A DNA stretch of 39,114 nucleotides from Flavobacteriales bacterium (GCA_011524915.1 WTJH01000067.1:1-39114), one strand, 5' to 3'. Shown: positions 1 to 39,114, counted from the stretch's first letter. Notes: generated by a model not told the origin, from the sequence alone. Numbers and translations: made by a program.

Positions 1-1
1 A

Positions 2-55
2 TTTACTTTGCCAAAAGCGGAAGCCCTTGAAGAACTCCCTTTAGGAGTTTCCTAA
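2..55 (+). CDS. C-terminal end of an unidentified upstream gene (partial)
   Basis: Frame 2 is open from the window edge to a TAA at 53-55, giving a tail that ends LPLGVS. It stops 12 bases before the trmB start, a spacing that fits an upstream gene of the same operon. Only about 17 residues are visible, so the family cannot be named, and it could be a chance open frame. Confidence 0.35.
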   Translation, partial: FTLPKAEALEELPLGVS

Positions 56-67
56 AAAGAGACCATT

Positions 68-751
68 TTGGGAAGTAAAAATAAACTTAAGCGGTTTCGT
101 GAAAACGAAACCTTCGCCAATGTTATCCAACCTTCAAGAGAGACAATCCTTGAGGATCAATTTGAATGGAAGGGACGGTGGCATACATTTTTTGGAAATA
201 AAAATCCTATTGTTCTTGAATTGGGTTGTGGTAAAGGGGAATATACCTTACACTTAGCTCAGCGCAATCCAGAGATGAATTTTATTGGGATCGATATCAA
301 AGGAGCTCGTTTTTGGAGAGGAGCCAAAACCGCATTGGAACAAGAACGTACCAATGTAGCCTTTGTCCGGACACAAATAGAGCTGATAGAGCATCTTTTT
401 GCAGCGGGAGAAGTACATCAGATCTGGATCACCTTTCCCGATCCTCAAATTAAGTTTAAACGCACCAAACATCGTTTAACCAACCCAGAATTCTTGGATC
501 GATATAAAGGTGTTCTAGAGCCTCAAGGTTTGGTTCACTTAAAAACAGATAGCGCTTTTCTACATGGCTATACCTTGGGTGTTCTCAACGGATATGCTGC
601 AAAGCTGTTGTATGCTCATCACGATATTTACAATAACCCCCACACTCCAGAAGACGTTACGGCGGTTCAGACGTTTTACGAGCAAAAATTTTTAGAACAA
701 GGGATACCAATTACATATCTGTGTTTTCAAATGGAAACTCATGCAGGATAA
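68..751 (+). CDS. trmB: tRNA (guanine-N7-)-methyltransferase TrmB
   Basis: TrmB uses S-adenosylmethionine to make m7G at position 46 in the variable loop of many tRNAs, in the cytoplasm. The 227-residue length is normal for the family. The SAM-binding motif ELGCGKGEYT is at residues 51-60 and the family motif ITFPDPQ at 121-127, followed by the Lys/Arg-rich KFKRTKHR stretch. The start is a TTG codon; I keep it because the MGSKNKLKRF opening is the usual N-terminus of flavobacterial TrmB and no ATG lies nearby. It overlaps the next gene by 11 bases, so the two are probably co-transcribed. Identification is confident; the TTG start is slightly less so. Confidence 0.95.
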   Translation: MGSKNKLKRFRENETFANVIQPSRETILEDQFEWKGRWHTFFGNKNPIVLELGCGKGEYTLHLAQRNPEMNFIGIDIKGARFWRGAKTALEQERTNVAFVRTQIELIEHLFAAGEVHQIWITFPDPQIKFKRTKHRLTNPEFLDRYKGVLEPQGLVHLKTDSAFLHGYTLGVLNGYAAKLLYAHHDIYNNPHTPEDVTAVQTFYEQKFLEQGIPITYLCFQMETHAG

Positions 752-1076
752 TTTTTTTGAACGGGTTTATGATGTCGTCCGACAGATCCCTGAAGGTCGA
801 GTAACCTCTTATGGAGCCATTGCCCGTTTTTTAGGTGCTCCCCAAAGTGCCCGAATGGTGGGTTGGGCGATGAATGCCGCACATCAACACCCGGATGTTC
901 CTGCGCACCGAGTAGTGAATCGGAAGGGACTTTTAACGGGTAAGCATCATTTTGCAGGAATTCATTTGATGCAGCAACTGCTCGAAAACGAAGGAATTGA
1001 GGTGCAAGAGGATCAAATTCAACTTTTCCAACAGCATTTTTGGGATCCTTCGGACTACTTAGCTCTAGATTCTTGA
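741..1076 (+). CDS. Alkyltransferase-like (ATL) MGMT-family DNA-binding protein
   Basis: A short, 111-residue protein that is only the DNA-binding and active-site domain of O6-alkylguanine-DNA alkyltransferase (MGMT/Ogt). The helix-turn-helix region with GRVTSYGAIARFLG at about 19-32 and the arginine-finger region SARMVGWAMNA at 36-46 are present. The reactive-cysteine motif PCHR is PAHR at 54-57, with Ala55 in place of the alkyl-accepting Cys. In characterised ATL proteins (which usually have Trp here) the protein cannot demethylate; it binds alkylated guanine and hands the lesion to nucleotide excision repair. That role is inferred. The ATG lies inside the end of trmB, suggesting translational coupling. 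Confidence 0.88.
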   Translation: MQDNFFERVYDVVRQIPEGRVTSYGAIARFLGAPQSARMVGWAMNAAHQHPDVPAHRVVNRKGLLTGKHHFAGIHLMQQLLENEGIEVQEDQIQLFQQHFWDPSDYLALDS

Positions 1077-1083
1077 TGGTCAG

Positions 1084-1115
1084 TTTTCCAGAGTCAGCTT
1101 TGGGCTGTATATTTG
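1084..1115 (+). promoter_or_regulatory. Putative Bacteroidetes-type promoter for mrp
   Basis: TATATTTG at 1108-1115 matches the Bacteroidetes -7 consensus TAnnTTTG exactly. The -33 element is weak: a TTTT run at 1084-1087 instead of TTTG, about 20 bases upstream. The ATG at 1137 would leave a leader of roughly 15-20 bases. No transcript data support it. Confidence 0.4.
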
Positions 1116-1136
1116 CAGTCTGAAGGATGTAGAGCT

Positions 1137-2270
1137 ATGAAAATTACCCAATCTCAAGTGGAGCAAGTGCTTCAAGGAATGACCCTCCCAGGTCAAGGAG
1201 AAGATTTGATCTCCAGTGGAGCAGTGACCAATATTCAGGTATTCGGGGATCAGATTGATATTGATTTAAAATTAAATAACCCCAGTTTACAGGCCCGTAA
1301 AAAGCTTGAGGTTGAAATATTGAAAAATATTCACGAACAGATTCACGAAAAGGCCAAGGTCAATACCAAAGTGATTGTCGAAAAAGCACCAGAAACTCCT
1401 GCACCTATCAAAGGCAGCCCTATTCCTGGAATCGATAATATCATCGCAGTATCATCAGGAAAAGGTGGAGTAGGGAAATCTACAGTGACCTCAAACCTAG
1501 CTGTTTCTCTTGCGCAAATGGGTTTTAAAGTCGGTATTTTGGATGCCGATATCTATGGGCCTTCGATCCCTACCATGTTCGATATGGAGGGAGCACGTCC
1601 TCTGGCAGTAGAAGTTGATGGGAAGTCAAAAATGGAACCTATCGAAAACTACGGCGTCAAGGTTTTATCGATAGGATTCTTCACTCAACCGGATCAGGCA
1701 GTTGTTTGGCGAGGTCCCATGGCCTCCAAAGCTTTAAATCAAATGATTTTTGATGCTGCTTGGGGAGACTTAGACTTTTTGTTAATCGATTTACCTCCCG
1801 GAACAGGAGATATTCATTTGAGTATCGTTCAAGCGCTTCCGCTCAATGGAGCAGTAGTGGTCAGTACACCACAAAACATTGCTTTAGCAGATGCGCGAAA
1901 AGGGATTGCTATGTTCCAACAAGACTCGATTCAAGTTCCCGTTTTAGGGATCATTGAAAATATGGCCTACTTTACTCCGGCAGAACTTCCGGATCATAAA
2001 TATTATATTTTCGGCCAGCAAGGAGCCGAATATTTGGCCCAAGACAAAAAAGTTCCCTTTTTGGGAGCTCTTCCCTTAGTACAATCGGTTCGGGAAGCAT
2101 CAGATGCTGGTCGCCCAGCGGCACTACAAGACCAAGGGCCTGTGCGCAATGCCTTTGAAGAAGTCACCAGAAATATGGTTCGTCAATTGGTTGAGCGCAA
2201 TACGCATCTTCCTCCGACGAAAGCTGTAGCAATAACAACAATGGCTGGTTGTTCAGCCGTAAATAAATAG
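1137..2270 (+). CDS. mrp: Mrp/NBP35 (ApbC)-family P-loop ATPase, Fe-S cluster carrier
   Basis: A 377-residue cytoplasmic MinD-like ATPase that binds and transfers Fe-S clusters to apoproteins. Residues 1-80 form a DUF59/MIP18-like domain; the P-loop ATPase follows, with the deviant Walker A GKGGVGKST at 108-116 and a DLPPGTGD switch motif. The region where many homologues carry a CxxC cluster ligand pair reads ENMAYFTPAELPDHKYYIFG and has no Cys, so cluster coordination must differ. The ATG at 1137 is preferred to the in-frame TTG at 1113, because that TTG falls inside the predicted -7 box. It lies directly before the NifU-type scaffold (2 bases between them), which supports an Fe-S assembly role. 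Confidence 0.93.
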   Translation: MKITQSQVEQVLQGMTLPGQGEDLISSGAVTNIQVFGDQIDIDLKLNNPSLQARKKLEVEILKNIHEQIHEKAKVNTKVIVEKAPETPAPIKGSPIPGIDNIIAVSSGKGGVGKSTVTSNLAVSLAQMGFKVGILDADIYGPSIPTMFDMEGARPLAVEVDGKSKMEPIENYGVKVLSIGFFTQPDQAVVWRGPMASKALNQMIFDAAWGDLDFLLIDLPPGTGDIHLSIVQALPLNGAVVVSTPQNIALADARKGIAMFQQDSIQVPVLGIIENMAYFTPAELPDHKYYIFGQQGAEYLAQDKKVPFLGALPLVQSVREASDAGRPAALQDQGPVRNAFEEVTRNMVRQLVERNTHLPPTKAVAITTMAGCSAVNK

Positions 2271-2272
2271 GT

Positions 2273-2518
2273 ATGCAAGCATCCGAAATTGAAAGTAAGG
2301 TACTGGAGGCATTGGACGAAATTCGTCCGTTTTTAGCTTCAGATGGGGGAGATATTTCATTGGTGTCTATAGAAAACAATGTTGTGAAAGTACAACTTCA
2401 TGGCGCTTGTGTTGGATGTTCTGTTAACCAAATGACATTGAAATCGGGTGTTGAAATGACCGTAAAAAAGCATGTCCCTTCGATTGAACAGGTCATTAGT
2501 GTAGATCCATCCACATGA
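2273..2518 (+). CDS. NifU C-terminal-domain Fe-S scaffold protein
   Basis: An 81-residue stand-alone Nfu domain, which binds a 4Fe-4S cluster between two monomers and delivers it to targets. The diagnostic CVGC motif (C-x2-C) is visible in GACVGCSVNQMT near residues 44-56, preceded by the SDGGDISLV strand typical of Nfu. It begins 2 bases after mrp and overlaps the next gene by an ATGA, so mrp, nfu, ferredoxin reductase and ferredoxin read as one transcript. The domain is complete, and there is no IscU-like N-terminal part. Confidence 0.93.
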   Translation: MQASEIESKVLEALDEIRPFLASDGGDISLVSIENNVVKVQLHGACVGCSVNQMTLKSGVEMTVKKHVPSIEQVISVDPST

Positions 2519-3567
2519 TCCAAACCGATATTCTTATCATTGGAGCCGGTCCTACGGGGCTGTTTGCAGTTTTTGAGGCAGGTTTATTAAACCTTAGATG
2601 TCATTTGATTGATTCGTTGCCTCAACCCGGTGGCCAATGTGCAGAAATCTACCCCAAAAAACCTATATACGATATTCCTTCACATCCAGAAATCTTAGCC
2701 GGAGACTTGGTTCAAAATCTAATGAGGCAAATCGAGCCCTTTTCCCCTGGATTTACTTTAGGAGAATGTGCAGTTTCTTTGGAAAAGACTTCCGATGACC
2801 AATTTATAGTAACTACAGATCATGGGACTCAGCACCAAGCCCCCATCGTTGCTATAGCAGGAGGTTTAGGTACTTTTGAGCCTAGAAAACCCCCAGTTGA
2901 AAATCGAATTCCCTTTGAAAATAAAGGGATAGACTACATCATTAAAGACCCTGAAAAGTATCGAGACAAAAAAGTACTGATTGCAGGAGGGGGCGATTCT
3001 GCCTTGGATTGGGCTATATATTTAGTGAATGTGGCATCCGAGGTTACTCTGGTGCACCGGAGAAAAGAGTTTCGAGGCGCATTAGATTCGGTAAATAAAG
3101 TTCAGGCGCTCAAAGATCAAGGGAGAATCCAGCTGATTACTCCAGCCGAACTAGAAGATTTTTATGGCGATCAACATTTAGAAGGGGTCCGTCTAAAAGT
3201 CGAAGATGGGACCCAAGATTTAGCCGTAGACTATGTGATTCCACTCTTTGGATTGACACCTAAATTAGGTCCTCTAAAGGATTGGGGGTTAGAAATTGAA
3301 AATAATGCGATCCGTGTCGACAATTCTTTGGATTATCAAACCAATATTCCTGGGGTATATGCCATTGGTGATGTCAACACATATCCAGGAAAATTAAAAC
3401 TTATTCTATGTGGCTTTCACGAAGCTACATTGATGTGTCATAGCGCCTATAGTCGCTTAAATCCCAATAAAAAAAATACGCTAAAGTACACCACTGTCAG
3501 TGGAGTTAAAGGTTTTGATGGCTCTGTTAAGGCAGCCGAAAAAGCTACTATAAAGCGTATTGAATAA
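2515..3567 (+). CDS. Ferredoxin--NADP(+) reductase, YumC/TrxR-like type
   Basis: A 350-residue FAD- and NAD(P)H-binding enzyme of the thioredoxin-reductase-like fold that moves electrons between NADPH and ferredoxin. The FAD Rossmann motif GAGPTG is at residues 10-15, followed by the PQPGGQCAEIYP signature. The NAD(P) motif is AGGGDSALDWA, and AIGDVNTYPGKLKLI is the C-terminal FAD motif. There is no CxxC redox-active disulfide, which separates it from true thioredoxin reductase and fits the YumC group. It overlaps nfu by 4 bases (ATGA) and is followed directly by a 2Fe-2S ferredoxin gene, its likely electron partner. Confidence 0.9.
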   Translation: MIQTDILIIGAGPTGLFAVFEAGLLNLRCHLIDSLPQPGGQCAEIYPKKPIYDIPSHPEILAGDLVQNLMRQIEPFSPGFTLGECAVSLEKTSDDQFIVTTDHGTQHQAPIVAIAGGLGTFEPRKPPVENRIPFENKGIDYIIKDPEKYRDKKVLIAGGGDSALDWAIYLVNVASEVTLVHRRKEFRGALDSVNKVQALKDQGRIQLITPAELEDFYGDQHLEGVRLKVEDGTQDLAVDYVIPLFGLTPKLGPLKDWGLEIENNAIRVDNSLDYQTNIPGVYAIGDVNTYPGKLKLILCGFHEATLMCHSAYSRLNPNKKNTLKYTTVSGVKGFDGSVKAAEKATIKRIE

Positions 3568-3577
3568 AGAAAAATAT

Positions 3578-3904
3578 ATGAGTACAGAAGTTGCAATTTC
3601 TATTATTGACCGAGAAGGAGAGATCCATCAGATAGTTGCTCCTACCGATATGGCTATGAATCTTATGGAAGTGTGTAAAGCCTACGAACTTCCCGTAGAG
3701 GGAACTTGCGGCGGAATGGCTCTATGCGCATCTTGTCAATGTTATATAGAATCGGATCATTCACTAGAAGAGCGATCCGAAGACGAAGAGGCCATGCTAT
3801 CCGAGGCTCTTAATGTTCAGGATAACAGCCGATTGGGATGTCAGATTCCAATCACAGATGATTTGGAAGGTCTAGTTATTCGTCTTGCTCCAGAAGAATT
3901 TTAG
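3578..3904 (+). CDS. 2Fe-2S ferredoxin, adrenodoxin type
   Basis: A 108-residue electron carrier. The cluster ligands are seen as C-x5-C-x2-C in TCGGMALCASC plus a distal Cys in RLGCQIPI, the spacing of adrenodoxin or Isc-type ferredoxins. The C-terminus is acidic, which suits docking to the reductase encoded just upstream. An in-frame TTG at 3560 would add six residues and overlap the previous gene; the ATG at 3578 is preferred because the protein then begins MSTEVAIS, as usual for the family. Its stop codon interlocks with the stop of the convergent lipoprotein gene (TTAG at 3901-3904). Confidence 0.93.
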   Translation: MSTEVAISIIDREGEIHQIVAPTDMAMNLMEVCKAYELPVEGTCGGMALCASCQCYIESDHSLEERSEDEEAMLSEALNVQDNSRLGCQIPITDDLEGLVIRLAPEEF

Positions 3905-4650
3905 TACAGTACAAATCCCTGAATTGCCGAAGCAGTGGAATTTCCAAGGGGATCTAAACTCACCACTTGCCAATAGTAAGTTCCCGTACTGAATCCATTA
4001 TGGGTATAGTTGGTTGCAGTTAAATTTTCAGCCTCCAGATTTAAGGTTTGCGAGCTGGTTCCGAGATAGAATTGATATCGAAGGCTATCGTTGTCGAGGT
4101 CCGAACCATTCCAACGGAATGTGATATTTGGATATTCGCTTAACGCTAGCGATTGCCCTGAACTTGGAAAACTCAATTCTGCTGGGAAAGGGGCATAGTT
4201 AGGACTTGGAGCCCCTTCTAAATAAAATACCCAGTTACTACTTTCTGCTGTATTATTGGAGTTGTTCTGACGCGATATGACTTTCCATTGATAGGCTTTC
4301 CCTACAGCCAAGGTCAGCTGTCCTTGGGTTTCTGTAAGTTGGGATTGCTGTTGTTGTTGACTTTCTATATCCCTTACTACTAGGGTATAGGATTGCGAAT
4401 TTTCAGCAGCTTGCCATTGGAAGTTGACCCGACTCAAAACAGGAGTTACTTCTTCTCCGTCTAAACACAAACTTTGGTTTTCTGGACTTATGAGTTGAGC
4501 TGCTTGAGGAGGATTGGTTGGGGTTCCTCCACCAGGACTTTCACCGCCGCCGCCTTCAGAGGAACACTGAATTCCAAGACCCAAACAGAGGAAGATGAAC
4601 CCTATACAGAATAATCGAAATCTATTGAATGGAGTTGTTATTGTTTTCAT
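3901..4650 (-). CDS. Surface lipoprotein with two fibronectin-III-like domains, end of the starch locus operon
   Basis: A 249-residue protein with a signal peptide and lipobox ending at Cys29 (GIQC). It is followed by SSEGGGG and a Gly/Pro-rich linker, a pattern like the lipoprotein export signal that sends Bacteroidetes lipoproteins to the cell surface. Two beta-sandwich repeats follow (about 50-147 and 152-249). Each ends in the YxWxV motif of Fn3-like domains (AYQWKVISR and TYYWQVVSLD). It is the last gene of the run from susC and starts 18 bases after the secreted amylase. I infer a surface glycan-binding or scaffold role from context only; no catalytic motif is visible. Confidence 0.75.
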   Translation of the reverse strand: MKTITTPFNRFRLFCIGFIFLCLGLGIQCSSEGGGGESPGGGTPTNPPQAAQLISPENQSLCLDGEEVTPVLSRVNFQWQAAENSQSYTLVVRDIESQQQQQSQLTETQGQLTLAVGKAYQWKVISRQNNSNNTAESSNWVFYLEGAPSPNYAPFPAELSFPSSGQSLALSEYPNITFRWNGSDLDNDSLRYQFYLGTSSQTLNLEAENLTATNYTHNGFSTGTYYWQVVSLDPLGNSTASAIQGFVLY

Positions 4651-4668
4651 GTGTGTAGACTTTAAGAT

Positions 4669-7600
4669 TTAGGGGTTTACATATTTTACTGAAGTTACCC
4701 CCTGCGCATCTTCAAGCTGAACAATATACAGGCCAGAGGGCCATTGTTTGTCAGGTAAATCGACATGGAGGGTGTTGGGGGTATTTAGGGTTTTTTCAAA
4801 TACCAGCCGTCCTTCAAAGTTATAGACTCTTATTTGAGCATCCTTTTTCGGACGCTCAAAATATACCCGACTTTGCTGGCTAGCTTCAAGGCTTACAACT
4901 TGGAGCTCTGACCCGATCAGAAAGTGTTTTTCAATCCTTTCCTGACAATTTAAATCTCCATCTACTTGCAGTATGTTTAAGCCTTTTTTTAAGGGGAAAT
5001 CTAATTGTTGCTGAGTGGTTTCCATAGCCTGTCCATTCCACCGAATGGTGTATTGTTGTGCTCCGGAAAGTTGAATATGGATAAAGGTATTCCAAGGTCC
5101 CATTTGTGTTTGTACCTCCAATGCCTGCGGTTGTGCAATAGACAGACTGCTGCACCGTTCAAAATTTGGCTGTCCGGGAATTCGAAAGCAAATACGGTAA
5201 GTGCCTGCAGACAGATTACTAAATCGGTGATTGGTTTCGAAGCTTTGACTTTCTGAAGTCCCATCCGTTTCTAAAACGACCTCATAACTACCCGGTTCCA
5301 ATGCTCGAACAAGAATTTCTCCATTGGTATTTCCTCGACAACTTACATCCGTTTTTTGGACCATAAAAAAGTTTTCAGCAATACTAAACTCTTCACATCC
5401 GTTTACATTTACTCGAGTCCCAAAGGGAGTCGCAGGGCAAAGGTCTAAGGTGTCTATTACCCCGTCATTATCGTCATCAGCATCACAAGCATCTCCAACA
5501 CCATCGTTATCAGCATCTGCCTGATCAGGATTATTAATTCCTGGGCAGTTGTCTTGTTGATTTCCATCGGCTAGGAGGGTGGGTCTGCTGCCCAAAAAGA
5601 GAAATTGTCCTGCAGCGAGGGATAAGGTGGGATTGGAACTGCCTAAAGAAACTACTTGGTTGTTTTTAACCCAATTGTACCAGTTTCCATCTCTAAAAAA
5701 GCTATGATTGAACTGTTGTGTACGGGTAGAAAAATTACCTAGGATATGAACCTCCAATGGGCTTCCATTTTCCTGTATGCTAAAGCTTATTTTTTTCAGA
5801 TCAGCATTGGCCAATTCCAAAGTTTGAGGAGCAGTTTGAAAAATAGGCTCGGCAGATTTGAGTTTCATCAATCGGGCCCAAATCTGATAGACGTTATCCC
5901 GGGCCGGATCTTGGTCATAGTTCAGGGGAGCTGTCCAAGGCGCGGGTTTATTCCCGAGTTTACACTGGTCTGATCCATAGGGTTGTGGAACACTTCCATC
6001 GGAACAACTAAATATACTGATGTCGTATCCCAATTCCCCAAATTGCCAAATCATTTTAGGTCCAGGGATAGGAAAAAAGAAAGCGGCTGCTAATTTTAAA
6101 CGGTCATAGGCGGTTTGGGGTGTTTGGATATTATAACTCCCCGATCGATTCCCGAATTGGAGATTCTTATACTGAATCCGGTCTTTGTCATGACTTTCCA
6201 TAAAACCGACTAGAGTGGGTTCGTTATAGCCTCGATTGCTGTGATAGACACCTCCGAAATTCGAGTTGTTCTGTCCCATAGCTGCATTGGAATAGCGCTC
6301 AAACTCTTCCCCCCAGCTCAGGATTCCATAGTCCGAAAAATCTTGCTCTTCAGCATTTTGAAAATGTTCAAAGATCACATAAGCATTAGGATTGACCTCC
6401 CAAATACTATCGGCTAAAGATTTGAGATAGGATACTCGAGAACTGATGTAGCGTTCGGCATCACTCTCGTTGGTCATTCCTTTAGTTAAATCGAACCGAA
6501 AACCATCAATTTTAAACTCTTCTATCCAATATTTATTGATTCGATTGACATATGCTGCAGTTTCGGGACGATCGTGGTTTAAGTCATTAAAAAAGTTGAG
6601 ATATCCTTGAGAAATAGGAGAGGTCTGAAAGAAAGGGTTGTCCTCGGTTGGCGTCCCACTGTAGCCGTCTGTATCGGTATTCCACAAGCGGAAATAAGGA
6701 TTTTGCCCGGTGGCATGATTGTAAACCACATCCAGTATAACAGCGATCCCTCTCTGATGTGCCGCATCAACAAGGGTTTTAAACGCTTGTTTAGAACCGT
6801 AATATTTATCCAAAGCCATATGGAAACTAGGGTTGTATCCCCAACTTTCATTTCCGTCAAATTCCTGAACCGGCATGAGCTCTATGGCATTGACCCCCAA
6901 ATCGGTTAAATAGTCTAATTTTTCTCGTAGGGCATCAAAGCTGTGTCTAGAGTCAAAATCTCGAATTAATATTTCATAAATCAGCAATTCTTCGGAGTCG
7001 ACTCCTTGAAAATTTGGGACCTGCCAATTGTAGACGCTTTCATTTAAATCGATATAACTCACCGCGTGTTGCGTGGCAGAAGGGTAGGAGGGGAGATTGG
7101 GATAGGTACTCGCATCGATATACTGATCGTTATAAGGACTTAAAACCGTTTCGGAATAGGGATCAGCAATTGTGATGGCACCGTCCACCATATACTGATA
7201 GAGCAGTGGTTCTTGGGGATTTAAGTTTTCTAAAGTGATCCAAAAACGATTGTTCTGTGGATCTTTTTGCATCAGATATGATGGGTTTCGACTCCAATTG
7301 TTGGGGGAGCCGATCCAGTGGACAAAAGATTTACCTGGAGCGTAGAGAACAAAGGTAGCCCGTGTAGGGTCCGACAGATCTCTGTTAAAGCCATCTTTCA
7401 TCCCAGTTGGGACAGCTGCTTGAGTAACTTGAGGAGCAATGACCACCTCGAAACTGCTTTGCTGAAAGCTATCCGCATCGGACACGTCAGTAGCTTTAAG
7501 CGTATAAGTTCCGTCTGTTTGTACATTAGTGATGGTGTACTGATAGGAGCTGCTATTGGTCTGTTGATCGATGACAGTTGTGCCCCTTCGCAATTCGAAA

Positions 7601-8127
7601 TTGACTTGTGTACTAGCTGTATTGGCACTTACGTTTACCGATGCTCCGGCAGATATAACGATGCGATTCGATGCTGGAGCGGTTCGATTCAATTCAAATT
7701 TTCCAACATCAAAAAAGTGATCATTGGTTTTGCGTTCTCCATTCCCTTGGTCGCTTCCATTTTGGGCTTTAGCTAAAACTCCAATCCGTCCGATACCCGT
7801 ATCTTGAAACAACTCGGTAGGGGTAAAGGTATAGCTAAACGTTCCATCTCCGTTTGGAGTCATTCGCATATCCGAATCGGAATTGGTCCACTCCCCATTC
7901 CAATTGATGGCACTGGAAACTTCATTCCCATTCAAATCGAAATACCATGCCCATAGATATACATCTGACACCCCCCAACTATCAATATTCAGTTGAGAAA
8001 CGGTAATAGTGATTTCCTCATTTTCATTAAAACTTTGTGGACTTACAGTAAAGTTTCCTTCTTGTACTTGGGCCTGAACAAGGCTACAAAATAAAAAGAT
8101 AAAGAAGCTCCAGATAGATTTAGACAT
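4669..8127 (-). CDS. Secreted multidomain GH13 alpha-amylase with T9SS sorting domain
   Basis: A 1152-residue extracellular starch-degrading enzyme. The order is: signal peptide (1-20), N-terminal beta-sandwich regions (about 21-235), an E-set/CBM48-like domain (about 240-345), the GH13 barrel (about 380-760), thrombospondin type 3 repeats rich in Asp (854-911), a further beta-rich region, and a type A T9SS C-terminal sorting domain (about 1078-1152, ending [20 protein letters not shown]). GH13 motifs are intact: DVVYNH 466-471, GFRFD with nucleophile D546, acid/base E587 in YVIFEH, and ESHD with D647. The sorting domain predicts release or anchoring at the cell surface. It lies 22 bases after the sulfatase gene. 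Linear or branched alpha-1,4-glucan is the likely substrate; exact specificity is not readable. Confidence 0.92.
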
Positions 8128-8148
8128 GGGTGATTTAAGTACGTTTAA

Positions 8149-9498
8149 TTAATCCACTAATGTGGGATTTTTTTTCCAGTTTTCAATAGTCTCGATGTAT
8201 TCCTCAACTCGTTCAGGATATTTTTGGACCAGATCATAATCGTTGTTCGGATCGTTTTTCATATCGAATAGTGCCTTTTCATCCAGCGTTAAATTCCAAC
8301 GAAAAAACCAATCTTGATCTCGAACCCAATAGGCTTCAATTTTTTTGCCCATCATGTCTGCTTCATCCCGCATCTGGGTGGCCTTACCGATGATTTTAGA
8401 ACGTCCGATAGTAACGGAAGGATTTTCCCAAATGGGGCGTAAAGTTTGACCTTCGAAACTTTGGGGTTGTTCCAATCCTACAAGATCCAATATCGTAGAG
8501 GGTATGTCTGCAGAATGCACTAAAGCCTCGCTACTTCCGGGTTTGATATGTTTTGGCCATGAGAATAAGATCGGTGTCCGAAAGGACTGATCGTATACAG
8601 AAAGTTTACCCTTATCTCCGCCATTGTGCCAGCGTAAACTATCATTCCTAAATTCTTGATAGGGACCTTGTTCCCAGCCGTTATCATTGACATAAATGAA
8701 TATAGTGTTGTCTAAAAGTTGCTTTTCTCCAAGGTATGCCTTTAGTTCTCCAACACCTTCATCAAACCAAGTACAGTTGGCGTAATAGCGTTTGGCAGAT
8801 TCCGAAAAATCGGTGTTTTTATACATATTATAATAGCGGTCTGGAGCATCAAAAGGATAATGTGGAAGTTCTGGGGCATACCAGATAAAAAAGGGTTCTT
8901 TTTCGTGTTCGTCAATGAAGTCATAGACGGGTTCCATCGTAGCTCGAGCCAATTCCAGTCCTTGTCCTCCCATGAATTGTTTAAACCATTTGGAGCCATT
9001 TTTACGATCTTCTGGAGTCCAACCTTCTGTCATTCCATGTGTAAATCCTCCATTTTTGTAATGGAATTCCCACCATTTACCTCCCTGAAAACTGACATAT
9101 CCAGCATCAGCCAATACCTTGGGTAGGGAGTTGAAGTATTGCATCGCCTGAAAACGAAATTCTTGTTTGTCTTTTGGAGTATCTATCCCTCGGTCTTGAA
9201 TCAGTTGTTCAACGGCCGGTTCATAAACGGTAGGGGTCTGCCCAGTAATCAGAGTAGCCAGAGAAGGGCGGCAATGATTCTGCGGAACATAGCCTTGCGT
9301 AAATACAAAACTCTGATCAGCCAACCGATCCATATGAGGGGTTTGTACAAAGTCCGCTCCCATAAATCCAAAGTAGGGGTACCCTTGATCGTCTCCTACC
9401 AACAGGACCACATTAGGTTTTGTAGCGGTCTTTTGAACTTCCGATTTACATTGACTGAAGAGGCCTAGAGCCATACAACAAATAAGAATTTTTTTCAT
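8149..9498 (-). CDS. Lipoprotein S1-type sulfatase (alkaline-phosphatase superfamily) with variant active-site motif
   Basis: A 449-residue protein with a signal peptide and lipobox (LFSQC, Cys17). Formylglycine sulfatases remove sulfate esters. Visible elements are the metal-binding VLLVGDDQG (D36, D37), the modifiable-Cys region NHCRPSLATLITG with C76, GGKWW, PHYPFDAPDRY, YVNDNGWEQGP and the SFRTPILFSWP block. The canonical CxPxR is CRPSL: Arg is replaced by Leu80. It may still be converted to formylglycine, or it may act differently. The start at 9498 is chosen over an upstream in-frame ATG (9549) because it opens directly with a signal peptide. It sits between susE and the amylase, so it probably acts on the same glycan; a sulfatase is unexpected in a starch locus. 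Confidence 0.85.
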   Translation of the reverse strand: MKKILICCMALGLFSQCKSEVQKTATKPNVVLLVGDDQGYPYFGFMGADFVQTPHMDRLADQSFVFTQGYVPQNHCRPSLATLITGQTPTVYEPAVEQLIQDRGIDTPKDKQEFRFQAMQYFNSLPKVLADAGYVSFQGGKWWEFHYKNGGFTHGMTEGWTPEDRKNGSKWFKQFMGGQGLELARATMEPVYDFIDEHEKEPFFIWYAPELPHYPFDAPDRYYNMYKNTDFSESAKRYYANCTWFDEGVGELKAYLGEKQLLDNTIFIYVNDNGWEQGPYQEFRNDSLRWHNGGDKGKLSVYDQSFRTPILFSWPKHIKPGSSEALVHSADIPSTILDLVGLEQPQSFEGQTLRPIWENPSVTIGRSKIIGKATQMRDEADMMGKKIEAYWVRDQDWFFRWNLTLDEKALFDMKNDPNNDYDLVQKYPERVEEYIETIENWKKNPTLVD

Positions 9499-9557
9499 CG
9501 CTAAAAACAGCAAAAGACTACATAGAGTAGCCTTTTGCATAGAAATCAAATTAAAAA

Positions 9558-10865
9558 TTAACGTGCTGTAATGGTATAGGTTGGATTTTCAGAATCACTT
9601 AAATCCAAGACGATATCATAGGTTCCAGCATTGACAGGGATGTTTGCACCTCCGGCTTCTAGGGAACCGTCGTTTCCGTCGTCTCCATAGTTCACTGCCC
9701 AGTCATTGTCGGCTCGGAATTTGAATTCACCACCAGCAAGAGTATAGTTGCTCAAGTACCAAACATTTTCATTGATGTTGTCGAAATCATAGCGCATATC
9801 CTGATCAGAGTTCCACCCGTCTGCAGTGGCGGTTCCAATGATACCCCAAACAACAACTTGCTCTAGACTGTAGGTATTTTCTCTTAAGTCTAGGGTGATG
9901 ATATAGTTCCCTGCTGTGACAGGAATATTATCCCCTCCGGGATCCAAAACTCCATCGGCTCCCGTATCTCCTAGGTTTTCTGCCCAGTCGTCATTTTTAC
10001 GGAATTTGATAAATCCGTCGCCTAAGATTCCAATCGCTTTAAAGGTATCTGTAGAAGGGTCGTATTCCATGTCAAAATCTGATCCCCAACCTCCTGGGGT
10101 AGCATCTCCAATAACTCCCCACGAGAACGGCTCAATACTGAAGCTGACTGGATTTCCTCCATTCAAGGTTAGCGTGATACGATAGTTTCCAGCAGTCACA
10201 GGGATGTTTGCACCGTCCTGCTCAAGGGTACCATCAGCACCATTGTCACCTAAGTTCACATCCCAAGCATTGTTGGTTCTGAATTTCATTTCTCCATCCA
10301 CCAAGGTTGCATAGGCTACCAAAGCATTCGGATTTCCTTGGACACTATAAAAAGGAATATCAGGACCGTTCCATCCGCCGGGAGTAGCATTTCCGACAAC
10401 ACCCCAGTCTGTGGTAAGATTCAATACCGTAGCATAGGGAGTTACGTTAATGGTAGTTGCAGCAATTTGAGATTCTGGCTGATCTCCCAATGCAGCCGTT
10501 AGGGTAACATTCACCGCAGCCTGAACTCCAGGTTCAAATCCCAATCCCAACAATAGTGTATTGAGCGCTTTCATGGAATATGATTTTTCTGTCGCTCGAG
10601 TGGTGGCTACTGTTTCTGTACCACCATCAGGAGTACTAAACTTGATGCCGTAATTTGGTGCTGCATTGAACCCAAAGTCTGGAGCTGTCCAGCTCAGGGT
10701 TAAGGCAGGATCATCGGGTGTTTCTTTAACCAGAGTAATACTACTGGCCGAGGCAGAAATCGATGTGCTAATATCTGTATTTAAGACCGCAACCGGATCT
10801 TCAATGTCACATGCTGCGAGCATCAGAGCTCCGGCAGCAAAAAGACTTTTCAATATATTTTTCAT
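9558..10865 (-). CDS. susE: SusE/SusF-like outer-membrane starch-binding lipoprotein with three tandem modules
   Basis: A 435-residue surface lipoprotein (lipobox LAAC, Cys19) that holds starch next to the SusCD transporter. After a SusE N-terminal Ig-like domain (about 20-148), three repeats of about 90 residues follow (154-246, 249-337, 340-435; DNA 10128-10406, 9855-10121 and 9561-9848). Each opens with WGxxGxATxxGW and continues with KFRxxxxWxxNxGDxGxDGxL and a GxNIPVxAGxY block. The repeated aromatic and Lys/Arg residues are the kind that bind glucan in SusE/SusF modules. It starts 20 bases after susD. A fourth copy of this module is inside the SusD protein. Binding to alpha-glucan is inferred from the family and the locus. 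Confidence 0.92.
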   Translation of the reverse strand: MKNILKSLFAAGALMLAACDIEDPVAVLNTDISTSISASASSITLVKETPDDPALTLSWTAPDFGFNAAPNYGIKFSTPDGGTETVATTRATEKSYSMKALNTLLLGLGFEPGVQAAVNVTLTAALGDQPESQIAATTINVTPYATVLNLTTDWGVVGNATPGGWNGPDIPFYSVQGNPNALVAYATLVDGEMKFRTNNAWDVNLGDNGADGTLEQDGANIPVTAGNYRITLTLNGGNPVSFSIEPFSWGVIGDATPGGWGSDFDMEYDPSTDTFKAIGILGDGFIKFRKNDDWAENLGDTGADGVLDPGGDNIPVTAGNYIITLDLRENTYSLEQVVVWGIIGTATADGWNSDQDMRYDFDNINENVWYLSNYTLAGGEFKFRADNDWAVNYGDDGNDGSLEAGGANIPVNAGTYDIVLDLSDSENPTYTITAR

Positions 10866-10885
10866 CTGTTTTGTTTTAAGATTGA

Positions 10886-12763
10886 CTAGTATCCTGTGTT
10901 TTGTTCCAGATTCGGATTGGCTGTGATATCCGTTTGTGGGATCGGGTAAAGATCTCTAAAGGCTTCAGTTGTTGCCCCTTCTTGGACCCCACCTTTCCAT
11001 GCCCATACGCCGGAAGTAGAAAATTGACCAAAACGAATCAAATCGGTTCGGCGATGTCCTTCCCAGTGCAATTCACGTGCCCGCTCATCTAAAAGAAAAT
11101 CGAGCGTTAAATCACTAAGTGCAAGCTGTCCGTGGTTTCCTTGATAGGCTCTCTGACGGATGGCATTTACATATCCTAGGGCTGTGTTTCCATCTGCATT
11201 TGAAGCACCTCTAAGGAAGGCCTCGGCATACATCAAATAAGCATCAGCTAAACGGAACATAGGGTAGTCTGTATCTGGGAACATATCCGGATCGGAACCT
11301 GGATTTCCATCTACATCTACATTTTTATACTTGACCACTGCATAGCCATCTGTAAAAGTAGACTGGTCTTCAATTTCCTTGTTTTGTCCGTCCGTGTAGA
11401 AGTTTCCTCTGTGGTCTTTAATAGGACTTACCCGATAGGTTCCAGCGGTCGGATTGAGGGTGATATAGTAAACCCCTGCACCAGCAGCTATATTGGCACC
11501 GTTCGCTTCCAGGCTACCATCTGCATCATTGTCTCCTAGGTTATCTCCCCAGTCGTCGTTGTTTCGGAATTTAAGTTCCCCGTCCGATAAGGCCATATAT
11601 AACCCAAACTCTCCTGCATTTCCTGTAGCACGCATATCGATATCTGATCCCCATCCGTTGGGAGTTGCAGATCCGATGACTCCCCAAGTGGAGGCAGCTC
11701 CTAAAGAGTTGTTTAGGCTGGATACATCTACATTAACATCGAATTTATCAACAAACTGAGGCGTAGTTCGAAGTCCTCCCCAACCTCCTCCGATTCCAAA
11801 CTCGGAGGCATTCATACTTCCTCCTACGGCTGCATGAACTAAGAAGGTCATCCCTCCATAGGTTTGTGTTCGCAAGCCATCGAAGTTTACGCTAAAGATG
11901 ATTTCGTCAGACGCATCATTGGAATCGTTGTCTGCTAAAAACAAATGCTGGTAAGGTACCGCAGGATCCATGGAATAAGGTCCGTTGATCACCGGATCTA
12001 GAGCAGTTACCACATCGCTATAACGCTGTGTACCAACATAGGTTTCTGCATTGAGGTAAACCTTTGCCAACAACATCGCTGCAGCTCCTCGAGTAGCTCT
12101 TCCGTACTCATTTGTCGTAGGGAGCAACGGAACAATTTCTGTAAGCTCACTTACGAGATAATCAAATAATTCTTGTTTGGATGCTTGTTCAGGTAAGAAA
12201 GCTCCGATGGGATCTTCTTCCGTTACAAAAGGCACAGCACCAAACAAGTCTAAAGCGTGCCAGTAGCTTAGAGCTCTTAAAAAACGAGCTTCTAAACGAT
12301 AGCCCTGAACGTTGGTTTGCAAGGTGGCATCTGCTCCACGTTCACTGACTTTAGCATCTGTTGTTTGTCTTAAAAATTCGTTGCAAATACTGATTTGGTA
12401 ATATACCCGATCATAAGTCGCACGTATAAACTCGTTGGAAGAATTCCAATTGTGGCTGTGATAGTCTTTGATGTTTCCATCGTTCCAAGCAATTTTTGCT
12501 TCTTCAGTAGATAATTCCTGAGCTTTCCAGTACTGACGTACATATTGAGAGAACCCTTCGTCTATCCCAGAGATATCTGGATCTCCGGCAGGACCTTGCT
12601 GTCCAGACATGGCTAATCCAGCATAAAGACGCGCCAAAAATTGCTTGTAGCTCTCCGGCGTATCAAATAATGTTTCTGCCGTTTCTTGATTTCGCGGCAA
12701 TAAATCGGTTGAACAAGACCCCATTAGGCCAAGAACAACAAAAAGGATGAATATTTTTTTCAT
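10886..12763 (-). CDS. susD: SusD/RagB-family nutrient-binding lipoprotein with inserted SusE-type module
   Basis: The 625-residue extracellular lid of the SusC transporter. The lipobox is MGSC (Cys17). The SusD-like N-terminal helices (LLPRNQETAETLFDTPESYK onwards) and the RagB/SusD C-terminal region (YPMFRLADAYLMYAEAFLR, DERARELHWEGHRRTDLIRFG) are intact. Between the normal core segments, residues about 349-446 form an extra domain, WGVIGSATPNGW and following, that matches the SusE repeats. This insert explains a length about 90 residues above the usual 500-540. The core resumes at RGNFYTDGQNKEI. It starts 20 bases after susC. SusD identity is certain; the glucan-binding function of the insert is inferred. 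Confidence 0.95.
   Translation of the reverse strand: MKKIFILFVVLGLMGSCSTDLLPRNQETAETLFDTPESYKQFLARLYAGLAMSGQQGPAGDPDISGIDEGFSQYVRQYWKAQELSTEEAKIAWNDGNIKDYHSHNWNSSNEFIRATYDRVYYQISICNEFLRQTTDAKVSERGADATLQTNVQGYRLEARFLRALSYWHALDLFGAVPFVTEEDPIGAFLPEQASKQELFDYLVSELTEIVPLLPTTNEYGRATRGAAAMLLAKVYLNAETYVGTQRYSDVVTALDPVINGPYSMDPAVPYQHLFLADNDSNDASDEIIFSVNFDGLRTQTYGGMTFLVHAAVGGSMNASEFGIGGGWGGLRTTPQFVDKFDVNVDVSSLNNSLGAASTWGVIGSATPNGWGSDIDMRATGNAGEFGLYMALSDGELKFRNNDDWGDNLGDNDADGSLEANGANIAAGAGVYYITLNPTAGTYRVSPIKDHRGNFYTDGQNKEIEDQSTFTDGYAVVKYKNVDVDGNPGSDPDMFPDTDYPMFRLADAYLMYAEAFLRGASNADGNTALGYVNAIRQRAYQGNHGQLALSDLTLDFLLDERARELHWEGHRRTDLIRFGQFSTSGVWAWKGGVQEGATTEAFRDLYPIPQTDITANPNLEQNTGY
11426..11719 (-). other. 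SusE/SusF-type starch-binding module inserted within SusD
   Basis: This stretch encodes SusD residues 349-446. It has WGVIGSATPNGWGSD, then ELKFRNNDDWGDNLGDNDADG, then GANIAAGAGVYYITL, in the same order and spacing as the three SusE modules encoded at 9561-10406. It interrupts the SusD core between FVDKFDVN and DHRGNFYTDG. The reading frame is continuous, so it is a domain insertion and not a disrupted gene. Confidence 0.85.
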
Positions 12764-12783
12764 TTTCTAATCGTCTTTCAGAT

Positions 12784-15660
12784 TTAAAATTTAAAGTCAA
12801 GTCCGACCAAATAGTTGGTGGGCCGTGGATAAACATTGTTGTCAATCCCGCCAGGTATCTCAGGATCTATACCATCGTAGTTGGTAACTACCAAAAGGTT
12901 TTGTCCTGTCAGATAGAAACGAAGTTTTTCGTTTACGTTATAGCCTAAAGTAAGGTTATCTAGCTTTAGGTAAGACGCGTCTTGTAGATAGTAATCGCTC
13001 CAATACTGAGCTCTTTCAAATCCAGTGTTTAAGAAATCTGTAGTGACGTTGCGAACAATATCATTTCCAAAGAGGCTTTGGGCAAAACCATTACTAGAAT
13101 TAACGTTGTTATACATATAATTTCCAACACTTCCACGGACCGTAAATCCAAGATCAAATGCGCCATAAGTTAGGTTGGAACTGAATCCAAAATAAAAATC
13201 TGGATCTGTATCTCCACGAATCACTTTATCGTCATCATTGATTACTCCGTCGGAATTCTGGTCGACGTAAACTCCTTCTAGGGGGCGACCTGTTGTATCG
13301 TATACTTGCTCATAGAGGAAGAACGAATTCGGGGTATTTCCTTGGGCGTGAATCTGAACGCTGTTTCCAACACCTCCAGAGATACCACCGGTCAAGACAC
13401 CTTTAAAGGAAGGGTCGTCGTTAAGGGTTAACTTGGTGATCTCACGCTCTTGGAATGAAATATTCATATCTACGTTCCAAGTCACTTTGTCGGTTTGAAT
13501 AGGAATAATGCTTAAAGAAGCTTCCAGACCTTTACTGTCCATTTCTCCAATATTGGTAATGATCCCATTTTCAAGGTTAGACCCTGCTGGAGGTGTAATA
13601 AAGTTTAGGAGGTCTGTAGTTGTCTTCTGATAAGCGTCTACAGAACCGCTGATGCGATTGTTTAGGAATCCAAAATCAAGTCCAACATTAAACGTAGTTG
13701 TTTCCTCCCATTTGATATTTAAGTCATATCCTTCGGGACGGAGCGTAGTGTAGAAGGTGTCTCCTAGCTGGTATTGAGCTCTGGGTCCTCCTGTAGTATA
13801 CAATCCTAAGTATCCGAAATCATTATTCAGCTCTTGCTGTCCTGTGATTCCCCATCCCAGACGTAACTTCAAATTAGAAACTACATTACTGTTTTGTAAA
13901 AAGCTTTCTTCGCTGATGGTCCAAGCTGCAGCAGCCGATGGGAAGAAACCGGTTTGATTTTCGGGACTGAATCGGGAAGACTTATCTAAACGGGCCGTAG
14001 CCGTAATCGAATACTTGTCTGCATAGCTGAAGAATATCCGTGTAAAATAAGATTCTAGCCAGTTTTCAGAGGATAAGCCTAAGTCTTCTCGGTTTTGACT
14101 TTCGTTGGCTTGAAGATCTGTATTGTTGAATCGGTTGTGACGATAGAACTGCTGGAAGGTATATCCTGCCGTAGCATCAATTCGTCCATTGACCGATGCA
14201 ATGTCTTTAGCATAATTAACATAACTATCCATAAAACGGGATTTGGTCACATTTTGGAAATTTCCGACAAATCCGTTGCTGGTTTCGCTTCGATAGTTCG
14301 ATGCGGCATTTCCTTCAATACGTTGATTTCCGTTTTGTTCTGAATAATCGTATCCAGAAATAAAGGTGGCTTTAAATCCATCGAGGAAATAATAGTTTAG
14401 GTTGAAGTTCCCGATGTAGCGCCCAGTTAAAGCTGTATTGCTACGGTTACTCAAAAGCCCAACAGGGTTTCGAGGAGCAAGGTTGTTAGGTACTCCATTC
14501 TGATCCAACCATTCATAGAACCCACCAAAGGCACTACCGTTGGTTACAGGCCGTGAAGGGTCGAAGCTTATAGCACTTCCAATAGCACCTTCATTGGAGT
14601 AGTCGTTTCGGATCGATGTGTTGATACTGTTGATTCGTACTCGAAGTTTATCGTCCAATAAACGGAAACCTACCGAAAGGTTTACATTGGATTTATCGAA
14701 ACTATCCTCTTTTAGAATACCGTCTTGAATCACTTTGTTAAGGGAAAGTCGGTAGTCGATATTTTCCCCTCCACCTTGGATAGACAGGTCGTTTAAGAAA
14801 GCATAGGCCTGACGATAAATCTGATCTTGCCAGTCTGTGTTTTCATTGCCGAGGGTTACTCCGTCGGGTTTAATGCTGTTGATTTGGCTTGTAGTTAATA
14901 AATCCAAACGTTGAACGGGGTCCGAATAAGAAACACGAGAAGAGAATTGTGCTTTAAGCTCTTGGTTCTTACGTCCTTTTTTGGTGGTGATGATGATTAC
15001 CCCGTTGGATCCTCTCGATCCGTAAATGGCCGTTGCGGAGGCATCTTTTAGAACAGTGAAATCTTCAATGTCGCTTGGATTGATAGCGTTTAATCCAGCT
15101 CCGTTTACGTCTAAGGGAACGCCATCTACAACAATCAATGGATTGTTAGATGCATTCAGAGACGAACCTCCACGGATTCGAATTTGAGACCCACTACCAG
15201 CAGCTCCTGTACCGCTGCTGATCTGAACCCCAGGGGTTTTTGCAGCGATTAATTGCTCGGGAGTTACGATGGCCCCTTGGTTAAATTCCTCAGTAGAAAT
15301 TTTATCAACGGCTCCGGTAACGTCCTTTTTCCGTGAAACCCCATAACCAGTCAATACAACTTCTTCTAGCTGTTGGTTATCTAATTGTAGGGCAACATCT
15401 ACCTGATCCGCTGCAGCAACTTCTGCTGTAAGGAATCCGATGAATGAAAATTCCAAAATAGATCCTTCGGCGGCTTGGATAGTATAATTTCCATCAAAAT
15501 CTGTGGTTGTCCCATCAGTTGTTCCCTGAATAACCACATTTACGCCAGGGAGCGGTGTCCCATCCGTCGCGTCAGTAACTGTTCCGCGAACGGTTATTTG
15601 TCCTTGAACCAAGTGTAAGCTAAAGAGGCTCATCAGACAAATAATAAAAGCTTTGTTCAT
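12784..15660 (-). CDS. susC: SusC/RagA-family TonB-dependent outer-membrane transporter
   Basis: A 958-residue outer-membrane barrel that imports oligosaccharides using TonB-derived energy, capped by SusD. A signal peptide (1-20, ending QGQ) is followed by a carboxypeptidase-D regulatory-like domain (about 23-95, TVRGTVTDATDGTPLPGVNV), a LEEVVLTGYG TonB-box-like segment near 96-106, the plug domain (VDKISTEEF, IRGGSSLNASNNPLIVVDGVP) and a long barrel ending LVGLDFKF with the terminal Phe needed for barrel assembly. It is the first gene of the leftward operon, reading away from lacI across a 191-base intergenic region with two operator copies. Maltodextrin is the likely cargo, from context. 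Confidence 0.96.
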   Translation of the reverse strand: MNKAFIICLMSLFSLHLVQGQITVRGTVTDATDGTPLPGVNVVIQGTTDGTTTDFDGNYTIQAAEGSILEFSFIGFLTAEVAAADQVDVALQLDNQQLEEVVLTGYGVSRKKDVTGAVDKISTEEFNQGAIVTPEQLIAAKTPGVQISSGTGAAGSGSQIRIRGGSSLNASNNPLIVVDGVPLDVNGAGLNAINPSDIEDFTVLKDASATAIYGSRGSNGVIIITTKKGRKNQELKAQFSSRVSYSDPVQRLDLLTTSQINSIKPDGVTLGNENTDWQDQIYRQAYAFLNDLSIQGGGENIDYRLSLNKVIQDGILKEDSFDKSNVNLSVGFRLLDDKLRVRINSINTSIRNDYSNEGAIGSAISFDPSRPVTNGSAFGGFYEWLDQNGVPNNLAPRNPVGLLSNRSNTALTGRYIGNFNLNYYFLDGFKATFISGYDYSEQNGNQRIEGNAASNYRSETSNGFVGNFQNVTKSRFMDSYVNYAKDIASVNGRIDATAGYTFQQFYRHNRFNNTDLQANESQNREDLGLSSENWLESYFTRIFFSYADKYSITATARLDKSSRFSPENQTGFFPSAAAAWTISEESFLQNSNVVSNLKLRLGWGITGQQELNNDFGYLGLYTTGGPRAQYQLGDTFYTTLRPEGYDLNIKWEETTTFNVGLDFGFLNNRISGSVDAYQKTTTDLLNFITPPAGSNLENGIITNIGEMDSKGLEASLSIIPIQTDKVTWNVDMNISFQEREITKLTLNDDPSFKGVLTGGISGGVGNSVQIHAQGNTPNSFFLYEQVYDTTGRPLEGVYVDQNSDGVINDDDKVIRGDTDPDFYFGFSSNLTYGAFDLGFTVRGSVGNYMYNNVNSSNGFAQSLFGNDIVRNVTTDFLNTGFERAQYWSDYYLQDASYLKLDNLTLGYNVNEKLRFYLTGQNLLVVTNYDGIDPEIPGGIDNNVYPRPTNYLVGLDFKF

Positions 15661-15724
15661 AATGATTTGTTTAGTTGTTTAGTTAGTTTTGCAACATCTT
15701 CTTCAATGTCTAAATTAGGGATCT

Positions 15725-15732
15725 CAAGCATA
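15725..15732 (-). promoter_or_regulatory. Possible -7 element of the susC promoter
   Basis: Read on the minus strand this is TATGCTTG, seven of eight matches to TAnnTTTG, 65 bases before the susC ATG. No good -33 partner is seen at the right distance. The tandem operators lie about 42-86 bases upstream of this element, which would suit an activator or a weak upstream repressor site. Low confidence. Confidence 0.3.
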
Positions 15733-15773
15733 ATTTTATAACGAAAAGTTGTGGGAAGCCCTTTGTGGAACGG

Positions 15774-15810
15774 ATTTCAAACGTTTTCGTAAAATTTCAA
15801 ACGTTTTCGT
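15774..15810. promoter_or_regulatory. Tandem LacI-type operators in the susC-lacI intergenic region
   Basis: The 17-mer ATTTCAAACGTTTTCGT occurs twice, at 15774-15790 and 15794-15810, exactly 20 bases apart (two helical turns). Each copy contains the perfect palindrome AAACGTTT with the central CG typical of LacI/GalR-family operators (15779-15786 and 15799-15806). The second copy overlaps the -33 region of the lacI promoter, which predicts autoregulation. Binding by the adjacent LacI-family protein is inferred. Confidence 0.8.
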
Positions 15811-15835
15811 GTGAATAATTTTTTAAATATTTTTG
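15804..15835 (+). promoter_or_regulatory. Putative promoter of the lacI-family gene
   Basis: TATTTTTG at 15828-15835 matches the TAnnTTTG -7 consensus. The TTTTCG at 15804-15809, inside the second operator, is the best -33 candidate at an 18-base spacing. The start codon at 15852 leaves a leader of about 10 bases. Confidence 0.45.
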
Positions 15836-15851
15836 AGTCTAAAGTGCAACT

Positions 15852-16889
15852 ATGAGAATGACCTTGAAAAATATGGCGCAAGAGTTGGGGATATCTATAT
15901 CCACCGTATCTAAAGCACTTAACGGAAATCCAGAAATCAGCCAAAATACTCGGGAATTGGTTCAGGCCTTTGCCAAACAACACAACTACAGGCCCAATCA
16001 TATGGCGCTTCGCCTCAAGAGTAAAAAAACCAAAACGATAGGAGTCATAGTTCCAGAGATTGTGCACGAATTTTTTTCGAAAGTTATCCGAGGAATAGAG
16101 GCTGTAGCCGATGCGGAGGGTTATAATGTATTGATTTCTGTTTCCAACGAATCTTATGAAAAAGAGGTATTGGTCCTAGAATTATATGCCGAGGGAATTA
16201 TTGATGGAATCATCTTAGGACTTTCGGGGGAAACCCTTCAAAAAGCCGATTTTGAACATCTTACAGAGGTACAAGCACGCGATATTCCATTGGTTTTATT
16301 TGATCGATATACCGAAAATTTAGGGGTGGATCGTGTCCGAATTGACGATTTTCAAAGTTCCATTCAAGCAACCGAACACCTCATAGAAGCAGGGGCGAGA
16401 AAGCTCGCTGTGATTACGACGCCTGCATTTATGACTGTTGGAGAGCAACGATTGAACGGGTTTTGCACGGCCCTAAATCAACACAACATTCCATTAGATG
16501 ACCGTTGTATTTTGAGAACTGAGGCTACTCGAAAACCAGAAGATATTCAGCAATTAGAAGTTCAATTGAGGGAGCTTTTAAAAGAAGTTCCTGATGTAGA
16601 CGGAATCTTAGCTGTAAACGAATACTTTGGAGCGGCTGCAATAAATGTATTGCGAAGCATGGGACGAAAAGTACCTCAGCAGGTCAAAGTAATTACCTTT
16701 TCTGATGGCATTCTGTCGAAAAATACATTTCCGTCCATGAGTACTGTGAGCCAACACGGAGAACTTATGGGTCGTACAACGGCCCGAATGCTGCTCGACC
16801 GAATGGATAAAGCAGAGGGTGTTCCCCCTCAAGAACAAATTATTCAGACCGAACTCATTCTTCGAGAATCAACAGAAACAGATGGGTAA
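15852..16889 (+). CDS. LacI/GalR-family transcriptional regulator of the maltodextrin locus
   Basis: A 345-residue DNA-binding regulator. The N-terminal helix-turn-helix (TLKNMAQELGISISTVSKAL, residues 3-22) is followed by the hinge helix region YRPNHMALRLKS (about 50-61) and a periplasmic-binding-protein-like sensor domain starting TIGVIVPEIVHEFF. The gene is divergent from susC and upstream of the maltose phosphorylase operon, the usual place for the maltose or maltodextrin regulator of flavobacteria. The ligand is inferred from context. A second ATG at 15858 (MTLKNMAQ) is an equally good start. Operator copies upstream suggest it controls itself and susC. Confidence 0.93.
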   Translation: MRMTLKNMAQELGISISTVSKALNGNPEISQNTRELVQAFAKQHNYRPNHMALRLKSKKTKTIGVIVPEIVHEFFSKVIRGIEAVADAEGYNVLISVSNESYEKEVLVLELYAEGIIDGIILGLSGETLQKADFEHLTEVQARDIPLVLFDRYTENLGVDRVRIDDFQSSIQATEHLIEAGARKLAVITTPAFMTVGEQRLNGFCTALNQHNIPLDDRCILRTEATRKPEDIQQLEVQLRELLKEVPDVDGILAVNEYFGAAAINVLRSMGRKVPQQVKVITFSDGILSKNTFPSMSTVSQHGELMGRTTARMLLDRMDKAEGVPPQEQIIQTELILRESTETDG

Positions 16890-16890
16890 C

Positions 16891-16920
16891 TTGACAAAAG
16901 AAAAATAAATCTTACTTTTG
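16891..16920 (+). promoter_or_regulatory. Bacteroidetes-type promoter for the pgmB-GH65 operon
   Basis: TTG at 16891-16893 and TACTTTTG at 16913-16920 match the -33 TTG and -7 TAnnTTTG elements with a 19-base spacer, close to ideal. It starts just after the lacI stop and leaves a leader of about 35 bases before pgmB. No AAACGTTT operator is seen around it. Confidence 0.65.
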
Positions 16921-16958
16921 TACATCTTCATCTTCTTCCCTTATTAATTTTTATTTAC

Positions 16959-17621
16959 ATGAAAACCGCCCAGGCATTCATATTCGACCTGGATGGAGTC
17001 ATTGTTGATACGGCACATTATCACTTTCTATCGTGGAAGAAAACGGCCTCCAGCTTTGGCTATCATCTGACAGAAGCCGATAACGAACAATTAAAAGGGG
17101 TGAACAGAGTTGTATCCCTAGAACGAATTTTGGAATGGGCCAACCATAGGTTGGAACCCGCTGTTTTTGACCAAACACTGATTGATAAAAACGAAGACTA
17201 TCTCAAGCGGATTCAAAGTATTACCACTGAAGATGCATTGGAGGGTGTCCCAGAACTACTGTCTTTTCTCCGCCAAGAAGAAATACCAGTTGCTTTAGGT
17301 TCGGCCAGTAAAAATGCTCCGTTGATTCTTAAGTATTTGGAGTTGTTGCCTTATTTCCAAGCTTTGATCGATGGGAATCAAGTCTCCAAAAGTAAACCGG
17401 ATCCGGAAGTGTTTCTCAAAGGCGCCGAGGCCCTCGGGGTTGAGCCACAAGATTGTATTGTCTTTGAAGACGCTGCCGCAGGAGTTGCTGCCGCTAAAAA
17501 TGCAGGAATGCAAGTCGTGGGACTTGGAGACGCAGAGGTCTTGGATGCGGCCGATTTTCACTTTAAAAGCATAGCAGAAATCCCTATGGATTTCTATAAA
17601 CAACTGATTAACCGATCATGA
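16959..17621 (+). CDS. pgmB: Beta-phosphoglucomutase (HAD superfamily)
   Basis: A 220-residue cytoplasmic enzyme that converts beta-glucose-1-phosphate to glucose-6-phosphate through a phospho-aspartyl intermediate. HAD motif I FDLDGVIVD gives nucleophile D10 and acid/base D12. Motif II is in GSASKNAP, the motif III Lys is in SKSKPDPEVF, and motif IV is FEDAAAGV. The cap-domain signature LKGVNRVVSLERIL near 45-59 is typical of PgmB. It overlaps the GH65 phosphorylase by an ATGA (17618-17621). The pair makes a complete phosphorolytic maltose pathway: GH65 releases beta-G1P, which this enzyme feeds into glycolysis. Confidence 0.94.
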   Translation: MKTAQAFIFDLDGVIVDTAHYHFLSWKKTASSFGYHLTEADNEQLKGVNRVVSLERILEWANHRLEPAVFDQTLIDKNEDYLKRIQSITTEDALEGVPELLSFLRQEEIPVALGSASKNAPLILKYLELLPYFQALIDGNQVSKSKPDPEVFLKGAEALGVEPQDCIVFEDAAAGVAAAKNAGMQVVGLGDAEVLDAADFHFKSIAEIPMDFYKQLINRS

Positions 17622-19930
17622 GACAAGATTATATCCTAGCTGATCCTTGGAAAATTATTGAAGAAGGGTTTGATGCAGAACGCGTGGAGTCTTCCGAAAG
17701 TATTTTTAGTCTGGGCAACGGAGCTATGGGGCAACGAGCCAATTTCGAAGAAGATTACAGTGGTAAAACTTTTCAGGGAAGCTATTTGGGAGGGGTGTAT
17801 TATCCCGATAAAACACGTGTAGGATGGTGGAAAAATGGCTATCCAGAATATTTTGCCAAGGTGCTTAATGCACCCAACTGGCTGGGGATTCGTTTGTGGG
17901 TAAACGGTCAAGAATTGGATTTGGCTCAACAGCAAATCCAAAATTTTCGACGGGATTTAGATATGCAAACAGGGATCTATAAACGTTCTTTTTCTGCTAC
18001 TTTCTCATCCGGAGAGCAAATAGAAGTAGAGATCACTCGCTTTCTATCTATGGCTCGAACCGAACTTGGGGCGATCAAATTCCAAGTAAAAGCCTTGAGT
18101 GCATGTTCACTTCAATGGGAACCTTATGTCGATGGGGGTATTGTGAATCAAGATTCGAATTGGGATGATCCCTTTTGGGAGCATACAGATAACCACATCG
18201 ATGGGACTTTCGGATGTTTGCGCTCCCATACGTTAAAGACAAAATTCGAAGTGGCTACATATATGCAGAGTCAACTTTATATTAAGGATCAAGCTGTTGC
18301 TCCGAGCCAAAATTGTCAGGTAGATAATGCTCGGATCAGCTGCAAATATGCCCATGACCTTGATGCTGGTATGGAGGCTACTCTCTTCAAGTATGGAGGG
18401 TATATTTCTGGTACCAATCATCCAGAAGATCAGTTGGTTCTTCAGGCGCAAAAGCAAACGCAAGCAGCTGTAGTAGCTGGGTTCGATACTTTGATGGATG
18501 AACAACGAAATGCTTGGGCCGAAATTTGGGAACGTGCCGATATTGTTATTGATGGGGATGTAAAAGCACAACAGGCCATTCGGTTCAATATTTTCCAGCT
18601 GAACCAAACCTATAACGGGCACGATGCTCGACTCAATATTGGTCCCAAAGGTTTTACAGGGGAAAAGTACGGTGGTAGTACCTATTGGGATACGGAAGCC
18701 TATTGTTTGCCTTTTTACATGGCTACTAAGGAACAAGAAGTAGCTCGAAACTTATTGAAATACAGACATAATCAGTTGCCGCAAGCCATTGAAAATGCTC
18801 AAAAACTTGGCTTTACTCAGGGGGCTGCTCTCTATCCAATGGTTACCATGAATGGCGAAGAATGCCATAACGAATGGGAAATTACTTTTGAAGAAATTCA
18901 TCGAAATGGTGCCATCGCATTTGCGATTTACAACTATATCCGATATACCGGAGACCAGAAATACATGGCCGAAATGGGAATGGAAGTCTTGATTGGGATT
19001 AGTCGTTTTTGGGCCCAACGCTTTCACCTATCACCAGCCAAAAATGCTTATGTGATGTTGGGAGTCACAGGACCTAATGAGTACGAAAACAACATCAATA
19101 ATAACTGGTATACAAATTATATTGCCCAGTGGTGTTTGCAGTACACCGCAGCCCAATGGAGTCTTTTAGAGCAAGAGGCACCGGATGATTTCAAACGCAT
19201 TTCAAAACATACCGGAATGCAAACTTCTGAGGCGGAAGCTTGGTCCAAAATGGCTGCTAAGATTTATTTCCCATGGGACGAGGAAAGACAGATCTTCCTC
19301 CAACAAGATGGATTTTTAGATAAAGATTTAAAAACTGTAGAGACTTTAGACCCTTCCGAAAGACCCATCAATCAATATTGGTCCTGGGATCGAATCTTAA
19401 GAAGTCCTTACATCAAACAAGCCGATACCTTGCAGGGCTTTTATTTGTTTGAGGATCATTTTTCTGAAGAAGAAATGGAGCGTCACTATAATTTCTATGA
19501 ACCCTTTACCGTGCACGAATCTTCGCTCTCTCCTTGCGTTCACAGTATTTTAGCGGCCAAACTCAATAAAATGGAAGACGCTTATGCCTTCTATTTGCGT
19601 ACGGCTCGTTTGGATCTAGACGACTATAATAAGGAGGTGGAAGAAGGACTGCATATTACAAGTATGGCCGGTACTTGGATGAGTGTGGTAGAAGGTTTTG
19701 GAGGCCTGCGCGTTCGGGAAAATCAATTGCATTTTAATCCTAAACTCCCCAAACAATGGGACGGCTATGCCTTTAAGATTAATTTTAGAGGTGGAATTGT
19801 GCAGTTACAACAATCCTCTAGTGGAACCACTTTGCACTGGACGGGGAACGCCCCTCTTCCGGTCCAACTACACGGCAAACCACTCCTACTGGAACCCAAC
19901 AAAGATTCTTTTATTAAAAATATTGAATAG
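17618..19930 (+). CDS. GH65 maltose phosphorylase (or related alpha-glucoside phosphorylase)
   Basis: A 770-residue cytoplasmic enzyme (no signal peptide) that splits maltose with phosphate into glucose and beta-glucose-1-phosphate. It has the GH65 N-terminal beta-sandwich (about 1-270), the (alpha/alpha)6 barrel with GSTYWDTEAYCLPFY at 353-367, and the catalytic-acid block GEECHNEWEITFEEIHRNG at 413-431. The C-terminal part carries HESSLSPCVHSILAA and TSMAGTWMSVVEGFGGLR, regions that bind phosphate and sugar. Trehalose, kojibiose and nigerose phosphorylases share these motifs; the coupling to pgmB and the starch-type genes makes maltose the best guess. It overlaps pgmB by 4 bases and abuts the next gene with no gap. 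Confidence 0.92.
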   Translation: MRQDYILADPWKIIEEGFDAERVESSESIFSLGNGAMGQRANFEEDYSGKTFQGSYLGGVYYPDKTRVGWWKNGYPEYFAKVLNAPNWLGIRLWVNGQELDLAQQQIQNFRRDLDMQTGIYKRSFSATFSSGEQIEVEITRFLSMARTELGAIKFQVKALSACSLQWEPYVDGGIVNQDSNWDDPFWEHTDNHIDGTFGCLRSHTLKTKFEVATYMQSQLYIKDQAVAPSQNCQVDNARISCKYAHDLDAGMEATLFKYGGYISGTNHPEDQLVLQAQKQTQAAVVAGFDTLMDEQRNAWAEIWERADIVIDGDVKAQQAIRFNIFQLNQTYNGHDARLNIGPKGFTGEKYGGSTYWDTEAYCLPFYMATKEQEVARNLLKYRHNQLPQAIENAQKLGFTQGAALYPMVTMNGEECHNEWEITFEEIHRNGAIAFAIYNYIRYTGDQKYMAEMGMEVLIGISRFWAQRFHLSPAKNAYVMLGVTGPNEYENNINNNWYTNYIAQWCLQYTAAQWSLLEQEAPDDFKRISKHTGMQTSEAEAWSKMAAKIYFPWDEERQIFLQQDGFLDKDLKTVETLDPSERPINQYWSWDRILRSPYIKQADTLQGFYLFEDHFSEEEMERHYNFYEPFTVHESSLSPCVHSILAAKLNKMEDAYAFYLRTARLDLDDYNKEVEEGLHITSMAGTWMSVVEGFGGLRVRENQLHFNPKLPKQWDGYAFKINFRGGIVQLQQSSSGTTLHWTGNAPLPVQLHGKPLLLEPNKDSFIKNIE

Positions 19931-21781
19931 ATGAAAAAATTGATCGTATTACTGTTTTGTATATGCTTTAGTATGCCTGTAATAGCTCAAAATACAGCAC
20001 CTTTTGAGCGAATCGAACCTCCTTTTTGGTGGGCCGACATGCAGCGCGATTCCATTCAGTTATTGCTCTATGGAAAAGGGATTTCTAATTTAGAACCCGA
20101 TACAAGCTCTGGAATTATACATGGAGTTAGCCGAACCGAAAACCCCAATTATCTTTTCCTCGATATCGATTTAAGTCAACAAAAGGCAGGAAGTATCACG
20201 CTTCAATTTCAAGATCCTCAAGATCAAAAAACAATTGAGTTGTCTTACGAACTTCTGGAACGCCGAAAGGGTTCTGCAGAACGGAAAGGCTTCGATGCCT
20301 CGGATGTGATTTATTTGATCATGCCGGATCGTTTCGCCAACGGAAACCCTGAAAACGATGCGCATCCCGAAACTATTGAAGGACCCAATCGGGCGGATAA
20401 GGATGGGCGTCACGGAGGAGATTTACAAGGGGTTATCGATCATTTGGACTATCTCGAAGACCTTGGAGTAACAGCCCTGTGGAGTACTCCTCTATGCGAG
20501 GACAATCTGCCTACGGTTTCCTACCATACCTATGCCCAAACGAATCTGTATAGAATTGATCCTCGATTTGGGACCAATGCAGACTATAAGCGTTTGGCAG
20601 CAGCTATGCATGAACGGGATATGAAATTAATCATGGATTATGTTACCAATCATTGGGGGACCAACCATTGGCTATTAAAGGATCCTCCAAATCAAACCTG
20701 GATCCATCAACACGGCAAGATGCTGTGGTCCAATCATAGAAAAGAAATTTTCTCCGATCCCTATGCATCCAAGTCGGACTATAAAGGCATGGTAGAAGGT
20801 TGGTTTGATGTTACTATGGCCGATGTAAACCAAGACGATCCTCTAGTGCTTACTTATCTAATTCAGAATGCTTTATGGTGGATCGAATATGCCGATTTAG
20901 ACGGTTTCCGCGTAGACACTTATCCGTATAACGACCTGAAGCCAATGGCCCAATGGGTTCAGGCGATCATGGACGAATATCCGAATTTCAATGTCGTTGG
21001 AGAGGGATGGATGCACAATTCACTCCATCTTGCCTATTGGCAAAAAGATAGCGCATTGGGAGCACTCAACGGATTCAACTCCAATCTGCCAGCAGTAATG
21101 GATTTTACATTAACCGATGCTTTGATGGTGGCTTTTTCAGAAAACAACTCCTATTGGGAAAGTGGTCTTACACGGATCTATAAAAACCTTCAAAACGACT
21201 TTTTATATCCCGATCCGAATAACATCTTGATTTTTGCTGAAAACCATGATACCAATCGGATCAACGATACTTATCCAGACCTAAAAGACTACAAGCGACT
21301 TATGACTGTTTTGATGACCCATCGGGGGATCCCTCAGATTTATTACGGGTCCGAAATTGGGATGGCAGGAAAGAAACAAGTGGGCGATGGAGATATCCGC
21401 CGAGACTTCCCCGGTGGCTGGCCTGGAGACCCCAAAAATGCTTTCACTCAAAAAGGTAGAAATGCAACACAAGAAGCCTACCACAGTTTTACTAAAAAGT
21501 TGTTGAACTGGCGGAAGTCGGCCCCGGCCATCCATTCTGGAAAGACCCTCCACTTTGTTCCAGAAAACGATGTTTATGTATATTTTAGAACAACAGAAAG
21601 CCAGCGGGTAATGGTGGTCATCAATAATGACCTTAAGGATCATCGCTTGGACTTAAATCGTTTCCAAGAAGGGCTCAACTCTATAACTCAGGGAGTAGAT
21701 GTGTTTACAGAAAAAACTTTTGATCTAACCCAAGCACTTGAAGTTCCTGCCGAATCGGCCTATATTTTAGAATTAGAATAA
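19931..21781 (+). CDS. susA: SusA-like periplasmic neopullulanase/cyclomaltodextrinase (GH13)
   Basis: A 616-residue GH13 enzyme with a cleavable signal peptide (1-20, VIAQ). It has the cyclomaltodextrinase-type N-terminal domain (about 25-112), the barrel with DRFANGNPENDAH at 133-145 and a short C-terminal domain. Catalytic motifs are intact: DYVTNH 236-241, GFRVDTYPY with nucleophile D329, GEGW with acid/base E358, and ENHD with D440. SusA-type enzymes degrade maltodextrins and cyclodextrins in the periplasm. The start abuts the GH65 stop exactly (TAGATG), so the genes are tightly coupled. Signal peptide and locus both favour periplasmic trimming of SusCD-imported oligosaccharides to maltose. 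Confidence 0.92.
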   Translation: MKKLIVLLFCICFSMPVIAQNTAPFERIEPPFWWADMQRDSIQLLLYGKGISNLEPDTSSGIIHGVSRTENPNYLFLDIDLSQQKAGSITLQFQDPQDQKTIELSYELLERRKGSAERKGFDASDVIYLIMPDRFANGNPENDAHPETIEGPNRADKDGRHGGDLQGVIDHLDYLEDLGVTALWSTPLCEDNLPTVSYHTYAQTNLYRIDPRFGTNADYKRLAAAMHERDMKLIMDYVTNHWGTNHWLLKDPPNQTWIHQHGKMLWSNHRKEIFSDPYASKSDYKGMVEGWFDVTMADVNQDDPLVLTYLIQNALWWIEYADLDGFRVDTYPYNDLKPMAQWVQAIMDEYPNFNVVGEGWMHNSLHLAYWQKDSALGALNGFNSNLPAVMDFTLTDALMVAFSENNSYWESGLTRIYKNLQNDFLYPDPNNILIFAENHDTNRINDTYPDLKDYKRLMTVLMTHRGIPQIYYGSEIGMAGKKQVGDGDIRRDFPGGWPGDPKNAFTQKGRNATQEAYHSFTKKLLNWRKSAPAIHSGKTLHFVPENDVYVYFRTTESQRVMVVINNDLKDHRLDLNRFQEGLNSITQGVDVFTEKTFDLTQALEVPAESAYILELE

Positions 21782-21805
21782 TTAAGAATTAAAGAATCTA
21801 AATTG

Positions 21806-23224
21806 ATGAAAAAAATACACCTCTTTACTGTAGCACTCTCCAGCTGTTTGCTGTTGCAAACGGCTTGTCAAAATGAAGTAAAGCCGGAAGCCCAAGCTCC
21901 GGTTCGCAAAATTCCTGTAGAGCTATCTCCAATCACTGAGGATGTGGTTAGTTCGGCATTATTATATCAAGCCAATATTCGGCAATATACCAACGAAGGT
22001 ACTTTTAATGCATTCGCCAAATACCTACCTGAAATCAAAGCTTTGGGAGTTAATTTTTTGTGGTTGATGCCCGTTAACCCCATCTCGACTACCAAAAGCA
22101 AAGGACCTTTAGGGAGTTATTTTGCTATTTCGGACTACACTCAGGTGAACCCCGAATTTGGAAGTTTAGAAGATTTTAAAGCCCTGGTAGATCAGGCTCA
22201 TGACCTAGGAATGTATGTTCTTTTGGGATGGGTTCCTGGACATACGGGTTGGGATCATGTTTGGATTAAAGATCATCCCGAATACTATTTAAAAAACAGA
22301 CAAGGTGAAATTACCGATCCTCTGGATCCACGTACCGGTAAATCCTTTGGCTGGACAGACGTAGCAGATTTAGACTACGACAATACAGATATGCGCGAGG
22401 CTATGCGCCAAGCCATGCTTTATTGGGTGAAGGAGTGTAGAGTAGATGGTTTTCGTATAGACCAAGCCTACGCCGTTCCCCAGGAGTTTTATGAAAACAC
22501 CTTTGCAGCTCTAAATGCTGTTAAACCTGTATTTCTTCTGGCCGAAACGGATATCAATCATCCGGGGGGAATCGATCTGATTTCGCAGTTTACTTCCACT
22601 TACGACTGGCCCGGACATCATTTGGCTAAAGACATTGCTCAAGGAAAAAAGAATGCTTCGGATTGGGATCGTCACTACAACTGGGTACAGCGTATGTATG
22701 GAGCTGATAATCCCGTGCTGCAGTTTACGTCCAACCACGACGAAAATTCATGGAATGGAACTGTTGCCGAAAGTTTTGGTCCAGCAGCCAATTTCTTTTC
22801 TGCCCTTCAGTATACAAGCCCCGGTATTCCGATGTTGTACACCGGACAAGAATACGACCTTAATAAGCGGTTGCTCTTTTTCGAAAAGGATAGCTTTCCC
22901 AAAGTAAAAGGAGAAACCTTCAGGTTTTTGAAGCAACTCGGGGCTCTTAAACGCAGCAATAAAGCCCTAAAGAGTGGGGTCAATGGAGCTAACTATTTAC
23001 GGTTAAACACTTCAAGAGACGATCAGGTATTAGCCTTCGAAAGAGGACATCAGGGAGATACGCTCCTCTTTATCGGGAATATGAGTAGTAATTATGCTCA
23101 ATTTACCTTACCTTATGAAGGACAGTTTAAACGTTTTCCCGACGGGAAAACCAAAAAACTATCTTCCAGCTACCAGTACGATATGAAGCCTTGGGAGTTT
23201 TGGATCTTAACGGATAAACAATGA
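21806..23224 (+). CDS. SusG-like GH13 alpha-amylase lipoprotein with altered conserved region I
   Basis: A 472-residue lipoprotein (lipobox LQTAC, Cys21, then QNEVK, suggesting surface export) with a GH13 barrel. Region II GFRIDQAYAVP has nucleophile D219, region III LLAETD has acid/base E247, and region IV is SNHDENSW (310-316). Conserved region I, normally DxVxNH, reads GWVPGHTGWD (141-150): both the first Asp and the Asn are Gly, while the His remains. This may weaken the usual calcium and substrate contacts. The ATG at 21806 is chosen over the TTG one codon earlier. Its end overlaps the next gene by ATGA. It is probably the outer-surface amylase of this operon; activity depends on whether the changes are tolerated. 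Confidence 0.9.
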   Translation: MKKIHLFTVALSSCLLLQTACQNEVKPEAQAPVRKIPVELSPITEDVVSSALLYQANIRQYTNEGTFNAFAKYLPEIKALGVNFLWLMPVNPISTTKSKGPLGSYFAISDYTQVNPEFGSLEDFKALVDQAHDLGMYVLLGWVPGHTGWDHVWIKDHPEYYLKNRQGEITDPLDPRTGKSFGWTDVADLDYDNTDMREAMRQAMLYWVKECRVDGFRIDQAYAVPQEFYENTFAALNAVKPVFLLAETDINHPGGIDLISQFTSTYDWPGHHLAKDIAQGKKNASDWDRHYNWVQRMYGADNPVLQFTSNHDENSWNGTVAESFGPAANFFSALQYTSPGIPMLYTGQEYDLNKRLLFFEKDSFPKVKGETFRFLKQLGALKRSNKALKSGVNGANYLRLNTSRDDQVLAFERGHQGDTLLFIGNMSSNYAQFTLPYEGQFKRFPDGKTKKLSSSYQYDMKPWEFWILTDKQ

Positions 23225-23979
23225 AAAAAACAGCTTTTCTTTTGAGTTTGATTACTCTTTTTACAGCTTGTTCAAGTCTCCAGCAGCCTCTAGTTATTGG
23301 ACATAGGGGGGCTCGGGGGCATATAGCCGAAAACACCCTTCCCTCGATTCAGAAGGCTTTGGATATGGGAGTGGATGGTATTGAAATTGATATTTTTCGC
23401 TGCGCTTCGGGAGAATTAGTCGTTTTTCACGATATGACTCTGGAAAAATTAACCAATGCAGAGGGCTATATCGAACAACTGTCCTTGGATTCGATCCGAA
23501 AAATTGCCGTATTGGAGGATTATGCTATCCCAACTTTAGCGGAAGCTCTAGACCTGATTGACGGGCAGGTATTGCTTAATATTGAGCTTAAAGGTCCTAA
23601 TACAGCTGTGTTAACCAACGACCTGATCCAGTCCTATTTATCAATGGAGCAATGGAGTCCAGAACAATTGATTATCTCCAGCTTCAATTGGGAAGAACTC
23701 AAAGCTTTTTATGCCGTCAATACACAAATTCCAATTGCGATCCTTACGGAAGACGATCCCTTGGATGCCATTCCCATAGCTCAACAACTCAACGCAGTAG
23801 CGATCAATCCCAATCATCAGATGTTGAACGCTAACAACGTCCAAAAGATCAAGAAAAAAGGGCTTAAGATTTATCCTTGGACCATCAATGCGCCAGAAGA
23901 TATTTCCAGTGCGATTGAATTGGGGGTCGATGGCATTATTACAGATTTTCCAGAACGGGTTCAAGCGGCACTTAAGTGA
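23221..23979 (+). CDS. Glycerophosphodiester phosphodiesterase lipoprotein
   Basis: A 252-residue GDPD-family TIM barrel that hydrolyses glycerophosphodiesters to glycerol-3-phosphate and an alcohol. It has a lipobox (FTAC, Cys17), the signature GHRGARGHIAENT with H28, R29 and E37, the metal-ligand pair in EIDIFR (E55, D57), and catalytic H70 in VVFHDMTLEKLT. It overlaps the amylase gene by ATGA at the end of the maltose operon, and overlaps the convergent gene at 23972 by 8 bases. A GDPD is not part of the usual maltodextrin pathway, so its link to glucan use is unclear. It may recycle deacylated phospholipid head groups. Confidence 0.92.
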   Translation: MKKTAFLLSLITLFTACSSLQQPLVIGHRGARGHIAENTLPSIQKALDMGVDGIEIDIFRCASGELVVFHDMTLEKLTNAEGYIEQLSLDSIRKIAVLEDYAIPTLAEALDLIDGQVLLNIELKGPNTAVLTNDLIQSYLSMEQWSPEQLIISSFNWEELKAFYAVNTQIPIAILTEDDPLDAIPIAQQLNAVAINPNHQMLNANNVQKIKKKGLKIYPWTINAPEDISSAIELGVDGIITDFPERVQAALK

Positions 23980-24394
23980 TGCTTTTAGGACCTAGTTGTT
24001 TAAACGTCCATCCGATACATCCGCCCATAAGACCATAGAAGGGGAGTGTAATTATAGCATCGATCAGTACGCCTTCTTGGGTCATCAGGTGCATGGCGCC
24101 TAACTGGAAAAAGCCAAAGCCAAAACCGGCAAAGAAACCGACCCACAGCCCAAAATTAAATCCGTTGTTAAAACCGAACTGCCCCGAACTCCACTGGCGG
24201 TAGATATTTGCTAGGGCAAAACTCATCAATAGACTTCCTACGGACATCCATATGGGGTCCATTTCTTCAACCGTAGTAATCCGCATTTGAGATTCAAAAT
24301 AATCGGCAGCGAAACCACCGTAGATGCCCCAACCCAGGACATTGAAAACGAGACAGCCAAAAAGCGTGGCTAAAAGGGTAGATTTGGTGAACAT
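23972..24394 (-). CDS. Conserved-looking four-helix membrane protein of unknown function
   Basis: A 140-residue hydrophobic protein with about four membrane segments (near 5-27, 48-65, 78-100 and 112-132), the third rich in Gly and Phe (GLWVGFFAGFGFGFF). I do not recognise a family with confidence; the N-terminal FNVLGWGIYGGFAADYF faintly recalls DUF1761-like proteins. It is transcribed alone, with a promoter candidate just upstream, and its 3' end overlaps the convergent GDPD gene by 8 bases. Confidence 0.65.
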   Translation of the reverse strand: MFTKSTLLATLFGCLVFNVLGWGIYGGFAADYFESQMRITTVEEMDPIWMSVGSLLMSFALANIYRQWSSGQFGFNNGFNFGLWVGFFAGFGFGFFQLGAMHLMTQEGVLIDAIITLPFYGLMGGCIGWTFKQLGPKSIT

Positions 24395-24398
24395 AAGG

Positions 24399-24429
24399 CA
24401 AAGATTTAAGTGAACTCTTAAGTTACAAA
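24399..24429 (-). promoter_or_regulatory. Candidate promoter for the unknown membrane protein
   Basis: On the minus strand, TTTG at 24429-24426 and AATCTTTG at 24406-24399 (seven of eight matches to TAnnTTTG) are separated by 19 bases. The box ends only 4 bases before the ATG, so a transcript from it would be leaderless or nearly so. Confidence 0.35.
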
Positions 24430-24433
24430 AAAA

Positions 24434-24922
24434 TCACGAAACTGGATTCAACCACCAAATTCCCAAATTGAGATAGGCAGCAAAAGAAACCCAAATAAGA
24501 TAGGGAACCATCATCCAACTGGCCCATCGGTCCACCGTTCGGAACCATTTGAGGGTTCGTTCAATGAAGATCCAAAGGGCTCCAATAACCAAAAGCCCCC
24601 AAAAGGGTTGCTGCAAATAGAAAAAAACCAAAGTCCAAAGAATGTTCAGTGTCAATTGCAGTCCATAATGAAACAAAGCTGTTTGACCCCAGCGGTGGTG
24701 CTTGCCATAGTTCCAGACCCGTGCTGCTGCGATACCCATCAGCAGGTAGAGCAGGGTCCAAACAGGGGCAAAAAGCCAATTGGGAGGAGTCAGGGGAGGT
24801 TTTTCCAATGCGGTATACCAAGGTTCTATCCCACCTCTGGTAATTTGCCCAGCCACAAAGCCTAAGCCTAGGCTTAAGCCAACAGAGATGAGTATAGGAG
24901 TTCCATGCCGAATGAGCTTCAT
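24434..24922 (-). CDS. tspO: TspO/MBR family membrane protein
   Basis: A 162-residue, five-helix membrane protein of the translocator/peripheral benzodiazepine receptor family, which binds tetrapyrroles and sterols and acts in oxygen- or stress-linked regulation. The signature WYTALEKPPLTPPNWLFAPVW (about 35-55) followed by TLLYLLMGIAAARVW is diagnostic. The Trp-rich helices NILWTLVFF and IWVSFAAYLNLGIWWLN match the C-terminal part. It is divergent from mvaD (64 bases apart) and lies 39 bases upstream of the unknown membrane-protein gene on the same strand. Confidence 0.95.
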   Translation of the reverse strand: MKLIRHGTPILISVGLSLGLGFVAGQITRGGIEPWYTALEKPPLTPPNWLFAPVWTLLYLLMGIAAARVWNYGKHHRWGQTALFHYGLQLTLNILWTLVFFYLQQPFWGLLVIGALWIFIERTLKWFRTVDRWASWMMVPYLIWVSFAAYLNLGIWWLNPVS

Positions 24923-24974
24923 TCCCTAAAATTACCAATTTCTGAATTGCTGTCTCGTTAGAAGTCAGAAAACC

Positions 24975-24982
24975 TATCTTTG
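24975..24982 (+). promoter_or_regulatory. -7 element for mvaD, implying a leaderless or near-leaderless mRNA
   Basis: TATCTTTG exactly matches TAnnTTTG and ends 4 bases before the mvaD ATG (24987). The nearest -33-like TTG is at 24947-24949, 25 bases away, which is longer than usual. If used, transcription would begin at about the start codon. Confidence 0.4.
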
Positions 24983-24986
24983 TTCT

Positions 24987-26054
24987 ATGGAGGTATATCA
25001 ATTCAGCGGACCACAAGACAACGATCGTTCATTTCGGATTCAAACATCCGCTCCCAGTAATATTGCTTTGGTAAAGTATTGGGGAAAACACGGACAACAG
25101 CTCCCCAAAAATCCATCCATCAGCTTTACATTGGATAAATGTAAAACCCAAACGGAGGTCACTTTTACTCCGGCTGCGTCTGGCGGGAATTTTTCCTTCG
25201 CTTTTGAAGGGCAGCCAAAGCCCGATTTTCACCCCAAACTCCAAAGCTTCTTCGATAAAATTAAGCCCTACTGTCCTTATTTAGACACCCATGATTTGGC
25301 AATTCAGAGTGAGAATAGCTTTCCTCATAGCAGTGGAATTGCTTCTTCGGCTTCGGCTATGGCTGCCTTAGCCATGGCGCTTGTAGGCTTTGAAAAAGAG
25401 TTGAACCCTGAGCTTTCGGATCCTTACATTTGGGAAAAAGCTTCTTTTTTGGCTCGTTTAGGGTCTGGAAGTGCTGCACGGAGTTTAGAGGGACCCCTGA
25501 TGTTGTGGGGAAACAGTACCCATCTTTCTCAGAGCAGCGATCGTATTGCGATTCCCCTCCGTACCGATATTCATCCGGTTTTTCAGGACTATCAAGACAC
25601 CATTTTATTAATCGATCGAGGCCAAAAAAAGGTGAGTAGTACCCAGGGACATCAACTCATGCACGGCCATCCTTTTGCAGAAGCTCGTTTTGTTCAAGCC
25701 GACAAAAACATCGGTGATCTGTTAGCGATTTTAAAAGTTGGGGATTTGGACGCCTTTATTCTGCTTGTAGAATCGGAAGCACTTACTTTACATGCGTTGA
25801 TGATGAGTTCACAACCCTATTTCATTCTGATGCATGCGAATACTCTACAGGTGTTGGAACGTATATGGGCATTTAGAAAACAAACCCAAATTCCGTTGTG
25901 TTTTACCTTGGATGCAGGAGCAAATGTACACTTGCTATACCCTAAAGACCAGTGCACGGCAGTGCAGGCATTTATCCAATCCGATTTGGCAGCCTTTTGT
26001 CAAGACGGGCAATATATTGACGATCAGGTTGGTAGTGGAGCAAAAATCCACTAA
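24987..26054 (+). CDS. mvaD: Diphosphomevalonate decarboxylase
   Basis: A 355-residue GHMP-superfamily enzyme that makes isopentenyl diphosphate from mevalonate-5-diphosphate, using ATP. The N-terminal signature APSNIALVKYWGKHG (22-36) and NPSISFTLD (42-50), the ATP loop SFPHSSGIASSASAMAALA (111-129), GSGSAARS (159-166) with the catalytic-site Ser/Arg, and a late TLDAGANVHLLYP with the catalytic Asp all fit MvaD. It starts the isoprenoid run: mevalonate kinase follows after 12 bases and a UbiA prenyltransferase after that. No phosphomevalonate kinase gene is in the window. Confidence 0.95.
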   Translation: MEVYQFSGPQDNDRSFRIQTSAPSNIALVKYWGKHGQQLPKNPSISFTLDKCKTQTEVTFTPAASGGNFSFAFEGQPKPDFHPKLQSFFDKIKPYCPYLDTHDLAIQSENSFPHSSGIASSASAMAALAMALVGFEKELNPELSDPYIWEKASFLARLGSGSAARSLEGPLMLWGNSTHLSQSSDRIAIPLRTDIHPVFQDYQDTILLIDRGQKKVSSTQGHQLMHGHPFAEARFVQADKNIGDLLAILKVGDLDAFILLVESEALTLHALMMSSQPYFILMHANTLQVLERIWAFRKQTQIPLCFTLDAGANVHLLYPKDQCTAVQAFIQSDLAAFCQDGQYIDDQVGSGAKIH

Positions 26055-26066
26055 TTTTGTGATGCT

Positions 26067-26999
26067 ATGAAAGGTCCACTATTTTACGCTAAGATTCTTC
26101 TATTTGGTGAATATGGAATTATTAAAGACTCGAAAGGGCTTTCTATTCCGTACAATTTTTACCGTGGTGCTTTGCGTTTTCCTGAAGGAAAAGCTACATC
26201 GGAACAGCAACAATCCCACCAGCATTTAATCGACTTTTTTAATCATCTAAAAACTTTAGATGCTGCTTTAGTCTCTTTCGATTGGGAGCATATGCATACA
26301 GATATGCAAAACGGAATGTATTTCGACAGCAGTATCCCTCAAGGCTATGGCGTAGGGAGTAGTGGAGCATTGGTCGCTTCGGTCTATGACCGTTATGCCA
26401 CCGAAAAGATCACAGTTTTGGAAAATCTGACCAAACCTAAGTTGCAACATCTGAAATCCATCTTTGCATCGATGGAGTCTTTTTTTCATGGCAAATCGTC
26501 CGGTTTGGATCCCCTCAATAGTTATTTGAGTTTACCCATTCTCATTCACTCCAAGGATCATATACAAACTACAGGTATCCCCTCTCAAAACACCTCTGGG
26601 AAAGGAGCTGTATTTTTATTGGATACACAACAAATCGGTGAAACTGCCCCCATGGTGGATATTTTCCTTAAAAATATGCGTCAGGAAGCTTTTCAGCACA
26701 TGATCAAAAACGAGTTCATCCAATACAGCGATGCTTGTGTTGAAGATTTCCTTAGCGGTAATTTCAGCGATCTGTTTACCCATGTCCGCAAGTTGTCTAA
26801 TCTAGTATTGCAAAACTTTAAACCCATGATTCCCAAAGAATTTCAGGGACTTTGGGCTAAAGGTTTAGAAACCGAAGACTACTATCTCAAACTCTGTGGT
26901 TCTGGAGGTGGAGGATTTATTCTTGGCTTTACCAAAGACTTCAAAAAGGCGCAGGCTGCTTTAGCTGATCATCGACTTGAAGTGGTCTATCATTTCTAA
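26067..26999 (+). CDS. Mevalonate kinase-like GHMP kinase
   Basis: A 310-residue GHMP kinase, probably phosphorylating mevalonate. Motif 1 is AKILLFGEYGII (8-19). The ATP-binding motif IPQGYGVGSSGALVASV is at about 90-106. GKSSGLDPLNSY supplies the catalytic-base Asp, and motif 3 is CGSGGGGFILGF near the C-terminus. The position directly after mvaD is the usual flavobacterial arrangement. The sequence departs somewhat from classical mevalonate kinase, so a phosphomevalonate kinase role cannot be excluded from sequence alone. Confidence 0.88.
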   Translation: MKGPLFYAKILLFGEYGIIKDSKGLSIPYNFYRGALRFPEGKATSEQQQSHQHLIDFFNHLKTLDAALVSFDWEHMHTDMQNGMYFDSSIPQGYGVGSSGALVASVYDRYATEKITVLENLTKPKLQHLKSIFASMESFFHGKSSGLDPLNSYLSLPILIHSKDHIQTTGIPSQNTSGKGAVFLLDTQQIGETAPMVDIFLKNMRQEAFQHMIKNEFIQYSDACVEDFLSGNFSDLFTHVRKLSNLVLQNFKPMIPKEFQGLWAKGLETEDYYLKLCGSGGGGFILGFTKDFKKAQAALADHRLEVVYHF

Positions 27000-27043
27000 A
27001 AATCGTGTTTTTTTCTCGGGCCCATAAACGCTTTTTTTACCGC

Positions 27044-27886
27044 ATGCTGAGTTGGTTCAGTTTGGTAAGAGGATTTAATATTTTGGTCCTTATCCTAGCT
27101 CAGTATTTTACGGCCCGATATATCATGGATTTTAACCGCGGGTGGCGGGCCATTCTTTTGGATCTAAATTTGTTCTGTCTGGTTTTTGCAACGGCCCTCA
27201 CGGCTTCGGCAGGCTATATCATCAATAATTTTTACGATGCCGAAAAAGATCGGATCAATCATCCCAACAAGTACTTATTGGAGCATCTCAATTCCCAACA
27301 CAGCCAATTGATCTTGTATTTGTTGCTCAATATGGCTGCCTTGATTGTGGCCAGTGCCATTTCTTTTCGGGCGGTATTGTTTTTTACGGTCTATATCTTT
27401 TGGATATGGCTCTATAGCAACACCATTAAACGCTTGTTTTGGCTGAGTAATTTGGTTTCTACAGCTCTGATGATTTATCCTTTTTTTGGCTTAACCCTCT
27501 TTTTTGAAAATTACACTCCGGTCGTATTTATTCATGCCAGTTTTTTGACTCTCTTGCTACTGATTCGGGACTTGATCAAAGACCTTAAAAATCTCAAAGG
27601 GGATTGGGTGCAGCGCTATCAAACCTTACCGGTTGTGTTTTCGGTACGAACTTCAAAAATCATCATTAGTTTATTGGTTTTCTTGACGGCCCTACCCATT
27701 TATTATCTAGTACAACATCCCCTGGGCCTGATGCGCTACTATTTTATCTTTTCGGTAGCCTACCTATTGGTATTTCTCAGCTACTTTTGGGTAGCAGCAG
27801 ATCAGAAAGCGTATCTTCGTGCCCACAACGGAATTAGATTTCTGATTTTTTTAGGAGTATTAAGTATTTACCTTATTCATAAATAG
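27044..27886 (+). CDS. UbiA-family prenyltransferase (GGGP-synthase-like)
   Basis: A membrane prenyltransferase of about 280 residues with some eight helices. The first Asp-rich motif NNFYDAEKDRINHP (61-74) and the second IRDLIKDLKNLKGD are the Mg-diphosphate-binding sites of the UbiA family. Flavobacterial members next to mevalonate genes are often named geranylgeranylglycerol-phosphate geranylgeranyltransferase; the acceptor here is not readable. I chose ATG 27044 (MLSWFSLVRG), as homologues begin near this point. A GTG at 27005, 5 bases after the kinase stop, would add 13 residues (MFFSRAHKRFFYR) and is a real alternative. It is followed after 2 bases by the pseudouridine-synthase-like gene. 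Confidence 0.87.
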   Translation: MLSWFSLVRGFNILVLILAQYFTARYIMDFNRGWRAILLDLNLFCLVFATALTASAGYIINNFYDAEKDRINHPNKYLLEHLNSQHSQLILYLLLNMAALIVASAISFRAVLFFTVYIFWIWLYSNTIKRLFWLSNLVSTALMIYPFFGLTLFFENYTPVVFIHASFLTLLLLIRDLIKDLKNLKGDWVQRYQTLPVVFSVRTSKIIISLLVFLTALPIYYLVQHPLGLMRYYFIFSVAYLLVFLSYFWVAADQKAYLRAHNGIRFLIFLGVLSIYLIHK

Positions 27887-27888
27887 TC

Positions 27889-28626
27889 GTGAACCGAAAC
27901 AAACGATCCTTTCCCACCAACGACGAGGTGCGGCTCAATAAATTTTTATCCAATGCGGGCGTCTGTTCCCGTCGCGAAGCCGACGTACTTATTGAAATGG
28001 GTATGGTGCAAGTCAACGGAAAGGTGGTTACGGAAATGGGCTTTAAAGTAAGTGCCAAAGATGAAGTACGCTACGACGGTCAGCGGCTTAGCGGACAAGC
28101 CAAAGTCTATATACTTATCAATAAACCCAAAGGATTTATTGCTACCCGCCAAGGGGGCAACCATAAAAAGTCCATCCAGGAGTTGATCCGAAGTGCTGGG
28201 GTAGGAAAGCTTCCTCCGCTAACCGAATTGGGGCGCCCCATGACCGGTCTGGTTTTACTTACCAACGATCAAAACCTTCAGAAAAGACTTCAGAGCTCCG
28301 CAAAAAAGTCTATGATATACCGTTTGGTACTCGATAAAAACATTGCTCCCTTAGACCTAAAAGCTCTACTCGAACGACCACAACTCTATCAAAAAACCTT
28401 ACAGATTAAGGCTCTATCTCATGTGCAAGGAGGTACAAGACGCGAAGTAGGGGTGGAAACCTTAAGCGTAGATCCTAGAGAAATTCAACAGTGGTTTAAA
28501 TCAGAAGGATATACGGTAGAACAACTGGATTGTGTCTTATGGGGCGGCCTCACCAAAAAAGATTTGGCACGAGGGCAATGGCGTTATCTAACCACTAAAG
28601 AAGTGGAACGCCTCCACATGATTTGA
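27889..28626 (+). CDS. RsuA/RluB-family pseudouridine-synthase homologue, apparently catalytically dead
   Basis: A 245-residue protein with an N-terminal S4 RNA-binding domain (VRLNKFLSNAGVCSRREADVL, 14-34) and an RsuA/RluB-type domain (VYILINKPKGF, then LLTND). The catalytic motif GRLDxxTxGLLLLTND has collapsed to GRPMTGLVLLTND: the nucleophilic Asp and neighbours are deleted in frame. The RNRQVRRMF block is also replaced by VDPREIQQWF. The structural strands, GLTKKDLARGQWRYL and the C-terminal end are kept and the frame is intact, so it looks like a maintained non-catalytic RNA-binding protein and not a decaying pseudogene. The start is GTG, 2 bases after the UbiA stop. Its 3' end overlaps the convergent glycosyltransferase by 43 bases. 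Confidence 0.85.
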   Translation: MNRNKRSFPTNDEVRLNKFLSNAGVCSRREADVLIEMGMVQVNGKVVTEMGFKVSAKDEVRYDGQRLSGQAKVYILINKPKGFIATRQGGNHKKSIQELIRSAGVGKLPPLTELGRPMTGLVLLTNDQNLQKRLQSSAKKSMIYRLVLDKNIAPLDLKALLERPQLYQKTLQIKALSHVQGGTRREVGVETLSVDPREIQQWFKSEGYTVEQLDCVLWGGLTKKDLARGQWRYLTTKEVERLHMI

Positions 28627-29933
28627 TCCCGAACCGGGCCCCTAAAAATTTCATAGACCAATAATCCGTAGACGGGTATATACTCCATTGCCAAGATCCA
28701 TCCGGATTCTTGAAAACCATCTATTCCATAGGCCGTATAACTAAAAAAGACCGTTGCGCTCCAGAGCAATGGAAAAAGATAGCCTGTAAAAACACTCATC
28801 AGCACCAAACTACTCAGATACCACGGATGAATCGTAGTTGCTGTACATAAGTAGAAGGTCAACACCCATAGCATATGGTTCAACAAAGCCTTAGGAGATC
28901 TATTGTTTTTAAGAAAAGTGAATATCCCTATACAGCCCATTAGGATCCACGGGCTCACTTGTCCTAATTGGCGGATGATGTTATAGCCTTTTATCTGAAA
29001 ACCTACCCATCGGACCAGACGGTAGATACTGCCGTTAAATTCAAAGCGGTTAAACCATAATTGTAAGGTCTCCCAATAATGGCTGCCCCCAGCTTCCACC
29101 CAAAAGGGCAAGCTCAACAGCAAACATAGCAGTCCTATAATCATTCCCATGCCCATGGATTTTTTCCAGCCCAAGCGCTGCCAATAGAGCGGTAAGACAA
29201 GCAAGGGGAGGAGTTTGGTGGCGATACTGGCTCCAAATGCCAGCCCACACCAAACGATGCCTCTGTATCGAATACTTGAGTAGAGTCCCCAAACAAAAAA
29301 GGCCCACATGACTCCTTCAAAGTGGAGGTTTCCGACTCCTTCAATGATTATTAAAGGGTTTAAAAAATACCACCCCATTGTTTCGGGAGATATTCGTAGC
29401 TTTCGTAAAACCTGTATTCCACCCCAAAAAATTGCAAGGTCTGCTCCCACTAAAAGCAGTCTAAAAAGGAGTATTTGACCCGCTAGGGAATGCTGAATGC
29501 TCACCGCTAGACGGAAGAGGTATTGACTCAAGGGGGGATAGTTCGAAAAGTGTTCGGCGCTCAAACTTCCCATGCCTTGATAAAGGACTTCTATTCCTGG
29601 AAACTTTAATCCTTCGCTGATCCATTGGTCGGGTGTCTTTGCATACGGACTAAATCCTAAAGACTGGAGATGTCCGTCCCAAAAAAAACGATAAAAATCT
29701 TGCGACAATTCTGGGGTATAGGAAACAAAGAGCCCTCTAAAAAAAAGTCCTATGATCCCTATTTGCCACAGCTTCAATTGTGGCCGAGTGGCATAAAGCC
29801 CCATCAATAGTAGGCTACAGCCGATGAGTGAAAGGTGTTCATGGCGCTGAATGTCTCCAACAAACCAAAGATAGCCCAGAGCAGAACCAACGATAAAAAG
29901 GATCAGCGCAAAACGCTCGCGAAAAAGTGACAT
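28584..29933 (-). CDS. Polytopic GT-C-type glycosyltransferase (mannosyltransferase-like)
   Basis: A 449-residue integral membrane protein with about ten or more helices. The first large loop contains SQDFYRFFWDGHLQSLGFSPYA, the acidic motif seen in GT-C mannosyltransferases (PIG/GPI and GT87-like), which take sugars from a polyprenyl-phosphate donor. HPWYLSSLVL near residue 385-395 is a conserved late motif. It is the last gene of the minus-strand run and begins 1 base after the GT2 stop. The DPM1-like enzyme encoded two genes upstream could supply its lipid-linked sugar. I start at ATG 29933 (MSLFRERF); an upstream in-frame codon would overlap the previous gene by about 40 bases. Confidence 0.8.
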   Translation of the reverse strand: MSLFRERFALILFIVGSALGYLWFVGDIQRHEHLSLIGCSLLLMGLYATRPQLKLWQIGIIGLFFRGLFVSYTPELSQDFYRFFWDGHLQSLGFSPYAKTPDQWISEGLKFPGIEVLYQGMGSLSAEHFSNYPPLSQYLFRLAVSIQHSLAGQILLFRLLLVGADLAIFWGGIQVLRKLRISPETMGWYFLNPLIIIEGVGNLHFEGVMWAFFVWGLYSSIRYRGIVWCGLAFGASIATKLLPLLVLPLYWQRLGWKKSMGMGMIIGLLCLLLSLPFWVEAGGSHYWETLQLWFNRFEFNGSIYRLVRWVGFQIKGYNIIRQLGQVSPWILMGCIGIFTFLKNNRSPKALLNHMLWVLTFYLCTATTIHPWYLSSLVLMSVFTGYLFPLLWSATVFFSYTAYGIDGFQESGWILAMEYIPVYGLLVYEIFRGPVRDQIMWRRSTSLVVR

Positions 29934-29934
29934 T

Positions 29935-31446
29935 TTAATGGGTTCGGAACGACTGTAAAGTAACGAATCCGAAACCAATGAACAACATCAGATGAAAAGG
30001 GAAAAGTCCAAAATCGCCATTTTTCCCAACTACAAAAGCAGAATACATCCCGAAAAGGAAATACAGGGTCAGAAGGCCTTCGAAGATGGTATAACGCGAA
30101 ATTTGGGAAGGGATATATTTATTGTTTTTCCAGCTGTCTTCTAAAGACTTGATGTTAAATTTTGGCGTACGTACAAACTCACTGCGCTTTCCGATATGCC
30201 CTTCCATTACGGCCAAAGAATTATGGACAGAAAAGCCCATGGCAATGGTGTAAAACGTAAAAAACTTTTTGATGTATTCGGTAAAGTTAGAAATCCCTCC
30301 ACCGTGGACCCGCTTAAACATATGCCAGTAACAAATAAAGAAAATAAAAGTACTGATGATAAACAGGGTAGTTATATTAAAATACCAGCTTAAGTGTCCC
30401 CAAGTGGCTTTGATATAAAGCATGGGGATACTCAGAAATCCTACGATAAAAACGTTGAGGAACATGGAGCTGTTCAGTAGGTGTAGGGCCGCCTGAATTT
30501 TGGTTCCCCAGTCGATATTTTTAGACGTAAATACACGTCCAATCATTTTTTGGAAATTTTCGGCTCCTCCTTTGTTCCAGCGGAATTGCTGAGATCGGAT
30601 GGCAGACATCACCACCGGAAGCTCTGCAGGGGTTTCGACATCCTCTAAAAACTTAAACTTCCAGTTTTTGAGCTGCGCTCGGTAGCTTAGGTCGAGGTCT
30701 TCCGTCAAGGTATCGCCTTCCCAGTTACCTGCGTCGTAAATGGTCTCTTTTCTCCAGATTCCTGCCGTACCGTTAAAGTTGATGAAATGCCCCTGACTGT
30801 TACGCCCTACTTGTTCTAGGGTAAAATGAGCATCTAGGGCAAATGCCTGTACTTGTGTTAGTACAGAATAATTTCGGTTGATATGCGACCAGCGGGTCTG
30901 GACCACCCCGATCTTTTCGTCCTTAAAGTAGGGGACCGTTCGCAACAACCAGTCAGACTCTGGTAAAAAATCGGCATCAAAAATGGCGATAAAATCTCCC
31001 GTGGCACTTTCTAGCCCCTCTTTTAGAGCACCCGCCTTAAAACCGACTCGATTTTCTCGACGTACTTGCTCAATTTGAAGCCCCTCCGCTTGGAGTTTTT
31101 CGACTATGGAGCGGGTGAGCTCTATGGACTCATCGGTAGAGTCGTCTAAAACTTGAATTTGTAATTTCTCCCGAGGATACTCTAATTTACTAGCAGCTTC
31201 CAACAGGCGCTCCATGACATAGAGTTCATTAAACACAGGAAGCTGGACAGTAACTTTAGGAAGTTCGTTAGGATTTTCGATGTCCCATTGGGGTGCATCA
31301 TCTTCTCTTTTTTGTGCCTTAAGATAGTTCCAAAGCATATTGGCTTGTGAAAGGCTGTAGAAAAAAATTAAGAGCAGGGAAAAGCTGTAAAAAACAATTA
31401 GTATATTGGAAATTGTTAGCAGAATACCCTCTGTTGACTCGCTCAT
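29935..31446 (-). CDS. Processive-type GT2 glycosyltransferase (cellulose-synthase-like)
   Basis: A 503-residue membrane glycosyltransferase. One N-terminal helix (about 12-34) precedes the GT-A domain with DDS (101-103), DAD (157-159), TED (248-250) and QQFRW (286-290), the full D, DxD, D, QxxRW set of CesA/hyaluronan-synthase-like enzymes. Four C-terminal helices follow. These enzymes add NDP-sugars to a lipid or growing glycan and can export the product. There is no PilZ domain. It overlaps the DPM1-like gene by 4 bases. Substrate unknown; glucosyl or mannosyl transfer to a lipid is plausible. Confidence 0.9.
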   Translation of the reverse strand: MSESTEGILLTISNILIVFYSFSLLLIFFYSLSQANMLWNYLKAQKREDDAPQWDIENPNELPKVTVQLPVFNELYVMERLLEAASKLEYPREKLQIQVLDDSTDESIELTRSIVEKLQAEGLQIEQVRRENRVGFKAGALKEGLESATGDFIAIFDADFLPESDWLLRTVPYFKDEKIGVVQTRWSHINRNYSVLTQVQAFALDAHFTLEQVGRNSQGHFINFNGTAGIWRKETIYDAGNWEGDTLTEDLDLSYRAQLKNWKFKFLEDVETPAELPVVMSAIRSQQFRWNKGGAENFQKMIGRVFTSKNIDWGTKIQAALHLLNSSMFLNVFIVGFLSIPMLYIKATWGHLSWYFNITTLFIISTFIFFICYWHMFKRVHGGGISNFTEYIKKFFTFYTIAMGFSVHNSLAVMEGHIGKRSEFVRTPKFNIKSLEDSWKNNKYIPSQISRYTIFEGLLTLYFLFGMYSAFVVGKNGDFGLFPFHLMLFIGFGFVTLQSFRTH

Positions 31447-32135
31447 TTGTCTTTGAAATAGTACTTAAAAACCCACCCCAGGATTTTTACTCCGGCAAAT
31501 ATACTACCTTTTAGCGTTCCGGAGACCTTAGAGACGCCAATTCTTTGTCTGTATCGGACAGGAACTTCCTGATATGGAATTTTATACCGTAAAATCTTCA
31601 GTTGCATCTCTACCGTCCATCCATAGGTTTTATCCTCCATTTTTAAGAATTGAAGGCTATCCCAGCGGATGGCTCTAAAAGGACCTAAGTCGGTAAAGCG
31701 CCCTCCATAGAGGTGTTTCATCAGCCAACAAGCCAATGCATTCCCAAAAATTTGCTGAGGCGTTAAAGAACCGGCTGCTCGGTGACTGGCACGTCTAGCA
31801 CCCACTACAAAATTAGCTTCTCCGCTTGCGATAGGAGCTACTAGACTGGGCAAATCTTCTGGATAGTCCGAATAATCTCCGTCTAAAAAGACCACAACTT
31901 CGGGAGGGTTCTCCTCTAAATACGCCAATCCTTTTAGGCAGGCATAGCCATAACCTTTTTGAGGTTCCTGAAGTACGGTTGCCCCATGATTTTGAGCCAC
32001 TTCAGTGGTCTGATCTGTGGAACCATTGTCCACTACTATAACCTCTCGGACGTCTTTTGGGATTTCTTGTAGCACTTGAGCAATGGATTTTTCCTCATTC
32101 AGTGCGGGTATAATGACTGCTATGGATAATTTCAA
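31443..32135 (-). CDS. GT2 glycosyltransferase, dolichyl/polyprenyl-phosphate mannose synthase-like
   Basis: A 230-residue GT-A enzyme: AVIIPALNEEKSI (6-18), VVDNGSTDQT (34-43), and the metal-binding DGD at 85-87 in FLDGDYSDYPED. The GARRASHRAAGSLTPQQIFGN stretch and TDLGPFRAIRWDSL are typical of polyprenyl-phosphate glycosyltransferases. It probably loads a sugar on a polyprenyl phosphate for the GT-C enzyme in the same run. There is no membrane domain apart from a hydrophobic C-terminal stretch. It overlaps both neighbours by 4 bases. It lacks the motifs expected of the TIGR04283 arsenosugar-associated family, so I do not assign it there. Confidence 0.87.
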   Translation of the reverse strand: MKLSIAVIIPALNEEKSIAQVLQEIPKDVREVIVVDNGSTDQTTEVAQNHGATVLQEPQKGYGYACLKGLAYLEENPPEVVVFLDGDYSDYPEDLPSLVAPIASGEANFVVGARRASHRAAGSLTPQQIFGNALACWLMKHLYGGRFTDLGPFRAIRWDSLQFLKMEDKTYGWTVEMQLKILRYKIPYQEVPVRYRQRIGVSKVSGTLKGSIFAGVKILGWVFKYYFKDK

Positions 32136-33646
32136 AGGGTTCCTTTTTGGGAGTTGAGATGACCTAAAGGGAAGATGGGCTCTTGGAGACGATTGTTAGG
32201 CGAGTCGTTTTCGAGACGCAAAACACCTCTGGGGCAAACAGCGCTACAGATACCACAGCCAACACAGGAAGAACGGACAATATTTTCACCCCTTTGGGCA
32301 TAGCTACGGACGTCGATTCCCATTTCGCAATAGGTAGAGCAATTCCCGCAGGAAATACACTGACCTCCGTTGGTGGTAATCCGAAACCGGGAAAAAAGCC
32401 GTTGTTGCAGTCCCAGAATTGCTGCCATAGGACAGCCAAAGCGACACCAAACACGCGAGCCCAATATCGGATAAAAGCCAACCCCCAAAACTCCTGAAAA
32501 AGCGGCTCCAATTCCAAAGCCATACCACTTTTGAACTTTGACGGCCGATAGACCAAGAATATGCCTTGGATCAGAAAAACTATGGATCGCCAAACTTCCC
32601 AGCATTAAAAATCCCAAACTTAAGAGGGTATATTGGGTGTCTCGATCCCAGGCGTTTCTTTTATACACGCCTATACCCACCAAACAGATACTTAAAAAGA
32701 TGAGTGTTCCCCCTAAAAATTGTTGCTGACTCATAATTTCGCGGCCTGTTTTTCCACCAAAAAAGGACCAGAGCAATCCAATGGTGGTAAGTAAACTCAA
32801 AACCAAGACTAGATGAATCATCCAGCGTTCCAATTTCCAAACACTAATTTTTGTACTGGACAGTTGTCGGAAGGGATCGCCTGCGGTTTCTGCTAAGGCG
32901 CCACAGCCGCACACCCAAGAACAATACCAACGTTTTCCGTATGCATAGGTGAGGATTGGCGATATCACAAAAATGAGCAGCAGTCCCCAGATCAAAAAGA
33001 AAAGTCCTAAAGTTTCCCCTTTCAGCATATTCTTTAAGTGCCAAGAATCAAAAAAGTAGTAATTCAGGGGCCACATATTTTTTAGGTCTTTCGCAAAATA
33101 GGGGGTCTCGGGGTTCATTTTGGCCAAAAACTCGGGGAGCCAATAAGCAAAGATCAGCTGGAAAAAGATTACCGAAAGCGTCCGAAAAATCTGATAGCGA
33201 TTGTGACGGTACTTCCATAAAAATTTTCCCCCAAAAACAACAATGGCAAAGGAGTAGAGTGTCCCATACATAAACCATTGGGTGGCTCTGTTTCCATTGA
33301 GGGTATAGCTTAAGGGATCAAAAAGTGCCACCACTCCTGTATTGGTTTCTTTTCCGAAGCCCAATACTTCTGGAAACCAATAGATGCACACATAAAAGGC
33401 GGTGAGGGCTAAGCCCAAAGTCCAACCCCAAAGCCCGCGGTTGGTCAGGGCATTATGCCAAACTCCATTGTTTTGAATTCCGGCCCCTTTAGGGCCATAG
33501 AGTCCCCAACTGTAGAGCAATACACCAACCGTCATCAGTCCTAGGCTTGGGCCCAAGGTTCCGATGCTAAGCATACTCCAGAGCAAGCCCAATAATCCGC
33601 TGGCGGCTCCTAAACGTTGATACAGTTGTGGAGAAAGTGTCATCAA
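32132..33646 (-). CDS. Membrane 4Fe-4S polyferredoxin, NapH/NosR-like
   Basis: A 504-residue integral membrane electron-transfer protein with about ten helices. Two membrane-proximal Cys motifs, YCSWVCGCGA (C242, C246, C248) and WCRFGCPMA (C401, C405), resemble those of NapH/NosR. Two 4Fe-4S sites follow at C430/433/436/440 and C461/464/467/471. Such proteins carry electrons across or along the membrane from quinol or NADH to a periplasmic partner. It overlaps the FAD/NAD oxidoreductase gene by 4 bases; that enzyme is the obvious electron donor. No nitrate or nitrous oxide reductase genes are present, so the acceptor is unknown. Confidence 0.88.
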   Translation of the reverse strand: MMTLSPQLYQRLGAASGLLGLLWSMLSIGTLGPSLGLMTVGVLLYSWGLYGPKGAGIQNNGVWHNALTNRGLWGWTLGLALTAFYVCIYWFPEVLGFGKETNTGVVALFDPLSYTLNGNRATQWFMYGTLYSFAIVVFGGKFLWKYRHNRYQIFRTLSVIFFQLIFAYWLPEFLAKMNPETPYFAKDLKNMWPLNYYFFDSWHLKNMLKGETLGLFFLIWGLLLIFVISPILTYAYGKRWYCSWVCGCGALAETAGDPFRQLSSTKISVWKLERWMIHLVLVLSLLTTIGLLWSFFGGKTGREIMSQQQFLGGTLIFLSICLVGIGVYKRNAWDRDTQYTLLSLGFLMLGSLAIHSFSDPRHILGLSAVKVQKWYGFGIGAAFSGVLGVGFYPILGSRVWCRFGCPMAAILGLQQRLFSRFRITTNGGQCISCGNCSTYCEMGIDVRSYAQRGENIVRSSCVGCGICSAVCPRGVLRLENDSPNNRLQEPIFPLGHLNSQKGTL

Positions 33647-34920
33647 TACGAATTTAGGGTTTTAAGGATGGAGGGATGATAATTTGGATAAAATTCTGGA
33701 TCGAAATAGGCGGCTTGCATCCCAGAGATCACTTGGTCTATGGTGCTTCCCGCCAGCAAATGATTATGGAAATATTCGTGTCTCAAACGAATACCTAGAC
33801 TATTTACGCCTAAAAATAATCGAGTTTCGGGATGAAAACTCCAACGGATGAGTTTTGCGGCCGAAGGGTGCTGCCAAAAGATTTGCGATTCGTTTTTAGG
33901 ATCCGCTTGGGCCGATAGCTGTCCGTAGATTTGGTATTCGATATCGAAAAATTTAGCGGAATTAAACCAAGGTCCAGGACGGTAAGCTTCTTTTTTTCCG
34001 GCCAGAGTAAGGGCCAAGGTTTCACCCATCATACGTCCGGTATACCATACGGCTTCGATCGGCCTGCGATGGGACGGTGGATTTTTTTGTTGGGCACAGT
34101 CGCCAATGGCATATACATCGGGCCAGTTGGTCTCCAAATACGGATTGACTAGGATTCCACGATCGGTTTCTAAACTGCTCTGTTTTAAAAATTCAATATT
34201 GGGTTCTACGCCTATGGTAGCGCCAACCCATTGGGCGGGGACTTCCTTGCCATCGGCTGTTAATACATGTGAAACTGCCCCTTCATCATCCCCCTGTAGG
34301 GCTTGCACTTGGGCATTGAGATGCAGTCGAATGCCATGGGATTCGATATGTCGATTGATGATTGCCGATTCTTCGGGCGGCAAAACCGTATTCCAAAAAC
34401 TCGACTCGCGCACCCAAAAATCTACTTCGATACCGCGGCTGTGGAGCATTTCGGCCAATTCCACACCGATGAGCCCCCCGCCGATGATGCTGGCCTGTTT
34501 GAGTTTGGGCGTATGTGCTTCTAAAGCCTCAAGATCTTGCCAATGGTAGAGCCCGCGAACGCCCTGGAGATCACTCCCGGGGAGGGGCAAGCTTCGGGCT
34601 TTGGAGCCCAAAGCCAATACCAAACGGCTATATGTTTGTGTTTTTCCCGATTGAAAAACGATGGTTTTTTCTTCTGGACGGATCTCTACTACGCGCTCTT
34701 GAATTCGATCCAAACGATTTTTTTTCCAAAAGGACTTTTCATAGGGATAGAGATCCCTTTTGGGCATATGCCCCATATAAACATACATCAGGGCTGTTCG
34801 AGCAAAAAAGTAAGGGCTTTCCTCCGAAACAATACAAATGGGGACGTCAGAGCGCTTGCGCAGTTGTCGGGCACAGCTGATACCAGCTATTCCATTTCCA
34901 ATGATGATGACGGGATCCAC
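33643..34920 (-). CDS. FAD-dependent pyridine nucleotide-disulfide-family oxidoreductase
   Basis: A 425-residue soluble flavoprotein. The FAD motif GNGIAG is at 8-13, the NAD(P) motif IIGGGLIGVELAEML at about 144-158, and the second FAD motif VYAIGDCAQ at about 272. The N-terminal two thirds resemble rubredoxin/nitrite reductase (NirB-type) NADH oxidoreductases. The C-terminal 120 residues form a less typical domain. No redox-active CxxC is visible. As first gene of the run and overlapping the polyferredoxin gene by 4 bases, it probably passes NAD(P)H electrons to that membrane protein. Confidence 0.88.
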   Translation of the reverse strand: MDPVIIIGNGIAGISCARQLRKRSDVPICIVSEESPYFFARTALMYVYMGHMPKRDLYPYEKSFWKKNRLDRIQERVVEIRPEEKTIVFQSGKTQTYSRLVLALGSKARSLPLPGSDLQGVRGLYHWQDLEALEAHTPKLKQASIIGGGLIGVELAEMLHSRGIEVDFWVRESSFWNTVLPPEESAIINRHIESHGIRLHLNAQVQALQGDDEGAVSHVLTADGKEVPAQWVGATIGVEPNIEFLKQSSLETDRGILVNPYLETNWPDVYAIGDCAQQKNPPSHRRPIEAVWYTGRMMGETLALTLAGKKEAYRPGPWFNSAKFFDIEYQIYGQLSAQADPKNESQIFWQHPSAAKLIRWSFHPETRLFLGVNSLGIRLRHEYFHNHLLAGSTIDQVISGMQAAYFDPEFYPNYHPSILKTLNSY

Positions 34921-34944
34921 GAGCTAAAAGTCGTATAATTTTCG

Positions 34945-34977
34945 TAAATTTAAGTAACCCCGAGCAGCATCCGACAA
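34945..34977 (-). promoter_or_regulatory. Possible promoter for the oxidoreductase-glycosyltransferase operon
   Basis: On the minus strand, TTG at 34977-34975 and TAAATTTA at 34952-34945 (seven of eight matches to TAnnTTTG) are 22 bases apart. The box lies 24 bases before the start codon at 34920. The fit is moderate. Confidence 0.33.
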
Positions 34978-35021
34978 TTTGTGCCTTGATTTTCGGTTGT
35001 GGCTCCCCAAATCTTTAACCT

Positions 35022-35210
35022 ATGATTACGTTCGTATCTTTTGTATTTGTACTGAGCTGTATTTTTATTTTTTATCGAATCCTACAGCAGTTTTCCACCG
35101 GTTTCGATTGGTTTTCGGGAACCCTCTATGGTCTTATCTTTTTGGTTTCCTGCGGTCTACTCTATGTATTCCTCTTTGGAATTTATTATTGGATTATCGG
35201 GGAATTGTAA
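35022..35210 (+). CDS. Possible small two-helix membrane protein
   Basis: A 62-residue open frame with an ATG start, running between the divergent oxidoreductase operon and the DUF547 gene. It has two clear hydrophobic segments (about 3-20 and 34-58) split by a short polar loop (QQFSTGFDWFS). It overlaps the DUF547 3' end by 25 bases, tail to tail. No family is recognised. The clean membrane topology favours a real gene, but a chance hydrophobic frame cannot be ruled out. Confidence 0.45.
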   Translation: MITFVSFVFVLSCIFIFYRILQQFSTGFDWFSGTLYGLIFLVSCGLLYVFLFGIYYWIIGEL

Positions 35211-35908
35211 GCTTGGTTAAGTCCCCAATCGTAGCGTTTATAGCTGAGCTCAGGCGTCGTTTCTTGGGGCAGCCCCAGTACCTTTTTGATAAAGGCTATT
35301 TTTCCTTTCCGTCCCCCGAAGTCTTGGCCAAACCACAAGAATATTCGGGAAAGTCTCCATTGGTTTCCCTCAATCTTATTTTTGCTAGGGTCGGTCAGAA
35401 AGGCCTGCGTGGCTTGGTGAAGTTGTTGTTCCAGTCCGCGTCCGGTATAAACTGTTCGACTGAGTTTGGGGCAGGAAGCCGAAGCGCAATTGATGGCAAA
35501 ATGAATCCGAGGGTCTCCCATTTTTCGTAAAATTCGGTGTTCAATGGCTCCCAAGGAATAGGATTGATCACCGATCTGGAAAACAGTCCGACCCCAGGGC
35601 CTGTAGAGGTCTCGAATACTTTCTAAAGGATAGTTTTTTAGGATGAGTTGTACGGTAAGGGCATTATAGGCATTGATCCAAAAAGCCATCCGCTGAGGAG
35701 TAGGGGCATCTTTAGCAGGAGCGTTGCGGGCTAGGGCTTCGATATAGGCATCTAAGGCATACCGATCTTCCTTCCAAGCCTTATAATCCACATCCCCCGA
35801 TTCGCTAACATAGGTCTGCAGCATTCGCCCCCAGGCTTCGTGCACTCCCTTTTGGGCCCATAGGGAGCCGGAACACAGGAAGAAGAAAATCATGCATGGG
35901 ACTCGCAT
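35186..35908 (-). CDS. Exported DUF547 protein in an arsenosugar-type cluster
   Basis: A 240-residue secreted protein with a signal peptide (1-19, ending LWAQ). The DUF547 core is clear: FWINAYNALTVQLILKNYP (76-94) and HFAINCASASCPKLS (136-150) with conserved His and Cys residues that recall a thiol-protease-like fold. The biochemical role is unknown. DUF547 genes are frequent neighbours of arsM and the TIGR04282 glycosyltransferase in Bacteroidetes. The start at 35908 is chosen because it gives a proper signal peptide and lies 1 base after the arsM stop (TAGTATG), implying coupled translation. Confidence 0.9.
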   Translation of the reverse strand: MRVPCMIFFFLCSGSLWAQKGVHEAWGRMLQTYVSESGDVDYKAWKEDRYALDAYIEALARNAPAKDAPTPQRMAFWINAYNALTVQLILKNYPLESIRDLYRPWGRTVFQIGDQSYSLGAIEHRILRKMGDPRIHFAINCASASCPKLSRTVYTGRGLEQQLHQATQAFLTDPSKNKIEGNQWRLSRIFLWFGQDFGGRKGKIAFIKKVLGLPQETTPELSYKRYDWGLNQAYNSPIIQ

Positions 35909-35909
35909 A

Positions 35910-36878
35910 CTAACAACAACCCCCGCCATCGTAGTGGAAAGTGGCTGGAGAAATAAAGATATCTTTTCTGCCGAGGGCTGCTAGTTGCCCTGCGGTTTTA
36001 TCACATACAGCCAAGGGTTGGTTTTGTAAAAGCACATGACCCTTGCCGTCGTCATAAAAATCTTCAGAACCGAAATACAAAGCTGTTTTTCCAGTAAAGA
36101 CACAAGGCCCATCTGCAGGCATGGGATCCTTGATGGCACAAACTTCCACACTTTCGATATAGATCTGTTCTTGGGTGGGGTAGTGCTCGGGGGCTAAAAT
36201 ACGGTAGGGTCTTTTGGCCCGAATTTCGATGGTGGCAAAGCCCACTTCTGTAAGCATAGCGATATATTCCTGGAGCGGGATTGCCCCGGATAGGCAAAGG
36301 GCTCTTAGTTGAGCATCGTTGCGCAGGGTGTCGTTCATGGGTTGCTCACAAATGGGGTCACTCATCACTAAGCGTCCATGAGGTTTGAGTACCCGATACA
36401 TTTCTCGGAGGGCCTTTTTAAGATCTTCTTGTACAAATATGTTGAAAAGACAATTCTGTGCAGCTACGTCTATACTTTCGTCTGCCACGGGAAGTTCTAA
36501 GGCATTTCCTTTTTTAAGTTCCACAAAAGAAGGGTCGAACCAAGAATTTTGTTCTGCTGCAAGTATAAAGTTTTGTTTGGAGGCTTCCAGCATTTCATCG
36601 ACCACATCGATGCCTATAACACCCCCTTTTTGGCGAGAGAAATACGAAAATTGAAGCAGTTCCATTCCTCCGCCCACACCTACATATAGAATCTTAGGGT
36701 TATTGACCAGATCTCGGGGATGAACGGTGGACCCACAGCCATAGTTCATTTCCTGCATGATGGTCGGAATTTCCAACCCGGGAAATTTCCAAATGGGAGT
36801 GGTAGTACAGCAAAGTCCTACATCTGGGGTTTCGGCAGCTGCCTTATATACATCAACGGTAGTATCTAAATAACTCAT
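35910..36878 (-). CDS. arsM: ArsM-like arsenite S-adenosylmethionine methyltransferase (arsenosugar type)
   Basis: A 322-residue class I methyltransferase. The SAM motif LYVGVGGGMELLQ is at 64-76. The arsenic-binding cysteines of ArsM are represented by C48 in NYGCG, C143 in QNCLFN and C195 in RALCLSGAI. C23-C24 (GLCC) and a C-terminal GGGCC (C321-C322) add two vicinal pairs that could hold As(III). After the Rossmann part, residues about 235-322 form the C-terminal domain of the flavobacterial arsenosugar-associated version. It would methylate arsenite to a dimethyl form that is then attached to a 5'-deoxyadenosyl group by ArsS. Its neighbours (nucleoside phosphorylase, TIGR04282 transferase, DUF547) fit that pathway. 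Substrate is inferred, not shown. Confidence 0.88.
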   Translation of the reverse strand: MSYLDTTVDVYKAAAETPDVGLCCTTTPIWKFPGLEIPTIMQEMNYGCGSTVHPRDLVNNPKILYVGVGGGMELLQFSYFSRQKGGVIGIDVVDEMLEASKQNFILAAEQNSWFDPSFVELKKGNALELPVADESIDVAAQNCLFNIFVQEDLKKALREMYRVLKPHGRLVMSDPICEQPMNDTLRNDAQLRALCLSGAIPLQEYIAMLTEVGFATIEIRAKRPYRILAPEHYPTQEQIYIESVEVCAIKDPMPADGPCVFTGKTALYFGSEDFYDDGKGHVLLQNQPLAVCDKTAGQLAALGRKDIFISPATFHYDGGGCC

Positions 36879-36898
36879 AGTCTAAAGGTACAAAAAGC

Positions 36899-37726
36899 TT
36901 AGAGGCTTTGGAGATAGCTGAGCATAAGTTTACTAAACTGCTGTTCTCCTCGAGCAGCCATGGCCATAATTTCTGGTATGTCAATGGGTTGTAAATCGTC
37001 CGGATCACAGAGGTCGGTCAAAACTGAAATCGCCAGAACTTCCACGGCCAACTGATTGGCAACAATGACTTCCGGAACGGTGGACATCCCCACCGCATCG
37101 GCTCCTACAGTTTTAAGGTAGCGATATTCGGCCCGGGTTTCCAGTTGAGGCCCCACCACAGCAGCATAAACGCCCTGGTGAAGGGTTGTTTGCTGGTTTT
37201 GTGCCAACTCCAACCATTGGTGTTGTAGTTTGGGCGAGTAGGGGGCCCGCATATCTACAAAGCGGGGTCCTAAGGCTGCAGCAGCGGTTGAGGCTAAGGG
37301 CGACCCCCCCTGAAGGTTGATGTGGTCATCGATCAATAAAAGCTCCCCCTTGGTATAGTTCAGATTGATGGCTCCCGCGGCATTGGTAATAAACAATTGT
37401 TGTACGCCCAGCTGGTGAAGTACCCGCACGGGATAGGTAATTTCATCGTCCGAATAGCCCTCATATCGGTGGAGTCTCCCTTGACACACCCAAAGGTATT
37501 GCCCCGCTGCTTTTACACAATGTAAAAAGCCTTCATGACTCATTACGGTGGGAGGCATCCAGTGAGGAATATCACTGTAGGAAATACTTTGTAGGATCTC
37601 TACCTGATCTAAAAATCCTGCCATCCCAGTCCCAAGGATAAGCCCTATGGAAGCTTGGGGTAATCCCAAGGCTTCAATGGCTTGTTGACTTTCTTCCAGC
37701 ATTTTTGGAGTCGTAAAATTGCCCAT
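36899..37726 (-). CDS. Purine nucleoside phosphorylase, PNP-I/MTAP family, with adenine-type recognition residue
   Basis: A 275-residue trimeric-type phosphorylase that cleaves a nucleoside with phosphate to base plus ribose-1-phosphate. Phosphate-binding GTGMAG (32-37), QGRLHRYEGYS (82-92) with H86, TNAAGAIN (114-121), GPQLETRAEY (192-201) with E196 and VGMSTVPE (212-219) are intact. The base-selecting residue, Asn243 in human PNP (context TN), is Asp238 here in LTDLCDP. In the family, Asp at this place goes with 6-aminopurines, as in MTA phosphorylase. The gene lies 3 bases after the TIGR04282 transferase and 20 before arsM, so a 5'-dimethylarsinoyl-adenosine-type substrate is plausible. 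Confidence 0.93.
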   Translation of the reverse strand: MGNFTTPKMLEESQQAIEALGLPQASIGLILGTGMAGFLDQVEILQSISYSDIPHWMPPTVMSHEGFLHCVKAAGQYLWVCQGRLHRYEGYSDDEITYPVRVLHQLGVQQLFITNAAGAINLNYTKGELLLIDDHINLQGGSPLASTAAAALGPRFVDMRAPYSPKLQHQWLELAQNQQTTLHQGVYAAVVGPQLETRAEYRYLKTVGADAVGMSTVPEVIVANQLAVEVLAISVLTDLCDPDDLQPIDIPEIMAMAARGEQQFSKLMLSYLQSL

Positions 37727-37729
37727 ATT

Positions 37730-38329
37730 TTATTCGATTAAAGCCCAAAGATCGGGATGTTTTTGGAGATCAGCGGCTGTGTCGATATCGTTTTTTTGGG
37801 AGAGTAAGGCGCGTTTTTCTGGGGCTATATCTGCCAAGGTTTGTTCCAGTAGATCAGGGGTGCTCCAAGCTTTGTTCTGGAACAATTGAGTCTGCATTTT
37901 TTGCATGCCTATAAGGTAGTAACCGCCGTCGGCAGCCGGACCGATAACCACCTCTTTGTTCTGAAGCAGCTCTAAGGCCTGCTCTAAGTCGGTAGCCTCT
38001 AAATCCCACAGATCGGTACCAATCCCGACAACGGGGCCATAGCCCTGACCAAAGGCCCACTCAAATCCGGCTTGCATCCGTTGACCGAGGTCGCCCGATA
38101 CTTGCCGAAAACAACTTGAAGTTACTTCCAGCCATAGGGGATCGGGTTGGGAGGAAGGGGTGTGCCACACGGCAGCCTCCAAACCGCTCGCTTGGAGCGT
38201 CCTGGCAGTCTTTTGTAAAAGCTGTTGATAGACTTCCAGCGCCTTGAGTTCCCCTATGCTTTGAGCCAGGCGGGTTTTGACCGTTCCCAAAAGGGCATTT
38301 TTACAAAAAACAAGCACCAATGGTTTCAT
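37730..38329 (-). CDS. TIGR04282-family (DUF2064) glycosyltransferase, arsenosugar-associated
   Basis: A 199-residue GT-A/nucleotidyl-transferase-like protein. Visible motifs are the N-terminal CKNALLGTVKTRLA (9-22), GDLGQRM (79-85), IGTDLWDL (103-110) in place of the usual IGSDxPxL, and GPAADGGYYLIG (130-141), the family hallmark. Members are annotated as arsenosugar biosynthesis glycosyltransferases because they co-occur with arsM and arsS. The role would be to attach the arsenic-bearing ribose-1-phosphate to an aglycone. It is the first gene of the four-gene run. The start at 38329 (MKPLVLVF) is chosen because the upstream extension runs into the repeat region and has no family similarity. 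Confidence 0.9.
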   Translation of the reverse strand: MKPLVLVFCKNALLGTVKTRLAQSIGELKALEVYQQLLQKTARTLQASGLEAAVWHTPSSQPDPLWLEVTSSCFRQVSGDLGQRMQAGFEWAFGQGYGPVVGIGTDLWDLEATDLEQALELLQNKEVVIGPAADGGYYLIGMQKMQTQLFQNKAWSTPDLLEQTLADIAPEKRALLSQKNDIDTAADLQKHPDLWALIE

Positions 38330-38379
38330 AATGCACCAAGGTACGGACTTGACTTCAATTTTGATGACTTGAAAGTTCT

Positions 38380-38394
38380 CGCTAGTGCAAGGCT
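38380..38394 (+). repeat. Half-unit of the hairpin repeat upstream of copy A
   Basis: CGCTAGTGCAAGGCT repeats the left arm of the palindrome that begins copy A at 38408. A matching half-unit precedes copy B (38942-38960), so both loci carry the same half-plus-full layout. Confidence 0.75.
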
Positions 38395-38407
38395 TTGTCT
38401 TCTTCTT

Positions 38408-38486
38408 CGCTAGTGCAAGGCTCCAGCCTTGCACTAGCATAGTTTTAATTGGAAGAGTTCGTGCAAGACAGGAGCCTTGCGCGAAC
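38408..38486 (+). repeat. 79-base double-hairpin repeat, copy A
   Basis: This unit matches copy B (38965-39043) at 75 of 79 positions, in the same orientation. It begins with a perfect 30-base palindrome: arm 38409-38422, CC, arm 38425-38438. A second stem pairs 38457-38466 with 38477-38486 (one G-T mismatch). The segment GGAGCCTTGC at 38471-38480 can instead pair with GCAAGGCTCC at 38415-38424, giving a mutually exclusive fold. It lies between the divergent TIGR04282 operon and the coiled-coil gene, so it may influence transcription of either. REP-like or small mobile palindromic element is the best description. Confidence 0.85.
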
Positions 38487-38537
38487 CATTGGAGCTTAGC
38501 AGAGGAATCGGATCTTTTTTTGTAACTTCTTAAAAAT

Positions 38538-38927
38538 ATGTCTATGGCCCTATCCTACACCCCTCCGGATACCCTGAAAATGGTTCAGGAACTCTGCGCC
38601 GCAGGGACACCCCGTGAATTGGCCGAAAAACAAATTGAAATTTGGACCCGCATGTTGGTTTCTTTTGCGCAGTATTCTTCGGATCAGTTTAGCTTGTTGG
38701 CGAGTAAAGACGATCTAGCAATTACCAAGCTTGAACTTCAAAAGGAGATTCAAGAAGTAAAACTCGAACTTCAGCAAGTAAAACTCGGTCTTCAAAAGGA
38801 AATTCAGCAAGTAAAACTTGAACTTCAAAAAGAAATTGTGATGGCCCAGCGGAGTACTATTTTATGGATTGCTGGGATCATCATCGCTCAAACAGCGATT
38901 ATATTTACTTTAAATCAAATCTTCTAA
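38538..38927 (+). CDS. DUF1640-like coiled-coil protein with C-terminal membrane anchor
   Basis: A 129-residue protein. An N-terminal helical part (DTLKMVQELCAAGTPRELAE, 11-30) is followed by LLASKDDLAITK and a coiled coil at 65-100 built of near-identical segments: LELQKEIQEVK, LELQQVK, LGLQKEIQQVK, LELQKEI. A single membrane helix (about 108-125) ends the chain. This layout fits the DUF1640/CCDC90-type family of small coiled-coil membrane proteins, whose bacterial role is unknown. It is a single gene lying between the two copies of the hairpin repeat. Confidence 0.8.
   Translation: MSMALSYTPPDTLKMVQELCAAGTPRELAEKQIEIWTRMLVSFAQYSSDQFSLLASKDDLAITKLELQKEIQEVKLELQQVKLGLQKEIQQVKLELQKEIVMAQRSTILWIAGIIIAQTAIIFTLNQIF
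38730..38837 (+). repeat. Internal coiled-coil repeat (11- and 7-residue units)
   Basis: The DNA encoding residues 65-100 has a 54-base period made of a 33-base hendecad unit and a 21-base heptad unit, repeated nearly twice, with mainly synonymous or single-base differences. Such arrays expand and contract by slippage or recombination, so the coil length may vary between strains. Confidence 0.75.
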
Positions 38928-38941
38928 ATATCTGTTGCCCT

Positions 38942-38960
38942 CGCTAGTGCAAGGCTCCAG
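38942..38960 (+). repeat. Half-unit of the hairpin repeat upstream of copy B
   Basis: CGCTAGTGCAAGGCTCCAG copies the left arm, central CC and first bases of the right arm of the palindrome in copy B, and ends 4 bases before that copy. Confidence 0.75.
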
Positions 38961-38964
38961 TCCC

Positions 38965-39043
38965 CGCTAGTGCAAGGCTCCAGCCTTGCACTAGCATAGT
39001 TATAGTTGGAAGAGTTCGCGCAATACAGGAGCCTTGCGCGAAC
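38965..39043 (+). repeat. 79-base double-hairpin repeat, copy B
   Basis: This is the second full unit. The 30-base perfect palindrome is at 38966-38979, CC and 38982-38995; the second stem, here without mismatch, pairs 39014-39023 with 39034-39043. It starts 37 bases after the coiled-coil gene stop and could act as a bidirectional transcript end, though no T-run follows. A degenerate further arm, GAGCCTTGTGCAA, is at 39060-39072. No gene is seen between here and the window end. Confidence 0.85.
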
Positions 39044-39114
39044 TACGGATGAACAACAAGAGCCTTGTGCAATCCATAAAGACAACGAAAACTGATATCT
39101 TTAGGCAACAAACT

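Follow-up and report, generated by a model that had tools for sequence, protein, structure and literature searches.

A probable arsenosugar biosynthesis locus at a contig edge in a marine Flavobacteriaceae genome

Known arsenosugar systems and the locus in the window

Arsenosugars rank among the major organic arsenic compounds in marine food webs. The closest described route to them is that of cyanobacteria, in which the methyltransferase ArsM is followed by the radical SAM enzyme ArsS, whose chemistry is established according to the passage of PMC12159101 that cites Cheng et al. (2021). Which enzymes might act after ArsS? One scheme in the literature assumes a hypothetical nucleosidase (PMC10456119); the papers that we searched contained no assignment for enzymes downstream of ArsS, and no paper on a function of TIGR04282 or DUF547 proteins in arsenosugar synthesis. 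The arsinothricin (arsQML) and bisenarsan clusters likewise form C-As bonds within a biosynthetic cluster (PMC12159101, PMC8552651), but their C-As enzymes and their products differ from those of the locus described here.

This locus lies in a stretch of 39,114 nt (the window, by which we mean the whole of the DNA analysed) from Flavobacteriales bacterium GCA_011524915.1 (WTJH01000067.1:1-39114), the host being a marine Flavobacteriaceae genome (2.07 Mb in 191 contigs, 88% complete). It is of a type already known and named in NCBIfam: its families are those of the cyanobacterial system, at scores over the curated cut-offs and with the same expected dimethylarsinoyl adenosine intermediate, but it adds a purine nucleoside phosphorylase (PNP), a TIGR04282 protein, an AhpD-like protein, a DUF547 protein and a downstream glycosyltransferase block (Table 1). 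The four minus-strand genes that an earlier note had placed 1, 20 and 3 bases apart are all present (the gaps being 3, 20 and 1 bases in the order TIGR04282-PNP-ArsM-DUF547, with the DUF547 start read at 35908), and HMM searches bore out the four names given to them, each protein scoring over its family cut-off. No RNA family was found in the window (Rfam).

Table 1. Features of the window, numbered from its first base
Feature	Coordinates	Strand	Basis and occurrence
TIGR04282/DUF2064 protein, 199 aa	37730..38329	-	NCBIfam, PF09837
Purine nucleoside phosphorylase (PNP), trimeric type, 275 aa	36899..37726	-	NF006054
ArsM, arsenosugar-type As(III) methyltransferase, 322 aa	35910..36878	-	NF038099
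Exported DUF547 protein	35186..35908	-	PF04784
FAD-dependent pyridine nucleotide-disulphide oxidoreductase	33643..34920	-	PF07992; downstream of ArsM in 38/80 loci
Membrane 4Fe-4S protein, NapH-like, overlapping the FAD gene	32132..33646	-	PF12801 and other Fer4 models; 34/80 loci
GT2 glycosyltransferase, AglJ/dolichyl-phosphate-hexose-transferase-like	31443..32135	-	Partial TIGR04283 match, 47 bits against a cut-off of 182
CelA-like processive GT2 glycosyltransferase	29935..31446	-	24/80 loci
Large membrane protein, at the site of a putative mannosyltransferase-type enzyme	28584..29978	-	Position only; position conserved in 13/80 loci
43-base sequence common only to the window end and the facing end of contig C11	39072..39114	+	Sequence identity

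On balance we think it probable that the window holds the greater part of a complete arsenosugar locus with an ArsM-ArsS-PNP-TIGR04282-GT2 route. Gene content, the presence of ArsS in the genome, conserved residues and fold are observed, and we infer the chemical steps and the acceptor. ArsM would methylate As(III) to dimethylarsenic, and ArsS, encoded just across a contig break, would attach this to 5'-deoxyadenosine derived from SAM, at the 5' carbon. Phosphorolysis by the cluster PNP would then take off the adenine, leaving 5-deoxy-5-dimethylarsinoyl-ribose-1-phosphate, which the TIGR04282 protein might convert to NDP-arsenoribose (we know of no such donor). The arsenoribose would be handed on by a GT2 enzyme (in most relatives TIGR04283, here probably the AglJ-like GT2) to an acceptor that the membrane glycosyltransferase block downstream makes or exports. 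The route outlined in the earlier note, which is the textbook arsenosugar scheme, is largely supported: its arsenosugar character is well supported by the curated ArsM, ArsS and TIGR04169 matches, the As-binding cysteines, the presence of ArsS in 20/20 ArsM-positive genomes and the PNP residues, whereas its last step calls for revision.

ArsS and the contig break

The cluster had been headed as one without its radical SAM gene, with the suggestion that ArsS was either elsewhere or replaced. There is indeed no ArsS within the window sequence; a profile search of the rest of the genome nevertheless found the gene on another contig, C11 (C11:14770-15675; TIGR04167, 451.5 bits against a cut-off of 300), so that the heading does not hold and the reading of ArsS as missing or replaced is rejected. 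The protein carries the CX3CX2C motif (as CNQVCAHC), and its gene is accompanied by one for a TIGR04169 AhpD-like (peroxidase-like) protein (188.9 bits against a cut-off of 120) and by trpBA. Of the 16,248 bases of C11, the last 90 follow the AhpD start.

The final 43 bases of the window are identical to bases 36-78 of reverse-complemented C11, and a 30-base piece of this overlap has only two occurrences in the genome, at the window end and on C11, in compatible orientation. Gene order in relatives points the same way: in L002, the relative closest in ArsM and ArsS identity, ArsS-AhpD is divergent from TIGR04282-PNP-ArsM-DUF547-FAD on a single contig, and in L079 trpA, ArsS and AhpD are followed by the entire operon, again on one contig. 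It is very likely, from overlap and synteny, that C11 adjoins the window contig (C51), in which case the AhpD start would probably lie 13 bases, and the ArsS start about 352 bases, outside the window. Palindromic repeats (38408-38486 and 38965-39043) mark the site of the contig break. Given the unique overlap and the gene order in the two relatives, the absence of ArsS from the window most likely reflects an edge in the assembly, the break having fallen in a repeat. In three other genomes (G130, G134 and G234), ArsS and ArsM share a contig but are separated by more than 600 kb.

Proposed removal of adenine and activation of the sugar

The cluster PNP and MTA phosphorylase share the trimeric PNP fold family, and overall the window enzyme is a PNP (NF006054, 296 bits against a cut-off of 218) rather than an MTAP (84.6 bits against 274.85). 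Yet at two specificity positions it matches MTAP, having Asp at the position of human PNP Asn243 and Ile at that of His257, where MTAP has Asp220 and Val233 (comparison with human PNP and MTAP, with the residue numbers checked). Replacement of Asn by Asp at the 243-equivalent gives strong adenosine activity in the Kluyveromyces lactis PNP (PMC5074518), as does Glu201Gln with Asn243Asp in the human enzyme (PMC2799393). All 73 PNPs from related clusters have Asp at 243, with Ile (69) or Val (4) at 257, whereas non-cluster PNPs of Flavobacteriaceae have Asp at 243 but retain His257. Asp243 is the residue that moves trimeric PNPs towards adenosine, and loss of the 5'-OH contact made by His257 fits a 5'-deoxy-5'-substituted substrate; the predicted reaction is the phosphorolytic cleavage of 5'-deoxy-5'-(dimethylarsinoyl)adenosine, with adenine and arsenoribose-1-phosphate as products.

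It might instead be that arsenosugars are made here but that the PNP salvages 5'-deoxyadenosine or methylthioadenosine left over from SAM chemistry, some other enzyme removing the adenine. The pairing of Asp243 with a hydrophobic residue at 257 is not unique to arsenic clusters: it occurs in PNPs away from ArsM, in other Bacteroidota families, and in the solved PNPs 4lna and 4m1e (by printed alignments), so that methylthioadenosine or 5'-deoxyadenosine would fit equally well. The genome has a single NF006054 PNP, and so the cluster enzyme may also do general salvage; moreover, one genome without ArsM or ArsS (G182) retains a PNP. We nevertheless regard a purely salvage role as unlikely, since in 73 of 80 loci the gene and ArsM form a tight operon and since, within Flavobacteriaceae, the PNP type with these residues tracks ArsM, occurring in 14/14 ArsM-positive and 1/14 ArsM-negative genomes. 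The ArsM-linked PNPs group together in a tree (99/94), with the PNP of G182 nested inside, which fits secondary loss.

If arsenoribose-1-phosphate is the product of the PNP, what might the TIGR04282 protein (187.3 bits against a cut-off of 134, with a PF09837 match) do with it? Its start at 38329 is preferable to that of a longer ORF reaching 38440, because the extension runs through a repeat (the family profile begins at residue 42 of the longer form). Foldseek comparison of its AF2 model (pLDDT 95.5) returned a member of its own family, 3cgx, first, and then FbiD Rv2983, a 3-phospho-D-glycerate guanylyltransferase and the CofC-type 2i5e (E 1e-7 to 1e-8), with sugar nucleotidyltransferases also among the matches; GT2 enzymes came only far down this list, the nearest solved structures outside the protein's own family being nucleotidyltransferases. 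CofC, FbiD and the 3-phosphoglycerate guanylyltransferases resemble it in fold (TM-score ~0.7-0.77) and in the KTRL and Asp motifs, but identity is only ~15-19%, and the CofC model TIGR03552 scores 34.5 bits, under its cut-off of 105. The conserved KTRL, Asp106 and DxD (residues 181/183) would suit a metal-dependent nucleotidyltransferase. The nucleotidyltransferase fold argues against the earlier proposal that the protein transfers arsenoribose-1-phosphate directly to an aglycone. It is more likely a CofC/FbiD-like enzyme, as predicted from the model, that activates the arsenoribose-1-phosphate: the PNP product would be a sugar-1-phosphate, which a nucleotidyltransferase could convert into a GT2 donor, and this step would replace direct transfer. 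Two candidates for the steps after ArsS thus emerge from the locus: a phosphorylase whose specificity residues fit, and a nucleotidyltransferase resembling CofC.

Conservation of the gene set and the downstream block

Eighty related ArsM loci, ranked by ArsM similarity and hence mostly from Flavobacteriaceae, were surveyed for neighbours within ~10 kb. PNP was found in 73, TIGR04282 in 72, ArsS in 70, AhpD in 66, DUF547 in 60, the FAD protein in 38 and the Fe-S protein in 34; an exported rhodanese was found in 49, a TIGR04283 GT2 in 45 and a fatty-acid-hydroxylase-like protein in 25, these last three being absent from the window. The linkage of PNP, TIGR04282, ArsS and DUF547 across these loci takes the operon gene set far beyond chance. 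Among 248 genomes of the phylum, ArsM was present in 20, ArsS in 105 and TIGR04282 in 153. ArsS occurred in 20/20 ArsM-positive and 85/228 other genomes (Fisher 1e-8, ignoring phylogeny), and TIGR04282 in 103/105 ArsS-positive genomes (2e-28, again ignoring phylogeny). The locus marks out marine Flavobacteriaceae as likely producers of arsenosugars.

The genes downstream of DUF547 lie on the same strand and overlap head to tail, comprising the FAD oxidoreductase, the membrane Fe-S protein and three of membrane or glycosyltransferase type. NCBIfam and Pfam searches of the last, the large membrane protein, gave no match, and no TIGR04283 protein scored over the cut-off in this 88% complete genome. 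The DUF547 protein itself (PF04784, 100.9 bits against a cut-off of 27) has a signal-peptide-like N-terminus (MRVPCMIFFFLCSGSLWA); its AF2 model (pLDDT 91.6) had no PDB fold match at E<=0.001, and its sequence no PDB match.

In three essentially complete genomes with no ArsM or ArsS scoring over the cut-off (G142, G154 and G182), the TIGR04282-DUF547-TIGR04283 and FAD/Fe-S genes are retained, with glycosyltransferases following them in G142 and G154. It is from these genomes that we conclude that the downstream block is not arsenic-specific, and that TIGR04282, kept where ArsM and ArsS are missing, is by itself no marker for arsenosugars: the NCBIfam arsenosugar label should not be used alone. 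We raise as a possibility, though a doubtful one, that a general glycoconjugate pathway with an activated 5-modified ribose is encoded by the TIGR04282-DUF547-TIGR04283-FAD/Fe-S-glycosyltransferase locus, and that ArsM, ArsS and PNP supply it with the arsenic sugar. On this reading the products in marine Flavobacteriaceae would be exported glycans or lipids decorated with arsenoribose, made by way of PNP phosphorolysis and NDP-arsenoribose.

On another reading, which seems to us improbable, ArsM, ArsS, AhpD and PNP were inserted into a glycoconjugate locus (TIGR04282, DUF547, FAD/Fe-S and the glycosyltransferases) that is older and independent of arsenic, arsenoribose being at most one of its sugars. 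Three arsenic-free loci (L175, L176 and L177) do have the same gene order, and the occurrence of TIGR04282 in 50 of 143 ArsS-negative genomes shows that the family is not arsenic-specific; but its near-universal presence alongside ArsS speaks against this reading, and the NCBIfam curators place both TIGR04282 and TIGR04283 in arsenosugar biosynthesis.

ArsM-family enzymes commonly detoxify arsenite, but plain detoxification, in which ArsM would give methylarsenicals that are volatile or excreted and its neighbours would be there by chance, is very improbable and we reject it, as the neighbours are conserved, the genome has ArsS and the enzyme is of the wrong family by score (128 bits against a cut-off of 263 for the general arsenite methyltransferase model). 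It belongs to NF038099, ‘arsenosugar biosynthesis arsenite methyltransferase’ (562.5 bits against a cut-off of 400), and is far below cut-off for the arsinothricin ArsM models. Its Cys48, Cys143 and Cys195 align with the As(III)-binding Cys72, Cys174 and Cys224 of CmArsM (PMC12608789) and are invariant in 83/83 sequences.

The DUF547 protein and related loci

The AF2 model of the DUF547 protein is confident (pLDDT 91.6), and comparison with PDB folds gave no match; the fold is possibly an undescribed one. Residues His143, Cys148 and Cys153 are invariant across 43 sequences.

A locus of the TIGR04282–DUF547–TIGR04283–FAD/Fe-S type is retained in three Flavobacteriaceae genomes (loci L175, L176 and L177) lacking ArsM and ArsS above the cut-off.

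Other features of the window

The starch/maltodextrin utilisation locus looks ordinary, and the 62-aa ORF overlaps the end of the DUF547 gene.

Features of the window
Feature	Position	Strand	Content or setting
Starch/maltodextrin utilisation locus	3901-23979		SusC, SusD, three GH13 alpha-amylase-family proteins, GH65, sulfatase
Hydrophobic ORF, 62 aa	35023-35211	+	between the two operons
DUF547 protein	35186-35908	-	
Palindromic repeat, copy 1	38408-38486		GCTAGTGCAAGGCTCCAGCCTTGCACTAGC
129-aa ORF	38538-38927		coiled-coil/TM-looking; repeat copy on either side
Palindromic repeat, copy 2	38965-39043		GCTAGTGCAAGGCTCCAGCCTTGCACTAGC

Repeats near the window end

Pfam and NCBIfam searches with the 129-aa ORF gave no match. 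The repeat copies enclosing it are 95% identical, and their core palindrome recurs close to the start of another contig of the same assembly (C99).
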